Assembly (NCBI RefSeq): GCF_024347135.1
Contig: NZ_AP024907.1
Location: 2,347,001-2,411,000, forward strand
DNA length: 64,000 nucleotides
From: Vibrio spartinae
Lineage (GTDB): Bacteria > Pseudomonadota > Gammaproteobacteria > Enterobacterales > Vibrionaceae
Direction: 5' to 3'
Below, piece by piece: positions 1-64,000 of this stretch. The notes below the pieces were generated by a model that had not been told where the DNA came from, ran no database searches, and was given only the letters and a program-made list of their open reading frames with translations. Each line of letters starts with the position of its first letter. Position 1 is the first letter of the stretch. A program made the translations under genes and the position numbers.

Positions 1-339
1 GCCATCTCTCGCTTTATAGTTCAGCATTGTATTCGGTGCAGAGATCACACCAAACAAGGTCCCATCTTCTAGCCAAAAGCCGAGCTCACGAATGGGATAT
101 TCATCAGGTCCAGAGAACTTAGCCACCGCCTGTATCTGGCTCTCGCCTATATCTTTGAATTCGCCAAACTCGACTCGCTGTAATTCATTTTGCAAAGTCA
201 TCTGCTCAGGATTCGGGGTATAGGCACGATCGCCGGCTGATACCCATTTTAATGATAGTTGGATCCCTTTTGCTTTAGCACTGATACATTCATCCAGACC
301 TTTGCGGGTGATCACTAACTTAATGGTGTCTTCACTCAT
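1..339 (-). CDS. Tail fibre N-terminal (collar) protein, second copy, 3' end cut by window
   Basis: This is the first 113 codons of a second copy of the phage tail-fibre N-terminal protein encoded at 2082-2633. The two copies are near-identical at the DNA level, with only scattered substitutions, and start with the same residues MSEDTIKLVITRKGLDEC. In P2-like phages this domain sits at the base of the fibre and anchors it to the baseplate, while the following gene or domain supplies receptor binding. The reading frame is open to the window edge, so it may be functional. It follows a broken gpI fragment and a terminator rather than an intact upstream gene, so it may be a silent or alternative cassette. 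What fibre tip it is joined to lies outside the window. Confidence 0.75.
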   Translation of the reverse strand, partial: MSEDTIKLVITRKGLDECISAKAKGIQLSLKWVSAGDRAYTPNPEQMTLQNELQRVEFGEFKDIGESQIQAVAKFSGPDEYPIRELGFWLEDGTLFGVISAPNTMLNYKARDG

Positions 340-528
340 AGTGTTGCTCTCGCATTGATGGTTAAAATAGTGATGTTGTAATGCGCTGAATAGCCAGTCA
401 TATTGATTTAACCATGTCCAACAATCGCTGGAATAACAGCGCTTGCCTCAACAGCATTTACATTCAATCCGGGTGCAGTTGCACCACTGACAGAAAGATC
501 AATTCGAGCATCAGGCATTGGCCATAAT
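336..528 (-). pseudogene. Broken C-terminal fragment of tail protein I (gpI)
   Basis: About 64 codons of the C-terminus of gpI are repeated here without the rest of the gene. Aligned with the intact copy ending at 2630, the fragment carries a C-to-T change that turns a glutamine codon (GHGQINM in the intact gene) into a TAA stop at 418-420 (GHG-stop-INM). The stop and the missing N-terminal three-quarters show that it is a relic of cassette duplication and not a working gene. Downstream it keeps the gpI/fibre junction intact, including the short overlap with the next start codon. Confidence 0.85.
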
Positions 529-534
529 GATACA

Positions 535-558
535 AAAAACGCCTTGATTCAGGCGGTT
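535..558 (-). terminator. Rho-independent terminator after the first fibre cassette
   Basis: On the minus strand a CGCC/GGCG-type stem with a short loop is followed by six T residues (plus-strand A-run at 534-539). It lies 3 bases after the stop of the small gene at 561 and just before the duplicated cassette, so transcription from the main tail operon would be reduced before the second fibre cassette unless it is antiterminated. Confidence 0.6.
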
Positions 559-560
559 AG

Positions 561-836
561 TTACGATGCTGATGGTAGTGGATAACGGGCTTTAATCTCA
601 GCGACTTTATCACGCCAAGATGCCTCTCTGTCTTCAGTTTGATCATACTGCCACGCCATGAAAAGAGGGTCTGACTCAAGGCGGTAAGCTTGTTGTCGTT
701 TGACGATATTTTGAGCCTCCTCAAAATTCTTTTGCTGCAAAACCGACTCGATCTGCTCCTGAGTCATACCCAACGAATTCATATAGCTGCGGGTCGTATC
801 TGTTTGAGTTTGACCCTGAAAAATGTAACTAAACAT
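561..836 (-). CDS. Small tail-fibre-associated protein, 91 aa
   Basis: The product starts MFSYIFQGQTQTD and ends in a segment resembling the recurring phage motif DPLF-x-x-W-(x)n-W-x-x-K-V-x-x-I-K-x-R-Y-P (here DPLFMAWQY and WRDKVAEIKARYP). Small proteins with this tail sequence usually follow fibre or DGR-target genes in Vibrio and other myophages. Their role is not firmly known, and a fibre-assembly helper is the usual guess. The ATG at 836 was chosen over an upstream in-frame ATG because it follows a clear AGGAG Shine-Dalgarno and lies just after the stop of the fibre tip gene. No transmembrane or zinc motif is visible. Confidence 0.6.
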   Translation of the reverse strand: MFSYIFQGQTQTDTTRSYMNSLGMTQEQIESVLQQKNFEEAQNIVKRQQAYRLESDPLFMAWQYDQTEDREASWRDKVAEIKARYPLPSAS

Positions 837-849
837 AGGTTTTCTCCTG

Positions 850-2082
850 TTACACAAACAAAGCGGGGCGAAAACCGACGTTAAAGAACGAGTTCCACCG
901 CGCATAGTTCAGATTGAGCGCCCCCAGCCCGGCGACCGAGCCATCTCCCCAGTAGCCCCCGTGAAGCGGAAACCGGTCACCATAGTTGCAACACCAGAGC
1001 CCACCACCAACTGTAGTCGTGGTTGCTGATTCAATGAGCAATCGACGCAACAGCTCGTTCGGCGTATACCCAGCCGACTTTGTGATCGCAGCAAAATGCG
1101 GGTTATCCATGTACGGGTAGTCGTTACTATCGTCGTCAGCAGGCCCGTTACGCTTGGTTACTGAATTGCTGAGCACGGGTGAACCGATGTAGACATTTCC
1201 GCCGCTTTGATTGTCGGATGTCGAATCAAAATAGACTGGGTGACGATGCCAGTTAGCTTCGGCAACTGCCGGATTGTTATCCAGCGTGGTCAGGATCTGG
1301 CCGTCATCCAATTTCATCTGGTCAATCCACTCCCACACATTGCCGACCAAATCACATACACCGAGTTCGGTATGATCGTGATTCCACGTTGCGGGGCCTT
1401 TGCCTGTATCAGTTCGTGCGGTGCCACTCGTGTCGCCAGGTAATCCGTTGTCGTCACGGCGAGCAGTTTCCCAACTCGCCTCATGGCTACGTCCATAGTT
1501 CGTATTGCCGCGAGACACAGTGCCGTTAGCCAGAGACCAGAGCGCAATGGCTGCCCATTCATGGATCGACATCAGGTGCCAGTTGTCGCCTTTCTGTGTG
1601 CAGAGTTGCTTGGCCGTGTCGTAATCAACCGAGGTTCGCGGCTGTGCCCCACCGATAACAGCGGAGCCACCTGCTGCCGATGATGCCAGGTACTTACCGA
1701 CGAGAATTTCGCCGCGAGGCGCTCCGTTCGTTACAAATGCCGGATGGACACCTGTACCCAGATCAAGCTCTGTTAGTCCCAAGTCTTCAATGTTGAAGCT
1801 CGGAATAACGCACATAATGTTAGGGTTTCCCTGAGCGTCATAAATGACCGTGTTTCGACCGCCTGAGTTATGCTCGACCGCTTTGCGATAGCCGTCTGTG
1901 GCAATGATGGTCAAGCCGTTGGCTTTTTGGTCATATGTGCTTTCGACCTTGGCTATCGAGTCATTGGTCTTTTTGTCAATGGCAGCCATTTTGCCAGACA
2001 CTTCCTGCACGACAGCTTGAGACGCTGCCGTTTGTTCAGCAGATACTTGTTGCAGCTCTGCGATTTTTTGCTCTATAGACAT
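850..2082 (-). CDS. Tail fibre tip with FGE-sulfatase/C-type-lectin fold, probable DGR target
   Basis: The 410-aa product has a short N-terminal heptad-like segment (residues 1-55), a linker, then an FGE-sulfatase/SUMF1-type domain recognised by GNVWEW around residue 250. Its C-terminus follows the pattern HGGYWGDGS-VAG-GALNLNYARWNS-FFNVGFRPAL. This ending is the signature of DGR variable proteins: constant GG, W, AG, ALNLN, AR, NS and NVGFRPAL residues alternate with variable ones. Several variable codons are CAC, TAC, TAT, TTC, TTT and GTC, which are the products expected when AAC or AAT codons of a template are mutated at A. The start overlaps the stop of the upstream fibre gene (TAATG). 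The expected role is receptor binding at the fibre tip. No reverse transcriptase or template repeat is in the window. Confidence 0.8.
   Translation of the reverse strand: MSIEQKIAELQQVSAEQTAASQAVVQEVSGKMAAIDKKTNDSIAKVESTYDQKANGLTIIATDGYRKAVEHNSGGRNTVIYDAQGNPNIMCVIPSFNIEDLGLTELDLGTGVHPAFVTNGAPRGEILVGKYLASSAAGGSAVIGGAQPRTSVDYDTAKQLCTQKGDNWHLMSIHEWAAIALWSLANGTVSRGNTNYGRSHEASWETARRDDNGLPGDTSGTARTDTGKGPATWNHDHTELGVCDLVGNVWEWIDQMKLDDGQILTTLDNNPAVAEANWHRHPVYFDSTSDNQSGGNVYIGSPVLSNSVTKRNGPADDDSNDYPYMDNPHFAAITKSAGYTPNELLRRLLIESATTTTVGGGLWCCNYGDRFPLHGGYWGDGSVAGLGALNLNYARWNSFFNVGFRPALFV
859..993 (-). other. Candidate DGR variable region (VR)
   Basis: The last roughly 45 codons of the fibre tip gene have the constant/variable residue mosaic of DGR variable repeats. 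On the coding strand a G/C-only octamer (CGCCCCGC, at 863-870) lies at the 3' end, which resembles the GC element of the initiation-of-mutagenic-homing site. No A-rich near-copy (template repeat) was noticed elsewhere in the window. If present, it would be left of base 1 or elsewhere in the genome. Confidence 0.6.
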
Positions 2083-2633
2083 TATAAAAGTCCCTCAATA
2101 TGACGTAGTCGCTCTGTGATTGACATTTGATGATGTATTTGTCTTGTGCTTATGGCTTGAGACTGAATGAAAGCACAAGCCATTGTTATCATCTCTTCCG
2201 TTAAGATGATATTCAGATTCTCAGTGCCAACTTCGACTGTAATTGAGTTCGTTGGTATGGCCGATAGATCTAAAGTAAACGGCTGAATACAATGGCCATT
2301 TCTCGCTTTATAGTTCAGCATTGTATTCGGCGCAGAGATCACACCAAACAAGGTCCCATCTTCTAGCCAAAAGCCGAGCTCACGAATGGGATATTCATCA
2401 GGTCCAGAGAACTTAGCCACCGCCTGTATCTGGCTCTCGCCTATATTTTTGAATTCACCAAACTCGACTCGCTGTAATTCATTTTGCAAAGTCATCTGCT
2501 CAGGATTCGGGGTATAGGCACGATCACCGGCTGATACCCATTTTAATGATAGTTGGATCCCTTTTGCTTTAGCACTGATACATTCATCCAGGCCTTTGCG
2601 GGTGATCACTAACTTAATGGTGTCTTCACTCAT
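2082..2633 (-). CDS. Tail fibre N-terminal/collar protein
   Basis: This 183-aa protein resembles the N-terminal domain of P2-type gpH fibres, the part that attaches to the baseplate protein gpI. It has a compact beta-rich core (residues 1-130, with SLKWVSAGD, IRELGFWLEDGTLFGVIS and YKARNGHCIQPFTLDLS) followed by a C-terminal helix rich in glutamine and charged residues. Unlike classical gpH it has no long collagen-like or repeat shaft. The shaft and tip are supplied by the separate downstream gene, whose start overlaps this stop by one base. It overlaps the end of gpI by 4 bases, so translational coupling is likely. A near-identical second copy starts at 339. Confidence 0.75.
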   Translation of the reverse strand: MSEDTIKLVITRKGLDECISAKAKGIQLSLKWVSAGDRAYTPNPEQMTLQNELQRVEFGEFKNIGESQIQAVAKFSGPDEYPIRELGFWLEDGTLFGVISAPNTMLNYKARNGHCIQPFTLDLSAIPTNSITVEVGTENLNIILTEEMITMACAFIQSQAISTRQIHHQMSITERLRHIEGLL

Positions 2634-3373
2634 AGTGTTGCTCTCGCATTGATGGTTAAAACAGTGATGTTGTAATGCGCTGAATAGCCAGTCATATTGA
2701 TTTGACCATGTCCAACAATCGCTGGGATAACAGCACTTGCCTCGACAGCACTTACATTCAATCCGGGAGCAGCCCCGCCATTGATAGAAAAGTCAATTGT
2801 AGCATCAGGCATTGCCCATAATTGTGCATATCCCGAGGTCTCCCGCGTATTGGTCACAGGCGCGATTGCACCGGCTATCTCTATGCTCGTTTCGACCCCA
2901 AACATCAGCGATAGCTCGATCTGATCCCGCTCTGATTTGGTGTCTTCGATATAAGCCAGCAGCTTTTTCACATTGGCCACGTCCACCGGCTTGTTGCCTT
3001 TTTCCCAGGCAACAATCTCCAGACTGTACGGTTGACCTTGTGGCTGTTGCTGATACCACGGTTTGATTTGGCTCTGAAAATCAAAGGACTCCAGAGCGAG
3101 CTTCAGTCCGGCACGGGTACCACTCATTTTTCGGACCTGCCATGCATGTCCGGCTAAGTTGCGTTTAACGGGCTCTGGATCAGATGTATCCCACACCGGC
3201 AATTGAAATTCAGATGCAATATAGGGGACGATTTCAAACGCAGTCTTTTGGGCATCCAGTAGATGCGGGTATGGATTGCCAATACCATAAATTTGCTGAC
3301 TAAATGACAACTCCATTGAACGTTCGAGCGGACTTCGGTTATCAGGAAGGACACTATATGTTTTCAGTGCCAA
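2630..3373 (-). CDS. Baseplate/tail protein I (P2 gpI family)
   Basis: The gene lies directly after gpJ, as in P2. With a TTG start inside the end of gpJ (20-nt overlap) the 247-aa product begins MALKTYSVLPDNRSPLERSM, matching the usual gpI opening in which a leucine-proline and an SPLE motif come first. Longer in-frame reading upstream of 3373 would run far into gpJ and lacks family similarity. The first ATG at 3316 would remove the conserved SPLE start. GpI joins the baseplate wedge to the fibre. The last 60 codons are duplicated, in broken form, at 336-528. Confidence 0.8.
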   Translation of the reverse strand: MALKTYSVLPDNRSPLERSMELSFSQQIYGIGNPYPHLLDAQKTAFEIVPYIASEFQLPVWDTSDPEPVKRNLAGHAWQVRKMSGTRAGLKLALESFDFQSQIKPWYQQQPQGQPYSLEIVAWEKGNKPVDVANVKKLLAYIEDTKSERDQIELSLMFGVETSIEIAGAIAPVTNTRETSGYAQLWAMPDATIDFSINGGAAPGLNVSAVEASAVIPAIVGHGQINMTGYSAHYNITVLTINARATL

Positions 3374-4355
3374 CGGTAATTTTGACTGATTCAAGATAAG
3401 GCGCCTCACTGTAAGCACAACGCAATGGCTGCTCAGGTTGAATAATTTCTCCGCGGTGTGCTCCGGTTGACTCCAATAGAACACTGTAGAGCATTGATGG
3501 CTCGATACTGCCACCGAGTCGATGCTGTTTCAGCGCATAAGCGTTGACCGCTTTCTCTGCTGCTGCCAACACAACATCAGCATCGGGGCCGGGACGAATA
3601 TAAAGTTTCGCTTCACACTGCCATTGGCGAATTTCTGCTGGTCTTACGGTGATCAAATCTGTTTCCTGAGCAATATCATCCCGCTCTAGGTAAGATTGAG
3701 TGGCTTCGATTAATGACGGGCTTGGCATACCATTGCCTTCATGTGTCAGAATGAAACAATCCACAACACCGGGAGAAACTTGTCGGGCTTGTGTATCCTT
3801 GGTCAAACCAGCCATTTCATGATCTGAATATTCATAAGTCACGACCACTCGCTTTGGCTCATGACTGTCAATTTGAACTTCAGGTCTGCCCCCCAAGGTC
3901 ATCGCATGAAAACGATACCCTGAACGTGTACCGGTACTCGCCAAGGCATACGCTGCTAAATAATATCGAGACAGCAGAGAGTCATTACTCTCCATGACGG
4001 GTGGAATCGGAGGGAATGCACCAGGAGCTCCGGGATCAAGAATTTGGCGGGTGACACCTAACTGACTCACAATCAAATCGATCATGTCATCATCGGTCGC
4101 ATACATGCCAAACATCTGTTGTGCTTGACCATTCAATTGCCGAATATGGTTTTGTAAAATAACCGTAAATGCTTCGACAAATTTAGTCAGCAATTCAGCT
4201 TCATTGCCGAGTGTTTCATTCACCGCCGTCGCATCATCTGGAGAGTGCTTTGCAAAGTATGCCAAAATATCGCTCTTCACTTGTTGTAGCAGAACTTCAA
4301 ACGGTGGGGTCTTGATGATTTCCGGTTTAGGTAATGGATTCTGATGTGGAAACAT
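3354..4355 (-). CDS. Baseplate wedge protein J (P2 gpJ family)
   Basis: The 333-aa product fits the baseplate J family. It has a helical N-terminal region, an FPPIPPVMESNDSLLSRYYLAAYALASTGTRSGYRFHAMTLGG-like core with the family's Y-x-x-x-A-x-G-(S/T)-x-x-x-Y-x-x-A arrangement, and a C-terminal beta-alpha domain that contains the acidic ALAAAEKAV-type helix. In contractile tails gpJ forms the periphery of the baseplate with gpW and gpI. The start overlaps gpW by 29 bases and has a GAGG Shine-Dalgarno. It is slightly longer than P2 gpJ (about 300 aa). Position between gpW and gpI supports the call. Confidence 0.88.
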   Translation of the reverse strand: MFPHQNPLPKPEIIKTPPFEVLLQQVKSDILAYFAKHSPDDATAVNETLGNEAELLTKFVEAFTVILQNHIRQLNGQAQQMFGMYATDDDMIDLIVSQLGVTRQILDPGAPGAFPPIPPVMESNDSLLSRYYLAAYALASTGTRSGYRFHAMTLGGRPEVQIDSHEPKRVVVTYEYSDHEMAGLTKDTQARQVSPGVVDCFILTHEGNGMPSPSLIEATQSYLERDDIAQETDLITVRPAEIRQWQCEAKLYIRPGPDADVVLAAAEKAVNAYALKQHRLGGSIEPSMLYSVLLESTGAHRGEIIQPEQPLRCAYSEAPYLESVKITVGTENI

Positions 4356-4689
4356 TCAGGGGTACCTCAAACTTAACTGTTCGCCCTTTCCAATTGCCTG
4401 AAAAGTAAAGGCTTAGGCCAGTAGCGTGACGTGTTGCAATACAACTGTCCGGGATAAAATCAGACAGTCCGTTTTCTGGGTTATAAAATGCCTCAATCGC
4501 AGCAGATTGGATGCGAACCAATGTACTGTCAGTCATATTAGCCGCTAAACTTTCCCGCACTCGGCTACCGAAACCCGAACGCTTGACCCGACCACCTAAC
4601 GGGGTAGTCATCACTTGGGTGATCCGACTGACCAATTGTTCATAACTATCAATTTTTCTGCCGGTAATCCGATCGATACCAATCATCAT
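4327..4689 (-). CDS. Baseplate wedge protein W (gpW/gp25 family)
   Basis: At 120 aa this fits the gp25-like lysozyme-fold family used in contractile tail baseplates. It starts with MMIGIDRITGRKI and then has a helix with I-T-x-V-M-T-T-P-x-G-x-R-x-x-x-x-x-F-G-S, the most conserved family segment (residues about 25-45), and ends in beta strands containing FSGNWKGRTVKFEVPL. In P2, gpW connects the central spike hub to the wedges. Start codons at 4689 and 4686 are adjacent, and the ATGATG overlaps the stop of the preceding small gene, so coupling is likely. Confidence 0.88.
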   Translation of the reverse strand: MMIGIDRITGRKIDSYEQLVSRITQVMTTPLGGRVKRSGFGSRVRESLAANMTDSTLVRIQSAAIEAFYNPENGLSDFIPDSCIATRHATGLSLYFSGNWKGRTVKFEVPLNVSTSESIT

Positions 4690-4883
4690 TTCACCTTATA
4701 GATTCCAGCCGATGAGCCACTGGTTACGCTCACTTCAGCTTGACTCATAATATGTTCAACAACCGCCTCAGCGATTGCGTTAACCATCACTTGCGCATAG
4801 GCATGTTTTCCGCTGGTCTTAAAACCCGCATCTTCTAACTTATTGATAATTAGATCTTCTAACTTAGGTGCATCCATCGCCAT
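4686..4883 (-). CDS. Small conserved phage protein between gpV and gpW, 65 aa
   Basis: The product begins MAMDAPKLEDLIINKLEDAGF and contains a helical middle (AYAQVMVNAIAEAVVEHIMSQAEV) and a short glycine/serine-rich end. I chose the ATG at 4883 because it starts one base after the gpV stop and has a GGGG-type Shine-Dalgarno inside the end of gpV. Longer in-frame reading into gpV is probably a shadow. I do not recognise the family. Its place inside the baseplate operon and its end overlapping the gpW start suggest a baseplate or assembly role. Confidence 0.6.
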   Translation of the reverse strand: MAMDAPKLEDLIINKLEDAGFKTSGKHAYAQVMVNAIAEAVVEHIMSQAEVSVTSGSSAGIYKVK

Positions 4884-4884
4884 A

Positions 4885-5502
4885 TTATTTCCCCGCTGTA
4901 ACTGTGCTAGATCCATCGCCATGTGGATTGCCGGTAAAATGACAAATGTGTGCTGTCGTGACACAAGGCGATCCACCGTTCAAAGCGATACTTTTGGCAT
5001 CCACGGTTGCCACATCACCAGCAACGATATGAGCACTCTTGTCAACATTAATATGGACATCACCTTTGATATCGACGGTCAGCACGTGATTCTGTGCGTG
5101 ATAGTTGATACGGCTGCCATCAGGATAAACCCGTAAAATTTCATTGGGATCGCCGCTCGGAGAAGGAAAGTTGTCACTAAATAATCCCGTTAAAGCCACC
5201 GTCTGACTGCCGTTATCACCGGCCCCATAGTTCAGTACCAAAGTCTGTTCACCAATCGATGGACAGCGATAGTCTCTGGTTTCACCTGCAGAAGAGGCAA
5301 ACCACCGAATAAATGGTGTCGTTAAGTCACCATGCTTCACTTTGATCAAATAGCCGTTTTCATGGATTGCAGCAACCTGTCCTAATCGAATCAGACTTCG
5401 GTTCCGGCGTCGCAAATCTTCAAGTTCATGGGAAAGTGTTTCGATTCGTTCTAAATATGGGGTCAGCATTTCTCGGACAAGCCCCTCAATTGCCTGACGC
5501 AT
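4885..5502 (-). CDS. Baseplate spike protein V (P2 gpV family)
   Basis: The 205-aa protein has the gpV layout: an N-terminal charged helix (residues 1-40), an OB-fold (about 45-120, with GQVAAIHENGYLIKVKHGDLTTPFIRW and a PSIGEQTLVL strand), then a beta-helical spike (FPSPSGDPNEILRVYPDGSRINYHAQNHVLTVDIKGDVHINV) and a C-terminal apex containing HICHFTGNPHGDGSSTVTAGK-like sequence with histidines that could hold a metal at the tip. It punctures the target membrane at the end of the contracting tail. Length is close to P2 gpV (211 aa). The start overlaps the upstream gene by 17 bases. Confidence 0.88.
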   Translation of the reverse strand: MRQAIEGLVREMLTPYLERIETLSHELEDLRRRNRSLIRLGQVAAIHENGYLIKVKHGDLTTPFIRWFASSAGETRDYRCPSIGEQTLVLNYGAGDNGSQTVALTGLFSDNFPSPSGDPNEILRVYPDGSRINYHAQNHVLTVDIKGDVHINVDKSAHIVAGDVATVDAKSIALNGGSPCVTTAHICHFTGNPHGDGSSTVTAGK

Positions 5503-6043
5503 ACTTCACCTCCAACGGTTGATATTCATCAGCATTGTCCAAATGTTCTGGATTCACAGCCCAGGCAATCCCGCCTCGTTCTTCGTCTGGTTGATTGAGA
5601 GATTCACCAAGATACAAGTTTTGTCGCCAACTGACTGCTCGGGCAATCACCTGATCTAACTGATACTGAAGTCCACTCGGCTCTGAGCGCAAAAATTCAG
5701 GCGCATCAATTTGACGAATATCGATGCCCCAATGATTACGATCAACAAAGCGTTCAATCGTTGCAGTGTTATCTAAAACACGTAAAAAAGAACGCTCGGC
5801 TGAGCGTGGTAACAGACAATGAACCCGAATGTGATAGCCATGACAATATTGTCCGTTGCTATTTCGGGCTCCCGCTCTGCCAAAACGAAACTCAATCAGG
5901 AGAGTCAGAGACTCAATCGTCATGGTGCGATATTCATCATAGTTTTTCACCACCACATCACTTCCCAATAATTGTCCAAGGGACTTTTCAATCTGTTCAT
6001 AAAGCTGACTGGGATATTCAAGTTGTAATATTTCTGAGTTCAA
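5486..6043 (-). CDS. Phage tail protein, possible tail terminator/completion protein
   Basis: First gene of the tail operon, 185 aa. The start is TTG, chosen because it follows a strong AGGAGAGG Shine-Dalgarno and there is no suitable ATG. The sequence has an N-terminal helix (LYEQIEKSLGQLLG), then a strand pattern with TIESLTLLIEFRFGRAG and YHIRVHCLLPRSAERSFLRVLDNTATIERFVDRNHWG. That pattern recalls tail terminator or completion proteins, in which a subunit samples local tube ends, but I cannot assign it to a named family. It contains no signal peptide or membrane segment. It is preceded by 820 bases of non-coding leader and followed by gpV. Confidence 0.5.
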   Translation of the reverse strand: MNSEILQLEYPSQLYEQIEKSLGQLLGSDVVVKNYDEYRTMTIESLTLLIEFRFGRAGARNSNGQYCHGYHIRVHCLLPRSAERSFLRVLDNTATIERFVDRNHWGIDIRQIDAPEFLRSEPSGLQYQLDQVIARAVSWRQNLYLGESLNQPDEERGGIAWAVNPEHLDNADEYQPLEVKYASGN

Positions 6044-6250
6044 AACACCTCTCCTATGTAAGGGAGAACATCACACTCTCGGTGTGTATTAATTTATCAA
6101 GCTGAAGTAAAAAATTAACATAAAAAATGAAACATTAATAAAAACACCGGTCGTTAAGCATTTCTAAAAAATATACATTACTTTAATTAATATTCTATAA
6201 ATTACTTTATATTATAAAATTTTCAGATATACGACATTCAGGTAAATATT
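6044..6250. other. AT-rich leader of the tail operon
   Basis: These roughly 200 bases between the repeat block and the first tail gene are strongly AT-rich and hold no plausible gene. On the minus strand they contain several candidate -10 boxes (for example TATAAT-like sequence near 6205-6220) and the Shine-Dalgarno of the first gene. It is probably the untranslated leader and possibly a promoter region. Confidence 0.5.
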
Positions 6251-6352
6251 GCATTGTGAATATCATGCGCCATGCAAATCTGTATTTCAATATTTACTTG
6301 CGTATCATTGCGAACAGTAAACCGAGAATACATTCATCATAATAAAAATAAA

Positions 6353-6380
6353 AAAGCTCTGACCATTGAGGCAGAGCTTT
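6353..6380 (-). terminator. Terminator-like hairpin in repeat unit 1
   Basis: Nine-base-pair arms AAAGCTCTG and CAGAGCTTT enclose a 10-base loop. In the minus-strand transcript the stem is followed by TTTTTTATTTTTATT, the form of a rho-independent terminator. It would lie downstream of the Q-like gene and upstream of the tail genes. Confidence 0.6.
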
Positions 6381-6736
6381 GCATTGTGGATATCATGCGC
6401 CATGCAAATCTGTATTTCAATATTTACTTGCGTATCATTGCGAACAGTAAACCGAGAATACATCATCATAATAAAAATAAAAAACCTGACCATTGAGGCA
6501 GAGCTTTGCATTGTGGATATCATGCGCCATGCAAATCTGTATTTCAATATTTACTTGCGTATCATTGCGAACAGTAAACCGAGAATACATCATCATAATA
6601 AAAATAAAAAACCTGACCATTGAGGCAGAGCTTTGCATTGTGGATATCATGCGCCATGCAAATCTGTATTTCAATATTTACTTGCGTATCATTGCGAACA
6701 GTAAACCGAGAATATAGTCATCACAATAAAAATAAA

Positions 6737-6764
6737 AAAGCTCTGACCATTGAGGCAGAGCTTT
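6737..6764 (-). terminator. Terminator-like hairpin in repeat unit 4
   Basis: The hairpin is identical in stem and loop to the one in unit 1 and is also followed by a T-rich run in the minus-strand direction. It is the first such hairpin met by transcription coming from the Q-like gene. Confidence 0.6.
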
Positions 6765-6786
6765 GCATTGTGGATAGCATACGCCA

Positions 6787-6832
6787 TTCAAATATATTTA
6801 TTCGCATTATTGCGAAATAAATTATATTTGAA
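6787..6832. repeat. 46-bp near-perfect inverted repeat
   Basis: Arms starting TTCAAATATA and ending TATATTTGAA pair over about 20 bp with two single-base bulges and a TTAT loop. The inner part is TTCGCA-TTAT-TGCGAA. It sits 35 bases after the stop of the Q-like gene. There is no T-run on either side, so it is more likely a protein-binding site or RNA-processing hairpin than a simple terminator. Confidence 0.7.
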
Positions 6833-6866
6833 GGTAATAGGATGTTTTATATCATTATAAAAGACT

Positions 6867-7463
6867 TTAATTCATAAGAGCATAGGCTTCTTCTTCTAAT
6901 TTTATTCTTTCCATCAATGTCAACATTGCAGCATTACGTTGTGCCGCAAGCCACTGACTAAGTTCTTCCAGAATGACATGGTATCGTTTAAATATTGGGT
7001 AAGAACAAATAAAACGGCTAGAGCACATTGCAACATAACGTGATTCAGGGCTCCATAATACGCGGCCATCTTTGCAATGAGTACACTTTCTCATCTGCCG
7101 GTGTGGCGTTTTATAGAGGCCTGTACCACCACAAGATGAGCAGATACACCCTTGTGGCTGAGTTGCTTCTTCGATTGCCGCGTTGATCATCGCTGCAAAT
7201 CCAGATTCACTGCGCTGGCCACGCCAGTTTTTAGTCAGCGTGACAATTTCAGATTGGATCACTTTTTCCAAAGTCTGGCGAGAATGACGACATCCTTGTG
7301 TTTCGACAAATAGAATGAGAAAACCAACCGGTGAAGCTTTCCAGCTTACGCCGACCATTGAGAGTTGTTCCTCAACACTGAATTTACCTCTCCCTCCCTG
7401 ATGCATCGTCTGATAATCCATACTTTTCAGATTAAACTTCGCCAGTAATGTTTCAGGTCTCAT
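6867..7463 (-). CDS. Q-like late antitermination protein with zinc finger
   Basis: The 198-aa protein carries a four-cysteine zinc-finger motif, CSSCGGTG (C108, C111) and CTHCKDGRV (C127, C130), set in a mostly helical protein. This arrangement is found in phage antitermination Q proteins, which load onto RNA polymerase near the late promoter and let it read through terminators. The alternative, a DnaJ-type cysteine-rich domain, has four such repeats and a different context. The gene lies between a divergent repressor and a leader carrying terminator-like hairpins, all on the strand of the tail operon, which fits a Q role. A perfect ACAAATATTTGT palindrome sits about 20 bases before its start. 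Confidence 0.65.
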   Translation of the reverse strand: MRPETLLAKFNLKSMDYQTMHQGGRGKFSVEEQLSMVGVSWKASPVGFLILFVETQGCRHSRQTLEKVIQSEIVTLTKNWRGQRSESGFAAMINAAIEEATQPQGCICSSCGGTGLYKTPHRQMRKCTHCKDGRVLWSPESRYVAMCSSRFICSYPIFKRYHVILEELSQWLAAQRNAAMLTLMERIKLEEEAYALMN

Positions 7464-7481
7464 ATTCTTTCCTTATAAAAA

Positions 7482-7493
7482 ACAAATATTTGT
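7482..7493. promoter_or_regulatory. 12-bp palindrome upstream of the Q-like gene
   Basis: ACAAATATTTGT is a perfect palindrome located 19-30 bases before the ATG of the antiterminator gene. It may be an operator or only an AT-rich coincidence. Confidence 0.35.
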
Positions 7494-7586
7494 GTGTGAA
7501 AAACAGGTCAGGTCTTATCATAATCCCGTCTCATCTAAAACAATGTTCAGGGAGTAGCAATTCTCACGTCACTTCATTACAATAAG

Positions 7587-7622
7587 AACCAATAGTTATA
7601 GAATTAAATACAACTATTGGTT
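7587..7622. promoter_or_regulatory. Inverted repeat, candidate operator of the repressor
   Basis: Perfect 11-bp arms AACCAATAGTT and AACTATTGGTT are separated by 14 bp, so the arm centres are 25 bp apart. It lies in the divergent intergenic region, 52 bases before the repressor start, a typical position for an autoregulatory phage operator. An AT-rich candidate -10 sits within the spacer. Confidence 0.6.
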
Positions 7623-7673
7623 TTCTTTCAAGCCCACAATGCGAACTATCAGTTTCATATTAGAGATTTAATC

Positions 7674-8420
7674 ATGACCAATCATAATGTTCTCACTTTT
7701 GCACAACGGCTCAACACCATCTGCGATGAACAAGGAATTCCTGTACGGGGGAGAGCCCGCTATCTACAGGAGAACCTCCCCTATCGGCTCTCACTGACCG
7801 GAATCAGAAAATGGCTCATCGGTGAAGCCATACCAGAGACGTCAAAATTGATAAATATCGCGGAATTACTAGGGACAACAGTCGAGTGTCTACTCGGGAG
7901 CAGGCATACGCAGGAAATTAAACAACCAGAAATAAGCCATCACTCATCGAGTGTCATCACAGCGAATACAACCCCAGAAGAGAGTACTCGGAACTTTAAG
8001 CCACTGGCGAAGCATCAATCCAGAGTATTACCGCTGTTGACGCCAGACCAAGTCCTCAAACAATCCATTGCCTCTCTTCCCATCCGTTCCGTAACAAAAT
8101 GGATAACTGTCAGCGATGATATTCCGGCACAAGCATTCGCCATGCAAGTGGATGGCAACTCAATGTGTAATCCGAACGGTTTTCCAAGTATACCCGAAGG
8201 TTCGACCGTGATTATCGAACCCGGTCATGAGATACAACACGGTAAAATAGTCGTCGTGACTGACTATCATTCGAATGATTATGTCTCTGTCAAAAAGCTA
8301 GAAATTGACGGACCACATCAACTACTCGTCTCACTCAATACGATCTATCCTCCCCTTGAGTTTGATACCGACCGCTTTCGCATCATCGGCTATGTCAAAC
8401 AAATTATGATGACACTCTAA
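7674..8420 (+). CDS. Phage repressor: HTH plus S24 (LexA-type) peptidase domain
   Basis: The 248-aa product has an N-terminal XRE-type helix-turn-helix (residues about 5-75, including GIRKWLIGEAIPETSKLINIAELL) and a C-terminal S24 domain with the nucleophile in DGNSM (S163) and the general-base lysine in YVSVKKLE (K207 or K208). Such repressors hold lytic or bacteriocin genes off until DNA damage. I see no Ala-Gly or Cys-Gly dipeptide between the HTH and the catalytic core, so self-cleavage is not assured. ATG 7674 was chosen over a TTG 57 bases upstream that lies inside the operator repeat. It is the last phage-type gene before chromosomal sbcB. Confidence 0.85.
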   Translation: MTNHNVLTFAQRLNTICDEQGIPVRGRARYLQENLPYRLSLTGIRKWLIGEAIPETSKLINIAELLGTTVECLLGSRHTQEIKQPEISHHSSSVITANTTPEESTRNFKPLAKHQSRVLPLLTPDQVLKQSIASLPIRSVTKWITVSDDIPAQAFAMQVDGNSMCNPNGFPSIPEGSTVIIEPGHEIQHGKIVVVTDYHSNDYVSVKKLEIDGPHQLLVSLNTIYPPLEFDTDRFRIIGYVKQIMMTL

Positions 8421-8670
8421 GACATTCTGTTTTCTCTTCACCGCCAAAATGATAGTATTCGCTCTATCGGCAATGACAATCAGCATCAGTATACATTGAT
8501 GAATTGTCTTGCTTTTCGATGACTGATTACCGGATACTTATTGAAATAGAATCACTGCCAACGAGATGATCATCTCTACCAGTTGTGAAATCCATTCTGC
8601 CGTTGTTCCAATGGCCTGTCGTATTCATTCAATTGGTTGATTTATCTGATTTAATCAACACATAAAGCAT

Positions 8671-10095
8671 ATGAAAAACAACGAACAACCAACATTCTTC
8701 TTTTTCGATTATGAAACTTGGGGAGTCCATCCCGCAAAAGATCGTCCCTGTCAGTTTGCCGGGGTCAGAACGGATATGGACTTCAATATCATTGGCGAAC
8801 CGCTGGTCATCTTCTGTCAACTACCGGTCGATTATCTGCCTGCACCGGAAGCTGCACTCATCACCGGTATCACCCCACAACAGGCCAATAGCAAAGGTTT
8901 ATCAGAGCCAGAATTTATTCAGCGTATCCATCAGGAATTGTCCCATCCCAATACAACCTGTCTGGGTTATAACAATATCCGTTTTGACGATGAAGTGACT
9001 CGTTATACCTGTTATCGCAATTTTATTGATCCTTATGCATGGAGCTGGCAAAACGGCAATTCGCGTTGGGATCTGCTGGACGTTGCTCGCGCCTGTCATG
9101 CATTACGTCCGGAAGGCGTTGTATGGCCTCAGAATGAAGATGGCAATACCAGCTTTAAACTCGAACATCTTTCCGTTGCAAATGGTATCGAGCATACAAA
9201 TGCCCATGATGCGATGGCCGACGTGTATGCAACCATCGAATTGGCAAAAGTCATCAAAAATGCGCAACCGAAATTATTCGATTATTTCTATTCCATGCGC
9301 CATAAACGCAAACTGAATGCGTTAATCGATATTGTCAGTATGACGCCATTAATGCATGTGTCCGGTATGCTCGGCAGCCACTGCCAATATACCAGTTGGG
9401 TTGTGCCACTTGCTTGGCATCCGCATAATAAAAATGCGGTCATCATGGTTGATTTGGCGAAGGATCCCCAGCCACTCTTTGATCTCAATGCTGATGAAAT
9501 CAAAGAGCGTCTCTATACCAAACATGAAGACTTACAAGATGATGAGTTACCGATCCCGGTTAAGCTGGTTCATCTCAATAAATGCCCGATCCTCGCTCCT
9601 GCCAAGACGCTAACGGCAGAAAATGCACATACCATCGGGATCGATAGAGACAAATGTTTACATCATTTATCTCTTATGAAGCAAGCTCAGGATATCAGAG
9701 AGAAGCTGGTCCAAGTATTTGGTGAAGAGAAAGACTACCCAACGAATACTGACGTCGATACGATGTTATACCACAACTTTTTCAATCCCGCGGACAAGGC
9801 TGCGATGGAGATTATCCGACAGACATCGCCTGAAGCTTTACGGGATTTATCGATCTCTTTCCAGGACTCACGGATCACCCCCTTATTGTTCCGTTATCGA
9901 GCCAGAAACTATCCTGAAACACTCACCATGCATGAACAGAAACAGTGGCAATCCCACTGTCAGGATTACTTCTCCCAACATATGGATGATTATATTCTTC
10001 GTCTGGAAAATCTGGCTCATGAACATGAGCAGGATTCCCACAAGATGCAGATCCTAAAATCAATCTACCAATATGTGCTGAACCTGACATCATAA
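8671..10095 (+). CDS. sbcB: Exodeoxyribonuclease I
   Basis: At 474 aa it has the length of E. coli ExoI. The DEDDh catalytic set is visible: FFFDYETWG (D and E), NNIRFDDE (D) and [10 protein letters not shown] (H and D). The central SH3-like region and C-terminal helical domain follow. The enzyme degrades single-stranded DNA 3' to 5' in mismatch repair and recombination and binds SSB. It is the first chromosomal gene next to the phage-tail locus and has no integrase or obvious att site beside it. The 250 bases upstream hold only a GTTGATT/AATCAAC inverted repeat near 8636-8659. A CATGCAAG/CTTGCATG stem-loop follows the gene at 10124-10157. Confidence 0.95.
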
Positions 10096-10195
10096 TAGGC
10101 CGCTTGCTGAATCTCTCTGCTGCCATGCAAGCCCTACTGATGAATATGACTTGCATGAGCCAAAGATAAATCATCACTCAATTTCGGAAATCGAC

Positions 10196-10552
10196 ATGAT
10201 CATTTCACTACTCAAATTTGTGGTTTCTTTGGGAGCAATCATGGCTTCCCTGTGGCTTGGTACACTCATTCAGGTTTGGTTACATCTTTCGATTCCCGGG
10301 AGTGTTCTGGGGATGCTGATTCTATTTATTGCGCTAGCCAGCGGCCTGTTACCCGTCTCGTGGGTAAAACCGGGGGCATCACTATTTATTCGCTATATGG
10401 TTTTTCTCTTTGTACCGATCAGTGTCGGCTTGATGACCCATTTCGATACTCTGATTGAGAATGCACTCCCCATATTTGCCAGTGCAATCGGTGGAACAAT
10501 CATTGTGTTGATCTGTATGGGTTTATTACTCGATCGTATGCTGAAAAAATAA
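10196..10552 (+). CDS. CidA/LrgA-family holin-like membrane protein (YohJ)
   Basis: The 118-aa protein is almost entirely hydrophobic with four predicted membrane helices. It contains the family segment [14 protein letters not shown] and a FVPISVGLM helix. CidA/LrgA proteins form membrane complexes with their LrgB partner; roles in export of pyruvate or in murein hydrolase control have been proposed in other bacteria. The start at MIISLLKF was chosen because the preceding in-frame residues are polar and would spoil the first helix. The lrgB-type partner follows 21 bases later, forming the usual two-gene operon. Confidence 0.85.
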
Positions 10553-10573
10553 CACCACTGAGGAATATCACGC

Positions 10574-11263
10574 ATGTGGCTTTTGATTACTATTGTTATT
10601 TTCTTTGCCGTTCGCTGGCTATGTCAAAAATGTAATACCCCTTTAGCGAACCCACTACTCATTTGTGTCATCATTATTATCGGCATTCTGCTCTATTTTA
10701 ACGTGCCTTATGAAACTTACGCAGCAGACAATCAATGGGTAAATTTTTTACTCCAGCCCGCAGTTGTCGCCCTTGCCTACCCCCTGTATGAGCAATTACC
10801 GCAAATTCGTGCCAAATGGCGAATTATCCTGTTTGCCTGTGTTTTTGGGAGTGTCATGTCAATGCTGACCACGGCATTGATTGCGGTTTTATTCCATGCA
10901 GACACACCGCTCATCGCAGCATTACTGTCTAAGTCGGTCACAACACCGATTGCCATGGAAATCGCCAGTAACCTTGGTGGTGAACCATCAATTGCTGCGA
11001 TTCTGGTGCTGATTGTCGGATTATTCGGCGCTATTTTCGCTTACCCGATTTATCGATTACTCCATATCACCCATCCAATCGCGAAGGGGCTAACGATGGG
11101 GAGCATCTCTCATGCACTCGGCACTGCCAGCTGTGTGGAAAATGATCCCCGCGATGCGGCATTCAGCTCACTTGCGCTCGTGCTCTGTGGCATTATCACT
11201 TCTGTGCTGGCACCACTCGCTTACACATTGGTGCTGTGGTTAAGCCCATTACTGACAACTTAG
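10574..11263 (+). CDS. LrgB/CidB-family membrane protein (YohK)
   Basis: The 229-aa protein has about six to seven membrane helices and family motifs including NPLLICVIIIIGILL, LLQPAVVALAYPLYEQ, SKSVTTPIAMEIA and GSISHALGTASCVE. The last two belong to the conserved LrgB core. It partners with the CidA/LrgA protein encoded just upstream, with a GAGG-type ribosome site in the 21-base gap. No terminator follows directly; 147 bases separate it from cdd. Confidence 0.88.
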   Translation: MWLLITIVIFFAVRWLCQKCNTPLANPLLICVIIIIGILLYFNVPYETYAADNQWVNFLLQPAVVALAYPLYEQLPQIRAKWRIILFACVFGSVMSMLTTALIAVLFHADTPLIAALLSKSVTTPIAMEIASNLGGEPSIAAILVLIVGLFGAIFAYPIYRLLHITHPIAKGLTMGSISHALGTASCVENDPRDAAFSSLALVLCGIITSVLAPLAYTLVLWLSPLLTT

Positions 11264-11410
11264 CGAGTGACTGCGACCCTTAAATCCGATATTGATCACA
11301 TTATTGATGAAATAGAAATAACATACATCATTATAATAGGATTATGGTCACAACAATTTCATCAAACTGCGTTAGTATGAAATGCCTGAAGTGATGAAAG
11401 AGATGAACAT

Positions 11411-12298
11411 ATGACCCAAAATCGATTCACTGTTCTCAGCCAATTGCCCGAAGCACTGGCTAAACCACTCGAAGAGATTGTCACCAATCCGAAATTTTCA
11501 GCCACCTTCACCTCGCAACAAGTTGCGCATTTAATGGACGTGACCGGTTTCGACGCCGTCACCCTTGCTCAACATTTGCTCCCACTGGCTGCGATTTATG
11601 CTGATACGCCAGTTTCCGACTTCCATGTTGGTGCCATCGTCCGCGGTGGTTCCGGTGCGCTGTACTTCGGTGCCAATATCGAGTTTTCCGGTGTCTCACT
11701 CGGACAAACGATTCATGCCGAACAAGCCGCCATTGCGCATGCATGGATGTGTGGTGAAAACGAACTCAGCGACATTATTGTTGACACACCACCATGTGGC
11801 CACTGCCGTCAGTTTATGAATGAACTTGCCAACGTTGAGGCATTACGAATTACCCTCCCCAATCAGGCAACGAAAAAACTGCACGATTACCTTCCGGAAG
11901 CTTTTGGGCCAGCAGATCTGGGAATGAAGATTCGACTCATGGATCAACAAGCGCATCAAATCCATGCTGATTATTCAGATCCACTGCTGCAAGAAGCACT
12001 GAAAGCACTCAACAACAGTTATGCGCCTTATAGTCAGGCACTGGGCGGTGTCGCCATCGAACTCAAAGATCAACATATTTATCTGGGGTCTTATGCCGAG
12101 AATGCGGCTTTTAATCCGAGTCTTCCGCCACTGCAAGTTGCAGTGATACAGCTCAGAATGAGTGGCTATTCATTTAGCGATATCAAGCGTGTCGTGCTTG
12201 CTGAAACCAAAAATGCAGCAGTCACTCATCTGGATACAACCCGTTCGGTCTTGCAAAAAATTGCACCACATATCCAGCTGGAACATATTGAGATATAA
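11411..12298 (+). CDS. cdd: Cytidine deaminase
   Basis: The 295-aa protein matches the large, E. coli-type cytidine deaminase with a catalytic N-terminal half and a degenerate C-terminal half. The zinc ligands and catalytic glutamate are in IHAEQAAI (H and E) and PPCGHC (two C). It converts cytidine and deoxycytidine to uridine forms in pyrimidine salvage. The upstream region has TGATCACA and GGTCACAA half-sites that recall CRP sites (E. coli cdd is CRP/CytR controlled), but I see no full symmetric site. Confidence 0.95.
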   Translation: MTQNRFTVLSQLPEALAKPLEEIVTNPKFSATFTSQQVAHLMDVTGFDAVTLAQHLLPLAAIYADTPVSDFHVGAIVRGGSGALYFGANIEFSGVSLGQTIHAEQAAIAHAWMCGENELSDIIVDTPPCGHCRQFMNELANVEALRITLPNQATKKLHDYLPEAFGPADLGMKIRLMDQQAHQIHADYSDPLLQEALKALNNSYAPYSQALGGVAIELKDQHIYLGSYAENAAFNPSLPPLQVAVIQLRMSGYSFSDIKRVVLAETKNAAVTHLDTTRSVLQKIAPHIQLEHIEI

Positions 12299-12358
12299 CA
12301 CCAAAAAACTCATAACCATCTGATTATTCAATATAAAAACATAAATTATCACCTAAGA

Positions 12359-12395
12359 CCCCGAAAAGGCAAACGTTTGCTTTTTCGGGGTTTTT
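12359..12395 (+). terminator. cdd terminator hairpin containing a PurR box
   Basis: A 16-bp palindrome with a single G-U mismatch starts CCCCGAAAAG and ends TTTTTCGGGG and is followed by TTTTT, a rho-independent terminator for cdd. Its centre is GCAAACGTTTGC (12369-12380), a perfect match to the PurR operator core. It lies 62 bases before the purT ATG, so the same DNA can end cdd transcripts and bind PurR to repress purT. Confidence 0.8.
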
Positions 12396-12441
12396 CAGTA
12401 TGATTGCCGCAGTTTTCAAAATGAGAAGAGGTAATCAGAGA

Positions 12442-13617
12442 ATGTTAGGGACAGCGACAAGAGAAAGTGCAACACGAGTTCTGTTACTTGGCTCCGGAGA
12501 GTTAGGTAAAGAAGTCGCAATCGAATGCCAACGATTAGGGCTGGAAGTTATTGCTTGTGATCGATATGCCAACGCACCGGCGATGCAAGTTGCACATCGT
12601 TGCCATGTCTTTAACATGTTGGATGGCGATGCGCTGCGTCGAGTCATCGAACTCGAAAAGCCAGATTATGTGGTCCCTGAAGTGGAAGCGATTGCCACGG
12701 CAACACTTGTCGAATTGGAAGACGAAGGTGTTCATATTGTACCAACAGCCAAAGCAACACAATTGACGATGAACCGCGAAGGTATCCGCTGTCTGGCAGC
12801 CGAAACATTATCTCTCACCACTTCTCCTTACCGTTTTGCGGATAACTATCATGACTTCCGCGATGCCATTACCGAAATCGGGCTTCCCTGTGTCGTTAAG
12901 CCCGTGATGAGTTCCTCAGGCAAAGGCCAGAGTGTCCTCAAATCAGAACAAGATATCGATAAAGCTTGGCACTACGCACAAGAAGGGGGCCGTTCCGGTG
13001 CCGGACGAGTGATTATTGAAGGTTTCATTGATTTTGACTACGAGATCACTCAGCTGACTGTGAGTGCTGTTGATGGTATCCATTTCTGTGCACCAATTGG
13101 TCATCGGCAAGAAGATGGCGATTACCGTGAATCTTGGCAACCCCAAGCGATGTCTGAGGCTGCCCAGAAAAATGCCCAGATGGTTGCGGAAAAAATTGTC
13201 ACGGCGCTCGGTGGCTACGGGATCTTCGGTGTGGAACTATTCGTCAAAGGTGATCAGGTCATTTTCAACGAAGTCTCCCCTCGCCCCCATGATACGGGAT
13301 TAGTCACTTTAATCTCGCAGAATTTATCTGAATTCGCCTTGCATGTCCGTGCATTTACAGGGTTACCTATCCAGCAGATTGTATCGTATCAGCCTGCCGC
13401 ATCGGTGGCTTTACTTGGTCAGGGCACATCCGACAATGTCCGTTTTGATGGTGTGGCGAATGCCCTGACGGTTCCCAATACGCAAGTTCGCCTGTTCGCG
13501 AAACCAGAGATTGATGGCAGAAGAAGGCTCGGGGTGACGCTCGCCACAGGCGAAGATACACAACAGGCGAAAGACGCAGCACTGGCGTGTGCGAGTCATA
13601 TCGTCCTGCATTATTAA
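12442..13617 (+). CDS. purT: Formate-dependent phosphoribosylglycinamide formyltransferase 2
   Basis: The 391-aa product is collinear with E. coli PurT (392 aa): [24 protein letters not shown] at the N-terminus, the ATP-grasp segments [14 protein letters not shown] and [25 protein letters not shown], and a C-terminal [10 protein letters not shown]. It makes formyl-GAR from GAR, formate and ATP in purine synthesis. ATG 12442 fits the family N-terminus (MLGTA) and has a GAGG Shine-Dalgarno; an upstream in-frame ATG at 12400 adds residues without family support. The PurR box in the preceding hairpin and the presence of purR in the window point to purine control. Confidence 0.95.
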
Positions 13618-13709
13618 TATCATCTCACCAACCCAAATATGTTCTGAATCAATAGGGTGATACAAACCACGTAAGACTCTCCGAATAAAAGAGAACCATA
13701 GAATGACAA

Positions 13710-13740
13710 CAGGCCGGAACGTCAATCACGTTCCGGCCTG
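13710..13740. terminator. Hairpin between convergent purT and tpm
   Basis: Perfect 13-bp arms starting CAGGCCGG and ending CCGGCCTG enclose a 5-base loop. It sits between the ends of two convergent genes; the flanking T-runs are only moderate, but the stem is strong and could serve both. Confidence 0.75.
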
Positions 13741-13762
13741 AATCTTTTCTCTGATATAATAA

Positions 13763-14407
13763 CTAAGCTTCAATCAACCACACTTCATCCGCAAATCGAC
13801 TCAGCTTTTGTTTCGCAATTTTCGGGTGTTCTGAATCCGCTTCTTTACGGCAGAGTAATGTCGTTTTCATCCCCTGAAACAATTGCTGGATCTGGTTACG
13901 ATTAACACTAAACGGTGGCCCGGCCAATTCTGTCTGCTCATAGTCAACAGTAATCAAAAGCATCCGCCCGCCCGTCTTTAACAGCGCGCGTAGTCGCTGT
14001 ACATACGCATCTCTTTGGGATGGCATGATAGAAACCAATGCAGCCCGATCATAAATCAGCTCGACACAATCAAGTGGTGCTGTAAAAACATCACCTTGAT
14101 AAATTTGTAGTTCATCAAACTCATAACATTGATGAAATGAATCGATCTGTGTGACTAACGGTGTATAAAAGTGTTCAGAGAAAAACGATCTCACGGCAAT
14201 CTCACTGAGTTCAACACCGATGACTTTGTCATGTTTTGCTGCCAACCAAACGAGATCTTCACTTTTACCACACAAAGGAACAAAAACTTGTTCCTCTCTC
14301 TGTGGCGACAATGCAGGCCAGTACTCCAACAGCAGCGGATTCACATCTGTTATATGGAAGCCAATGCGGTTGGAAGCCCACTTATTATGCCAAAATTCTT
14401 TATCCAT
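13763..14407 (-). CDS. tpm: Thiopurine S-methyltransferase
   Basis: The 214-aa protein starts [18 protein letters not shown] and contains [16 protein letters not shown] (the SAM-binding loop of this family), GVELSEIAV and a YDRAALVSI motif. All are characteristic of bacterial TPMT, which methylates thiopurines and also selenite and tellurite. Length is close to the Pseudomonas enzyme (about 218 aa). The ATG at 14407 is preferred to a longer reading because it matches the family start. It is convergent with purT and upstream of nothing else on its strand until ihfA, so it is probably its own unit. Confidence 0.92.
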
Positions 14408-14537
14408 GAAGCGCTTCTCTAATATAAACACAACAGCCACTGACCAGCGCAACTGTTTATCAGTGGCAAAAAACTAGAGATCGAAAAATAGATTCACTCT
14501 CATGAAAGCGGCATGATCACCACACTTTCAGAGTATT

Positions 14538-14837
14538 CTACCTTTCATTCGGATCGATATTTTCGACACGAGCTTTCAATTTTTGTCCTGGACGGAATGT
14601 AACAACACGTCTCGCAGTAATCGGAATATCCTGTCCGGTTTTCGGATTTCGCCCCGGACGCTCGCTCTTGTCTCTCAAATCAAAATTACCAAAACCTGAC
14701 AACTTGACCTGTTCGCCATTTTCCAGAGCTTTACGGATTTCCTCAAAAAATGCTTCAACCGTTTCCTTGGCATCCCGTTTACTAAACTCAAGCGTTTCAA
14801 ACAGGTTTTCAGCCAAATCGGCCTTTGTGAGCGCCAT
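14538..14837 (-). CDS. ihfA: Integration host factor subunit alpha
   Basis: At 99 aa it has the IHF-alpha length. [14 protein letters not shown], the [14 protein letters not shown] strand pair, GRNPKTGQ at the DNA-intercalating beta-arm and [15 protein letters not shown] are visible. The proline-bearing arm tip is that of the alpha subunit. With IHF-beta it bends DNA in replication, recombination and transcription. A GAGGGAAG Shine-Dalgarno precedes the ATG. In E. coli ihfA follows pheT closely; here a terminator and about 400 bases separate them. Confidence 0.95.
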
Positions 14838-15186
14838 AAAACTTCCCTCAAAGCTATATTGAACCTTACTGTCGATGTGACAGCACCAAAGCATTTTTAC
14901 TCAGCCAATCAACAACATATCGGCTTTATTGTAAATAGTGTATGCCAACCTTCTGATTTACGCCAACTTTTTTATTAAATCGCTCGCAGAAGAGACACAT
15001 TATTCGTGACTATTGTGGGAGCATGTCACATTTAAATCAGCAAAAACTGATGATTCAATCGAGAAAAAATGGCGCACTCCGTGGAAACCCTACAGCATAA
15101 ATAATTGATTAATATCATAATAATGTCAAATTTACATCAAAAGTTCAAATATGTGAACTCAGTGTATCTGAATGTTTTTCTTTCCT
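14838..15186. other. Gap between pheT terminator and ihfA
   Basis: About 350 non-coding, AT-rich bases lie upstream of ihfA. They must contain its promoter because the pheT transcript is stopped by a hairpin at 15194-15226. I see no second gene or conserved RNA. Confidence 0.5.
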
Positions 15187-15226
15187 ATAAAAAAACAGGC
15201 TGGTGCTATAGATTCACCAGCCTGTT
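15187..15226 (-). terminator. pheT terminator
   Basis: Perfect 12-bp arms AACAGGCTGGTG and CACCAGCCTGTT with a 9-base loop are followed, on the minus strand, by seven T residues. It lies 20 bases after the pheT stop. Confidence 0.9.
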
Positions 15227-15245
15227 TATATAGTGATAACAAAGA

Positions 15246-17633
15246 TTAATCGCGCAGAACTGCACCATATTGCTCAGAAGCAGCGGCAACAATTTCGCTA
15301 ACCACAGCAGAAATTTCAGCTTCTTCAAGCGTTCGTTCTACAGATTGTAGCGTCAATGCAATCGCAAGACTTTTCTTGCCGTCTTCAACCCCTTTACCGA
15401 CATACACATCAAAGAGTTTGGCTTCTTTCAGAAGCTGTCCGCCAGCGTTCGCACAAGCTGCAACCACTTCACCGGATGTCACTGTTTGATCAACCACTAA
15501 GGCGATATCACGACGATTTGCCGGGAATTTTGAGACCGATGCAATTTCCGGAATCAAGCGTTGATTCAACCCACACCATTCAATCTCAAACACAATGGTT
15601 CTGCCATTCAAGCCAAACTTACGTTCAACTTCAGGATGCACAGCACCAATCACACCGATTTGCTGTCCTTCATAGTAGATCGCAGCGGCCTGTCCCGGGT
15701 GCAATGCCGGATGTCGGGTTGCGGCGAATGAATAAGCGTTTGGATTTGCGGTCAGCTCCAGAATCGCTTCCATATCACCTTTTGCATCAAAGAAATCAAC
15801 TGTCCTGCTCTCCACATTCCAGTGTTCTTCTGTCTGAGAACCAGCAATTACACCGGCAATCATTGCTTCTTGACGGATACCCTGCTCAGCGTGTTGATCA
15901 GGAATAAAACGTAAACCATGTTCAAACAAGCGAACACGAGATTGCTGACGCTTCTGATTATGAGCGACGGTATTCAACAGCCCTTGAATTAAGCCTAATC
16001 GCATTGCCGACATATCCACTGAAATCGGGTTTGGCAGCACCAGTGGCTCAACATCAGGGACAATCAGTTTTTGTTGTTCCGGTTCAACGAAACTATAGGT
16101 AATCGCTTCGTAATAACCACGATCAACCAACAAATCCCGAACACGCTTCAGTGGTAAATCAGCTTCTTTGTGCCGGTTCATCGTTAACCCGACCTGTGGT
16201 GCCTGAAGCGGAATATTGTCATAACCGTACAGACGGCCCACTTCTTCAATCAGATCTTGTTCGATTGCAATATCGAAACGCCATGTCGGTGCAACAACAC
16301 GCCAACCGTCTTCAATTGTGGCGACATCCATCCCCAAACGAGTCAGAATTTCGACCACATCGTCATCAGAAATAATATGCCCTAATAGACGGTCAAGCTT
16401 TTCACGACGAAGTGTCACTTGATTCGGTTTTGGCAGATACGATTCAGATTCAGCGACGACAACGGGTGCGGCTTCGCCACCACAGATACTCAGTAGTAGC
16501 GCGGTTGCTCGCTCCATTGCATTAGTTTGTAAAGCATAATCAACCCCACGTTCATAACGCATTGAAGAATCCGTATGCAAGCCATAACTTCTCGCACGCC
16601 CACGAATACTATCCGGCGTGAAAAAGGCACATTCCAACAAAATATCTTGTGTCTGCTCGTTAACGCCAGACTCTTCACCACCAAATACCCCGGCAATCGC
16701 CAGCGCTTTCTGATGATCAGCAATCACTAATGTATCATTGTTCAGTGACACTTCAGCGCCATCTAACAGAGTCAGTTTTTCATCCTGCTCTGCCATCCGC
16801 ACCACAATACCGCCTTCAATTTTAGCCAAATCAAAAGCGTGCATGGGTTGGCCTTGTTCTAACATGACGTAATTGGTCACATCAACAACCGGATCAATCG
16901 AACGCAATCCACTGCGACGCAGTTTTTCCTGCATCCATAATGGCGTTTTCGCATTCAGATTTACATTTTTTACAATACGGCCGAGGTAACGAGGACATCC
17001 ATTGGGAGCTTTGACGTCAATCGCAATCTGCGCATCAATTGAAGGTGCGACAGCATAAAGCTCAGGAGAAGCAACATCCATTCGGTTCAAAGCACCGACT
17101 TCACGAGCCAGGCCTCTTAAACTAAAACAATCGGCACGATTGGATGTTAAATCCACATCGATAGTAACATCATCTAATTTAAGGAACGTACGAAAGTCCA
17201 TGCCGATCGGTGCGTCAGCAGGCAGTTCCATAATACCGTCGGATTCAATATCGATTCCGAGTTCTGAAAATGAGCACAACATGCCATGAGAAGGTTGACC
17301 ACGCAGTTTCGCTTTTTTGATTTTAAAATCGCCCGGTAAAACAGCACCGACCGTTGCGACAGCGACTTTCAAACCTTGACGACAGTTCGGCGCTCCACAC
17401 ACAATATCAAGCAACTCGTCTTCACCAACGTCAATTTTTGTCACCCGGAGTTTGTCGGCATCTGGGTGTTGACCACATTCGACCACATGACCAACTTTGA
17501 CACCGGTGAATATACCGGCAACAGCAGTCACATCATCGACTTCAAGACCTGCCATTGTAATTTGATGCGCCAGTTCGTCTGTCGTTACAGAAGGATTCAC
17601 CCACTCGCGCAGCCATGATTCGCTGAATTTCAT
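15246..17633 (-). CDS. pheT: Phenylalanyl-tRNA synthetase beta subunit
   Basis: The 795-aa protein matches E. coli PheT (795 aa). It has an N-terminal tRNA-binding OB domain ([24 protein letters not shown]), the B3/4 editing domain, a B5 domain ([24 protein letters not shown]), a synthetase-like core without catalysis and a C-terminal anticodon-binding FDX-ACB domain ([18 protein letters not shown]). With PheS it forms the alpha2-beta2 enzyme that charges tRNA-Phe. The start lies 18 bases after pheS, and the operon ends at the hairpin that follows. Confidence 0.97.
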
Positions 17634-17651
17634 TCTAATTTCACCCCTGAA

Positions 17652-18695
<1,044 letters not shown>

Positions 18696-18909
18696 TTATT
18701 AGGTCTAATAAAAATAGCTATACATAGTACCCAAAGCGGCTTGTAATGCCAAATTGTAATCGTTTTTCATGTGGTTATTGAGCAATAATTCAACAGGAAA
18801 ATGAATGCCATTGGAAGAATGCCACTGACATGGCATCCTCCCTGCTACAAGTCTGTTTCTGTCGTCACAACATCACCAGAGATAAATCGGCGAAATGTAC
18901 CGGGTACAT

Positions 18910-20085
18910 TTATTGAGCATAAACAGCGCGTTCATCAAATACCAGCGACGCTTGCAGGCGCTCGCGCATTGTGCGTTTCTGCACGAATAGCATTCCGACG
19001 TCACGTTTCAGACGAGGAAGAAACTGCTCATACTGCTCAACATCGCTCAACGCCCGAGAGGCCTCAACAATAGCTTGAGCCCGGGGCTGGCGAATCGCTT
19101 CATACTGACGCAGCGCAGCGCTATAGTCTTCGGCATTCCGAAGAACATCTCCCAGTACTGCTGCATCCTCTATCGACATGCCAGCACCTTGACCAAGGCT
19201 CGTCAGCATTGGGTGGGCGGCATCTCCCAAGAGAGTCACCCTGCCCTTACTCCAAGTTTGCGGAAAGGAGCGGTCTTTAGCATCAACGCTGATTATCGAT
19301 TCACTTGGTGTTGAAAGAATGATATCTGACACAATATCTGGCCAGCCGGCATATACCTTCGCAACATCTGCATTTGTGCCACGCCATTGCTGAGCCTCAT
19401 GATTCGGCATATTGGCAGTGCCCCACCAATATACCCAGCCATTACCGACATCAATGATCCCGATCCGTTTCCCTTTGCCCCAATAATGGCCAACATAGCC
19501 AGGGGTTATCTGTGGATGAGAATATTGCACCAAAGCCAGCCAGCAAATATAACCAGCCTCCTGAATCACAGACGTTGTCCCGATGGCTTCGCGTACTGCC
19601 GAGTGGAATCCATCGGCACCAATCAGGATATCGCCCGAGGCTGTCGTCCCGTCGGCAAAGTCAACCTGCACAGCATTATCCGTTTCGGTATAACCATCCA
19701 CCCGTTTACCACAACTCATATCGACATCCCCCAATTGCTCTAACAACGCCCTTTGCAATTGTGCTCTGGATATACACACGTTGGGCGCACCTTGCTCATC
19801 AGCGATTGCCTGAACAGGAAGCCGGTTTAGAAGTAAACCGGATTTGTGCCGAATTTCAAAATTCTGGATCACCGCGCCGTAATGCTCCAGACCGAGATCA
19901 ATATCAAGCAGCTTCTTCATCGCAGCACTGGCATTCGACATAACAGACAGTCCCGAGCCGGTTGCCCGTAAACCGTCCGCTTTTTCAAACAGACGCACCG
20001 ACCAGCCAATTTTTTTCAGCGCAATTGCACATGATAAGCCACCAATACCTGTACCGATAATGAGTGCTGAAGGTTTTCTATTCAT
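18910..20085 (-). CDS. pxaB: FAD-dependent monooxygenase, PxaB-like
   Basis: The 391-aa flavoprotein has the three motifs of the aromatic-hydroxylase class: an N-terminal dinucleotide fold ALIIGTGIGGLSCAIAL, the mid DILIGADGFHSAVR segment and the C-terminal VTLLGDAAHPMLTSLGQGAG. The gene follows the NRPS by 20 bases on the same strand. An NRPS of this exact domain order paired with one such enzyme is known from pyrrolizidine-alkaloid clusters (pxaAB of Xenorhabdus), where the monooxygenase oxidises the bicyclic NRPS product in a Baeyer-Villiger step that leads to ring contraction. The symbol rests on this context; the general FAD hydroxylase assignment is firm. Confidence 0.75.
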   Translation of the reverse strand: MNRKPSALIIGTGIGGLSCAIALKKIGWSVRLFEKADGLRATGSGLSVMSNASAAMKKLLDIDLGLEHYGAVIQNFEIRHKSGLLLNRLPVQAIADEQGAPNVCISRAQLQRALLEQLGDVDMSCGKRVDGYTETDNAVQVDFADGTTASGDILIGADGFHSAVREAIGTTSVIQEAGYICWLALVQYSHPQITPGYVGHYWGKGKRIGIIDVGNGWVYWWGTANMPNHEAQQWRGTNADVAKVYAGWPDIVSDIILSTPSESIISVDAKDRSFPQTWSKGRVTLLGDAAHPMLTSLGQGAGMSIEDAAVLGDVLRNAEDYSAALRQYEAIRQPRAQAIVEASRALSDVEQYEQFLPRLKRDVGMLFVQKRTMRERLQASLVFDERAVYAQ

Positions 20086-20105
20086 TTACATTCATCCCTT
20101 TCAAG

Positions 20106-23100
20106 TTATTTAATTTCGCTAAGAATTGCAGATACCAATGGCCCGACAAAGGGCTCTTCCATAATCGTCAAATGATCCCCTTCCACTTCTATCAGGTTGA
20201 CTTGGCCTGAAGTCTGGCTACGCCATCCGTTGAATGGGTCGTGGTATTTACTGCCTATGGAATCGTGCATATCCCGCAAAATCCGAGGAAGAGGTTGTTT
20301 GGCGCGAACAAGGGTCATATCCAACTCCGGATATCGCGCATTGTGGTTGTAGTCTGTTGCAGCCTGCCAGTTGGTGCGGTACACCTCAAACAGGCGTTGC
20401 AGTACGGCCTTTGTGCTCCCCGCAGGAACCGCTCCGATAGCAATGGCATGATTGGTTATATAATCAAATCGTTCTTGTAGAGTTTCGATATGTTCAGGCA
20501 CAACCTGTACTGGCAATGCCGATCCTCGTGATGTCCACAGCAACTCCCAAAAGAACCAGCTCAGCAACGCGTCATCGCTTGTTTTGCCTCTTGCATGTGA
20601 GTTCAAAGCCATGGTGTCGAGGATCAGGACATTGGAAACGAGTTCTCCGGCCTGAATTAACTGAGCCGCCATTTCAAAGGCAATAAAGCCACCATAAGAC
20701 CATCCGCCGATAATATAAGGCCCCGTGGGTTGAACTCGCTTGATAGCCTCAATATAAAAGCGGGCTTGCTCTTCAATGGTCGCTATCGGTGTTGAACCCA
20801 CATCAACACCGGCTGCTTGCAGCGCATAAAATGGCTGATCTGACGGTAGATGTGGCAACATCCGCAGGTAGGAAAGAATATTTCCGCCCATCGGGTGAAC
20901 CAAAAAGATCGGCCTGCGCTGACCGGATTCACGCAACGGGACCAGTGGATCAAATTGAAGGTGACCACCATCATCCTGAATCAGTCTGGCAAGTTTTGCG
21001 ATCGTTGGCGCACTGACAAAAGCGGACAGCGGCACGTTGACGCCATACAGCTTTTCGACAAGAACCACGATGCGCATCGCTGTGATAGAAGTGGCACCAC
21101 AGTCAAAAATACTTTGTTCAGGCGCAATCTCAGTAATCTTCAACAATTCGGCCACCAGATGACACAATCGGCTTTCGTAGTCATTCTGTGGCTCACGATA
21201 GTCCCGGGTTGAACCGATTTGTATGTCCAATTGCCGTAACTGGGCATCATCGCGCTTACCACTCGGGGTTTTAGGGATCGTATCTATCCAAGTGATATGC
21301 GTCGGCACCATATACGCTGGTAACTCAGCACTCAAAAACTGCCGGAGGTCGTCCAATGTGTTGCTGTGATGCCCCTCTTTGCCAGCCAAGTAAGCGATCA
21401 GATACGTGTCCATCTCATCTCGCGGCCGAGCAACCACAGCGACATCTACGCTCTCTCCACGTTGCTCAAAGAACTCCAGTGTCTTAAGCTCGATCTCGGA
21501 AGGTTCAATCCTGTAGCCACGAACTTTGACCTGAATATCATTGCGGCCAAGGCTCACAATTTCACCTCGGGCAGCACGGATACCAATGTCGCCCGTTCGG
21601 TAGAGCACTTTGCCAGATACGTCCGTATGCTCAATAAACGTCTTGCTGGTCTCCTCAGGCGAGCAATAGTAGCCAGATGCCAGCGCTTCCCCGAATACAC
21701 AGATCTCACCGGGCACCCCGTCAGGAACCACATTGAAGCACTCATCAAGCAGCAATAGTCCCGCCCCCGAGATCGGCATCCCTATCGGAGGAAATGCCGG
21801 GAAGCACTCTGGATCACCACGCATGCTGTAACTTGTTACGACATGGGTTTCGGTCGGCCCATACTGGTTTTCCAATACCCCGGCAGGCAGATGGCTCATC
21901 AGAGTCCGTATCTCTTGGGTAACACGCAGTTGCTCTCCCGATGACACCACAACGCGTAACTGCTTCGGAAACAAGTCAAGAGTAACGGCTGTCTCAGCAA
22001 ACTGCTGTAGTGCGATATACGGCATGAATACCCGCTCCACCCCTTTACGATCAAGGTGTCGAATCAAGGTAGCCGGATCTCGCCGCTCGGTTTCACCGAT
22101 AAGGTGTAATGTCGCACCTGACGACAACGTGGACAAAATTTCTTGGAAAGAGACATCAAAGCTCAGCGGGGCCAATTGCAAAGTAGACGAAACCTGTGCC
22201 CCACTGCTGGTTTTATTCTGCCAGTCAACCAGATTTGCCAGCCCTCTGTGGGGCATTGTCACCCCTTTCGGCGTACCGGTTGAACCGGAGGTAAACAGAA
22301 TATAAGCCGCATCATCAGGATCGATTACGGCGTCTTCGATTTGCCCGGTATCGCCTTCAAACGAACAGGGCTCCAGCACCAAACATGGGGTATTTACAGG
22401 CAACGCTGTCATATGACAGGTCGTCACGACCACCGCTGGCTCAGCGATGCTGAGGATAAGTTCAATCCGGCTGGCCGGATACGAGAGATCGACCGGAAGA
22501 CAGACCGCACCGAGCCTTAAAATGGCGATGACAGTGGCGATTTGTTCAAACGATCTCGGTAGTGCCAGCCCGACAACATCCTGTTTGCCGACCCCGGACT
22601 CGGTCAGCAGGGCCGCAATTCGAGTCGCAGCATCCCATAATTGCTGATAGCACCACTCGGTATCGTCATATGTGACCGCAACAGCGCTCGGATGATGTTG
22701 TACCGCCTTTTGAATCCGCGCTGGCAGAGAAACCAATGGTTTCGTACCGACAATAAGGCATCCGACATCGGTTAGGGGACGGTTGAGGGATACCGGCATC
22801 TGTGACTGGTAAGCGATACGCGCCAACGCACTGTTAAAGAGCCTGAAGAACACTTCGCCCTGTTCCTTGGCATAGATATTCCCATCCATATCTACACGGA
22901 CGATTGTCTGTCCCCCGGCAAAGTCGCGCATCACATTCGTCAGGATAGCGAAGTTTGTTTCTTCTTTCGGCTCAAACGCCAGCAGCTCAATGTCTGTCTT
23001 GGCCGTAACGTCTTGCAGAACATGGAAGTGAATGTAATTAAACGCTGTCTGGATTGAGATTGCACCATTCTCAGCCTGTATCTGGCTCAGTGGGAAACGA

Positions 23101-26100
23101 CGGTGTTTATGGCTTCTTTTGTCGTTTTGATATAGCACTTCGAGCAATTGCAGCCAATTCAGGTCCTCAAGCCCAACGCGTAACGGGAGCGTATTCAGAA
23201 ACAGCCCCAAGATATGCTCCGAGTGCTGAACCTCCGGCCGTGCATGTGTTACCACCCCGGTCACAACATCTGTGGTACCGCTCATGGCTGCCATTGCCAT
23301 ACAATGTGCAGCAAGGTACACGAGCTTGATAGGTACATGAACTCGCTTCGCCAAATGGCTGAGCGCAGTATCTAGCTCCGGCTCGATCAAGAAACGATAC
23401 GAAAAGATACCATGATCAACCGCTCCCAGATGGCTCGCCAAGCCAATTGGCAATGCGTTATCGGCACCATCAAGATATGCCTTCCAGTAGTTGCGATGCT
23501 TATCACTCCCCAAGGCATTCAGTTCATCCTGAACAAATACCGACGGATTTGGCAACTCATGTTCAGGATAGCCAAGATCAGAAGATTCCCCCCCCTGAAA
23601 GTAGCTGACCAGCAGTTCACGGATCAGGTTTGCAACACTGCCACCATCCAAAATGGCATGGTGGAAGCTGAGCACCAGATCAATACAATCGGCCTGATGA
23701 TGAACAAAGATAGCAATATGGAAAAGAGGCCCTGAGGTCAACGAGTAGTTGTGTTTAGACCACTTATCCATGTGCCCGGCAATCATTCGTTCATACTCAG
23801 CCCGGGTCGGGGTCGTGATTGAGAGTACATCATCAACCGGCACATTCTTCCTGATCATTTGCATCGGCCGTTCGAAATCACTGAGATTAAAAACCGTACG
23901 TAATGCTGGATGGCGGCGGATTAGCTGTTGTACAGCAAACTTGAACGCCCTGTCATCCCAAGCCGACTTCAGCGTATAACGAAACACATCTTTGTATGCC
24001 CTTGCCCCTTCAACTTCCCGACTATGGAACAGCAAGCCAAGTTGCAACTGAGATACCGGGTAGGCGTCGTCATACATTTCTCCCAGTCTTTTTTGCTCAA
24101 CGTCACGAACCAGCTCAAAAGGATGCAAAGCTTCTTTCGGACAACTGAACATATCCGACGTATTTTCCAAAAAATACCCCAGACGACGTACCGTAGTATG
24201 CTCTCCGAGCTCAGAAAGATTGACCTCATATCCATGCATCTCCAATTCAGAACGGATCTTCAGCATCAATATGGAGTCTCCGCCCAGAGAATAGAAATCA
24301 TCATCGACAGCAATATCATGCTGACCGAGGACTTTCCCCCATATTTTGACAACAATGGCTTCGGTTTCTGTCAGCTCCCCTACCGGTACAAATACCGACT
24401 GATTACTGATTCCTTCGAGGGCTCGTGCCCGGTCAAACTTCCCGTTAGGCGTTAAAGGCATCTCGTCCAGCTCGACAAAACGCGCGGGGATCATAAACAC
24501 TGGCAACAACGCCCCAAGCTGCTCGCGTAGATCGCGTTCATTGAAAGCACGCCGACTGACATATAGCGCAACCAGATGTTTACCCCGGTTTTCGTCATCC
24601 TCAACGATCACCTCAGCATTTAATACGTCAGGCAAGCCGAGCAATGCGTTTTTTATTTCCCCCAGCTCAATCCGGTTTCCCCGTATTTTTACCTGACCAT
24701 CCATTCGGCCCAAATACAGGAGTGCTCCATCTTCTGACCAAGCAGCAAGATCACCCGTCCGATACCAGCAGCTACCGTTGTCGTTCTGATCGATAATAAA
24801 ACGCTCTGCTGTTAATTCAGGCTGGTTCAGGTAACCTTGAGCCAACTGAACCCCACTAATTTGCAGTTCCCCGGCCATACCGATAGGCTGCCTTGCTCCG
24901 TGTCGTGAAACGATTCTGACGGCCGTGTTATTGATCGGAAAACCGATTGGCACTGAATCAACGTCCGAATCCTGTTTCAAATCCAACTCGTAATAAGTAA
25001 CGTCAACCGTTGCTTCCGTCGGACCATACAGATTAATCAACCGTGGCGGTGGCATCTCACGGCTGAACAACTTCTTATATCGATTGACTACAGCCGGTGT
25101 TAACGCTTCACCGCTGGTAAACAAGCACTTCAAGCTGGCGTTCGCAGCAAGAGATTGCCGCTCATCCGTCAGTGCCTGTACATATGGCTCAAGCATTGAT
25201 GGCACAAAATGGGCGACCGTCACCCCATGATCCGAGATCGCTTGAATCAGCGCTCTGGGATCGCGTTGCGCCCCTTGCTTCAAAAGTGCGACCGATGCAC
25301 CGGTAATCGCCCACCAGAAAAGCTCCCATACCGAGACATCAAACGATATTGGGGTTTTCTGTAGAATGACATCTTCACGGCTTAACGGATGGATCTCTTG
25401 CATCCATTCCAAACGGTTCACCACCGAATGATGCGCGACGACGACACCTTTGGGACGTCCGGTCGAGCCGGATGTGTAGATAACATATGCAGGATCGTGG
25501 GGCTGAGTTTTGATGCGATATTCGCGTGCAGAGGCCAGTTCGGTCGGTACGGCGCTTAAATCAAACCAGCGGGGATCATCTTGTTTGATGACATGAGGTA
25601 AATCAGAAATTACTAATTTGGCACCGCTGTCTTGCAGCATATACTGGATGCGATCCGCAGGATAGTCACTATCGATTGGTAAATATACCGCTCCAGCCTT
25701 GAGCACCCCAAATATCGCGGCCATCATCTGCGATGAACGAACCATCGACACGGCCACAATATCTCCCTGGCCAATTGCTCTTTCTTCCAGGGCGGCCGCA
25801 ACAGCAGACGACCATTGGTCTAATTGGGCATAAGTCAGTCGGTTACCATCCGGATCTCGGATAGCGATATTTTCAGGGTGTTGCGTCGCTCTGGCAGCAA
25901 AGAGTGACATCACCGTATCATTCTCGCTGTATTGCTTTACAGGGCCATGTTCATACCGCTGTAATTGTTCGTCCTGCTCAAGCGGCAGTAGCTTGACATC
26001 CGACACGGGTTTATCAAGATACTTTCCAACATCTCTGATAAGCTGGATCAGTGAATCCAGAAAAGCCTGTGCGGCATTCTCGGAACTAAATGCTGAATTA

Positions 26101-27290
26101 TTCAGGCATATTTGCCCCAGCACATCCGCATTATCGCCGTAGGTATACAAATGAACAACAATCGCTTCCTGAGCATGGACATGACCCACATTGCGGAATG
26201 TCTCTTCAACAACCGAGGCAACGCCCACCTGCGGATGGCGCTGGTAAGAAACGGTTGCGTCGAAAAGCTGGCGGGGAGCACCTGACCGAGCAAGTGCAGA
26301 AATAATCCGACCAAATGGGATAGATTCTTTATCTTTTAAGAACCGCGCAAATGCCTTGATACCGGCTCCGATGTCTCTTAACGTGCTGCCGTGCGCGACT
26401 TCAACCTTTACAGGCAGCGTGTTGGCTTTTTGATTGATAATGGCAAGCTCTTCTTCACTGCGATTCAGAAACGGAACACCAATAAAGAAGTTCTCACTCC
26501 CATATACATTAGACAGCAGAACCGACAGCGCAGTTGAAACCGTTAAGAAAGGTGTAAAGCCATTTTCAAGACCTGCGGCAACTTCATTTGCCGACATGCT
26601 GAACGAGCGACGATATTTGTGCGATGTTGAAAAGTCAGCACCAGATTTCGGCAACAAGGCAGGTTCAACATGACGGATCTCCTCCACCACATCACTGATA
26701 ACCCGCTCAAGCTCGGTATGATTCAACACCGGATGCTTTGCAGCATAATGCCGGACCGCTTCCATTCGTTCTTGCTGTGCAACCTCGTTGCCCTCATAAA
26801 CATCGAGTATTTTGTGACACAGCAGATTGACTCCCCAACTGTCGGCAACAATGTGGTGAGCTCGGACCATCAACACAGCGGCATCGTTCATCTTACCCAC
26901 AGTAATATTGATTAACGGTGATTTTGAGAGATCCCAGGATTTGCGAGTCCATTCAGTGAAAAACGCAGCAGCGCCCTCTTCGTTCATCAACTCACAGGAT
27001 TCAACCCACACTTCACCAAAGTCTACCCGCACTTTCGGGGGATCCTGATCGAGAAATACTTTGTGGTATGCAGGCTCAGACTTCAGCACTTGCTCAGCAG
27101 CACTTCTTAGCCTAGCAAAATCGGCGCCCTCTGATAGTTGTACGCTATAAGCTATGGTGAATTGATAGCTGTGCGGATCTCGCAAGGCCTCGAACCAAAT
27201 TTCCATTTCGTACGAATTCAACGCTCTCTCATACGAAATCGGCTTATCTTCGTCCAAAAACTTTTCGGTAGTGATAGTAGCAATATTCAT
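20106..27290 (-). CDS. pxaA: Dimodular NRPS, C-A(Ser)-T-C-A(Pro)-T-TE, PxaA-like
   Basis: About 2394 aa. Order: C1 (HHIVADS), A1, T1 (GGDS), C2 (HHAILDG), A2, T2 (GATS) and a type I thioesterase (GWSYGG, EGDH histidine). Reading the specificity pocket by motif alignment gives A1 = D,V,W,H,F,S,L,V,D,K, the serine code, and A2 = D,V,Q,F,V,S,Q,V,V,K, close to the proline code (DVQLIAHVV). C1 at the N-terminus would load an acyl chain, giving acyl-Ser-Pro released or cyclised by TE. This is the arrangement of pyrrolizidine-alkaloid synthetases. Start 27290 has a GGAG site; an in-frame ATG at 27434 lies within a palindromic operator. The coding region is in good order with no frameshift. Confidence 0.82.
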   Translation of the reverse strand: MNIATITTEKFLDEDKPISYERALNSYEMEIWFEALRDPHSYQFTIAYSVQLSEGADFARLRSAAEQVLKSEPAYHKVFLDQDPPKVRVDFGEVWVESCELMNEEGAAAFFTEWTRKSWDLSKSPLINITVGKMNDAAVLMVRAHHIVADSWGVNLLCHKILDVYEGNEVAQQERMEAVRHYAAKHPVLNHTELERVISDVVEEIRHVEPALLPKSGADFSTSHKYRRSFSMSANEVAAGLENGFTPFLTVSTALSVLLSNVYGSENFFIGVPFLNRSEEELAIINQKANTLPVKVEVAHGSTLRDIGAGIKAFARFLKDKESIPFGRIISALARSGAPRQLFDATVSYQRHPQVGVASVVEETFRNVGHVHAQEAIVVHLYTYGDNADVLGQICLNNSAFSSENAAQAFLDSLIQLIRDVGKYLDKPVSDVKLLPLEQDEQLQRYEHGPVKQYSENDTVMSLFAARATQHPENIAIRDPDGNRLTYAQLDQWSSAVAAALEERAIGQGDIVAVSMVRSSQMMAAIFGVLKAGAVYLPIDSDYPADRIQYMLQDSGAKLVISDLPHVIKQDDPRWFDLSAVPTELASAREYRIKTQPHDPAYVIYTSGSTGRPKGVVVAHHSVVNRLEWMQEIHPLSREDVILQKTPISFDVSVWELFWWAITGASVALLKQGAQRDPRALIQAISDHGVTVAHFVPSMLEPYVQALTDERQSLAANASLKCLFTSGEALTPAVVNRYKKLFSREMPPPRLINLYGPTEATVDVTYYELDLKQDSDVDSVPIGFPINNTAVRIVSRHGARQPIGMAGELQISGVQLAQGYLNQPELTAERFIIDQNDNGSCWYRTGDLAAWSEDGALLYLGRMDGQVKIRGNRIELGEIKNALLGLPDVLNAEVIVEDDENRGKHLVALYVSRRAFNERDLREQLGALLPVFMIPARFVELDEMPLTPNGKFDRARALEGISNQSVFVPVGELTETEAIVVKIWGKVLGQHDIAVDDDFYSLGGDSILMLKIRSELEMHGYEVNLSELGEHTTVRRLGYFLENTSDMFSCPKEALHPFELVRDVEQKRLGEMYDDAYPVSQLQLGLLFHSREVEGARAYKDVFRYTLKSAWDDRAFKFAVQQLIRRHPALRTVFNLSDFERPMQMIRKNVPVDDVLSITTPTRAEYERMIAGHMDKWSKHNYSLTSGPLFHIAIFVHHQADCIDLVLSFHHAILDGGSVANLIRELLVSYFQGGESSDLGYPEHELPNPSVFVQDELNALGSDKHRNYWKAYLDGADNALPIGLASHLGAVDHGIFSYRFLIEPELDTALSHLAKRVHVPIKLVYLAAHCMAMAAMSGTTDVVTGVVTHARPEVQHSEHILGLFLNTLPLRVGLEDLNWLQLLEVLYQNDKRSHKHRRFPLSQIQAENGAISIQTAFNYIHFHVLQDVTAKTDIELLAFEPKEETNFAILTNVMRDFAGGQTIVRVDMDGNIYAKEQGEVFFRLFNSALARIAYQSQMPVSLNRPLTDVGCLIVGTKPLVSLPARIQKAVQHHPSAVAVTYDDTEWCYQQLWDAATRIAALLTESGVGKQDVVGLALPRSFEQIATVIAILRLGAVCLPVDLSYPASRIELILSIAEPAVVVTTCHMTALPVNTPCLVLEPCSFEGDTGQIEDAVIDPDDAAYILFTSGSTGTPKGVTMPHRGLANLVDWQNKTSSGAQVSSTLQLAPLSFDVSFQEILSTLSSGATLHLIGETERRDPATLIRHLDRKGVERVFMPYIALQQFAETAVTLDLFPKQLRVVVSSGEQLRVTQEIRTLMSHLPAGVLENQYGPTETHVVTSYSMRGDPECFPAFPPIGMPISGAGLLLLDECFNVVPDGVPGEICVFGEALASGYYCSPEETSKTFIEHTDVSGKVLYRTGDIGIRAARGEIVSLGRNDIQVKVRGYRIEPSEIELKTLEFFEQRGESVDVAVVARPRDEMDTYLIAYLAGKEGHHSNTLDDLRQFLSAELPAYMVPTHITWIDTIPKTPSGKRDDAQLRQLDIQIGSTRDYREPQNDYESRLCHLVAELLKITEIAPEQSIFDCGATSITAMRIVVLVEKLYGVNVPLSAFVSAPTIAKLARLIQDDGGHLQFDPLVPLRESGQRRPIFLVHPMGGNILSYLRMLPHLPSDQPFYALQAAGVDVGSTPIATIEEQARFYIEAIKRVQPTGPYIIGGWSYGGFIAFEMAAQLIQAGELVSNVLILDTMALNSHARGKTSDDALLSWFFWELLWTSRGSALPVQVVPEHIETLQERFDYITNHAIAIGAVPAGSTKAVLQRLFEVYRTNWQAATDYNHNARYPELDMTLVRAKQPLPRILRDMHDSIGSKYHDPFNGWRSQTSGQVNLIEVEGDHLTIMEEPFVGPLVSAILSEIK

Positions 27291-27428
27291 GAGTGAAAAA
27301 CTCCACTTAAATAGATGACATGAGCTCAATGAACAGCGCAAAAGCTTCGTCCATCTGGGTAAGAACCCAAGCTCAACTGAAGCGAGCCGCCCCTTTCTGG
27401 CTTTAATTTCGAAAATAATGTCATCGAG

Positions 27429-27467
27429 TGACATAATATGTCAAGTGTCATATTATTATGAGTGACA
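27429..27467. promoter_or_regulatory. Candidate TetR operator between NRPS and regulator
   Basis: A 15-bp palindrome TGACATAATATGTCA is followed after 2 bases by TGTCA, and a matching TGACA lies 12 bases further on. Tandem palindromes of TGTCA/TGACA type in a divergent region next to a TetR gene are typical operator sites. They cover the alternative NRPS ATG at 27434. Confidence 0.6.
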
Positions 27468-27567
27468 GTTTTATGTTGTTGTTATTTTTCTTTATTGCGC
27501 AAATGTCATACACAAACCATAATGGTAGACAGTCAAGCCCTATACCTTGACAGGAGGAAACAGACAC

Positions 27568-28218
27568 GTGGCAGAGAAAGAAAAAATGGGACGTCGTGAG
27601 CGCAAGAAGCTAATGCTGCGAGACGCTCTCATTACAGCGTCCTACGAGCTTTTTGCGCTGAAAGGATTTGATGAAACCCGGATTGAAGACATTACCGATA
27701 AAGTGGATGTATCTAATCGCACTTTTTTTCGATACTTCAGTTCGAAAGAAGATGTTGTGCTTGATTATCAGCAGGCAGAACACGAAAGCTTTATTGCTGC
27801 ACTGAATCGTCGTCCATTTCAGGAGCCCGTTATCACTGCGCTTCGGCATGCCGCCGTAGAAGTGGTCAGGAAATATGAAAGTGGTTCTGCTGATCGCTTC
27901 ATGATGCGGCAAGAACTACTAAGAAGTCACCCGCTGGTTCGGGCCAAAGCGCTGCAACAAAGTGAGGAAAGAAGCGCTTCTATCGTGTCGTTAATTGCTC
28001 AACGGATGGAGGCCAATGTTACGCTTGATCTCCGACCAAGTATTGTCGTCGGGATGATCGATTACGCACACTGTGCTGCGTATGATGCTTGGAAGAAAAA
28101 AAAATCCGCCTCCGTTCTCTATTCCGATGTCCTCAATGAAGTTTTTCTGATCATAGAGAGCGGCCTCAATTTCTCAGCAAAATATAAACCAGATGATCAT
28201 TCCGACGATGTCTGCTGA
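27568..28218 (+). CDS. TetR-family transcriptional regulator
   Basis: The 216-aa protein has the N-terminal TetR helix-turn-helix: LMLRDALITASYELFALKGFDETRIEDI, then VSNRTFFRYFSSKEDVVLDY, with the C-terminal ligand domain unassigned. A GTG start at 27568 is preferred, 10 bases after a full AGGAGG site; the TTG at 27547 lies upstream of that site. It is divergent from the NRPS operon with palindromes in between, so it probably controls that operon and possibly itself. The ligand is unknown. Confidence 0.85.
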   Translation: MAEKEKMGRRERKKLMLRDALITASYELFALKGFDETRIEDITDKVDVSNRTFFRYFSSKEDVVLDYQQAEHESFIAALNRRPFQEPVITALRHAAVEVVRKYESGSADRFMMRQELLRSHPLVRAKALQQSEERSASIVSLIAQRMEANVTLDLRPSIVVGMIDYAHCAAYDAWKKKKSASVLYSDVLNEVFLIIESGLNFSAKYKPDDHSDDVC

Positions 28219-28585
28219 ACTGGGAAAATCGTAGCAACAACCCGATGACTCGTGCTAAACAACTTTGGGGACAACAACAAAGGTATGTCGGCACGCCGGA
28301 TTATTCCATATTTTAACCCTAGTAATTCGACGGAAGGTACGTATGAAACGGCGACACCAACGCTGTTTCACGGCCTTCACCGAAGATGACACGTTGTCTG
28401 GTCTGCCGACAGAAACATAACATTGGACGCAATACATCATATAGTGTCGGGTTGTATACAATATAGGGTTGTATATAAAGTTGTGAGCCCTGAATCTGGG
28501 TCTTAAAAAAGGTGAGCAACGGATAGGTTTTGAATAGATGGATTTTGAGCAGATAGATATTGAATAGATAGGTTTTGCGGACACG
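28219..28585. other. Non-coding gap downstream of the TetR gene
   Basis: About 370 bases without a convincing gene. It holds a direct repeat of GGGTTGTATA (28449-28458 and 28466-28475) and near 28530-28580 a run of degenerate ATAGATAGGTTTTG-like repeats. Minus-strand readings of it are low-complexity and unsupported. It is the boundary between the biosynthetic cluster and the tRNA genes and could be recombination scar sequence. Confidence 0.45.
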
Positions 28586-28611
28586 AAAAAAGGGGCCTAA
28601 ACCCCTTTTTT
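28586..28611 (-). terminator. Terminator after tRNA-Gly
   Basis: GGGG and CCCC arms are flanked by six A residues on the left and six T residues on the right, so it works in both directions. It ends the leftward tRNA unit and faces the end of the TetR gene region. Confidence 0.85.
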
Positions 28612-28651
28612 CAAAGATTTACAGGCTCAATGAAGCCTATAAACAACAATT

Positions 28652-28727
28652 TGGAGCGACATACGAGGTTCGAACTCGTGACCTCAACCTTGGCAAGGTT
28701 GCGCTCTACCAACTGAGCTAATGTCGC
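28652..28727 (-). tRNA. tRNA-Gly (GCC)
   Basis: Acceptor stem GCGACAT/ATGTCGC, D-arm AGCTCAGTTGGTAGAGC, anticodon GCC in the loop of CAACCTTGCCAAGGTTG, T-arm with GTTCGAA, discriminator T and encoded CCA. All arms pair well. A damaged paralogue lies at 34494-34567. Confidence 0.95.
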
Positions 28728-28738
28728 ATTATCTTTGA

Positions 28739-28825
28739 TGGTGCCCCGGGCCGGACTTGAACCGGCACAGCGCGAACGCCGAGGGATTTTAAATCCCTTG
28801 TGTCTACCAATTCCACCACCAGGGC
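28739..28825 (-). tRNA. tRNA-Leu (TAA)
   Basis: The 87-base gene has a long variable arm, as leucine tRNAs do. The acceptor stem GCCCTGG/CCGGGGC has one G-U pair, the anticodon loop is TTTAAAA with TAA, and encoded ACCA closes the 3' end. It lies 11 bases upstream of tRNA-Gly on the same strand and is probably cotranscribed. Confidence 0.95.
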
Positions 28826-29085
28826 GGAGCATATCAAAGCATTACCTCACTTGAATGATTCCTAAAAGGCTATCACCACTGAGGAACGAGAGGTACTTTA
28901 CTGGATTCAAAATTTTCGTCAACAAGAAAATCCAACATGATGAACTGTATGGCTAAAAAACGGTCTATTGCCTCATTTTCTGTGTATTTTTCCATGTCAA
29001 TTTGCATGTATCAACTAAGATATCAGGCTCTCCGAGAGCACCTGAGGGTTGCTCGGTATGACGAAGCGCACCAAGAAGACAAGTT

Positions 29086-30204
29086 TCAGATGGTCTGTGC
29101 CGGCCCATTCCACTCGATGTCATAAGTTGATGCCTGACTAAGCGAAATCCGGTGTTTTTTGGCTTGTCGATAGAGTTCTGAAAGACTCAATACCGGTGCT
29201 AATCTCGACAGTTCTTTGTGATGACGCTTCATGATATTTTTACCCGCAAAGTAGCCTTGCCATGTTTGATATCGGAATAAAGACGCAACACCACCCGCTA
29301 AAAACACCATCGCACCAAGGTGATAAAGAGGTGTCAGTTCTGGCTCAGAGAACACAAAATGGGGCGCAACAGACTGACAAAATGGCGCGACCAAATGTAA
29401 CCCGCTGGTTGCCCGCGGATTACACTCAATCACATATAAACCGTGCTGATCACGCATAAAATCAAATGAAACCTGCCCGTGATAACCAAATCGTTGTCCA
29501 AATGCACGCATAAATTGCTCAATTGACGGATCATCAATGGGCTGAAAAGCACTGGCAGCAGACTGATTGACACACAGTTTCGGTTGATAAGCCTGATGAA
29601 TCTGCATCTGCCCGTTCTCAAACACGGCATAGTTACAGATCGGCTGCCCCGCTATTTTTTGTTGCTGAACCCAAGGCACATCGGCCGTTATATTTATCTT
29701 TGCCAAGGCTTGTGGTGTAACATCACAGATCACTTGTGCGCCAAAACGAGAATAAACCGGCTTCAACACGGTATTCCGGCCACACACCACATCATGACGA
29801 TCAGTGACTAAATGAGTAGATGGCAGCACCACGTTGGGTAGCCCGGATAAGGCTTCAAAGACCGTGAGTTTGTTGTGTAATACGAGTAATAATTCGCCAT
29901 CCGGCATGAACCAGTCAACATGAGGTCTTTGCTTCGCAATATCAGCGAGAAAAAAGACTTCTTCACAGGTCGGTACGACCATATCAATGGCAAACCGGTC
30001 AATGATATCGAGTATCTGCGTCTGATAATCAGCAAAAGAAAACCGTGGTGAACTGGTTTGAATATAACCTTCAATCTGCTTCAGAAATGATCCCAGCGGT
30101 TGTTTTAAGGCATCGGTCATGATCACCCGATGTCCCTGACGACAGAAAATATTTGCCCACTCAAGTGCCACTGGCGCACGGGCCCCGGTAATCAAGACTT
30201 GCAT
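29086..30204 (-). CDS. ATP-grasp ligase of the tRNA-cluster island
   Basis: The 372-aa protein begins MQVLITGARAPVALEWANIF, a pre-ATP-grasp Rossmann-like fold, and has ATP-grasp elements in NTVLKPVYSRFGAQV and, near residue 255, QVSFDFMRDQHGLYVIECNPRATSGLHLV (the metal-binding E-x-N-P-R). Such enzymes join a carboxylate to an amine or thiol through an acyl-phosphate. It is the last gene of the five-gene operon and overlaps the adenylate-forming gene by 13 bases. Substrates are unknown. The C-terminal 100 residues show no recognised domain. About 260 bases without a credible gene separate it from tRNA-Leu. Confidence 0.75.
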   Translation of the reverse strand: MQVLITGARAPVALEWANIFCRQGHRVIMTDALKQPLGSFLKQIEGYIQTSSPRFSFADYQTQILDIIDRFAIDMVVPTCEEVFFLADIAKQRPHVDWFMPDGELLLVLHNKLTVFEALSGLPNVVLPSTHLVTDRHDVVCGRNTVLKPVYSRFGAQVICDVTPQALAKINITADVPWVQQQKIAGQPICNYAVFENGQMQIHQAYQPKLCVNQSAASAFQPIDDPSIEQFMRAFGQRFGYHGQVSFDFMRDQHGLYVIECNPRATSGLHLVAPFCQSVAPHFVFSEPELTPLYHLGAMVFLAGGVASLFRYQTWQGYFAGKNIMKRHHKELSRLAPVLSLSELYRQAKKHRISLSQASTYDIEWNGPAQTI

Positions 30205-31460
30205 TCATTCACCACTCGTCGTTGTTTATTCATCGGGTTCCAGTCGGGCGGTGGTGCATATTCACACGTCACGGACACCCGCCCCAATCGCTGTAATAAC
30301 CCAAATAACGCCTCCTGAATCACGTGATGAAACTGGGGAGCAGCTTCAATTTTTAAGTGATGCGCACTGGTTTGGGTAATGCGATAATCCACTCGTTCTG
30401 CTATCGCCAGTGTGACTGCGCGATAGACCAGATCCGGCAACACGACGGTCTGTGCCCCACCCTGCTCTAACACCAGACAATCACCACAGCGTCCGGCAAT
30501 CGCACCGAGCGGCTCAAATGGTGCTTCATCTTGTTTCACGGCGATCACATCATCAAGCTGATAACGAATGATTGGTTGGGTTCGGCGCCGGAAATCGGTA
30601 ATAATCGGGCTGTAATGGGTTTTTTCCGGATTTAACCAATGTTTCTCAATATGAACGATATCCTGATTCCAACGCATCTGCCCTTGCGCATCCGTACAGG
30701 CAAGAAACCCTTCTGTACACTGATAAACTTCATGAAGTTCACTGGCGAATGTCTGTTCTATCAGGGCGCGATCGACAGGTGTTAATACTTCGGCCCCGGA
30801 TATGATTCGAGCGGGAGACATTTTCCGTTCACCGAATGAACCACTGTACATTGCGCAGAATTGTAACGCTTGTGCACTACCAATCAGGAGGGTTGGCTGA
30901 AAACGATCCAACGCTCGAATCCAGACCTCATAAGGTTGATTTAAATCCGCGTAAAAGAACTGAATCGGCCCTTTAGCAACGGATTTATATAGCGGACTGT
31001 TTGCTCGAAGTGCCAACGCAATCCGATGTTTTTGCCATAGATGAGGCAATAGCTTGGCAAGAATGTTACCGGCCCATAGCTGTTTTTCGCGATGATCAGC
31101 CAAGAAGAGTCCTCGCTGACCAGAGGTACCCGAAGAGAGTCCGACCGTCACATCATTGACAACCGATTGTTCAAAACGTCGTGATTGCTCTGCTTTGAGC
31201 GCAACGGACATCAACTGATCAGTGTTTAATCCCCGCGTATTGATCGTCTCCAGATTCGCCATCATCAACGATTTATTCATGATAGGAAAATTTTCAAGCG
31301 GCTGATTGCGGAACGACTGATAAAAAGGTGAATGTTGACAGACCCACTGCAAGTGATGCTCTAACTGTTTGTCTTGCCAGGAAAGCACCTGAGCGCGAGA
31401 AGCAAACCGGTGATAACGTGCAAAAGCAAACTGACGTAACAAGGTGATCATTGTATCCAC
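30192..31460 (-). CDS. Adenylate-forming enzyme, F390 synthetase/PaaK-like
   Basis: The 422-aa protein shows the adenylate-forming core: GLSSGTSGQRGLFLADHREK (phosphate loop SSGTSG), ARIISGAEVLTPVDR, VYQCTEGFLA (the YGxTE equivalent) and ITDFRRRTQPIIRYQLDDVI (the Y-x-x-x-D segment). It belongs with the CapK/PaaK/coenzyme F390 synthetase-like group, shorter than usual acyl-CoA ligases. It should activate a carboxylic acid as an acyl-adenylate. It overlaps the metallo-hydrolase gene by 13 bases and the ATP-grasp gene by 13, giving tight coupling. The acid and acceptor are not known. Confidence 0.78.
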   Translation of the reverse strand: MDTMITLLRQFAFARYHRFASRAQVLSWQDKQLEHHLQWVCQHSPFYQSFRNQPLENFPIMNKSLMMANLETINTRGLNTDQLMSVALKAEQSRRFEQSVVNDVTVGLSSGTSGQRGLFLADHREKQLWAGNILAKLLPHLWQKHRIALALRANSPLYKSVAKGPIQFFYADLNQPYEVWIRALDRFQPTLLIGSAQALQFCAMYSGSFGERKMSPARIISGAEVLTPVDRALIEQTFASELHEVYQCTEGFLACTDAQGQMRWNQDIVHIEKHWLNPEKTHYSPIITDFRRRTQPIIRYQLDDVIAVKQDEAPFEPLGAIAGRCGDCLVLEQGGAQTVVLPDLVYRAVTLAIAERVDYRITQTSAHHLKIEAAPQFHHVIQEALFGLLQRLGRVSVTCEYAPPPDWNPMNKQRRVVNECKS

Positions 31461-32311
31461 CCTTGCTCACAGAGCGCACGAATACTGGTCAGGCAATGGG
31501 AAGGCACAAACTGAATATCCGCTTTACCGAGGCGATAACATAACCTCAATTGCGCCAATGTCTGGCGGTATGCTTTGGTGTCTTCACAGATAATATTCGC
31601 CAGCCAGTGCTGGTTCATATTTTCACTGAGACTCTCAATCAGCCAACAGGCATCGGCTAACAAAAATACCCATTGCGCGCGCAATCGGACTAACATCCCC
31701 ACCTGCCCGGCAGCATGTCCGGGTAGACTGACCAGGTAGAGTGAGCCGTCATCAAACAGGTCTTTACAATAAAGCTCAACACCGCGAAGTTGCGGTAAAA
31801 TTGCATCGATGCGGCGATCAAAGTGATCATGAAAGTGCAACTGTGACTGAATATCATCCGGGATCAGTTGACGCAAATACCCTTTCCTGACACCACTGAA
31901 ACGCCCTCGATGTTTGAGCGCATCAAACCCTGCTTTTGAACAATGAATCGCAGCATCTCCAAATTCACTCACCGCTGCAATATGATCGGCATGAAAATGA
32001 GACAACACCAAATGGCTCACCTGTGATGTATCAACCCCTGAACGACCTAGCTGCGCGGTAATATCTTCTCCATGCTGCAAATGACACGGGGTTGTCCATG
32101 CATAAAACCTTTCCGGAAAGGTGCGCGTCGCATCAAAGAAATGCTGATGATACCCCGTATCAAAGAGCACATAGCCCTGCTCAGGATGCTTGATCAAAGC
32201 CACTGCTGCGGGAAAAGCCCTTGGCTTGAGACCACTGCCGGGTTTGACGACAAATCCCGGATGAACACAATAACCACCTTCAAAGATTCTGAGTTGCAAA
32301 CCATCTGACAT
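31448..32311 (-). CDS. Metallo-beta-lactamase-fold hydrolase
   Basis: The 287-aa protein has the HxHxDH signature in VLSHFHADHIAAVSEF and later zinc-ligand segments around LPGHAAGQVGML (H) and LLADACWL (D). This is the layout of the lactonase/glyoxalase-type branch of the fold. AHL-lactonase activity is possible, but the operon context rather suggests a thioester, lactone or ester hydrolysis in the pathway. ATG 32311 (MSDGLQLRIF) with an AAGGA site is preferred to the ATG 30 bases upstream; either choice overlaps the epimerase-like gene. Confidence 0.78.
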   Translation of the reverse strand: MSDGLQLRIFEGGYCVHPGFVVKPGSGLKPRAFPAAVALIKHPEQGYVLFDTGYHQHFFDATRTFPERFYAWTTPCHLQHGEDITAQLGRSGVDTSQVSHLVLSHFHADHIAAVSEFGDAAIHCSKAGFDALKHRGRFSGVRKGYLRQLIPDDIQSQLHFHDHFDRRIDAILPQLRGVELYCKDLFDDGSLYLVSLPGHAAGQVGMLVRLRAQWVFLLADACWLIESLSENMNQHWLANIICEDTKAYRQTLAQLRLCYRLGKADIQFVPSHCLTSIRALCEQGWIQ

Positions 32312-33266
32312 ATTGCTCGATTCCTTGGTTGATTGTGACATGTGGCTGATACCCTAATATTTCTCTGGCTTTCGTGATATCCAGCGTTTGATGATGATGG
32401 AGAAGTCCGGCGCTATAGCGCGTCAAACGGGGCTCAGGATGGCCGGGGAGCCGCTGACGGATCCATTCATTCATCGTCAAGAGTTGCCGCAAAACCCGAT
32501 ACGGGAGTCGCCGGATGGTCACCGGATGATTCAGTGAGGCCAGTAACTGTTGCAACAGCATCTCAACCGGCATCGGTTCACCGTTACTGATATTGAAAAT
32601 CTCCCCGTGTGACAAATCTTCAATTTGGGTGCAGGCCAGCATCGCCGCATGGGCAACGTTATCAACACAGGTTAAATCGACCACCGGATTGCGACCCGAT
32701 GGTAACAGCAGTTGCCCACGGAATACGCTACTCAGCACTCGCGGCACAATCGCTCGATCATTCGGCCCAAAAATACCACGCGGACGTAAAATAATACTTT
32801 TGATCGGACTATTCTCGACAACGCGTTCCGCGAGATATTTTGTTTTCGCATAGTCATTACACCATTGACGCGCCAGCGCATCTTTCTCGGTAATTGCCCA
32901 TCGGTCAGCGTAGTCAAAATAAACACTGGTGGTTGAGATATGAACCAGACATGACACATTCTGAATCCGGGCCGCTTCAACAAGATTCTGAGTCGCAGCA
33001 ACGTTCGCTTGAAAAAACTGTTCGTAAGTCCCCCAAGGACTGGATAAAGCCGCACAGTGAATGATGGCGTCAACACCCTTACAAGCCTCGATCAACGCTG
33101 CCCGGTCATTTAAATCCAGTAAATATGCAACGGCATGATAGTCACGTTCAAGCTGACGCGCGATATCCGCATTTCTGGCGATAAAACGGAGTTGGTGCTG
33201 TTGATGGAATAACCGTATCAGTGCACTCCCCAACATACCGCTGCCGCCGGTAATGAGAATATTCAT
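32280..33266 (-). CDS. NAD(P)-dependent epimerase/3-beta-HSD-type reductase
   Basis: The 328-aa protein begins MNILITGGSGMLGSALIRLFHQ with the GxxGxxG of extended SDRs and has the catalytic serine and YxxxK in VHISTTSVYFDYA and NDYAKTKYLAE, then RPRGIFGPND. The closest groups are 3-beta-hydroxysteroid dehydrogenase-like proteins such as OleD, which reduce a 3-keto acyl product. It overlaps the KAS III-like gene by 4 bases (ATGA). Together they suggest condensation followed by ketone reduction. Confidence 0.8.
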   Translation of the reverse strand: MNILITGGSGMLGSALIRLFHQQHQLRFIARNADIARQLERDYHAVAYLLDLNDRAALIEACKGVDAIIHCAALSSPWGTYEQFFQANVAATQNLVEAARIQNVSCLVHISTTSVYFDYADRWAITEKDALARQWCNDYAKTKYLAERVVENSPIKSIILRPRGIFGPNDRAIVPRVLSSVFRGQLLLPSGRNPVVDLTCVDNVAHAAMLACTQIEDLSHGEIFNISNGEPMPVEMLLQQLLASLNHPVTIRRLPYRVLRQLLTMNEWIRQRLPGHPEPRLTRYSAGLLHHHQTLDITKAREILGYQPHVTINQGIEQYVRWFATQNL

Positions 33267-34258
33267 AGATAAATCAACCCCATACCGAGTGATAAGCCGG
33301 CAGCAGACCCCATCAGTAAGACACTTTTACCCTTCGTATCCGGCTCATTTCTCAGCAGATGGAGATTAATCGGAATTGAAGCGGCAACCTGATTGCCCAA
33401 CGTGGAAAATCGGTTGATGACTTGCGAGGCCGAAAACCCTGTCATTTTAGGCATTTTTTCTAATGCCCGGAAGCTCGCCTGATGAGGCAGCAAATAATCA
33501 ATATCGTCTTGAGTCATCTGAGCCTGAGCCAGTCCATCCTGCAGAAACGCCGGTAAAACCTGAGCCACCTTGCGAAATAAATTTTTACCATCCATAAAAA
33601 AGCGACAAACATTGAGATTCTCATCGTGGGATATTCGATGAGGGTTGAGAAAGCTGCCTCCACCCGGGATCTGACAATATGGATATCCCGAATGATGGGT
33701 TTCAAAGCGGCGAGTGACTAATCCGGGACTCTGCTCATTGGCCGCAAGTAAAAATGCAGCAGCACCGTCGGCAAACAATGTCGCGGTTTCTTGCTGGGGA
33801 GGAAAAGAACGATTTAACGTGACGCCCGTTGCCACTTCACTCGTGACAATCAGAATACGTTGATGACGCTTCGCCAAAAAAAGACTGTGGGATAAATCCA
33901 ATGCCGTTAAAAATGACAGACAGGTGCTATTTAAATCAAAGCTTTCGATACTGAACGGTGCATTAAGAGCAGCAAGCAATGCAGAAGCATCATAGGGTAA
34001 CGATTGATGATGCGTTCCGCTGGCATAAATAACCAAGTCGATATCAGAGAGGGCCAATTCTGTCTGACTGAAACAGTCCTCGACTGCCCTGCGCGCCATT
34101 TCAATCGCGCTTTCCGTTTCTCCGGCAACATGCCGGTACTCAACGCCAAATCTTTTTTTGGTCGTCCCGGCAGGCAGTGCCAGAAAAGCGTCCATTTGCT
34201 CCGAAGACCACCGATTTTTAGGTAAATAGATACCACTAGAAACAATATCGAATGCCAT
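33263..34258 (-). CDS. KAS III-like beta-ketoacyl synthase
   Basis: The 331-aa protein has the full Cys-His-Asn triad of the FabH/OleA fold: C113 in LNSTCLSF, H259 in LLPHQAS and N289 in STLGNQVAAS. FabH has these at 112, 244 and 274. It is the first gene of the operon, and its ATG follows about 240 bases of intergenic sequence with AT-rich promoter-like sequence (34259-34493). It is not fabH itself: it lies outside the fab cluster and beside adenylate-forming and ATP-grasp enzymes. The expected reaction is decarboxylative or head-to-head condensation of acyl thioesters; the substrate is unknown. Confidence 0.82.
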   Translation of the reverse strand: MAFDIVSSGIYLPKNRWSSEQMDAFLALPAGTTKKRFGVEYRHVAGETESAIEMARRAVEDCFSQTELALSDIDLVIYASGTHHQSLPYDASALLAALNAPFSIESFDLNSTCLSFLTALDLSHSLFLAKRHQRILIVTSEVATGVTLNRSFPPQQETATLFADGAAAFLLAANEQSPGLVTRRFETHHSGYPYCQIPGGGSFLNPHRISHDENLNVCRFFMDGKNLFRKVAQVLPAFLQDGLAQAQMTQDDIDYLLPHQASFRALEKMPKMTGFSASQVINRFSTLGNQVAASIPINLHLLRNEPDTKGKSVLLMGSAAGLSLGMGLIYL

Positions 34259-34493
34259 AAATTCTCATTACACCAAAATAAAAAACAGTGTTCAAAATAC
34301 TATGAGGCGCTGTGTAAGTCTAGTCTATTTCATCAGTTATCATGACAATATAGGCTCAAGTTCACATTCCGATTGACTGATGTAATTGAACCAAACATAG
34401 GGAAAATGAAACGTAGACAAGGGATATTCAAACAGATTGGCAATAGTACATGTTCTATCAGAAAATGAAAAATGAAGTTCAGGAAAGAAAATC

Positions 34494-34567
34494 TAGAGTG
34501 GTACGGCGTTCGGAGCCGTGACCTCAACCTTGGCAGGTTGCGCTCTACTAACTGAGTGAGTGTTACA
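34494..34567 (-). pseudogene. tRNA-Gly pseudogene
   Basis: This matches tRNA-Gly (GCC) at 28652-28727 over the D-arm, anticodon arm and variable region but is damaged. The anticodon loop has lost one T (CAACC-TGCCAA-GGTTG, six bases), the acceptor stem has several mismatches, the D-stem has a mismatch, and there is no CCA. The T-stem is altered to CGGC/GCCG with loop TCCGAAC. It lies 19 bases from tRNA-Cys. Confidence 0.85.
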
Positions 34568-34586
34568 CCGAAATATCAGAAGGGAA

Positions 34587-34660
34587 TGGAGGCGCGTCCC
34601 GGAGTCGAACCGAGGTCCACGGATTTGCAATCCGCTGCATAGCCACTCTGCCAACGCGCC
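34587..34660 (-). tRNA. tRNA-Cys (GCA)
   Basis: Acceptor stem GGCGCGT/ACGCGCC, anticodon GCA in CGGATTGCAAATCCG, T-arm GGTTCGACTCC and encoded TCCA. It is the upstream end of what must once have been one leftward tRNA unit; tRNA-Leu and tRNA-Gly now lie nearly 6 kb downstream beyond the five-gene operon. Confidence 0.95.
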
Positions 34661-34921
34661 AACTTTATATATCGAGAAGATAAAACCACCATCTCCGATA
34701 CGGGTTTGCATTCTACGGATTCACCCAATGCAGTCAACAACATTTTTTGCTTTTTGAATCATTTGCCTATTTTACACTCAAATGTTGTAAGCTGCGCCGA
34801 TTTGCCCGGTTCGACCGGTCAGATTCTTCTTCTGACCTAACAATTTCTACATTCAACTATTGCGATATACAGCAGTTATTTCTATGGTAGTGCCATCCTT
34901 TTGTGAATAAGTGAAAACGCC

Positions 34922-35164
34922 ATGAAATTTACTGCACAACAGCTTAATGAGCTCAACTTACTGCTTCAATTTGATCTGAATAGTCGTGATACGGGTATAA
35001 AAGTCCACAAAACTGCCGAAAAGAAAGTCCAAGATGCTGTTGAAGCCCTTTACCGGAAAAACCTATGCACCCATCCGGATGGTGGTTATTTAACCGATGA
35101 AGGTATCGAGATTGCTCAGGATGCTGATCGTATTCTCCGAGTGCTGGCACCGGAACCAGAATAA
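34922..35164 (+). CDS. Small conserved protein, TIGR02647-like
   Basis: The 80-aa protein MKFTAQQLNELNLLLQFDLNS...RILRVLAPEPE is soluble, acidic and mostly helical with a winged-helix-like centre. It recalls the gammaproteobacterial conserved family TIGR02647, of unknown function. It lies 9 bases upstream of an SDR gene on the same strand and so is probably cotranscribed. The 260 bases before it hold its promoter and a GGTCAGA/TCTGACC stem-loop at 34817-34837. Confidence 0.7.
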   Translation: MKFTAQQLNELNLLLQFDLNSRDTGIKVHKTAEKKVQDAVEALYRKNLCTHPDGGYLTDEGIEIAQDADRILRVLAPEPE

Positions 35165-35173
35165 AGACCAAAC

Positions 35174-36004
35174 ATGATGAAACATATCACTATCATTGGT
35201 GCCGGCTGGCTTGGTTTACCATTGACACATCATTTATCTGATTCTTGCCGTGTTTTCGCCAGTAAAACCACAGCGGCCGGAGCCGATGCCCTGCAACTTG
35301 AGGGCATCCGCAGTTTCTGCTTTCATTTCGAACAGTCCGCAAAGCCCTTATCCGACACACTGACCGCCCAACAGGCGGAAGTCGTGATTGGCTGCTTTCC
35401 TCCCGGATTCAGACAGAATAAGCAGGATGAATATGCGCATTATTGGCGCTATCTGGCCGAACAGTGCAAAATCGCACAGGTGAAAAAGTTAGTCATGATC
35501 AGTACGACCGGTGTTTACCCCAATCATCCCGGTATCATGACAGAACAAGATGCAAGCCTGACCCTCGCGCAGAACAATGCTGATTTCAGCACATCAGCCC
35601 GAGTCTTACTCACAGCCGAGCAGCATGTGATCGAGAGCGGGCTAGACTATACGATCCTGCGCTTTAGCGGATTAATCGGCCCCAAACGCCATCCGGCTCG
35701 ATTTGTCCCTAAACTCAAACAAGTCAGCTCACGCGCCCCCGCCAATATACTGCATCTTGATGATGCGATTGGCAGTGTCCGTTATATTCTTGAACAAGAA
35801 CTCTCAGGGATTTTTAATGTCACAACGCCGGAAACCGTCAGTAAAGCAGAATTTTATCAAGCAGCACTAGACACCGTATCATCGGAAGCGGCTCTGCCAC
35901 CGGTTGTCGCGCAAGAAGATAAGCAAGTCAGCAGTGATAAACTTTGCCGTTGCGGCTATCCATTCCATTATCAGCACACACTGGATGCACTCCGTTACCT
36001 ATAA
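35174..36004 (+). CDS. NAD(P)-binding SDR-like protein (YeeZ type)
   Basis: The 276-aa protein begins MMKHITIIGAGWLGLPLTHHL, a Rossmann nucleotide site, and has VKKLVMISTTGVYPNHPG, YTILRFSGLIGPKRHPA and ILHLDDAIGSVRYIL. This is the pattern of atypical short-chain dehydrogenases such as E. coli YeeZ, where the YxxxK of active SDRs is missing or shifted. The activity is unknown. It is the second gene of a short operon and convergent with tdk, separated by about 60 bases. Confidence 0.8.
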   Translation: MMKHITIIGAGWLGLPLTHHLSDSCRVFASKTTAAGADALQLEGIRSFCFHFEQSAKPLSDTLTAQQAEVVIGCFPPGFRQNKQDEYAHYWRYLAEQCKIAQVKKLVMISTTGVYPNHPGIMTEQDASLTLAQNNADFSTSARVLLTAEQHVIESGLDYTILRFSGLIGPKRHPARFVPKLKQVSSRAPANILHLDDAIGSVRYILEQELSGIFNVTTPETVSKAEFYQAALDTVSSEAALPPVVAQEDKQVSSDKLCRCGYPFHYQHTLDALRYL

Positions 36005-36065
36005 TCTTTACTTATCAAGCAGTTTATTTATATCAAGAAGTTTACTTATATCAAGAAGGGGCCAA

Positions 36066-36647
36066 TCACAGACGCCCCAATGCCTCTTTATAGTGTTTCC
36101 GGCATACGGAGACATAACGGTCATTGCCGCCAATATCAACCTGAGCACCTTCGGCAATCGGTTGTCCTTGAGCACCGACACGCACCACCATATTGGCTTT
36201 TTTACCGCAATGGCAAATGGTTTTCAGTTCAACCAACTTATCAGCCCAAGCTAACAGATGCTGACTTCCCGGAAAGAGTTCACCTTTAAAATCAGACCGC
36301 AATCCATAACAAAGCACCGGGATACCAAGCCGATCCACGACATCCGTCAACTGATACACCTGCTCTTTCGATAAAAACTGGCATTCGTCGACTAAAATAC
36401 AGTCAACTTTCATCTGCTGATGTAATTGGTCGATTTCTTCAAACAAATTGGAAGACTCGCGAAAAAGATAAGCCTCTTCTTCCAACCCGATTCGGGAGCT
36501 GACTTTACCAACGCCAAATCGATCATCAATGGCTGCGGTATAAATCACGGGATTCATGCCCCGCTCCCGATAGTTAAAAGAAGATTGAAGGAGTGTGGTC
36601 GATTTCCCTGCGTTCATTGCAGAGTAATAAAAATACATCTGGGCCAA
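36066..36647 (-). CDS. tdk: Thymidine kinase
   Basis: The 193-aa protein is a type II thymidine kinase: P-loop [11 protein letters not shown], lasso/catalytic DECQFLS (E as base), [15 protein letters not shown] and a zinc ribbon with ICHCGKKA and CRKH. It phosphorylates thymidine and deoxyuridine in salvage. The start is TTG at 36647, which gives the family start MAQMYFYY and follows AGGA; the ATG three codons later is a less likely alternative. Confidence 0.95.
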
Positions 36648-36730
36648 AGTATTTTCCTGTGTTCATTACCAGACAATTTGTGTATGCATAAAATTGCCTG
36701 TACAACTTATTTCTTTTCTCAGCACCGAAT

Positions 36731-36758
36731 ACGAAAAAGGTGGCAATCAGCCACCTTT
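36731..36758 (-). terminator. aspS terminator
   Basis: Arms AAAGGTGGC and GCCACCTTT with a 5-base loop are followed on the minus strand by TTTTTCG. It ends aspS and separates it from tdk. Confidence 0.85.
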
Positions 36759-36777
36759 GTTACATCATGCTGCTTAA

Positions 36778-38550
36778 TCAAACATCTTCCGCTTTGGCAC
36801 GCACAGCAATCGCCAGCTCTTCAAGCGCCGCAGGGTTTGCTGCGCTGGGTGCTTCAGTCATCGGGCAAGCTGCCGCGGTAGTCTTCGGAAATGCAATCAC
36901 ATCACGGATATTCTCTGTGCCACAAAGCAACATGACCAGACGGTCAAAGCCAAAGGCTAAACCAGCATGCGGCGGTGTGCCGAATTTCAGTGCATCCAAC
37001 AGGAAGCCGAACTTCCGGCGCTGTTCATCTGCTTCGATCCCTAAAATATCAAACACAACAGTCTGCATCGCAGAATCATGAATACGTACCGAACCACCAC
37101 CGACTTCATAACCATTCAAGACCATGTCATAAGCATTTGAATTAACATTGGCCGGATTGGCTTTCAGCTCATCAGCCGTGACACCTAATGGTGAAGTGAA
37201 CGGATGGTGCATCGCATGAAGTTGACCTTCATCGTCTTCTTCAAACATTGGGAAATCAACCACCCATAGCGGTGCCCAGGCGGACTCGTCGGTCAGTGAT
37301 AAGTCTGTACCCAGCTTTAATCGCAATGCCCCCAACGCTTCTGATACAACATTAACTTTATCGGCACCAAAGAGAATGATATCGCCGCTTTGAGCCTGCG
37401 TGCGTTCCAGAATCGATTCAATCACAGATTCAGACAAGAATTTAGCCACCGGAGACTGAATGCCTTCCATACCGGCTGCGCGATCATTGACTTTCAGCCA
37501 CGCCAATCCTTTCGCACCGTAGATCGAGACGAATTCACCGTACCCATCAATCTGTTTACGCGTCAAGCTTGCGCCACCCGGCACACGAATCACAGCAACC
37601 CGACCTTTGGCATCATTAGCAGGCCCGGAGAAGACTTTAAACTCAACTTCTTTGACTAAATCTGCGATATCAACCAATTCCAGCGGGTTACGCAGGTCAG
37701 GCTTATCGCTACCGAAACGACGCATCGCTTCACTATATTCCATCACAGGGAATGTGCCCAAATCGACATCGAGCAGTTCCTGCCACATTTCCCGGACCAT
37801 TTTTTCGGTCACAGCACGGACTTCGTCAGCGGTCATAAATGATGTTTCAATATCGATCTGAGTGAACTCTGGCTGACGATCGGCCCGTAAGTCTTCATCG
37901 CGGAAACATTTCACAATCTGATAATAACGGTCAAAGCCCGACATCATCAGCAATTGTTTAAACAACTGTGGTGACTGAGGCAACGCATAGAATTTACCTT
38001 TATGTACCCGACTCGGAACAAGATAATCACGGGCCCCTTCCGGCGTGGCTTTAGTCAAGACCGGTGTTTCGATATCGAGGAATCCCTGCCCATCGAGAAA
38101 GCGACGGACAAAGCTTGAAGCACGCGCACGCAATTTGATGCGAGCACTCATTTCCGGACGGCGTAAGTCCAGATAACGATATTTCAAACGCTGCTCTTCA
38201 GAGTTCTTCTGATTAGAGTCCAATGGCAATACATCGGATCGGTTGATGATTTCCAGCTGAGTGGCAAGGATTTCAACTTCTCCGGTCGCCATATCGCGAT
38301 TAACCTGAGAGTCCGGACGTGCTCGGACTTCACCGGTCAAACGAATACAAAACTCACTACGCAGTTGGTTCGCAACCTCAAAGACATCTGCCATATCAGG
38401 GTCAACAACAACCTGAACCAGTCCTTCACGATCTCGCATATCAATAAAGATCAGTCCGCCCAGATCCCGACGACGATTCACCCAACCACAAAGTTCTACA
38501 TTCTGCCCGACAAGGGACTTGTTTAGGTGACCACAATAATGGCTACGCAT
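36778..38550 (-). CDS. aspS: Aspartyl-tRNA synthetase
   Basis: With ATG 38550 ([15 protein letters not shown]) the product is 590 aa, as in E. coli. It has the N-terminal anticodon OB-fold ([25 protein letters not shown]), class II motif 2 ([20 protein letters not shown]), the bacterial GAD insertion, and motif 3 ([15 protein letters not shown]). The 26 residues upstream of this ATG have no family counterpart. It charges tRNA-Asp. A strong hairpin follows. Confidence 0.97.
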
Positions 38551-38885
38551 AATGAGTTTCCCAATTTCCAATAACTGATTCAAATCTTCACTGCCCGCTT
38601 GAATTTCCAGACTAGCGGACAACAACAAAATATCCTAAATAACCGTGCGACTGTTCAACCCATGAATTCCGACATACAATGCCGATTCAATATTTGATAA
38701 TAACGTTGCATTGGAGCACGCAGTATTCGATGACTTGGTAAACCTGAAAATCATCGCTGCGCCCATGACTCAGTCGCAATCGTCATCGTGCATGACGGTG
38801 TAAAGAAATAGGCGCTGATTATAGCGCTAAAAGACCGGCTTCTTCAAAACGATATCGCGCATTTGACACAATTTAAATTGAAAAA
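38551..38885. other. Divergent intergenic region between aspS and yecE
   Basis: About 335 bases that must hold the promoters of both genes. A GCGCT/AGCGC inverted repeat lies at about 38811-38827. I see no further gene or RNA. Confidence 0.45.
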
Positions 38886-39755
38886 ATGACAAATACACTT
38901 CCTATTCGACTCGGACTTACGCTCTGGTCACACCCACAATGGCAGCAAACCCTGTATGGGCGAGGAACGGCCGTTTCCGAGAGACTCGAAAAATACGCTC
39001 AAGTTTTTCACACTGTCGAGGGGAATACAACATTCTATGCATCTCCTTCACCGACAACGGTTGCCAATTGGAAAGCAGCAACCGGACCAGACTTCAGGTT
39101 CACTTTTAAATTACCCAAACAAATTACACATGAATTGATGTTGCATGGCTGTGAAGATTTACTGAACCATTTCATGCAGTTGATGGCCCCCCTTCACGAG
39201 CGGGTTGGTTTGTGGACGATTCAACTCCCTGCCGCTTTCAGTCCGGCACACCTCCCTGCGTTGCAACGTTTCTGTCGTTACTTTCCGGCTGATTATCCCT
39301 TGGGCGTCGAAGTCCGTCATCCGGCCTTTTTTCACAAAGGCCCCGAAGAAAAGCAATTGAATCAATGGCTGGTCGAAACTCAGACGGATCGAATCATCAT
39401 GGATAGCCGTCCCGTATTTTCAGCGCAGCCGGACAACGATACGATCATCGATGCACAAAAGAAAAAACCTCGGGTTCCCGTCCATGCCATTGCAACGGGG
39501 AATCGTCCGATGGTTCGTTTTATCGGCCACCCGGAGATTGCGGAGAATGATGCCTTTTTCGCAGCTTGGCTACAGAAACTCCCAACATGGGTCGCTCAAG
39601 GTAAACAACCTTATCTGATGATTCATACACCAGACAACCAACTAGCGCCGGAGCTGGCACAGCATCTCTATCAACAACTGCAACAACATCTCGAACTGCC
39701 AAAGCTCCCCTCTTTCCCCGGCGCTGCTGCCGATAACCAGATCAACATGTTCTAA
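38886..39755 (+). CDS. yecE: DUF72 family protein YecE
   Basis: The 289-aa protein fits DUF72 (TIM-barrel-like): IRLGLTLWSHPQWQQTLYG, VEGNTTFYASPSPTTVANWKAA, FRFTFKLPKQITHE, GVEVRHPAFF and PYLMIHTPDN. Its function is unknown, though the family is widespread. It precedes cmoA by about 100 bases on the same strand, as in E. coli, where yecE is also next to cmoA. Confidence 0.88.
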   Translation: MTNTLPIRLGLTLWSHPQWQQTLYGRGTAVSERLEKYAQVFHTVEGNTTFYASPSPTTVANWKAATGPDFRFTFKLPKQITHELMLHGCEDLLNHFMQLMAPLHERVGLWTIQLPAAFSPAHLPALQRFCRYFPADYPLGVEVRHPAFFHKGPEEKQLNQWLVETQTDRIIMDSRPVFSAQPDNDTIIDAQKKKPRVPVHAIATGNRPMVRFIGHPEIAENDAFFAAWLQKLPTWVAQGKQPYLMIHTPDNQLAPELAQHLYQQLQQHLELPKLPSFPGAAADNQINMF

Positions 39756-39839
39756 CTCACTCATGATGACAATCACTCGGTTATTGCATAAAATACGCCC
39801 CTTTTCTTGGTTCCGTCCCCGATTGGCGGTTTGTCATAG

Positions 39840-40586
<747 letters not shown>

Positions 40587-40721
40587 TGTTTTCTATCAAA
40601 TGATATGTGCCGTTCCAATCAAGTGGATAACCATGGTTCACTCAATGTCAGGCGGAACACCTCCTTTTCTCTGCTGAGGATATTCCCAGTTTTATTTTTC
40701 GTTCGCAGGATACTCGATTCA

Positions 40722-41693
40722 ATGTTTAACTTTGCTAATTTTTATCAGCTCATCGCGCAAGATCAACGCCTCCAGCCATGGCTGAATGTTTTACCTCAGC
40801 AACTGACGGATTGGCAAAACGATTCACACGGAGATTTTGAGCGCTGGCTCCGATCATTGAATAAGCTCCCGACGTTCACCCCTGATCAGGTTGAGCTGAA
40901 AACTGAAGTGACCATCAAGAATCAGACGCCCTTGGCAACCGGAGAACAGAAGAAGCTGGAAAACCTGCTGAAAACATTCCATCCGTGGCGAAAAGGACCT
41001 TATCACATTCACGGTATCCATATTGATACGGAGTGGCGTTCAGATTGGAAATGGGAGCGTGTTTTATCGCATATTTCTTCGCTGAAAAACCGAAATGTGC
41101 TCGATGTCGGCTGCGGTAATGGCTACCATATGTGGCGGATGTTGGGAGAAGGTGCTCGGCTGTGTATTGGTGTCGACCCATCTCACTTGTTTTTGATTCA
41201 ATTTGAAGCAATACGACGATTAATGGGCAATGACCAGCGAGCCCATTTATTACCATTAGGTATCGAAGCGCTTCCCAAACTAGAAGCATTTGATACGGTA
41301 TTTAGTATGGGAGTGCTGTACCACCGTCGCTCACCGCTGGACCATTTGTTGCAGTTAAAAGATCAACTGGTTGCAGGCGGAGAATTGATTCTGGAAACGC
41401 TGGTTATCGCAGGGGATGAAAGCGCGGTGTTAGTTCCGACGGAGCGCTACGCGCAAATGCGAAATGTATACTTCTTTCCTTCGGCACTGGCATTAAAAGT
41501 GTGGCTGGAGAAATGTGGATTTATTGACGTCGTCATTGCCGATGAAAACGAAACATCAACAGCAGAACAACGCACAACCACCTGGATGACACATAACTCA
41601 TTACCTGACTATCTGGACCCGGCGGATCCGAAGAAAACCATTGAAGGCTATCCAGCGCCGAGAAGAGCGATTCTGATTGCCCGTAAACCATAA
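40722..41693 (+). CDS. cmoB: tRNA U34 carboxymethyltransferase
   Basis: With ATG 40722 ([20 protein letters not shown]) the product is 323 aa, exactly the E. coli CmoB length. It contains [56 protein letters not shown] and [19 protein letters not shown]. It transfers the carboxymethyl group from Cx-SAM to ho5U34 of tRNA. A longer in-frame reading upstream lacks similarity. It forms an operon with cmoA. Confidence 0.96.
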
Positions 41694-41799
41694 TTGACAT
41701 ACATCTAACGCGCAATATAAAAATTCAGAGTACGCTAGGTCGTGGAAATCACTACTGAATGCTTTTATCAATCATAACAACTCAAGAATTAGGTTACTC

Positions 41800-42597
41800 A
41801 TGTTTAAACGACTTGCACTTGTGGCCGCAATATCCACACTAGCGGGATGCGTCACAACAGAGGAAAGAAGCTTACATCAACAGACAATCGCAGCAATTCA
41901 TGGTTCAGAGAGCAGCATTAACCAACGTCTGACCAATCTAGAATTGCAATCCAGTAATCAAGTCGATTACATCGATAGTTTGGAAAATGAAGTTTCTTCT
42001 TTAAAACAGCAAATACATAAACTCAATCAGAATCACTATCAGCATTCATCACCGCAGGAGATTAACTCAACTCAATCACTGCAACTTCTCGCTTCGTCTG
42101 ATCCAGTGCCGGCAAATAAGGTCGTCCTTGGTCAGGTTGAGCGAATCAGTATCGAATCGATCAAACAAACATTCGATGCCCGGGTAGATACGGGGGCTGC
42201 AACGTCTTCTCTGGACGCAACAGATATTGAAGAGTTTGAAAGAAATGGGAAAAACTGGGTTAGATTTCATTTATCTGGCCGGGCTGAACAGGATGGGGAC
42301 AAAGCAGCAGGTAAAAAAAATGCTGATGATAAAACCGCCAAGAAAAAAACCAAGGACAACTGGATCGAAGCCCCCGTACTACGTTATGTCAAAATTCGGC
42401 AAGCCTCGACATCGGAAATCGAACGGCGAGCCGTTGTTGAATTATGGATAAATGTCGGGAATATTCGTGAACGGACAGAATTTACTCTTGCCGATCGCTC
42501 CCATATGTCACACCCGATTTTATTGGGACGTGAATTCCTTCGCGATATCGCTCTGGTGGATGTGAGTAAAAAGTACATTCAATCCACGGCCAAATAA
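41800..42597 (+). CDS. Lipoprotein with retropepsin-like (ATP-dependent zinc protease/RimB-type) domain
   Basis: The 265-aa protein has a lipobox (LAGC, Cys17), so it is predicted to be a lipoprotein anchored on the periplasmic side. A coiled-coil region (residues 20-80) leads to a domain with FDARVDTGAATSSLDA, where D130 in DTGA is the aspartic-protease-type catalytic residue. A lysine-rich insertion lies at about 165-185, and LLGREFLRDI comes near the end. The family is labelled ATP-dependent zinc protease and includes RimB, but the DTGA motif points to a retropepsin fold. It is the first gene of a three-gene unit with a transglutaminase-like membrane protein and a RimK-related ligase. Confidence 0.8.
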   Translation: MFKRLALVAAISTLAGCVTTEERSLHQQTIAAIHGSESSINQRLTNLELQSSNQVDYIDSLENEVSSLKQQIHKLNQNHYQHSSPQEINSTQSLQLLASSDPVPANKVVLGQVERISIESIKQTFDARVDTGAATSSLDATDIEEFERNGKNWVRFHLSGRAEQDGDKAAGKKNADDKTAKKKTKDNWIEAPVLRYVKIRQASTSEIERRAVVELWINVGNIRERTEFTLADRSHMSHPILLGREFLRDIALVDVSKKYIQSTAK

Positions 42598-42617
42598 TTA
42601 TCTGGTGAGTATTGACC

Positions 42618-44129
42618 ATGACCTCCCGAGTTCCATTTTATATTTCAATCATCTTGCTGATTGCGATCGGCATTTATTTAAGCATTTTTCGCCATCAGGT
42701 TTATGGTGTTCCCTGGACGCCCGGTGAAACCAGACAAGTCTGGGAAATTGAAGCACGTATTCAATTTAATGCGCTGGGTAAAGAAGCGAAAGTATCCCTT
42801 GCAGCGCCATACACACAAGATGGATTCACACTGATTAGTGAATCCGCATCTTCACCGGGGTACGGGGTTTCTTACCTTGAATCGATCCCGGGGAGTCGCC
42901 GGGCCGAATGGTCGATTCGTCGAGCCAGCGGCCCACAGACAATCTATTATAAAACACAGTTCCTGGTTGACCCAGAGGCTAAATCACGTCCGGAACCACC
43001 ACATGGACCGGTCGATCCCCCAACGTTCGACAGCCCCGAAGAAGCAGCAGCGGTCTCCCTGATTACGCAGGCAAATGAACGCTCAGCGGATGACATCTCA
43101 TTTACCAGAGAGCTCATCAAAGCCCTGAATGACGAAGAAAGTCAGAATGCACAACTCCTGCTGAATCAGATGTCCAAATATAAAGCAGCGCAGAAGATGC
43201 TTTCATATTCAGGGATTCCCAATAAGATTGTCGGGGTTCTGGCACTGGAAGATGGCCGACGTCGTCAGAGTATTGAGCCAATGAATGAAGTCTGGGACGG
43301 GGAACATTGGGTCGTCTTTAACCCAGATACCGGCAAACAAGCCAATCATCCCAATTTATTGGTATGGGATGAATCCAATGTCTCTTTGCTTGATGTGGTC
43401 GGTGGTAAAAACAGCCGGGTACAATTCAGTATGATTTCCCGCAAGGTGTCACCACAAGAGGCCACCAACAGTAAAGTCAATTCGGACGGATTGCTCAATC
43501 TATCGATTCATAGCCTCCCGTTAGAAGAACAAGCGATGTTTAAAACCATCATGTTGATTCCTATCGGTGCCCTGATCGTGGTGTTTCTCCGCGTCATTAT
43601 CGGATTAAAAACATCCGGGACATTTATGCCCGTCTTGATCGCGGTGGCGTTTGTCCAGACACAACTGCTCACCGGTATTATCGGTTTCCTGTTGATTGTT
43701 GGTACGGGACTAATTATCCGAAGTTACCTATCTAAACTGAACCTGTTGCTGGTGGCCCGAATATCAGCGGTCATCATCGCGGTGATTCTGATTATTTCGC
43801 TCTTTACGGTGCTCTCCTTCCGGCTCGGGATTACCGAAGGTCTCACGATTACCTTCTTCCCGATGATTATTCTCTCATGGACCATTGAGCGAATGTCGAT
43901 TCTCTGGGAAGAAGACGGCGCCAAAGAGGTCTTTCTGCAAGGCGGTGGGTCGCTGTTTACAGCCATTCTTGTTTACCTGGGAATGACCAATACCTATGTT
44001 CAGCATCTCACGTTTAATTTTATCGGATTACAGTTGATTGTGTTGGCGCTCATTCTATTGCTGGGAACTTATACCGGCTATCGTGTCAGCGAATTAAAGC
44101 GCTTCAAACCTCTGGTAGATGAGCTATGA
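42618..44129 (+). CDS. Inactive transglutaminase fused to seven TM helices
   Basis: The 503-aa protein has an N-terminal TM helix (YISIILLIAIGIYLSIF), a periplasmic transglutaminase-like domain (about 40-300, with YSGIPNKIVGVLALEDG and EVWDGEHWVVFNPDTGK) and about seven C-terminal helices (from about 315). In active transglutaminases a Cys, His and Asp are required; here the cysteine position near the helix start (AQKMLSYSGIP) has no Cys, in keeping with the inactive family. ATG 42618 follows a GGTGAG site. The end overlaps the ATP-grasp gene by 4 bases. Confidence 0.82.
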   Translation: MTSRVPFYISIILLIAIGIYLSIFRHQVYGVPWTPGETRQVWEIEARIQFNALGKEAKVSLAAPYTQDGFTLISESASSPGYGVSYLESIPGSRRAEWSIRRASGPQTIYYKTQFLVDPEAKSRPEPPHGPVDPPTFDSPEEAAAVSLITQANERSADDISFTRELIKALNDEESQNAQLLLNQMSKYKAAQKMLSYSGIPNKIVGVLALEDGRRRQSIEPMNEVWDGEHWVVFNPDTGKQANHPNLLVWDESNVSLLDVVGGKNSRVQFSMISRKVSPQEATNSKVNSDGLLNLSIHSLPLEEQAMFKTIMLIPIGALIVVFLRVIIGLKTSGTFMPVLIAVAFVQTQLLTGIIGFLLIVGTGLIIRSYLSKLNLLLVARISAVIIAVILIISLFTVLSFRLGITEGLTITFFPMIILSWTIERMSILWEEDGAKEVFLQGGGSLFTAILVYLGMTNTYVQHLTFNFIGLQLIVLALILLLGTYTGYRVSELKRFKPLVDEL

Positions 44130-45106
44130 TTTTTGAAAAATATACCTCCCCTTTTCGCTTAAAGCATAAGGGGATTCTGGGGATGAATAAGCGTAACCAT
44201 AGTTATATTGGTCGTTATAATGACCGATCTAAATATCCCTTAGTTGATGATAAGCTCCAAACCAAAATCATTGCCGAAAAAGCCGGATGTACCGTGCCCC
44301 AACTGATCGGTGTGATTCGTAACCAGTATGAGGTCAAACAAATTCATCAACTGGTTCAGCAATGGCCAAGTTTTGTGATTAAGCCTGCCCGCGGTAGTGG
44401 CGGAAAAGGGATTTTGGTCGTGACTTCCCATCAGAACGGTGTTTATGTCAAACCTTCTGGCGCAACATTAAGTGCTGAAGATGTGGAAAGACATGTCAGT
44501 AATGCACTTGCCGGGCTCTTTTCTCTGGGGGGGAAAAATGATGTGGCGATCATCGAAAACCTGATTCAGTTTGACGACTGTTTCGACGGCTTCAGCTATG
44601 AAGGTGTACCGGATGTTCGGGTCATTGTGTTCAAAGGCTACCCTGTCATGTGCATGATGCGTCTTTCCACGCGGGCATCGGACGGCAAAGCAAACTTGCA
44701 TCAGGGCGCAGTTGGTGTCGGGATCGATATTGCGACCGGTCGGGCGGTACGAGCGGTGCAGTTCGGGCAGCCCGTCACACATCATCCCGATACAGGGCGA
44801 GCATTAATTGAATTGGATGTGCCTCACTGGCAACGCCTGCTTGAACTTGCCGCACGCGCATGGGAAATGACGGGGTTAGGCTATATCGGAACCGATATGG
44901 TGCTGGATAAAAATAAAGGCCCGATGGTACTGGAGCTCAATGCCCGTCCCGGTCTTGCCATTCAGATCGCGAATGGTGCTGGCTTGCTCCCCAGACTCAG
45001 GCATATCGAACATATTGGCTCACCTGAATTACCATTAACCGCTCAGGAACGTGTTGAATATGCCTGCAAGCATTTTGCGGCAACCTCACTACATTTACCT
45101 CAATAA
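44126..45106 (+). CDS. RimK-related alpha-L-glutamate ligase-like ATP-grasp protein
   Basis: The 326-aa protein shows ATP-grasp features: FVIKPARGSGGKGILVVTS (ATP-binding lysine and G-rich loop), PDVRVIVFKGYPVMCMMRLSTRASDGKANLHQGAVGVGID and the metal-binding MVLELNARPGLAIQIAN. It belongs with the RimK-related ligase-like family seen beside inactive transglutaminase and zinc-protease genes in gammaproteobacteria. The substrate may be an amino acid or peptide chain; none is established here. It is translationally coupled to the membrane protein (ATGA overlap). Confidence 0.82.
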   Translation: MIFEKYTSPFRLKHKGILGMNKRNHSYIGRYNDRSKYPLVDDKLQTKIIAEKAGCTVPQLIGVIRNQYEVKQIHQLVQQWPSFVIKPARGSGGKGILVVTSHQNGVYVKPSGATLSAEDVERHVSNALAGLFSLGGKNDVAIIENLIQFDDCFDGFSYEGVPDVRVIVFKGYPVMCMMRLSTRASDGKANLHQGAVGVGIDIATGRAVRAVQFGQPVTHHPDTGRALIELDVPHWQRLLELAARAWEMTGLGYIGTDMVLDKNKGPMVLELNARPGLAIQIANGAGLLPRLRHIEHIGSPELPLTAQERVEYACKHFAATSLHLPQ

Positions 45107-45131
45107 CCTCACAACATTTACCTCAATAAAG

Positions 45132-45213
45132 CCGGTACTCCGCCCCCTGTCCTATCTGCATCTCTCTATCGTTATAGAAAGCTCGAAGTGAGATAGCATC
45201 AGGGGGCATCCGG
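45132..45213. ncRNA. Structured intergenic element, nested stems
   Basis: Four nested pairings share a centre: CCGG 45132-45135 with 45210-45213, CCCCCTG 45143-45149 with CAGGGGG 45200-45206, CTATCT 45152-45157 with AGATAG 45191-45196, and an inner hairpin TCTAT-CGTT-ATAGA 45165-45178. There is no T-run, so it is not an ordinary terminator. It lies between the ATP-grasp gene and the gtr cassette, about 110 bases before the first gtr ATG. Confidence 0.45.
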
Positions 45214-45323
45214 CGTCTATCGCCAAGATTGCAGATCTTTTCACCTCACTTTGGCATGATTTTTACATTCGATTGTTAGCCTGATTGCATGTCGTTATCC
45301 ATGATGGAGCTATGTGACAGACT

Positions 45324-46292
45324 ATGAATATGAAAAAGAAAATATCCGTGATTGTGCCCTGTTTCAATGAAAGTGAAGTGATTGATTTCACGGTCAAAGA
45401 GCTAATTTCCGTCACGAATGCAATTCCCGACTACCGTTTTGAGTTGATTTTTGTCAATGATGGCAGCTCGGATGACACTGAACAACAGTTACTGGCACAT
45501 AGTCGCCGATATCACCAGGTGAGAGTGCTCTCTCTGTCTCGTAATTTCGGCCACCAGCAAGCCGTGAGCGCAGGACTGGACGCCAGTACCGGGGATGCCG
45601 TGGTGTTAATTGATGCCGATTTACAGGATCCACCGAAACTCATCGAGCAAATGATCGCTAAATGGGAAGATGGGTATGACGTCGTCTACGGAACACGTGA
45701 CCATCGGGAAGGCGAGTCAGCCTTTAAACTTGCTTCAGCCAAGTTGTTCTACCGGATGCTCAACCGCTTATCAGAAGTCCCGATCCCATTAGATACCGGT
45801 GATTTTCGGCTCATGGACAGACAAGTTGTCGATCAATTGACAGCCATGCCGGAAAAAGCGCGTTTTATCCGCGGCATGGTGAGCTGGATAGGCTTCAACC
45901 AAACGTCGATTCTTTATCAACGTTCGCCCCGTTTTGCCGGAGAATCAAAATATCCGTTGAGTAAAATGCTCAAATTCGCATTGGATGGCATTCTTTCATT
46001 TTCCGTGAAACCACTGAAATTATCGATCATGATGGGATTTCTGTGCTCCGGAGTCGCCTTTGCGATGCTCATGTACTCCATTTATATCCGGCTCATGACT
46101 GATCACTGGGTTTCCGGCTGGACTTCGCTATTCGTCGCGATCTTGTTTATTGGTGGCGTACAGTTGATCTCAATTGGCATACTCGGTGAATATATCGCTC
46201 GTATCTACAATGAAGCGAAAGGTCGTCCGCTTTATGTCCTGAAAAAAGGAAGAGCTCTTGAATCTACCAAGAAACATGCCGTGGCTAAATAA
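45324..46292 (+). CDS. GtrB-type bactoprenol glucosyltransferase
   Basis: The 322-aa GT2 protein has ISVIVPCFNESEVI, FVNDGSSDDT, VVLIDADLQDPP, the FRLMDRQVVDQL segment and two C-terminal membrane helices (from about 225), the layout of GtrB/ArnC-like enzymes that transfer a sugar from a nucleotide donor to undecaprenyl phosphate. With GtrA (flippase) and a third, variable membrane transferase downstream, it makes a three-gene cassette for decorating O-antigen or another surface glycan. Two possible starts (45324 and 45330) differ by two residues. Confidence 0.85.
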   Translation: MNMKKKISVIVPCFNESEVIDFTVKELISVTNAIPDYRFELIFVNDGSSDDTEQQLLAHSRRYHQVRVLSLSRNFGHQQAVSAGLDASTGDAVVLIDADLQDPPKLIEQMIAKWEDGYDVVYGTRDHREGESAFKLASAKLFYRMLNRLSEVPIPLDTGDFRLMDRQVVDQLTAMPEKARFIRGMVSWIGFNQTSILYQRSPRFAGESKYPLSKMLKFALDGILSFSVKPLKLSIMMGFLCSGVAFAMLMYSIYIRLMTDHWVSGWTSLFVAILFIGGVQLISIGILGEYIARIYNEAKGRPLYVLKKGRALESTKKHAVAK

Positions 46293-46686
46293 CCGGATTC
46301 GCCCCGAATTTCAGCAAACGCTTCGCTTCGCGTTAGTGGGCGTGTTGAATACCGGGGCGAGTTATATCCTATTCGTCATTCTATACCAGCTATTCGGTTA
46401 TTATATTGTTGCATCGGTTCTGTCCTATGTCGGCGGAATGCTGATCAGTTTCATACTGAACCGGGGCTTTGTGTTCAAAAGCACCGCGAGACGCGGTCAG
46501 CTATTGCCGTTTTGTCTGGTCAACCTATCATCTCTCGCCTGTAGTACCGGCGTGTTGTATCTGTTGGTCGAACAATTCGCAATGTGGGTTTATTTTGCTC
46601 AGATGATTGCTATCGGTGTTTCGATGACTATCAACTACCTTGGTTATCGCACCGTGTTTTCTTCTCGGAGGACAAATGATCAATAA
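46276..46686 (+). CDS. GtrA-family membrane protein (sugar-lipid flippase)
   Basis: The 136-aa protein has four membrane helices and the GtrA pattern: LRFALVGVLNTGASYILFVILY, VASVLSYVGGMLISFILNRGFVF and MTINYLGYRTVF at the end. GtrA proteins move undecaprenyl-phosphate-glucose to the periplasmic face. ATG 46276 overlaps gtrB by 17 bases; the upstream TTG 46258 is an alternative. It overlaps the start of the next gene by 11 bases. Confidence 0.85.
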   Translation: MPWLNNRIRPEFQQTLRFALVGVLNTGASYILFVILYQLFGYYIVASVLSYVGGMLISFILNRGFVFKSTARRGQLLPFCLVNLSSLACSTGVLYLLVEQFAMWVYFAQMIAIGVSMTINYLGYRTVFSSRRTNDQ

Positions 46687-48055
46687 TCATGTTCCATCCC
46701 CCTCAATGCCATACAATCCGTTCAATACTGTCTCACTGCTAAAATGGGGTATTATGGCATTTGGTCTGATATGGACAGTATTCAATTTACATGAATCCAT
46801 GCTAGAAAATGTGGCACATGATGCGCTGCCTTATATGGACAGTTATGTCTCTAAATTTGTCTCTGAAGGCCGTTGGGTTAATTTTGCTTTATTCGACACG
46901 TTACGCCTCGTCCCTGCCGTGGTTGCCGGTACCTTATGTAATGTGTTTATTTTCATGTTTGGTTATCAGGTCGCCATGAGGGTCAGGAAAGATCGCTGGC
47001 TCGCCTGCTGCTTTGCCCTGCTGGTCGTCAATGTCCCCTATTTTACCATGTTGTTCAAATGGCCGATGACGCTGATCCCCGGTACTTTGATGCTGGCCTT
47101 GTTCAGTTGCATCAAAGACCGCTATTCACGCCCGGTTATCTTACTCACTTCAGGTATCTTGTTGTTTGCAACCTACCCTGCATTCTACTTCCTGATGCCT
47201 TTACTCTTTATCCGTCAGTTGAATGAAGAAAACTTCCGCAGTCTGTTGCAATTTCTGTGTCTCTGGATTGCCGGTTACGCCCTCGGCTACGTTGTCGCAA
47301 ATTTAAGTGTGTATGGCTATACGCTGCTCCAGAACGGCACCGGTCACTTTATTGAGTTTGTGTCGTGGCGAAAATCAACCCCATCGACGGATATCAGCGG
47401 TATTATCGCCAATATCGCGAAAAGTGCGGGGAATTTTGAACGCAATGCCCGCTATCTGGCAACGTTAAGCCCTCTGTTCTATATCCCGGCCGCCCTCACC
47501 TTGGTCTGGGCACTCAAGCATCATCTGAAATACACGTTAGTGGCTCTGCTGGTGGTCTTGTCCATCTATGCCAGCGTGATCCCTCTGGGTGTGAAAGTAC
47601 CGCTCCGCTCCGGGATTACTCTACCACTGGGTATGGCGATGCTGATCTTGTTGGTTCCTCATTTCTGGTGGAGAGCCCTATTGTGGGTAACCTTATTTGT
47701 CCCGTTTGCCTGGCAGATGCATCAATACAACGATGGCTATAACGAGAAAAGAATTCTTTTTGCTGAAATGGTAACTGAGCATGATACCCACGATTATCTG
47801 CAACAACCGCAGCAATTCAGAAAAATCATTGTCAGTGTGGATGAAACCAAAACCAGTGCTTACTTCTACAAACTCACCGGCTCCGATTCATTCAAGAATC
47901 TGTCCAACCTGAGACTGCACTATATCAAGCCTTATCTGTATCAATACGGCTGGCATGATAAAGACATCATCGTTAAAGATGTCCCAAGATCACAGGTTTG
48001 GGGAGAAACCAAGGTTGAAAAGCATGGCGATCGATTATTCGTCTCTATCGATTAA
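46676..48055 (+). CDS. Multi-span membrane glucosyltransferase (GtrC/oligosaccharide type)
   Basis: The 459-aa protein has about nine to ten hydrophobic segments in its first 370 residues and a soluble C-terminal domain of about 95 residues (KIIVSVDETKTSAYFYKLTG onwards). As the last gene of a GtrB-GtrA-X set, it fits the serotype-specific transferase that moves the lipid-linked sugar to the target glycan. Such proteins are divergent, so the glycan linkage cannot be read from sequence. A GGAGG site precedes the ATG. The cassette ends at a bidirectional terminator. Confidence 0.7.
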   Translation: MINNHVPSPSMPYNPFNTVSLLKWGIMAFGLIWTVFNLHESMLENVAHDALPYMDSYVSKFVSEGRWVNFALFDTLRLVPAVVAGTLCNVFIFMFGYQVAMRVRKDRWLACCFALLVVNVPYFTMLFKWPMTLIPGTLMLALFSCIKDRYSRPVILLTSGILLFATYPAFYFLMPLLFIRQLNEENFRSLLQFLCLWIAGYALGYVVANLSVYGYTLLQNGTGHFIEFVSWRKSTPSTDISGIIANIAKSAGNFERNARYLATLSPLFYIPAALTLVWALKHHLKYTLVALLVVLSIYASVIPLGVKVPLRSGITLPLGMAMLILLVPHFWWRALLWVTLFVPFAWQMHQYNDGYNEKRILFAEMVTEHDTHDYLQQPQQFRKIIVSVDETKTSAYFYKLTGSDSFKNLSNLRLHYIKPYLYQYGWHDKDIIVKDVPRSQVWGETKVEKHGDRLFVSID

Positions 48056-48079
48056 CTCAATACATTACCAGCTCAAACG

Positions 48080-48110
48080 AAAAAACCACCTGTTTTAGGT
48101 GGTTTTTTAT
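48080..48110. terminator. Bidirectional terminator between gtr cassette and mukB
   Basis: AACCACCT and AGGTGGTT arms with a GTTTT loop are flanked by A-run on the left and T-run on the right. It ends both convergent units. Confidence 0.9.
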
Positions 48111-48139
48111 TATCTGACCAGCAATAAATCCGGCAAATC

Positions 48140-51100
48140 TCAGGACGCCTCTGCCGTCAGGTCATCGGATTCAGCCGCATGATTCTGGCCGAATCCACGC
48201 AAACCAACGACATGAACGTGTTCATGGTTTTTGTGAATCTTCCGCACTAATTTATAGGTGGTGCCTTTTTCCGGACTGATATTTTCCGGTGCAGCAATCA
48301 ACAATTGCATGCCTAACCGATCACACAACTCAAATAGTGTTGAAATCGATTTGGCATCAAGACGGGCTGCCTCATCGAGGAACAACAAACGACACGGTAC
48401 GATATCTTTACTCCGCAACCGACGGGATTCTTCCTCCCAGCTCTGCACGACCATCAACAGAATTGACTGACCGGTCCCGATGGCTTCCCCTGTCGAGAGC
48501 GCACCAGACTCGGCTTGTAACCAACCATCCGCTCCCCGGTTCACTTCAACATTCAGTTCCAGATAATTCCGGTAGTCGAGTAATTCTTCCCCTAACACCT
48601 GAGGTGAACGCTGCCCCATATCAATGTGCGGATTGACCCGTTGGAATAATTTCGCCATGGATTCAGAGAACGTATAACGCGGGCTGTTGAACAAATCTTG
48701 ATGCTGCGCTTGTTGTTCCGATAGCCCTGTCAGTAACATTTCATGACTTTCGCGGACTTTGACATTCAAACGCACACCGTTGACCTGACCAAAGTGGATA
48801 TTGGACAAACCTTGGTTAAGCATCCGAATTCGGTTCTGCTCACGTTGAATCGTCTTGAGAATGATATTGGCGACCGACTCAGAACTGATTGCCAAACGTG
48901 ATTCTCGCTGGGTCAACTCTTCCGTCAATCGGCCAAGCTCAACTTCCATTTCTTCAATCGCTTCAACCGGATCATCGGTGCGAATAATATCCTGCCGAAT
49001 CCGTTCACGTAGATGCTGATACACGTCGATATAAAAGAGTACCTTACGCTCCGGTCTGGCATTATCCTCAGACTGACGTAAAGCGTCTCGCAGCGTCTCG
49101 TTATCGGCAACCGCCAGACGCAGAGAACCTAATGCTTTATCGGACATGGAACGCAGCTCGCCTGCCGACAGATAAGCCAGCTCCCGTCGATGTAAGCGTC
49201 GCTCAACATCATGCTCTCGTGCCAGTCTCAGCACCGAGCACCATCCGGCTTTGGCATTCACAATAAACGTTCTGAGATCGCGATACTCTTTCTCAACCTT
49301 CTTCAATTGCCGGCTCAGCGAGGTCATCTCCATCTCGGTCGATGTCCGCGTTCTCTCTAGCTCACTCTGTCGTTGTCGGGAAACATGCAAACGCTCATAA
49401 AGCTCATTTTTACGACTTTCTGCCCGTTCCAGTGCGCTTGCATCGGTGTGCACACCCAGCTCTTGTAACTCTTGCTCAAATTCCTGCACGGTTTCGAGCT
49501 TTGACTGATGTGCACTTTTGAGTGAGGCCAGAACCTGATTGTACTGACTGACCTGCCCCTGCCGCTGTTTGAACGTTTCTCTTGCCGTGCCACGTTGTGA
49601 CTCAGCAAGTTGTAATTTTTCTTTCAGTTGTCCACTCAGGGCATCGCCCTGATTCACCAATGCCACGGCATCGGAATACTGTAGATGATGGCGACGCTCA
49701 ATCAGATCTGAGATCGCAAAAATTTGGGTTTTCACCTGCTGCAACTGTTGGTCAGCCCTGTGATACTCACTTTCCAGTGCATCAAACTGTTCCGGATCGT
49801 TTTCGAGGGCATTGATACAATGACTCAATTGCTCAATTGTCGTACCGTATCGCGTTAAAAAGTGTTTGGCCTCGTCCAGTTCTGCAAGCCTTTCTTCAAT
49901 TTCATTGGCTTGATCCTGTAATGTGTCATCGGCCAACAAGTGAACAAATGGAGCCACTTTTTCAAGGCGTGATAACGCATTTTTACTCTGCTGTTGTCGC
50001 GTCTGTAATTGCTGTTCCTGATGGTCCAACTCAGTCAGAGAACGACTAAACTGATTCAACTGTTCACGGCACGTCTGAAGTGCCTGTTCCGGATCTGCTT
50101 CAAACACGGTTGTCATATGAGAAGCAACAAAGGTCTGATAGGCCTGATACAAACGTTGGAGCTTTTGAGCATCAAATGACGCTTTGGCGTGCAACTCAAC
50201 GAGATCATCTCGCTGACTCCGCAGTTGTTCCAGTCGCTGCTCTCTTGCTGCCCGACCAAATAAAGGGATCTCAGGGAAACGGGAATAACGAATCTGACGG
50301 TCATTCAGACGAACACATACCGCACCTTCTAGTTCATCGGCATCAAACGAGCTGTCATCAAAAGCATCGACATCCCCTTCAATGATGTACACATCTTCAG
50401 GACAATCATCCAGCTCAGTCAAGCGCGTCTGAATTTCTGACAAATCAGAGACAACAATAGCATGTCTGGCGGGGCCGTACATCGCACTGAAATAAGGTGC
50501 GTCTTCCAGCGTAATATCATCATAAATTTCAGATAACAACATGCCGCCTAATGAGTCAGCCAGCGATTTCAACCGGGCATCATTGGCCCCTCCGGGAGAA
50601 GCCAGACGTTCAATGTCTTGCTCAAGATTGTGACGCTGTAATGCTAATTTTTCTTTCTCTGATGTCTGCTGTTTTTCTCGTTCCAGCGTATGCTGCATAT
50701 GAGAAAATACCGCCTGTGAGCTTTCCAGCGCTTCACCGCTCTGTTCTCGCAAATCATCCAACGCATTACGCGCGACAATCCATTGCGGTGCAATCTTTTC
50801 CAATCGTTGAATTTGCGCCCGGACATCCTCTTGATTGCGGCGTAAATCACTGCGTGATTCACGAAGCGCGATCAGTTCTTCTTCGACAACATCCAGCACT
50901 TCTTGATGTTTCTCTCGCGCTTCATCAATCGCGGATTCATCATCAAGACTTTCCTGATATTCCTGTTGGTGAGCCTCTGCCAGTGCTGTAATATGATTCT
51001 GCCGCTCTAACTGACGGGAAACGTCATTCTGACGTGTGTACCACTGGTTTTCCTGCGCAATCAATTGCTTGCACTGTCGTGATTTTTCAATCAGCGTAAC

Positions 51101-52594
51101 ACCGTGTTCATGAGCCGTTTGGCGAGTCACATCATCGAGTACGGATTGGACGAACTGAAATGCCTGTTCAAACTGAGATGTGACAGCAGCCGACATGTCC
51201 AGACGATGTTTCAGTTGCAAGACTCGCTCGGTCATCTCGTGCTGTGATTGATTCAAGGTCTGAATTTTCTGCGACGCATTTTCAGCCGTCAGGCTTTCAT
51301 CATCCAGTGCTGCCTTCGCTTTTTCGAGTGCCTGAACGGCTTGCTGATACTGGAGTGCTCTGGTTTGTTGAACATCCAGCGCCTGTTGATAATCAGCCAG
51401 TTGCGACTTCAGGCTATCGACTTCATCTTCTAGAATCGTGGCGTTGTGCTCAGCTTCATACGTCTGTTCCTGAGCCTCTTCAACCACCATCAGTTGTTCT
51501 TCTAGCCGTTCATTGAGCTCTTCCAGATCGTCTCGATAACGCTCAATTTTTTCCTTTTGACGCAAAGCGTTATGAACCAGTTGCAAATAATCAGATGCAC
51601 TCTGGTGATCTTGCTCCAGTGCCGATTCCTGCTCTGTCAGTTCATCCAGTTCATCCTTCACGCGAGTCAACAACTCACTTTGCGTGACTAAGGTTTGCTG
51701 CGCACCAAACAAAGTCTGACGGAATGAAAGTGCCTGTTCAACTTTACTACGACGCTCATTCGCATGACGCATGTAATCAGACGCAACATAGTTGGTCGAT
51801 TCAGTAATCAGGTGTTTGAACAAATCCCGATCTGCTTGAGTGGTTTTGATCGCTTCAAGCGTCATCCGGTTTTCCCGAAGTGCCGCTTCCATATCCTGAA
51901 ACGCTTTTTTCACACCACCATTTTGCGGTAACAGATAGTCGCGCAGCGAGCGTGTTATCGCACTGGAAATACCACCATACAATGATGCTTCAATCAAACG
52001 ATAGTACTTGGAGCGGTCACTGCTCGAACGCATTTTCTTCGGTACAACGCCAAATTCAAACATCTGGGTGTGATAATCCACCACTGAGCTAAATGTTTTG
52101 AACTGCGTCCCTTCCAAGCCTGCGACAGCATCTTTGACTTCACTGACGGTTCGAACCCGTGCCTGTTGATCTGAGAGTGTTTCAATCAAAATGTCAGTAG
52201 GCCGGACATGGCTGGGGATTCCCTGCACCAAAAATGGCTTAATATCGACTTTTTTGTCCCGACCGGCAACCTGTTGTAATCTGACAGCAAACAACACTCT
52301 CTGCTTACGGGAGTTGACAACGTCCAACGCTGCATAACAAGTACCGGGTTGAAGTTTGCCGTGTAACCCTTTGTCTCTCGACGACTGAGAACTACCCGCT
52401 TCAGTGGTATTACGAAAATGCAGCAGGCTTTGATCGGGGATCAACGCGGTGATAAAGGCCGCCATTGTGGTTGATTTCCCCGCACCATTCCCACCGGAAA
52501 GCGTGGTGACCAAATTATCAATATCAAACGTACGGGCAAAAAAACCGTTCCAGTTGATCATGGTCAGCGATTGATACTTACCTCTTTCAATCAT
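48140..52594 (-). CDS. mukB: Chromosome partition protein MukB
   Basis: The 1484-aa SMC-like protein is within two residues of E. coli MukB (1486). The Walker A motif is [10 protein letters not shown] near residue 34, long coiled coils flank a hinge near the middle, and the C-terminal head has [14 protein letters not shown] (signature) and [15 protein letters not shown] (Walker B). It condenses and segregates DNA as MukBEF. The start overlaps mukE by 4 bases. Confidence 0.97.
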
Positions 52595-53319
52595 GCTTCA
52601 CCTTCAAATCCTGTTAATGCTTCTGATGGGGTCGCTGCTGCTGCCTCATCGGTATCTTCCACCCCTTCATGGACGTCTTGGCCAGGAACGACCGCTTCGC
52701 CGTCACGAATCAATCTCAATTGTGCTGCCTGCATGTCATCACCGACACGGACATCTGCACCAAAACGAAAGACCGCTTCGGTAATCCGAAACTTTTCACT
52801 TTCTCCCAGCACGACCAGCATGCCCATTCGGCGCAGTTTTCTTAAGGACGTCCTGACTTTTTCAAACAGCTTTTCCCGATCCAGATCCGACCCGCCGGCC
52901 CGGAACGTCACCAATCGCATCAGCTTCTTCTCATCGACCAGCGTGAGCAACTCTTCATACAATTCCTGATACGTAAAAATCCCTTCATGTGCCAGCCTTT
53001 CAGGGCTGAGATACAAAAAGCAAAGTACCTTGCCGACCAACATATCGAGTTCGGATAACACGCTCCGGTTGAACAATGATGTGGAACGCGGTCTTAAATA
53101 AAAGAAACCTTCGGGGGCACGAACCAGCTCGGTATTATAACGCTGATAGAATTGGGCCAGCTCAGGCTCAAAATCGGACAAAAATGTGTGATTATCCATA
53201 TCTTCACCGGAAACATGCCTGCCGGCACGTAATAAACTATCCAGCGCCGGAAATAACGGATTGGAAAGAGCTTTAACCAGTTTCTCTGGCATGTGTTCAT
53301 TCATATCTGTCGATGACAT
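52591..53319 (-). CDS. mukE: Chromosome partition protein MukE
   Basis: The 242-aa protein matches Muk[94 protein letters not shown] and RLIRDGEAV. It bridges MukF and MukB. The ATG at 53319 ([13 protein letters not shown]) has an AAAGG site; ATG 53304, overlapping the mukF stop, is an alternative. The C-terminal acidic, alanine-rich tail is variable. Confidence 0.95.
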
Positions 53320-54652
53320 TTGCTTGTACCTTTGCACCAAATTCATTGATTGCCTGCCAATCCGGCTGAATCGCCTGATAATCAGACGCTGAATATCCTA
53401 ACCGAACGGCCTGATCGACCACGATTCTGGCTAAATCAAAATGATGCGTTTTTGGATGTTCTGTGAGGTAATTCTTTAAAATGATGCCGAGATCAATCGG
53501 TGTACCTTGATCTTTATGCACGATCAGCATCTCACCGATCTGCTCTCCCAGCACATCGTTAATCTGTTGAAATTCTTCATACTCAACATCTTCGGGGACT
53601 TGCCCGGTGACTTCATCGTCGCGGAGAACCAAGGCTTCATCTCGCATGTCGATAAAGCGCTCGGCATCGGCAAAAGTAAGGAACCAAGGCGCCTCGAAGT
53701 AGTCGTTCATCGATTGACGTAAACGCTGACTAAACGCACGGTTTTGGTCCATATCAATCGCGGTCCGGATGAATTTATGGACATGTCGATCGTAACCGAT
53801 CCATAAATCAATGGCCTGTTGCCCCCAACTGATGATTCGGTCAAGTTTGATCTGCAACTGAAACAATGTTTCTTCAATAAACGTCAGTCCGGATTCACCG
53901 TAAACACACTCCTGAATATCAAGGATCTGCGTCTGCATTTCATCACCAGCCGTCTGGAGCGTATCTTGTAACTCTTTCAACGTCGATGACGTTTCTGACA
54001 AGAGCGACTCACAATTCTGAATCGCATCACGCCAGTCTTTGTTCAACAACTGAGCAATCTGTTCTTTGACCTCTTGTTGCTGCTCATCCATCACCCGCTG
54101 GTTGAGATCGATCTGATCAAAAATCTCACCCACGGAATATTTTAAGATGGCATAAACATTCTTTTGCCAGTGAGATTCGGTACCGCCTTTTTCAGCAGCT
54201 TCTTTGGCTTTTGCCATTTCATCCGCCACAATCGACAGCTGAATCGACAGTTTCAGTTTGGAAAACTCACGATGGCGCAGATAATAATCAGTGATACCAA
54301 TCGCCAATGGCGATAATCGATAGATACTCGCCCCATCGGTCACCTCACTGGTAAAACGGCGGATAAGCCGCTGGTGAACCAATTCATTGATCGCATTATT
54401 GGCCCGGAAAGCGGATGCTTCACCGGTTTCATCAAATAGCCGAGTCACGATTGCAAATGCATCATGTAATTCCCCTTCACCGAGTTCGTCATCAAATCGA
54501 TCCCGACTCAATACGGCAATCGCAATCAAAAATGCGAGTCGCTCGGTATCTAGGTTGAGAGACAAGTCATGCTGCCTGACCCATCCAACCAATTCATCGA
54601 TTGGTTGTACTTCGGCTTGTTGCGCCAATTCGTCTATCATTGTTTCCATCAT
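53297..54652 (-). CDS. mukF: Kleisin MukF
   Basis: The 451-aa protein is slightly longer than E. coli MukF (440). It has the N-terminal winged-helix dimer region ([28 protein letters not shown]), the [33 protein letters not shown] segment, a coiled-coil and the C-terminal winged helix that binds MukB ([22 protein letters not shown]). Start choices 54652, 54649 and 54640 lie together; the first starts 2 bases after the cmoM stop. cmoM-mukF-mukE-mukB form one operon, as in E. coli. Confidence 0.95.
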
Positions 54653-54654
54653 TT

Positions 54655-55434
54655 TTACTTTTTTCTGGCCCATACATGAATATAACGGCCCAGAGATAAA
54701 TAGGGCTCTTGCCGACATAATTGTCTTTCAAGCGCCAGTACATCTTCTTCAGTGTATTCCCCCATATTCTGGCGATTACCAATGTAATCACTGAACGAGC
54801 GAATACCACTTTTACCTTCAATACTGAATCCACAAGCTTCTATCCATTGATAAACCACTTCTGGATTCAGGCCTTGTTGCGGCTGCAACTTAAATCGTTT
54901 GCGATATGGCATACCATCCAACACATGGGGAATATTCCCGCATATGACATTTTTCAGCACTAATCCGTGATGATTGTAAAACATGATAGATGCAACGCCA
55001 CCGCTCCGGACCTGAGTCAGTAATTTTTCCAGCGCATCCTTCGGATCAACTAACCACTCCATCACGGCATGAAACATCAAGAAGTCAACCGGATCAGTAA
55101 GATGCTGTTGCATATCCTGCACTGCCGCATGGACAAAGCGATACTGCGCAAGCAGACCATTTTTTTCAATATCGGTTTGCGCCAACTGCAACATTTCAGA
55201 AGAAAGATCACATAATGTCACCTGATGTCCCTGCTTCGCGAGTCGCTGCGATAGCTGTGCCAGCCCGCCACCGGCATCCAGCACCGAAAGTGGGAGCTGT
55301 TCCGGAGGAAATGATGTTAAAATAGTTTGAATATCTTCCCACACGATGGTCTGACGGATCATACCTTTGTCAGAGCCATATATATTTTTTGCAAATTTGT
55401 GGGCAATATCGTCGAAATTGCGATCTTCAGTCAC
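54655..55434 (-). CDS. cmoM: tRNA 5-carboxymethoxyuridine methyltransferase CmoM (SmtA)
   Basis: The 259-aa class I methyltransferase contains [78 protein letters not shown] and the ending [18 protein letters not shown]. CmoM methylates cmo5U to mcmo5U, completing what CmoA and CmoB, encoded 13 kb away in this window, begin. The GTG at 55434 gives the family N-terminus; a distant in-frame ATG at 55521 adds unsupported residues. It is divergent from elyC. Confidence 0.93.
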
Positions 55435-55548
55435 AGTAGCTTGAGTTATGATAACGAATCGTGCTGCTATTCTGTCATAGGAATGGCAGGAATAAAGAGG
55501 ATTATTCGTTTTTAATCTCAATTGCTGTTTTTTCGGACTATTTCTTAT

Positions 55549-56352
55549 ATGTTTGAGCTTAAAAAAATCATAGCTGCATTAATGATGCCCCTTCCCGCCT
55601 TGCTCATCATCGGTTTTATTGGCCTCATGATGATTATGTTTTCAACAAAAAGGAAAACCGGTTGCCTGATTGTTCTGTTCTCCTACACGTTGCTGTTTCT
55701 AGCATCATTTCAACCCGTTTCAGAACGCCTTCTCGCACCATTGGAACGCAAGTATTCAGCCTTTTTACCCGTTGAGGGTAGCATTGACTACATCATGGTT
55801 CTCGGCAGCGGTCATGTCGTTGATGACCAACTCCCACCGACATCTCAACTCAGTCGCTCAGCACTGATGCGACTTACCGAAGGGATCCGAATCATGCGGA
55901 TGTATCCGGGATCTCGCCTGATTCTTTCCGGATATGCGGGTGGTACCCGATTCAGTCATGCCCGAATGCTGGCAAGAGTTGCCTTATCACTCGGTGTAGC
56001 AAAATCAGATATCGTGTTACTGGAAAGTGCCAAAGATACTTGGGAAGAAGCCCAGTTAGCCGCAAGTTTTGTCGGACCACGAAAATTAGTGCTCGTCACC
56101 TCTGCCAGTCATATGGATCGCGCGTTGCATGAATTTCAATCTGCCGGACTCAATCCGATCCCGGCACCGACCAACTACCTGTCCTATAAAAATATAGTGC
56201 AACCGTGGATAAAATATGCGCCTAAGGCGATTTATCTCGAGCAGACAGAAAAATATTGGTATGAAACATTGGGAAGGTTTTGGCACTATTTGAAAAACTG
56301 GGTCGCCAATCAGGAAGCGACCGTCGCTGAACCGTTGCAACAAGAGCCATAG
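55549..56352 (+). CDS. elyC: Envelope biogenesis factor ElyC (DUF218)
   Basis: The 267-aa protein has two N-terminal membrane helices (LMMPLPALLIIGFIGLMMIMF and LIVLFSYTLLFLASF) and a DUF218 domain: IDYIMVLGSGHVVD, RLTEGIRIMRMYPGSRLILSGYAGG, LGVAKSDIVLLESAKDTWEEA, VLVTSASHMDRA and PIPAPTNY. ElyC acts in cell-wall assembly at low temperature through undecaprenyl-phosphate metabolism in E. coli. Its place next to cmoM and mukF is that of E. coli. Start 55549 was chosen for length and helix. Confidence 0.92.
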   Translation: MFELKKIIAALMMPLPALLIIGFIGLMMIMFSTKRKTGCLIVLFSYTLLFLASFQPVSERLLAPLERKYSAFLPVEGSIDYIMVLGSGHVVDDQLPPTSQLSRSALMRLTEGIRIMRMYPGSRLILSGYAGGTRFSHARMLARVALSLGVAKSDIVLLESAKDTWEEAQLAASFVGPRKLVLVTSASHMDRALHEFQSAGLNPIPAPTNYLSYKNIVQPWIKYAPKAIYLEQTEKYWYETLGRFWHYLKNWVANQEATVAEPLQQEP

Positions 56353-56657
56353 CATGATGCTATCTCTTCATGTGAATCAGACTCTCAGTCTGGATTCAGC
56401 AGTCGCGTGGGATGAATGCTTCATTTTAATTGCTATTACTGAATCGGCAGTCTAAAATTCGCGATTAAAGCATATTCTATACCAGACAAAAACCGCTAAA
56501 TTTAGCGGTTTTTGTCCTTATTGCAGTATAACCTCAGAATATTATTTCTGTACGGGTTATCCGATTATACAAATAGATAATATCTTCATAACTAAACATT
56601 CAATTGTAATTTGCTCCGAATTGCTGGATCTTCAGCATAAGCGACAGGACAATACCT
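56353..56657. other. elyC-purR intergenic region with terminator
   Basis: About 300 bases. A hairpin with AAAAACCGCTAAA/TTTAGCGGTTTTT arms at 56488-56513 ends elyC. The rest should hold the purR promoter. I found no GCAAACGTTTGC-type box, so classical purR autoregulation is not evident from here. Confidence 0.6.
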
Positions 56658-57668
56658 ATGGCTACGATAAAAGACGTTGCCCGCTTGGCGGGAGTTTCAA
56701 CAACAACAGTTTCACATGTAATTAACAAAACTCGATTTGTGGCAGAAACGACTCAAGAGAAAGTCATGGCAGCCGTGAAGACACTGAACTATGCACCAAG
56801 TGCTGTAGCTCGGAGTCTGAAATGCAACTCAACGCGCACAATCGGCATGTTAGTGACCCAGTCTACCAACCCCTTCTTCTCTGAAGTCATTGATGGTGTT
56901 GAAAGTTATTGCTACCGACAAGGCTACACGCTCATCTTATGTAATACCGGTGGCTTATATGAAAAGCAACGCGACTACATTCGGATGCTGGCTGAAAAAC
57001 GGGTCGATGGCATGTTAGTCATCTGTTCTGACCTGACTGCCGAGCTTCTAGAAATGCTAGAAGCCTATAATGATATTCCCAAAGTCATCATGGACTGGGG
57101 ACCTGAAAGCTCACAAGCCGACAAAATCATCGATAATTCAGAAGAAGGTGGCTACCTTGCAACCAAGTACCTGCTTGATAAAGGTCACCGCGATATTGCT
57201 TGTCTGAGTGGACATCTATCAAAGGCAGCTTGTCAGGAACGGATTCAAGGATTCTATAGAGCCATGGCTGAAGCAGGCTTGACCCCAAATGAAAACTGGA
57301 TACTGGAAGGCAACTTCGAATGTGATACGGCAGTCTTGGCTGCAGACAAAATTATTGCGATGGATGAACAGCCCACTGCCGTTTTTTGCTTCAATGACAC
57401 GATGGCTTTAGGACTCATGAGTCGCTTACAACAGAGAGGCATCAAGGTTCCTGAAGATATATCGGTGATCGGTTATGACAATATTGAGATCTCTGAATAT
57501 TTTTCTCCGCCATTGACAACCATCCACCAACCGAAACGTCGGGTCGGGAAAAACGCTTTTGAAATCTTATTGGAACGGATCAAAAGTAAAGAACATGAAC
57601 GCCGTACGTTTGAAATGCATCCTGAAATTGTGGAACGCAATACCGTTAAAGATTTAAACAAAAAATAA
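56658..57668 (+). CDS. purR: Purine repressor PurR
   Basis: The 336-aa LacI-family protein starts [30 protein letters not shown], the PurR recognition helix and hinge, followed by [24 protein letters not shown] and an effector domain with [15 protein letters not shown] segment ([17 protein letters not shown]) and [22 protein letters not shown]. PurR with hypoxanthine or guanine represses purine synthesis. A perfect operator core lies in front of purT in this same window. Confidence 0.95.
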
Positions 57669-57690
57669 CACTAAATTAACACCCCATTGG

Positions 57691-57720
57691 AAAGTGGTCA
57701 TTCCTCCAACCACTTTCTTT
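57691..57720 (+). terminator. purR terminator
   Basis: Arms AAAGTGG and CCACTTT with a 12-base loop are followed by CTTTCT. It is 22 bases after the purR stop and before the riboswitch. Confidence 0.65.
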
Positions 57721-57811
57721 CTATTGATAACCTTTATTAATTGGACTAGAATCACACATTGTGGAGTGGTTATTCGTATAGTTGCTTCATAATTCCGTAC
57801 TGGAAAAGTGT

Positions 57812-57898
57812 CACGCACAGGGCAAACCATCTGAAAAGATGGGACGCAAAGCCTCCGGCCTAAACCATGAAGATGGTAGGTAGCGGGGTTACCGATGG
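57812..57898 (+). promoter_or_regulatory. Cyclic-di-GMP-I (GEMM) riboswitch of tfoY
   Basis: The sequence starts CACGCACAGGGCAAACC and continues with GGGACGCAAAGCCTCCGGCC, TAAACC and GGTAGGTAGCGGGGTTACCG, the complete GEMM-I aptamer with GAAA tetraloop in P1b and the tetraloop-receptor segment. It is nearly the Vc2 aptamer of V. cholerae, which regulates the same downstream gene. The aptamer ends about 126 bases before the tfoY ATG, so an expression platform lies between. Confidence 0.97.
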
Positions 57899-58024
57899 CA
57901 AAAATGCATCTCATGTTCGTCAATCATTTGACGTTCTGTTAACATATCTTCTGCATTCTTTTGCTACATTCTCGGACCTGACTTTGGTGGCGTATTCATT
58001 TAAAAATACACCGAGACGTAAAGC

Positions 58025-58615
58025 ATGGATAAACCAATTCTTAGAGATTCAATGCGACTTTTTGAACAATTAGGTCGTGTCAAATCACGCTCAATGTTCG
58101 GCGGGTTTGGTATTTTCGTAAACGATATAATGTTCGCTCTTGTCGTTCAAGACAAACTACATATACGGGCAGACAGTCACTCACTGGAAACGTTTAAAGC
58201 AAAAGGTTTTGAACCTTATGTGTATACAAAACGTGGCTTTCCTGTTGTGACTAAGTATTTTGCACTTCCTGCAGACTATTGGGATGATGTGGACACGATT
58301 TTCAATATCGCGAAACAAGCCTATTTGAATGCAAAAAATGAAAAAACGACCCATGTAGAGACAAAACCGAAACGATTGAAAGATCTGCCTAATCTTCGTT
58401 TAGCAACCGAACGGATGCTACGCAAAGCAGGGATTAATTCAGTTGAAGAGCTTCATCAGAAAGGTTCTCTCAGCGCATATAAAGCGATTTTGAGCTCTCA
58501 TCCTTCTACACAGCCACCATTAGAGCTCTTATGGGCATTAGAAGGTGCGATCGAAGGAAAACACTGGTCTGTAATTTCTCAGGCAAGACGCGACGAGCTA
58601 GCTCGGCAAATTTAA
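58025..58615 (+). CDS. tfoY: TfoX-family regulator TfoY
   Basis: The 196-aa protein has the TfoX N-terminal domain ([40 protein letters not shown]) and C-terminal helix-hairpin-helix domain ([38 protein letters not shown]). The c-di-GMP riboswitch in its leader and the purR neighbour identify it as TfoY rather than TfoX. In V. cholerae TfoY promotes type VI secretion and motility when c-di-GMP is low. It is convergent with glgA. Confidence 0.95.
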
Positions 58616-58690
58616 TTTATTGAACAATATTTATACTATCGTATACATTTTTCAGAGTATACAACGCCCATTTTCTCGTCGAGCCAGAAC

Positions 58691-58720
58691 AAAAAAGCAC
58701 CGTCAACGGTGCTTTTTTTT
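58691..58720. terminator. Bidirectional terminator between tfoY and glgA
   Basis: GCACCGT and ACGGTGC arms lie with six A residues on the left and eight T residues on the right, fit to stop transcription from both sides. Confidence 0.92.
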
Positions 58721-58750
58721 ACTCAATCGTTTTTCTCAATAGAATAAGAA

Positions 58751-60220
58751 TCAATGCATATGTGAGTAGCCCATCAGTGCGGCTTCATACATCCGGACAT
58801 ACTGTTGAGCAGAATCTTCCCAACGAAAATCTTGCTGCATCGCACGCAGCTGTATATCTAACTTTTTCTCTGGTTGCTGCAAATAGAACAGTAATGCACG
58901 CTGCATACAAATGAGTAATGCTTCCGAAGTCGGTTCAGCAAAGCTGAATCCTGTCGCTTTATCAGGAAAATGGTCATAGTCAAAAACGGTGTCTTTCAGC
59001 CCACCGACCTCTCGGACAATCGGCAGCGTGCCATAAGCCATACTATAAATCTGATTTAATCCACACGCTTCAAACTCAGAGGGCATCACAAAGAAATCCG
59101 AGGCAGCTTCAACCAAATGAGCGAAACGGTTACTGTAAGCATCAACAAACGCAAATTTTTGTGATGATGTCGCAGAGATCTGGTGCAGACGATTTGCTAT
59201 TTCCGGCTCCCCGGTTCCGACAATCACCAATTGCACGTCATTTCGCAGAAACTGTTCCAGAATCGGCAGCAAATAGTGAAATCCTTTTTGATAGGTCAAA
59301 CGACAAACCATTCCAAACACGGGGACATCTCGGGTGGGCAATAACAATTCTTCTTGTAGCTGACGTTTACAGGTTGCTTTTCCTTCTTTTAAGGAATCGG
59401 GCTCGTTGGTGTAATTCCGTGGAATATAACTGTCAATTCGAGGATCCCACTCCGAGTAATCACAACCATTAACAATACCGAACAGATCTCTCTCACGACG
59501 GACAAAATCATCGACTAATCCGTGGGCACCAAGTGGTGTCAGTAACTCAGCAGCATAGTGACGACTGACGGCATTAATCTTATCCGCATACGCTATACCA
59601 ACTCTGAGCGCACTCACATAACCGTGACCATACTGTAGCACCTCCATACCACTTAAATGCAATTCAGGGATAATTTCTAATTCATCATAAGAAAATACCC
59701 CTTTAAATAGAGCATTATGGATCGTCAATATGCTCTTCATCCGCTGAAAATAAGGATCGTCGGCATAACGTGTTTTTAATAAGAAAGGGACAAATCCGGT
59801 ATGCCAATCATTGGCATGAATGATATCAGGCTGAATGCCCAATTTCGGTAGAACATCCAATGCCGCAGCAGAAAAAAATCCAAAGCGTTCCCCATTATCG
59901 GCATAGGCCCGATTATGTTCGGAATACAACTCCGGTCGATCAAAATATTTATCACAGTCAATCAAGTAAATTTCTACACCGTTCCGGTCAAACTTACGAA
60001 CTTGATAAGCCGTATGAGGCCAGTGAGACAATTCAGTCTCCAGAATCACAGCGGTATCAGTTCTGTCCGGTACGAGACGATAACCCGGCAACACAATTCT
60101 TACGCAATGTCCCATGCCACTTAAAGCTGTCGGGAGCGCTTTTGCAACATCGGCCAAACCACCACTTTTTATAATCCCTTCAACTTCCGAAACGGTAAAC
60201 CATACATCGATTTGTTCCAT
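58751..60220 (-). CDS. glgA: Glycogen synthase
   Basis: The 489-aa GT5 enzyme starts MEQIDVWFTVSEVEGIIKSGGLADVAKALP, where KSGGL is the ADP-glucose lysine motif. It continues with DIIHANDWHTGFVPFLLK, TIHNALFKGVF, FGMVCRLTYQKGFHYLLPILEQFL and a C-terminal FEACGLNQIYSMAYGTLPIVREVGGLKDTV. It extends alpha-1,4-glucan. ATG 60220 is one base after the glgC stop with a GGA site inside glgC, so the two are coupled. Confidence 0.95.
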   Translation of the reverse strand: MEQIDVWFTVSEVEGIIKSGGLADVAKALPTALSGMGHCVRIVLPGYRLVPDRTDTAVILETELSHWPHTAYQVRKFDRNGVEIYLIDCDKYFDRPELYSEHNRAYADNGERFGFFSAAALDVLPKLGIQPDIIHANDWHTGFVPFLLKTRYADDPYFQRMKSILTIHNALFKGVFSYDELEIIPELHLSGMEVLQYGHGYVSALRVGIAYADKINAVSRHYAAELLTPLGAHGLVDDFVRRERDLFGIVNGCDYSEWDPRIDSYIPRNYTNEPDSLKEGKATCKRQLQEELLLPTRDVPVFGMVCRLTYQKGFHYLLPILEQFLRNDVQLVIVGTGEPEIANRLHQISATSSQKFAFVDAYSNRFAHLVEAASDFFVMPSEFEACGLNQIYSMAYGTLPIVREVGGLKDTVFDYDHFPDKATGFSFAEPTSEALLICMQRALLFYLQQPEKKLDIQLRAMQQDFRWEDSAQQYVRMYEAALMGYSHMH

Positions 60221-60221
60221 G

Positions 60222-61439
60222 TTAGAATCCAACTTTCGTTCCTTTTGCAATCACAACAATTCCCCCTTCAGAGACATAGAACCGTTTCCTGTCTAATTCT
60301 AAGTCTTCACCAATCACGGTGCCGGGGGCAATTTCAACATGCTTATCAATAATCGTCCGTTTGATGGTACAACCGGCACCAATCTTTCCATCTCCTAAAA
60401 TAACAGATTCACTGATATGCGACCCAGCTGCAATATTACTCCGATAGCCAAGAATTGATTTAAAAATCGTCGCGCCTTGAATGTAGCTCCCCCCCGATAC
60501 CAGGCTATCCGTAATCTTGACGCGGCGCTCATCGGCATCCACAAATGTTGCCGGTGGTAACGGTGGATAATAAGTATGTAGTGGCCAACTCCGATTGTAC
60601 AGGGAAAACAGGGGCTCATTACTCAACAAGTCCATGTTGGCAGCCCAGTAAGAATCAATGGTTCCGACGTCTCGCCAATAGGTTGCTTGTCTTTCACCTT
60701 TGATTATATTTGTCGAGAAGTCGTAAACGTAAACATGTCCTTCAGGGAAAAGTTTCGGAATAATATCTTTCCCGAAATCATGGCTGGAATATTCATTGAC
60801 TGCATCTTTTTTCAATTCATCGCAAAGAACGTCTGCATCAAAAATATAGTTACCCATTGAAATTAACGCCCACTCCGGTTCTCCGGGTATCGGCTTAGGC
60901 TTATCCGGTTTTTCTTCAAAACCAATCATTCGTCCATCACGGTCAACTTCGATCACACCAAACTGGGATGCCTCCTCGATTGGCATTCGTAACGCAGAGA
61001 CGGTCAAATGAGCTTCTGTTTGCTTATGGAAATCCAGCATCTGGCGAACATCCATTTTATAGATATGATCCGAGCCGAATATACAAACATAATCAGGTGA
61101 GGCAAGTTCGATGAAACGAACATTTTGATAAATGGCATCAGCGGTCCCTTCATACCAACGTCTCCCATCTCTCATCTGAGCAGGAATAACATCAATAAAT
61201 CGATCCGTAATACCAGACACATTCCAACCTTTTTTCAGGTGGACATAAAGTGATTGGGACTTAAATTGGGTTAATACGTAAATACGCATTAAATCCGCAT
61301 TCACAAAGTTGTTCAGAGCAAAATCAATTAACCGATAGCTTCCTCCAAACGGAACTGCGGGTTTACTTCTGCCTTCAGTTAAAGGTCTCAGCCGAGAGCC
61401 CTCACCACCAGCTAAGATCATACTCAATACACCAGCCAT
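60222..61439 (-). CDS. glgC: Glucose-1-phosphate adenylyltransferase
   Basis: The 405-aa protein has SMILAGGEGSRLRPLTEGRSKPAVPFGGSYRLIDFALNNF at its N-terminus, the catalytic GTADAIYQN, VCIFGSDHIYKMD and the C-terminal left-handed beta-helix (GGSYIQGATIFKSILG, SHISESVILGDGKIGAGC). It makes ADP-glucose for GlgA. It is the first gene of the glgCA pair. Confidence 0.96.
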   Translation of the reverse strand: MAGVLSMILAGGEGSRLRPLTEGRSKPAVPFGGSYRLIDFALNNFVNADLMRIYVLTQFKSQSLYVHLKKGWNVSGITDRFIDVIPAQMRDGRRWYEGTADAIYQNVRFIELASPDYVCIFGSDHIYKMDVRQMLDFHKQTEAHLTVSALRMPIEEASQFGVIEVDRDGRMIGFEEKPDKPKPIPGEPEWALISMGNYIFDADVLCDELKKDAVNEYSSHDFGKDIIPKLFPEGHVYVYDFSTNIIKGERQATYWRDVGTIDSYWAANMDLLSNEPLFSLYNRSWPLHTYYPPLPPATFVDADERRVKITDSLVSGGSYIQGATIFKSILGYRSNIAAGSHISESVILGDGKIGAGCTIKRTIIDKHVEIAPGTVIGEDLELDRKRFYVSEGGIVVIAKGTKVGF

Positions 61440-61764
61440 GATTGAAACTCCATATTACCTTTTATAATTTGCTACAACCTAGTGCCATAGGTCGGTACTT
61501 ACTCTTTCTTTAATGTCACAAAAAAATGATGCAACACGTTGTTTATAACTTATCGGGATTATCACAGAATACAAAACTGAAACATCAAACTAGTGAAGCA
61601 CCTATCGGTTAGCGTTTCCAACTCCCAAGCGAGTTCACAGAAAGTAAAAAAAGTAAGAATATTATGAGCATCATGCTACGGTGCAGAACAAGGGATTCGT
61701 ATGAGAACATGACTAAGCCTCCCTACCCGCTCCCGATACTTCCCAAAAATACATAAGTGATAAT
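61440..61764. other. Intergenic region upstream of glgC
   Basis: About 325 bases with no credible gene. It should contain the glgC promoter. I see no recognised riboswitch or RNA here. Confidence 0.45.
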
Positions 61765-61791
61765 ATAAAAAAGGCAGCGAATTGCTGCCTT
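61765..61791 (-). terminator. topA terminator
   Basis: AAGGCAGC and GCTGCCTT arms with a GAATT loop are followed on the minus strand by a T-run (plus-strand AAAAAA). It lies just after the topA stop. Confidence 0.9.
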
Positions 61792-61797
61792 AGTTCA

Positions 61798-64000
61798 TTA
61801 TGATTTTGCTTTTTTTCTCTTATCTGTGACCTGCCACTGACCATCGACATACAGAACAGTCCAGCCGGTGGGTTTGCCGTCAACCTCCGTACGCACATAA
61901 TGCTCTTTCGATTTACGGCTAAACCGAATAACGGCGGGAGCCCCATCAGGGTCATGGGTTGGCGCAGAAGCCAAATACTTAAACTTATCAGGAATTCGTT
62001 CTTCAAAACGCACAAATTCTTCAACTAGCGGTGCCCGAGTTTCTCTCGATTTCGGGAAGTTACTGGCAGCCATAAACAGTCCGGATGCGCCATCACGCAA
62101 GACAAAATAAGCATCCGATTTCTCACAGGGTAACTCTGGGAAATGAACCGGTTCTTCCTTCGGTGGGGCAACCTCACCATTTTTCAGAATTTTTCGGGTA
62201 TTTTTACACGACTCATTGGTACATCCCATATATTTGCCGAAACGACCATTTTTCAGCACCATATCTGCGCCACACTTGTCACACTCGACAACGGGCCCAT
62301 CATATCCTTTAACCTTAAATTCACCATGTTCGACGATATAACCGTCACAATTCGGGTTGTTACCACAGACATGTAATTTTCGCTTATCATCAATCAGATA
62401 AGCATCCATGGCAGTTTCACAAATAGGACAACGTTTCTTTGCCCGCAAGGCCGCAGTTTCAACATCCTCTTCAAGGACATTAATCACCCCATCCTCATCC
62501 CCCAAATTAATCGTCGTCTTACAACGTTCTTTTGGTGGTAAAGCATATCCAGAACATCCGAGGAATACCCCAGTGGACGCGGTACGAATCCCCATCGGCC
62601 GAGAGCATGTCGGACACTCGATATCCGTCAGAACGATATGATTCGGCTTCATACCACCATCTTCTTCCTGCTTCTCTGCTAGTCCCAGAGAGACGGAAAA
62701 ATCACTGAAGAAATTATCAAGAACACCTTTCCATTTCACATTCCCTTCGGCAACCTGATCCAGCTTCTCTTCCATTCGGGCAGTAAAATCATAGTTCATC
62801 AGGTCATTGAAACTATCATCTAAACGATCAGTGACAATCTCACCCATTTTTTCAGCATAGAAACGCCGTTGCTCAATTTTTGCGTAGCCGCGATCTTGGA
62901 TTGTGGAGATAATCGACGCATAAGTCGATGGACGACCAATCCCGCGTTTCTCAAGCTCTTTTACAAGCGCGGCTTCGGTATATCTTGCTGGTGGTTTGGT
63001 AAAGTGTTGCTTCGGATCCAATGCGTCTAAAGATAGCGTTTCTCCAATTTGCACACCTGGCAGAATTTGATCTTCATTCTTACCCATCGGTCTCTGAACA
63101 CGAGTCCAACCATCAAACTTCAGAATACGCCCTTTCGCTTTGAGGGTATATTCAGCCGCTTTCACACTAATTGTGGTTGAATCATAGCGTGCTGGCGTCA
63201 TCTGACAAGCAACAAACTGATTCCAGATTAATGTGTATAGTTTATGTGCATCGGCTTCCATCCCTTCCAGCGTATCCGCTAACACATTGACATCTGAAGG
63301 ACGAATCGCCTCATGGGCCTCTTGCGCCCCCGCTTTACTGCCATACACATTGGGACCATCGGGTAAATATGCTTCCCCGAAATTTGTCTGCACATAATCC
63401 CGAACCGCATCAACAGCTTCGGAACTCAGATTCGTCGAATCCGTCCGCATATAAGTGATATAACCCGCTTCGTACAAACGCTGCGCGAGCATCATGGTTT
63501 TCTTCACACCATATCCCAAACGCGTACTTGCCGCTTGTTGCAATGTCGAGGTAATAAATGGTGCAGAAGGTTTGCTCGATGTGGGGCGGTCTTCCCGCTT
63601 ACACACTTCATATTGTGCCGACTCAAGCACGCGAACCGCTGTTTTTGCATCCTGCTCATTCAATGGCTTAAATGCCACACCATCTTTCTGTGCGACGAGC
63701 AAGCGCAAGTCTTTGCCATGCGGGGTTTGAGTATCAGCATGGATATCCCAAAACTCTTCCGGCACAAATGCCTTAATTTCTCGCTCTTTTTCAACCAGTA
63801 GCTTGACTGCCACGGACTGAACCCGACCCGCAGACAAGCCACGAGCAACTTTCTTCCACAACAGCGGAGAAACCATGAACCCCACAACACGATCCATAAA
63901 ACGACGTGCCTGCTGAGCATTCACACCATCCATATTCAGTTCACCGGGCTCATGGAAGGCCTGCTGGATCGCATTCTTGGTGATTTCATTAAAGACAACG
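61798..64000 (-). CDS. topA: DNA topoisomerase I, N-terminus beyond window
   Basis: The last 734 codons of topA are present and the frame is open to the right edge. Visible parts: the [37 protein letters not shown] segment, the active-site tyrosine in [13 protein letters not shown], and [24 protein letters not shown]. The C-terminus carries three zinc ribbons ([18 protein letters not shown] and CDKCGADMV onwards) and a DNA-binding tail. The N-terminal Toprim domain lies outside. The enzyme relaxes negative supercoils. Confidence 0.97.

What the first reader, a model, noticed from the sequence alone, without database searches (positions are those of the whole stretch)
850..2082. Fibre tip protein with the variable-region signature of a diversity-generating retroelement
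The C-terminus shows constant GG, W, AG, ALNLN, AR, NS and NVGFRPAL residues with variable ones between. Several variable codons (CAC, TAC, TAT, TTC, TTT, GTC) look like AAC or AAT codons altered at A, the chemistry of DGR mutagenesis. Seen: the mosaic, the GNVWEW fold marker and a GC octamer near the stop. Known: DGR targets use a C-type-lectin/FGE fold and often sit in phage fibres. Inferred: the receptor-binding tip of this tail is diversified. No reverse transcriptase or template is in the window, so it may lie to the left, act in trans, or be lost.
Basis: partly seen in the sequence, partly recalled or inferred. Interest (0 to 1): 0.82.

Follow-up and report, generated by a model that had tools for sequence, protein, structure and literature searches.

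The report
Frozen retroelement-made tailocin fibre tip
The tip of this phage-tail-like particle's fibre carries the marks of a mutation-making retroelement, but that retroelement is gone from the genome, and the tip is now inherited nearly unchanged, as one of several tandem copies.

Summary
The 410-aa protein at 850-2082 (-) is about 90% identical to the variable protein of Vibrio phages VHML and VP58.5, which sits beside a diversity-generating retroelement (DGR). Against a phage template repeat (TR), the window's 116-nt variable region (VR) differs at 12 of 24 A sites and 6 of 92 other sites (p=4e-6). The gene body shows no A excess.

Ongoing diversification is not supported. The searches found no template, Avd or DGR reverse transcriptase (RT) in the genome. 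The post-VR hairpin is missing too: hairpin, avd, TR and RT (1,683 nt in phage locus L024) are replaced by 13 nt. A sister genome carries nearly the same VR, and differences between them are mostly third-position.

The carrier looks like a headless contractile tail (R-type tailocin). It occurs in six genomes of the genus with 12 fibre copies (1-3 each), none with a DGR beside it.

Best reading: DGR-made binding tips, frozen after loss of the machine, kept as a cassette repertoire reshuffled by recombination. Untested at the bench.

The parts
850..2082 (-). Fibre / receptor-binding protein, 410 aa, DGR variable-protein family (phrog_2889; FGE-sulfatase domain)
   Evidence: ~90% identical to VHML orf35 and VP58.5 gp18
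862..977 (-). Variable region (116-nt core aligned to the phage template repeat)
   Evidence: 12/24 A-site vs 6/92 non-A mismatches
837..849 (-). 13-nt junction between fibre stop and next start codon, where phage locus L024 has 1,683 nt with hairpin, avd, TR and RT
561..836 (-). MFSY protein (phrog_5714-like), which in phage locus L024 starts at the end of the DGR reverse transcriptase gene
340..560 (-). Duplicated 3' remnant of the gpI-like gene at the start of the second cassette
1..339 (-). 5' part of the gpH-like adaptor of the second cassette (complete, 183 aa, in L004), which continues left into a second DGR-type fibre (L003 18559-19788) and a third, different fibre cassette (L003 16801-18047)
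2082..2633 (-). gpH-like tail-fibre adaptor (phrog_3737), 183 aa
2630..3316 (-). gpI-like tail protein (phrog_48)
3354..4355 (-). gpJ-like baseplate protein (Baseplate_J)
4327..4689 (-). gpW-like baseplate wedge protein (phrog_43)
4885..5502 (-). gpV-like spike/baseplate protein (Phage_base_V)
5486..6043 (-). phrog_1072 tail-operon protein
6867..7463 (-). Q-like antitermination / activator protein (phrog_127)
7617..8420 (+). S24 / LexA-CI-like repressor

Best explanation
Window 850-2082 encodes the receptor-binding protein of an R-type tailocin (a headless P2-like contractile tail) in a Vibrio near V. gazogenes, V. ruber and V. rhizosphaerae (relationship inferred). Shown by comparison: its VR bears adenine-specific mutagenesis of the VHML-phage DGR type; hairpin, avd, TR and RT are absent while the genes on either side are kept; the VR is shared with a sister genome with mostly third-position differences; the cassette gpH-fibre-MFSY is duplicated in tandem, and copies within a genome tend to be alike at the anchor end but differ at the tips. 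Inferred: each fixed VR is a selected, useful binding specificity; the array gives the particle several fibre choices; new combinations now come from cassette duplication, loss and recombination, not from retrohoming.
For: DGR origin: 12/24 A vs 6/92 non-A mismatches, no A excess in the body, ~90% identity to VHML/VP58.5 proteins that sit beside TR and RT. Loss: RVT_1 finds two RTs, a group II intron maturase and a retron-type RT, although two DGR RTs score 71.8 and 68.8 bits on that model against a cut-off of 29.6. A DGR RT query hits in G000 only the VR itself at E<=1e-10. bAvd: no match at E<=1. TR DNA hits above chance level only the two fibres, and in five sister genomes only their 10 VR copies. 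Hairpin in 15 of 15 RT-bearing loci and in 0 of 12 tailocin copies. Freezing: differences from TR shared by window and sister VR (G186a) are A-biased (10/24 vs 3/92, p=4.7e-6), differences between them are not (4 A, 6 non-A, p=0.12; few sites, low power); the sister VRs differ by 10/129 nt at codon positions 2,1,7, whereas phage loci L024 and L025 have 0/1101 body and 14/129 VR differences at positions 8,5,1. Array: 2.29-kb direct repeats in G000; 1-3 copies in six genomes, next to cobT in 6 of 6, and between cobT and sbcB in the 4 where both flanks were fetched. Nearest neighbour is an own-genome sibling for 6 of 11 copies by the first 150 codons, 3 of 11 by the middle and 1 of 11 by VR.
Against: The second copy (L003 18559-19788) has 26/92 non-A mismatches to the TR (16/24 A, p=7e-4; p=3e-3 against the TR with fewest non-A mismatches), so its DGR origin is weaker or older. 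G084c, G241, G231a and G231b also give only p of about 6e-4 to 1.5e-3. The excess could partly reflect selection on exposed residues, though in the window the third position changed in only 1 of the ten AAY codons of the template (counted by eye). No separate lysis gene was recognised; the tape measure alone has partial matches to lysin-named families. The tube protein is named 'head closure' in PHROGs, though Pfam names it tail tube. Particle production and killing are untested. No second strain of the window's own species was examined.
Confidence: 0.82

Rival explanations
1. The VR is still an active DGR target, served in trans by a DGR elsewhere (prophage, plasmid or infecting VHML-like phage).
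For: VR is 84% identical to the phage TR and keeps the same GC octamer. Guo et al. 2011 mention possible hairpin-independent pathways of much lower efficiency (passage). VHML-like phages come from Vibrio hosts.
Against: No TR, Avd or DGR RT found in G000. No hairpin in 12 of 12 copies. The sister VR shows third-position drift, not A-site turnover.
Confidence: 0.05
2. No DGR was ever involved: ordinary positive selection and recombination on an FGE/C-type-lectin fibre tip make the mosaic.
For: The second copy and some sister copies carry many non-A differences; between the two copies of the window's genome, differences in the last 60 codons fall at codon positions 1, 2, 3 as 18, 13, 29.
Against: Window VR: 12/24 A vs 6/92 non-A against a phage TR; no A excess in the body; the VHML orthologue lies in a known phage DGR.
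Confidence: 0.04
3. The element is a decaying VHML/P2-like prophage rather than a working tailocin, and the fibre array is neutral debris.
For: No separate lysis gene recognised; IS200-like insertion in the G084 island; short gpH copies (77-80 aa) in G084 and G241, and no gpH ORF of 75 aa or more before the second fibre in G185, G186 and G231.
Against: Tail genes open in six genomes, sheath 95-96% identical, Q-like and S24 regulators, all 12 fibre ORFs intact, third-position-biased divergence.
Confidence: 0.12
4. The tailocin never had a DGR: fibre cassettes were acquired ready-made from phages that had already lost theirs.
For: Three unnamed viral contigs (L028-L030; head genes shown in two of them) also carry the fibre without RT, Avd or hairpin, with two other junction types.
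Against: All 12 tailocin copies share one type of junction, which also fits one loss in the tailocin ancestor. This rival changes only where the loss happened.
Confidence: 0.35

Closest known systems
DGR of Vibrio phages VHML (orf35-orf37) and VP58.5 (gp18-gp20)
   Same: Fibre protein about 90% identical, same VR position, same GC octamer, same following MFSY gene
   Different: Phages hold hairpin, TR and RT (avd detected in VP58.5, not in my search of the VHML record); the window's tailocin has none
Pseudoalteromonas phages ACA1/ACA2 antireceptor + DGR (PMC10612066, section 3.13 read)
   Same: P2-like tail, fibre split into gpH-like adaptor and DGR antireceptor, 58-59% identical
   Different: DGR present in the phages; the inactive RT reported there is a frameshift in one prophage, not a clean removal
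TaqVP, a Thermus aquaticus DGR variable protein (PDB 5vf4; PMC6328139, passages)
   Same: Sequence match over residues 61-408, E 9e-61, VR at the same C-terminal place
   Different: Remote relative; not a tailocin fibre
Tailocins with switchable or exchanged fibres, e.g. carotovoricin (PMC13195805, passages)
   Same: Tail fibre locus diversified and shared across species by recombination
   Different: Some carotovoricins use the Ein invertase; here direct tandem cassettes, no inverted repeat of 40 nt or more in L004, and tips of DGR origin

Membership tests
Complete diversity-generating retroelement | Reverse transcriptase of the DGR clade | tested here: not met
   positive control on RVT_1
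Complete diversity-generating retroelement | Template repeat near-identical to VR | tested here: not met
   only the two fibre genes match above chance level
Complete diversity-generating retroelement | Accessory Avd protein | tested here: not met
   no PF22296 match at E<=1; the Avd of L024 scores 108 bits
Complete diversity-generating retroelement | GC-rich hairpin with GRNA loop just after VR | tested here: not met
   15/15 RT-bearing loci yes, 0/12 tailocin copies
DGR variable protein (VHML type) | Full-length homology to a known DGR target | tested here: met
DGR variable protein (VHML type) | VR differs from TR mainly at A | tested here: met
   for the window copy; weaker for the left copy
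DGR variable protein (VHML type) | C-type lectin / FGE fold | tested here: met
   by sequence only: Pfam FGE-sulfatase, PDB 5vf4; no structure model was obtained
R-type tailocin | Contractile tail genes (sheath, tube, tape, baseplate, fibre) | tested here: met
R-type tailocin | No capsid, portal, terminase or integrase in the element | tested here: met
   none among 21 island ORFs scanned against PHROGs; the tube protein carries the PHROG label 'head closure'. Left copies of gpH and MFSY and ORFs under about 90 aa were not scanned
R-type tailocin | Lysis module | tested here: inconclusive
   no holin or endolysin ORF recognised; partial lysin-named matches in the tape measure only
R-type tailocin | Particle release and killing of relatives | not testable with these tools
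   needs induction and killing assays

The most novel reading that the evidence does not exclude
A DGR used once as an inventor and then discarded: a bacterial lineage kept several binding tips made by phage hypermutation as fixed tandem cassettes of a bacteriocin, under purifying selection across several of the six genomes that hold them, with recombination in place of reverse transcription as the source of new combinations.
Probability: 0.5. Interest if true: 0.7.

Novelty: new variant of a known kind. Interest (0 to 1): 0.58.

Why it matters
DGR targets are usually studied while they hypermutate (my general knowledge), so which of their many outputs are worth keeping is hard to see. A series of frozen VRs with 0, 4, 6, 26 and 29 non-A mismatches after DGR loss (L029, L028, window, left copy, L030), some shared between species, would let selection be read directly: which A-site choices stay fixed and which drift. 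It also links phage hypermutation to bacterial warfare, because here its products would aim a bacteriocin. Searches for 'diversity-generating retroelement' with 'tailocin', 'phage tail-like' or 'pyocin' listed 3, 3 and 2 papers; none has this as its subject by title and start of abstract, and of these only PMC12724379 (passages) and PMC10612066 (passages and one section) were opened.

Tried and rejected
DGR to the left of base 1: rejected; a second fibre cassette is there. DGR elsewhere in the genome: none found. The two RTs found are a group II intron maturase (365.7 bits, TIGR04416) and a retron-type RT (best PADLOC model RT_VI; its NCBIfam retron scores lie below cut-off). DGR siblings from one template as the explanation of the two copies in this genome: rejected; differences in the last 60 codons fall at codon positions 1, 2, 3 as 18, 13, 29. 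Invertible fibre switch: no inverted repeat of 40 nt or more in L004. Structured RNA: no Rfam family at gathering threshold in L004. Structure prediction gave no model (below). G028 and G256 stretches (L097, L098) hold more distant tails without this fibre and were not used.

Full report
What is there. The window is G000:C1:2347001-2411000 of a 5.19-Mb genome in two contigs. Bases 850-2082 on the minus strand encode 410 aa with a Pfam FGE-sulfatase match and a full-length match to phrog_2889. By tblastn the best phage records are Vibrio phages VP58.5 (90.5%) and VHML (89.5%); 58 phage records match in all. In VP58.5 and in the related contig L024 the order is gpH-like adaptor, this protein, avd, RT, MFSY gene, then the sheath region; in the VHML record the RT is annotated and my Avd search found no open frame. 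In L024 the template is translated as the start of the RT, as described for the ACA phages (PMC10612066 section 3.13). In the PDB the one match at E<=0.1 is 5vf4, E 9e-61, which is the Thermus aquaticus DGR variable protein (PMC6328139, passages).

The DGR signature is real. Aligned without gaps to the template of L024, the window's VR (116 nt) differs at 12 of 24 A and 6 of 92 other positions (Fisher p=3.7e-6). Ten phage loci compared with the same template in that call gave 7-16 of 24 A and 0-2 of 92 others; phage loci with more distant templates were not put through that call. In the body of the gene, A positions are not enriched (A 34/286, C 64/300, G 35/293, T 45/219).

The machine is missing. 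RVT_1 finds two RTs in the genome: a group II intron maturase about 0.97 Mb away and a retron-type RT about 1.5 Mb away. DGR RTs from L024 and G136 score 71.8 and 68.8 bits on RVT_1 against a cut-off of 29.6, so a DGR RT should have shown. A DGR RT query over 148 genomes, G000 among them, found in G000 only the VR itself at E<=1e-10. Avd: no match. TR DNA: only the two fibre genes; the other listed matches are 14-19 nt long with E above 1. In the five sister genomes TR DNA finds ten places, which are their ten VR copies; two of the five (G084, G231) have no RVT_1 match, and the seven RTs of the other three lie elsewhere in their genomes and were not classified.

The site is also gone. Phage loci carry a GC-rich stem with a GRNA loop about 20 nt after the fibre stop, the element that Guo et al. 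showed to be needed for efficient target recognition and listed for VHML (PMC3240598, passages). Of the fibre rows examined, all 15 in loci with a detected RT have it. L022, L032, L035 and L038 have it too, but their contigs end before an RT could be seen; L026 is cut inside the gene. None of the 12 tailocin copies has it; nor do L027 to L030 and L048, which also have no detected RT. In the tailocin copies the stop codon is followed after 13-14 nt by the MFSY start, where L024 has 1,683 nt. L027, an IMG/VR contig with a VR identical at protein level to G241, is not counted as a copy.

The carrier looks like a tailocin. Between cobT (L003 8318-9352) and sbcB (window 8671-10095) lie gpD, gpU, tape measure, chaperone, tube, sheath, three fibre cassettes, gpI, gpJ, gpW, gpV, a Q-like activator and an S24 repressor, about 18.9 kb (cobT and sbcB are my names for these ORFs, by eye). 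No capsid, portal, terminase or integrase match was found for 21 island ORFs scanned against PHROGs; one PHROG label for the tube protein reads 'head closure', but Pfam calls it Phage_tube FII. No separate lysis gene was recognised; the tape measure has partial matches to lysin-named families. A sheath search in 227 genomes of the genus found 20 at E<=1e-60; six of these (G000 included) have 95-100% identical sheaths, and these six are the ones that hold the fibre at 81% identity or more (8 of 227 genomes match the fibre at E<=1e-40; the other two, G015 and G193, are 54% and 50% relatives, identities also).

Tandem cassettes. In G000 the unit gpI remnant - gpH - fibre - MFSY repeats every 2.29 kb. 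Copies of the DGR-type fibre: G000 2, G084 3, G185 2, G186 2, G231 2, G241 1, all with open frames and no DGR beside them. Outside G000 the later cassettes have a short gpH (77-80 aa; G084, G241) or none of 75 aa or more (G185, G186, G231). A third cassette in G000 carries a different fibre (phrog_10758). In G000 the two DGR-type fibres differ by 3.4% in the first 150 codons, 11.2% in the middle and 36.4% in the VR.

The tip is frozen. The window's VR recurs in G186 (10 of 129 nt different, codon positions 2,1,7); G185b/G186b differ by 4, G084c/G241 by 1, G084c/G231a by 3 and G241/G231a by 3. Differences from the TR shared by such pairs are A-biased (window/G186a 10/24 vs 3/92, p=4.7e-6; four other pairs, one of them the two G231 paralogues, p 2.7e-7 to 5.6e-4), while differences between the members are not (p 0.12 to 1.0; only 1-13 sites each, so power is low). 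Phages behave in the opposite way: L024 and L025 are identical over 1,101 body nt and differ at 14 of 129 VR nt, positions 8,5,1. These tailocin pairs were chosen because they share VRs; the other tailocin pairs compared differ by 10-36% in the VR.

Recombination. By the first 150 codons the nearest relative of 6 of 11 copies that have a sibling is that sibling; by the middle part 3 of 11; by VR 1 of 11. This fits homogenisation of the anchoring end with exchange or retention of tips. I infer homologous recombination between direct repeats; no formal recombination test was run.

Generality. Three unnamed viral contigs (L028, L029, L030) carry 75-77% identical fibres and also lack RT, Avd and hairpin, L028 and L029 with one junction type and L030 with another, both unlike the tailocin's. 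Head genes were shown for the contigs of L029 and L030 (L115, L119); that of L028 (L118) was not scanned. Their A versus non-A mismatches to the L033 template are 11/26 vs 4/90, 12/26 vs 0/90 and 16/26 vs 29/90. So clean loss of this DGR seems to recur, and non-A mismatches may serve as a rough clock.

Limits. The window's second copy has a weak signal (16/24 vs 26/92, p=7e-4). Fisher tests treat sites as independent. No strain-level data and no structure model were obtained. Function of the particle is inferred from gene content.

Noticed in passing
window 6249-6793: A 127-bp unit repeated 4.2 times at 97% matches between the tail operon and the Q-like gene, possibly in its leader.
   Followed up: no
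L003 16801-18047: Third fibre cassette with a different 228-aa fibre (phrog_10758) and a gpH-like adaptor alike at its N-terminus; related cassettes in G185, G186 and G231.
   Followed up: partly
L028, L029, L030 (7227 onwards): Viral contigs that lost the same DGR, with a junction in L030 unlike that of L028/L029, so loss looks recurrent.
   Followed up: partly
L048 9369-9833: A partial 50-54% relative in G015 followed by an imperfect hairpin and what reads like an Avd start, near a transposase-like ORF: another decaying DGR, by eye only.
   Followed up: no
proteins P0003, P0004: 517-518-aa proteins named from Providencia and Proteus share 90-91% identity with the window fibre over 94% of it, so this fibre crosses bacterial families.
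   Followed up: no
L006 5941-7080: Retron-type reverse transcriptase near guaB/guaA-like and integrase-like ORFs (names by eye); best PADLOC model RT_VI.
   Followed up: no
L045 11486-11947: IS200-like transposase inserted between tube and tail chaperone of the G084 tailocin.
   Followed up: no
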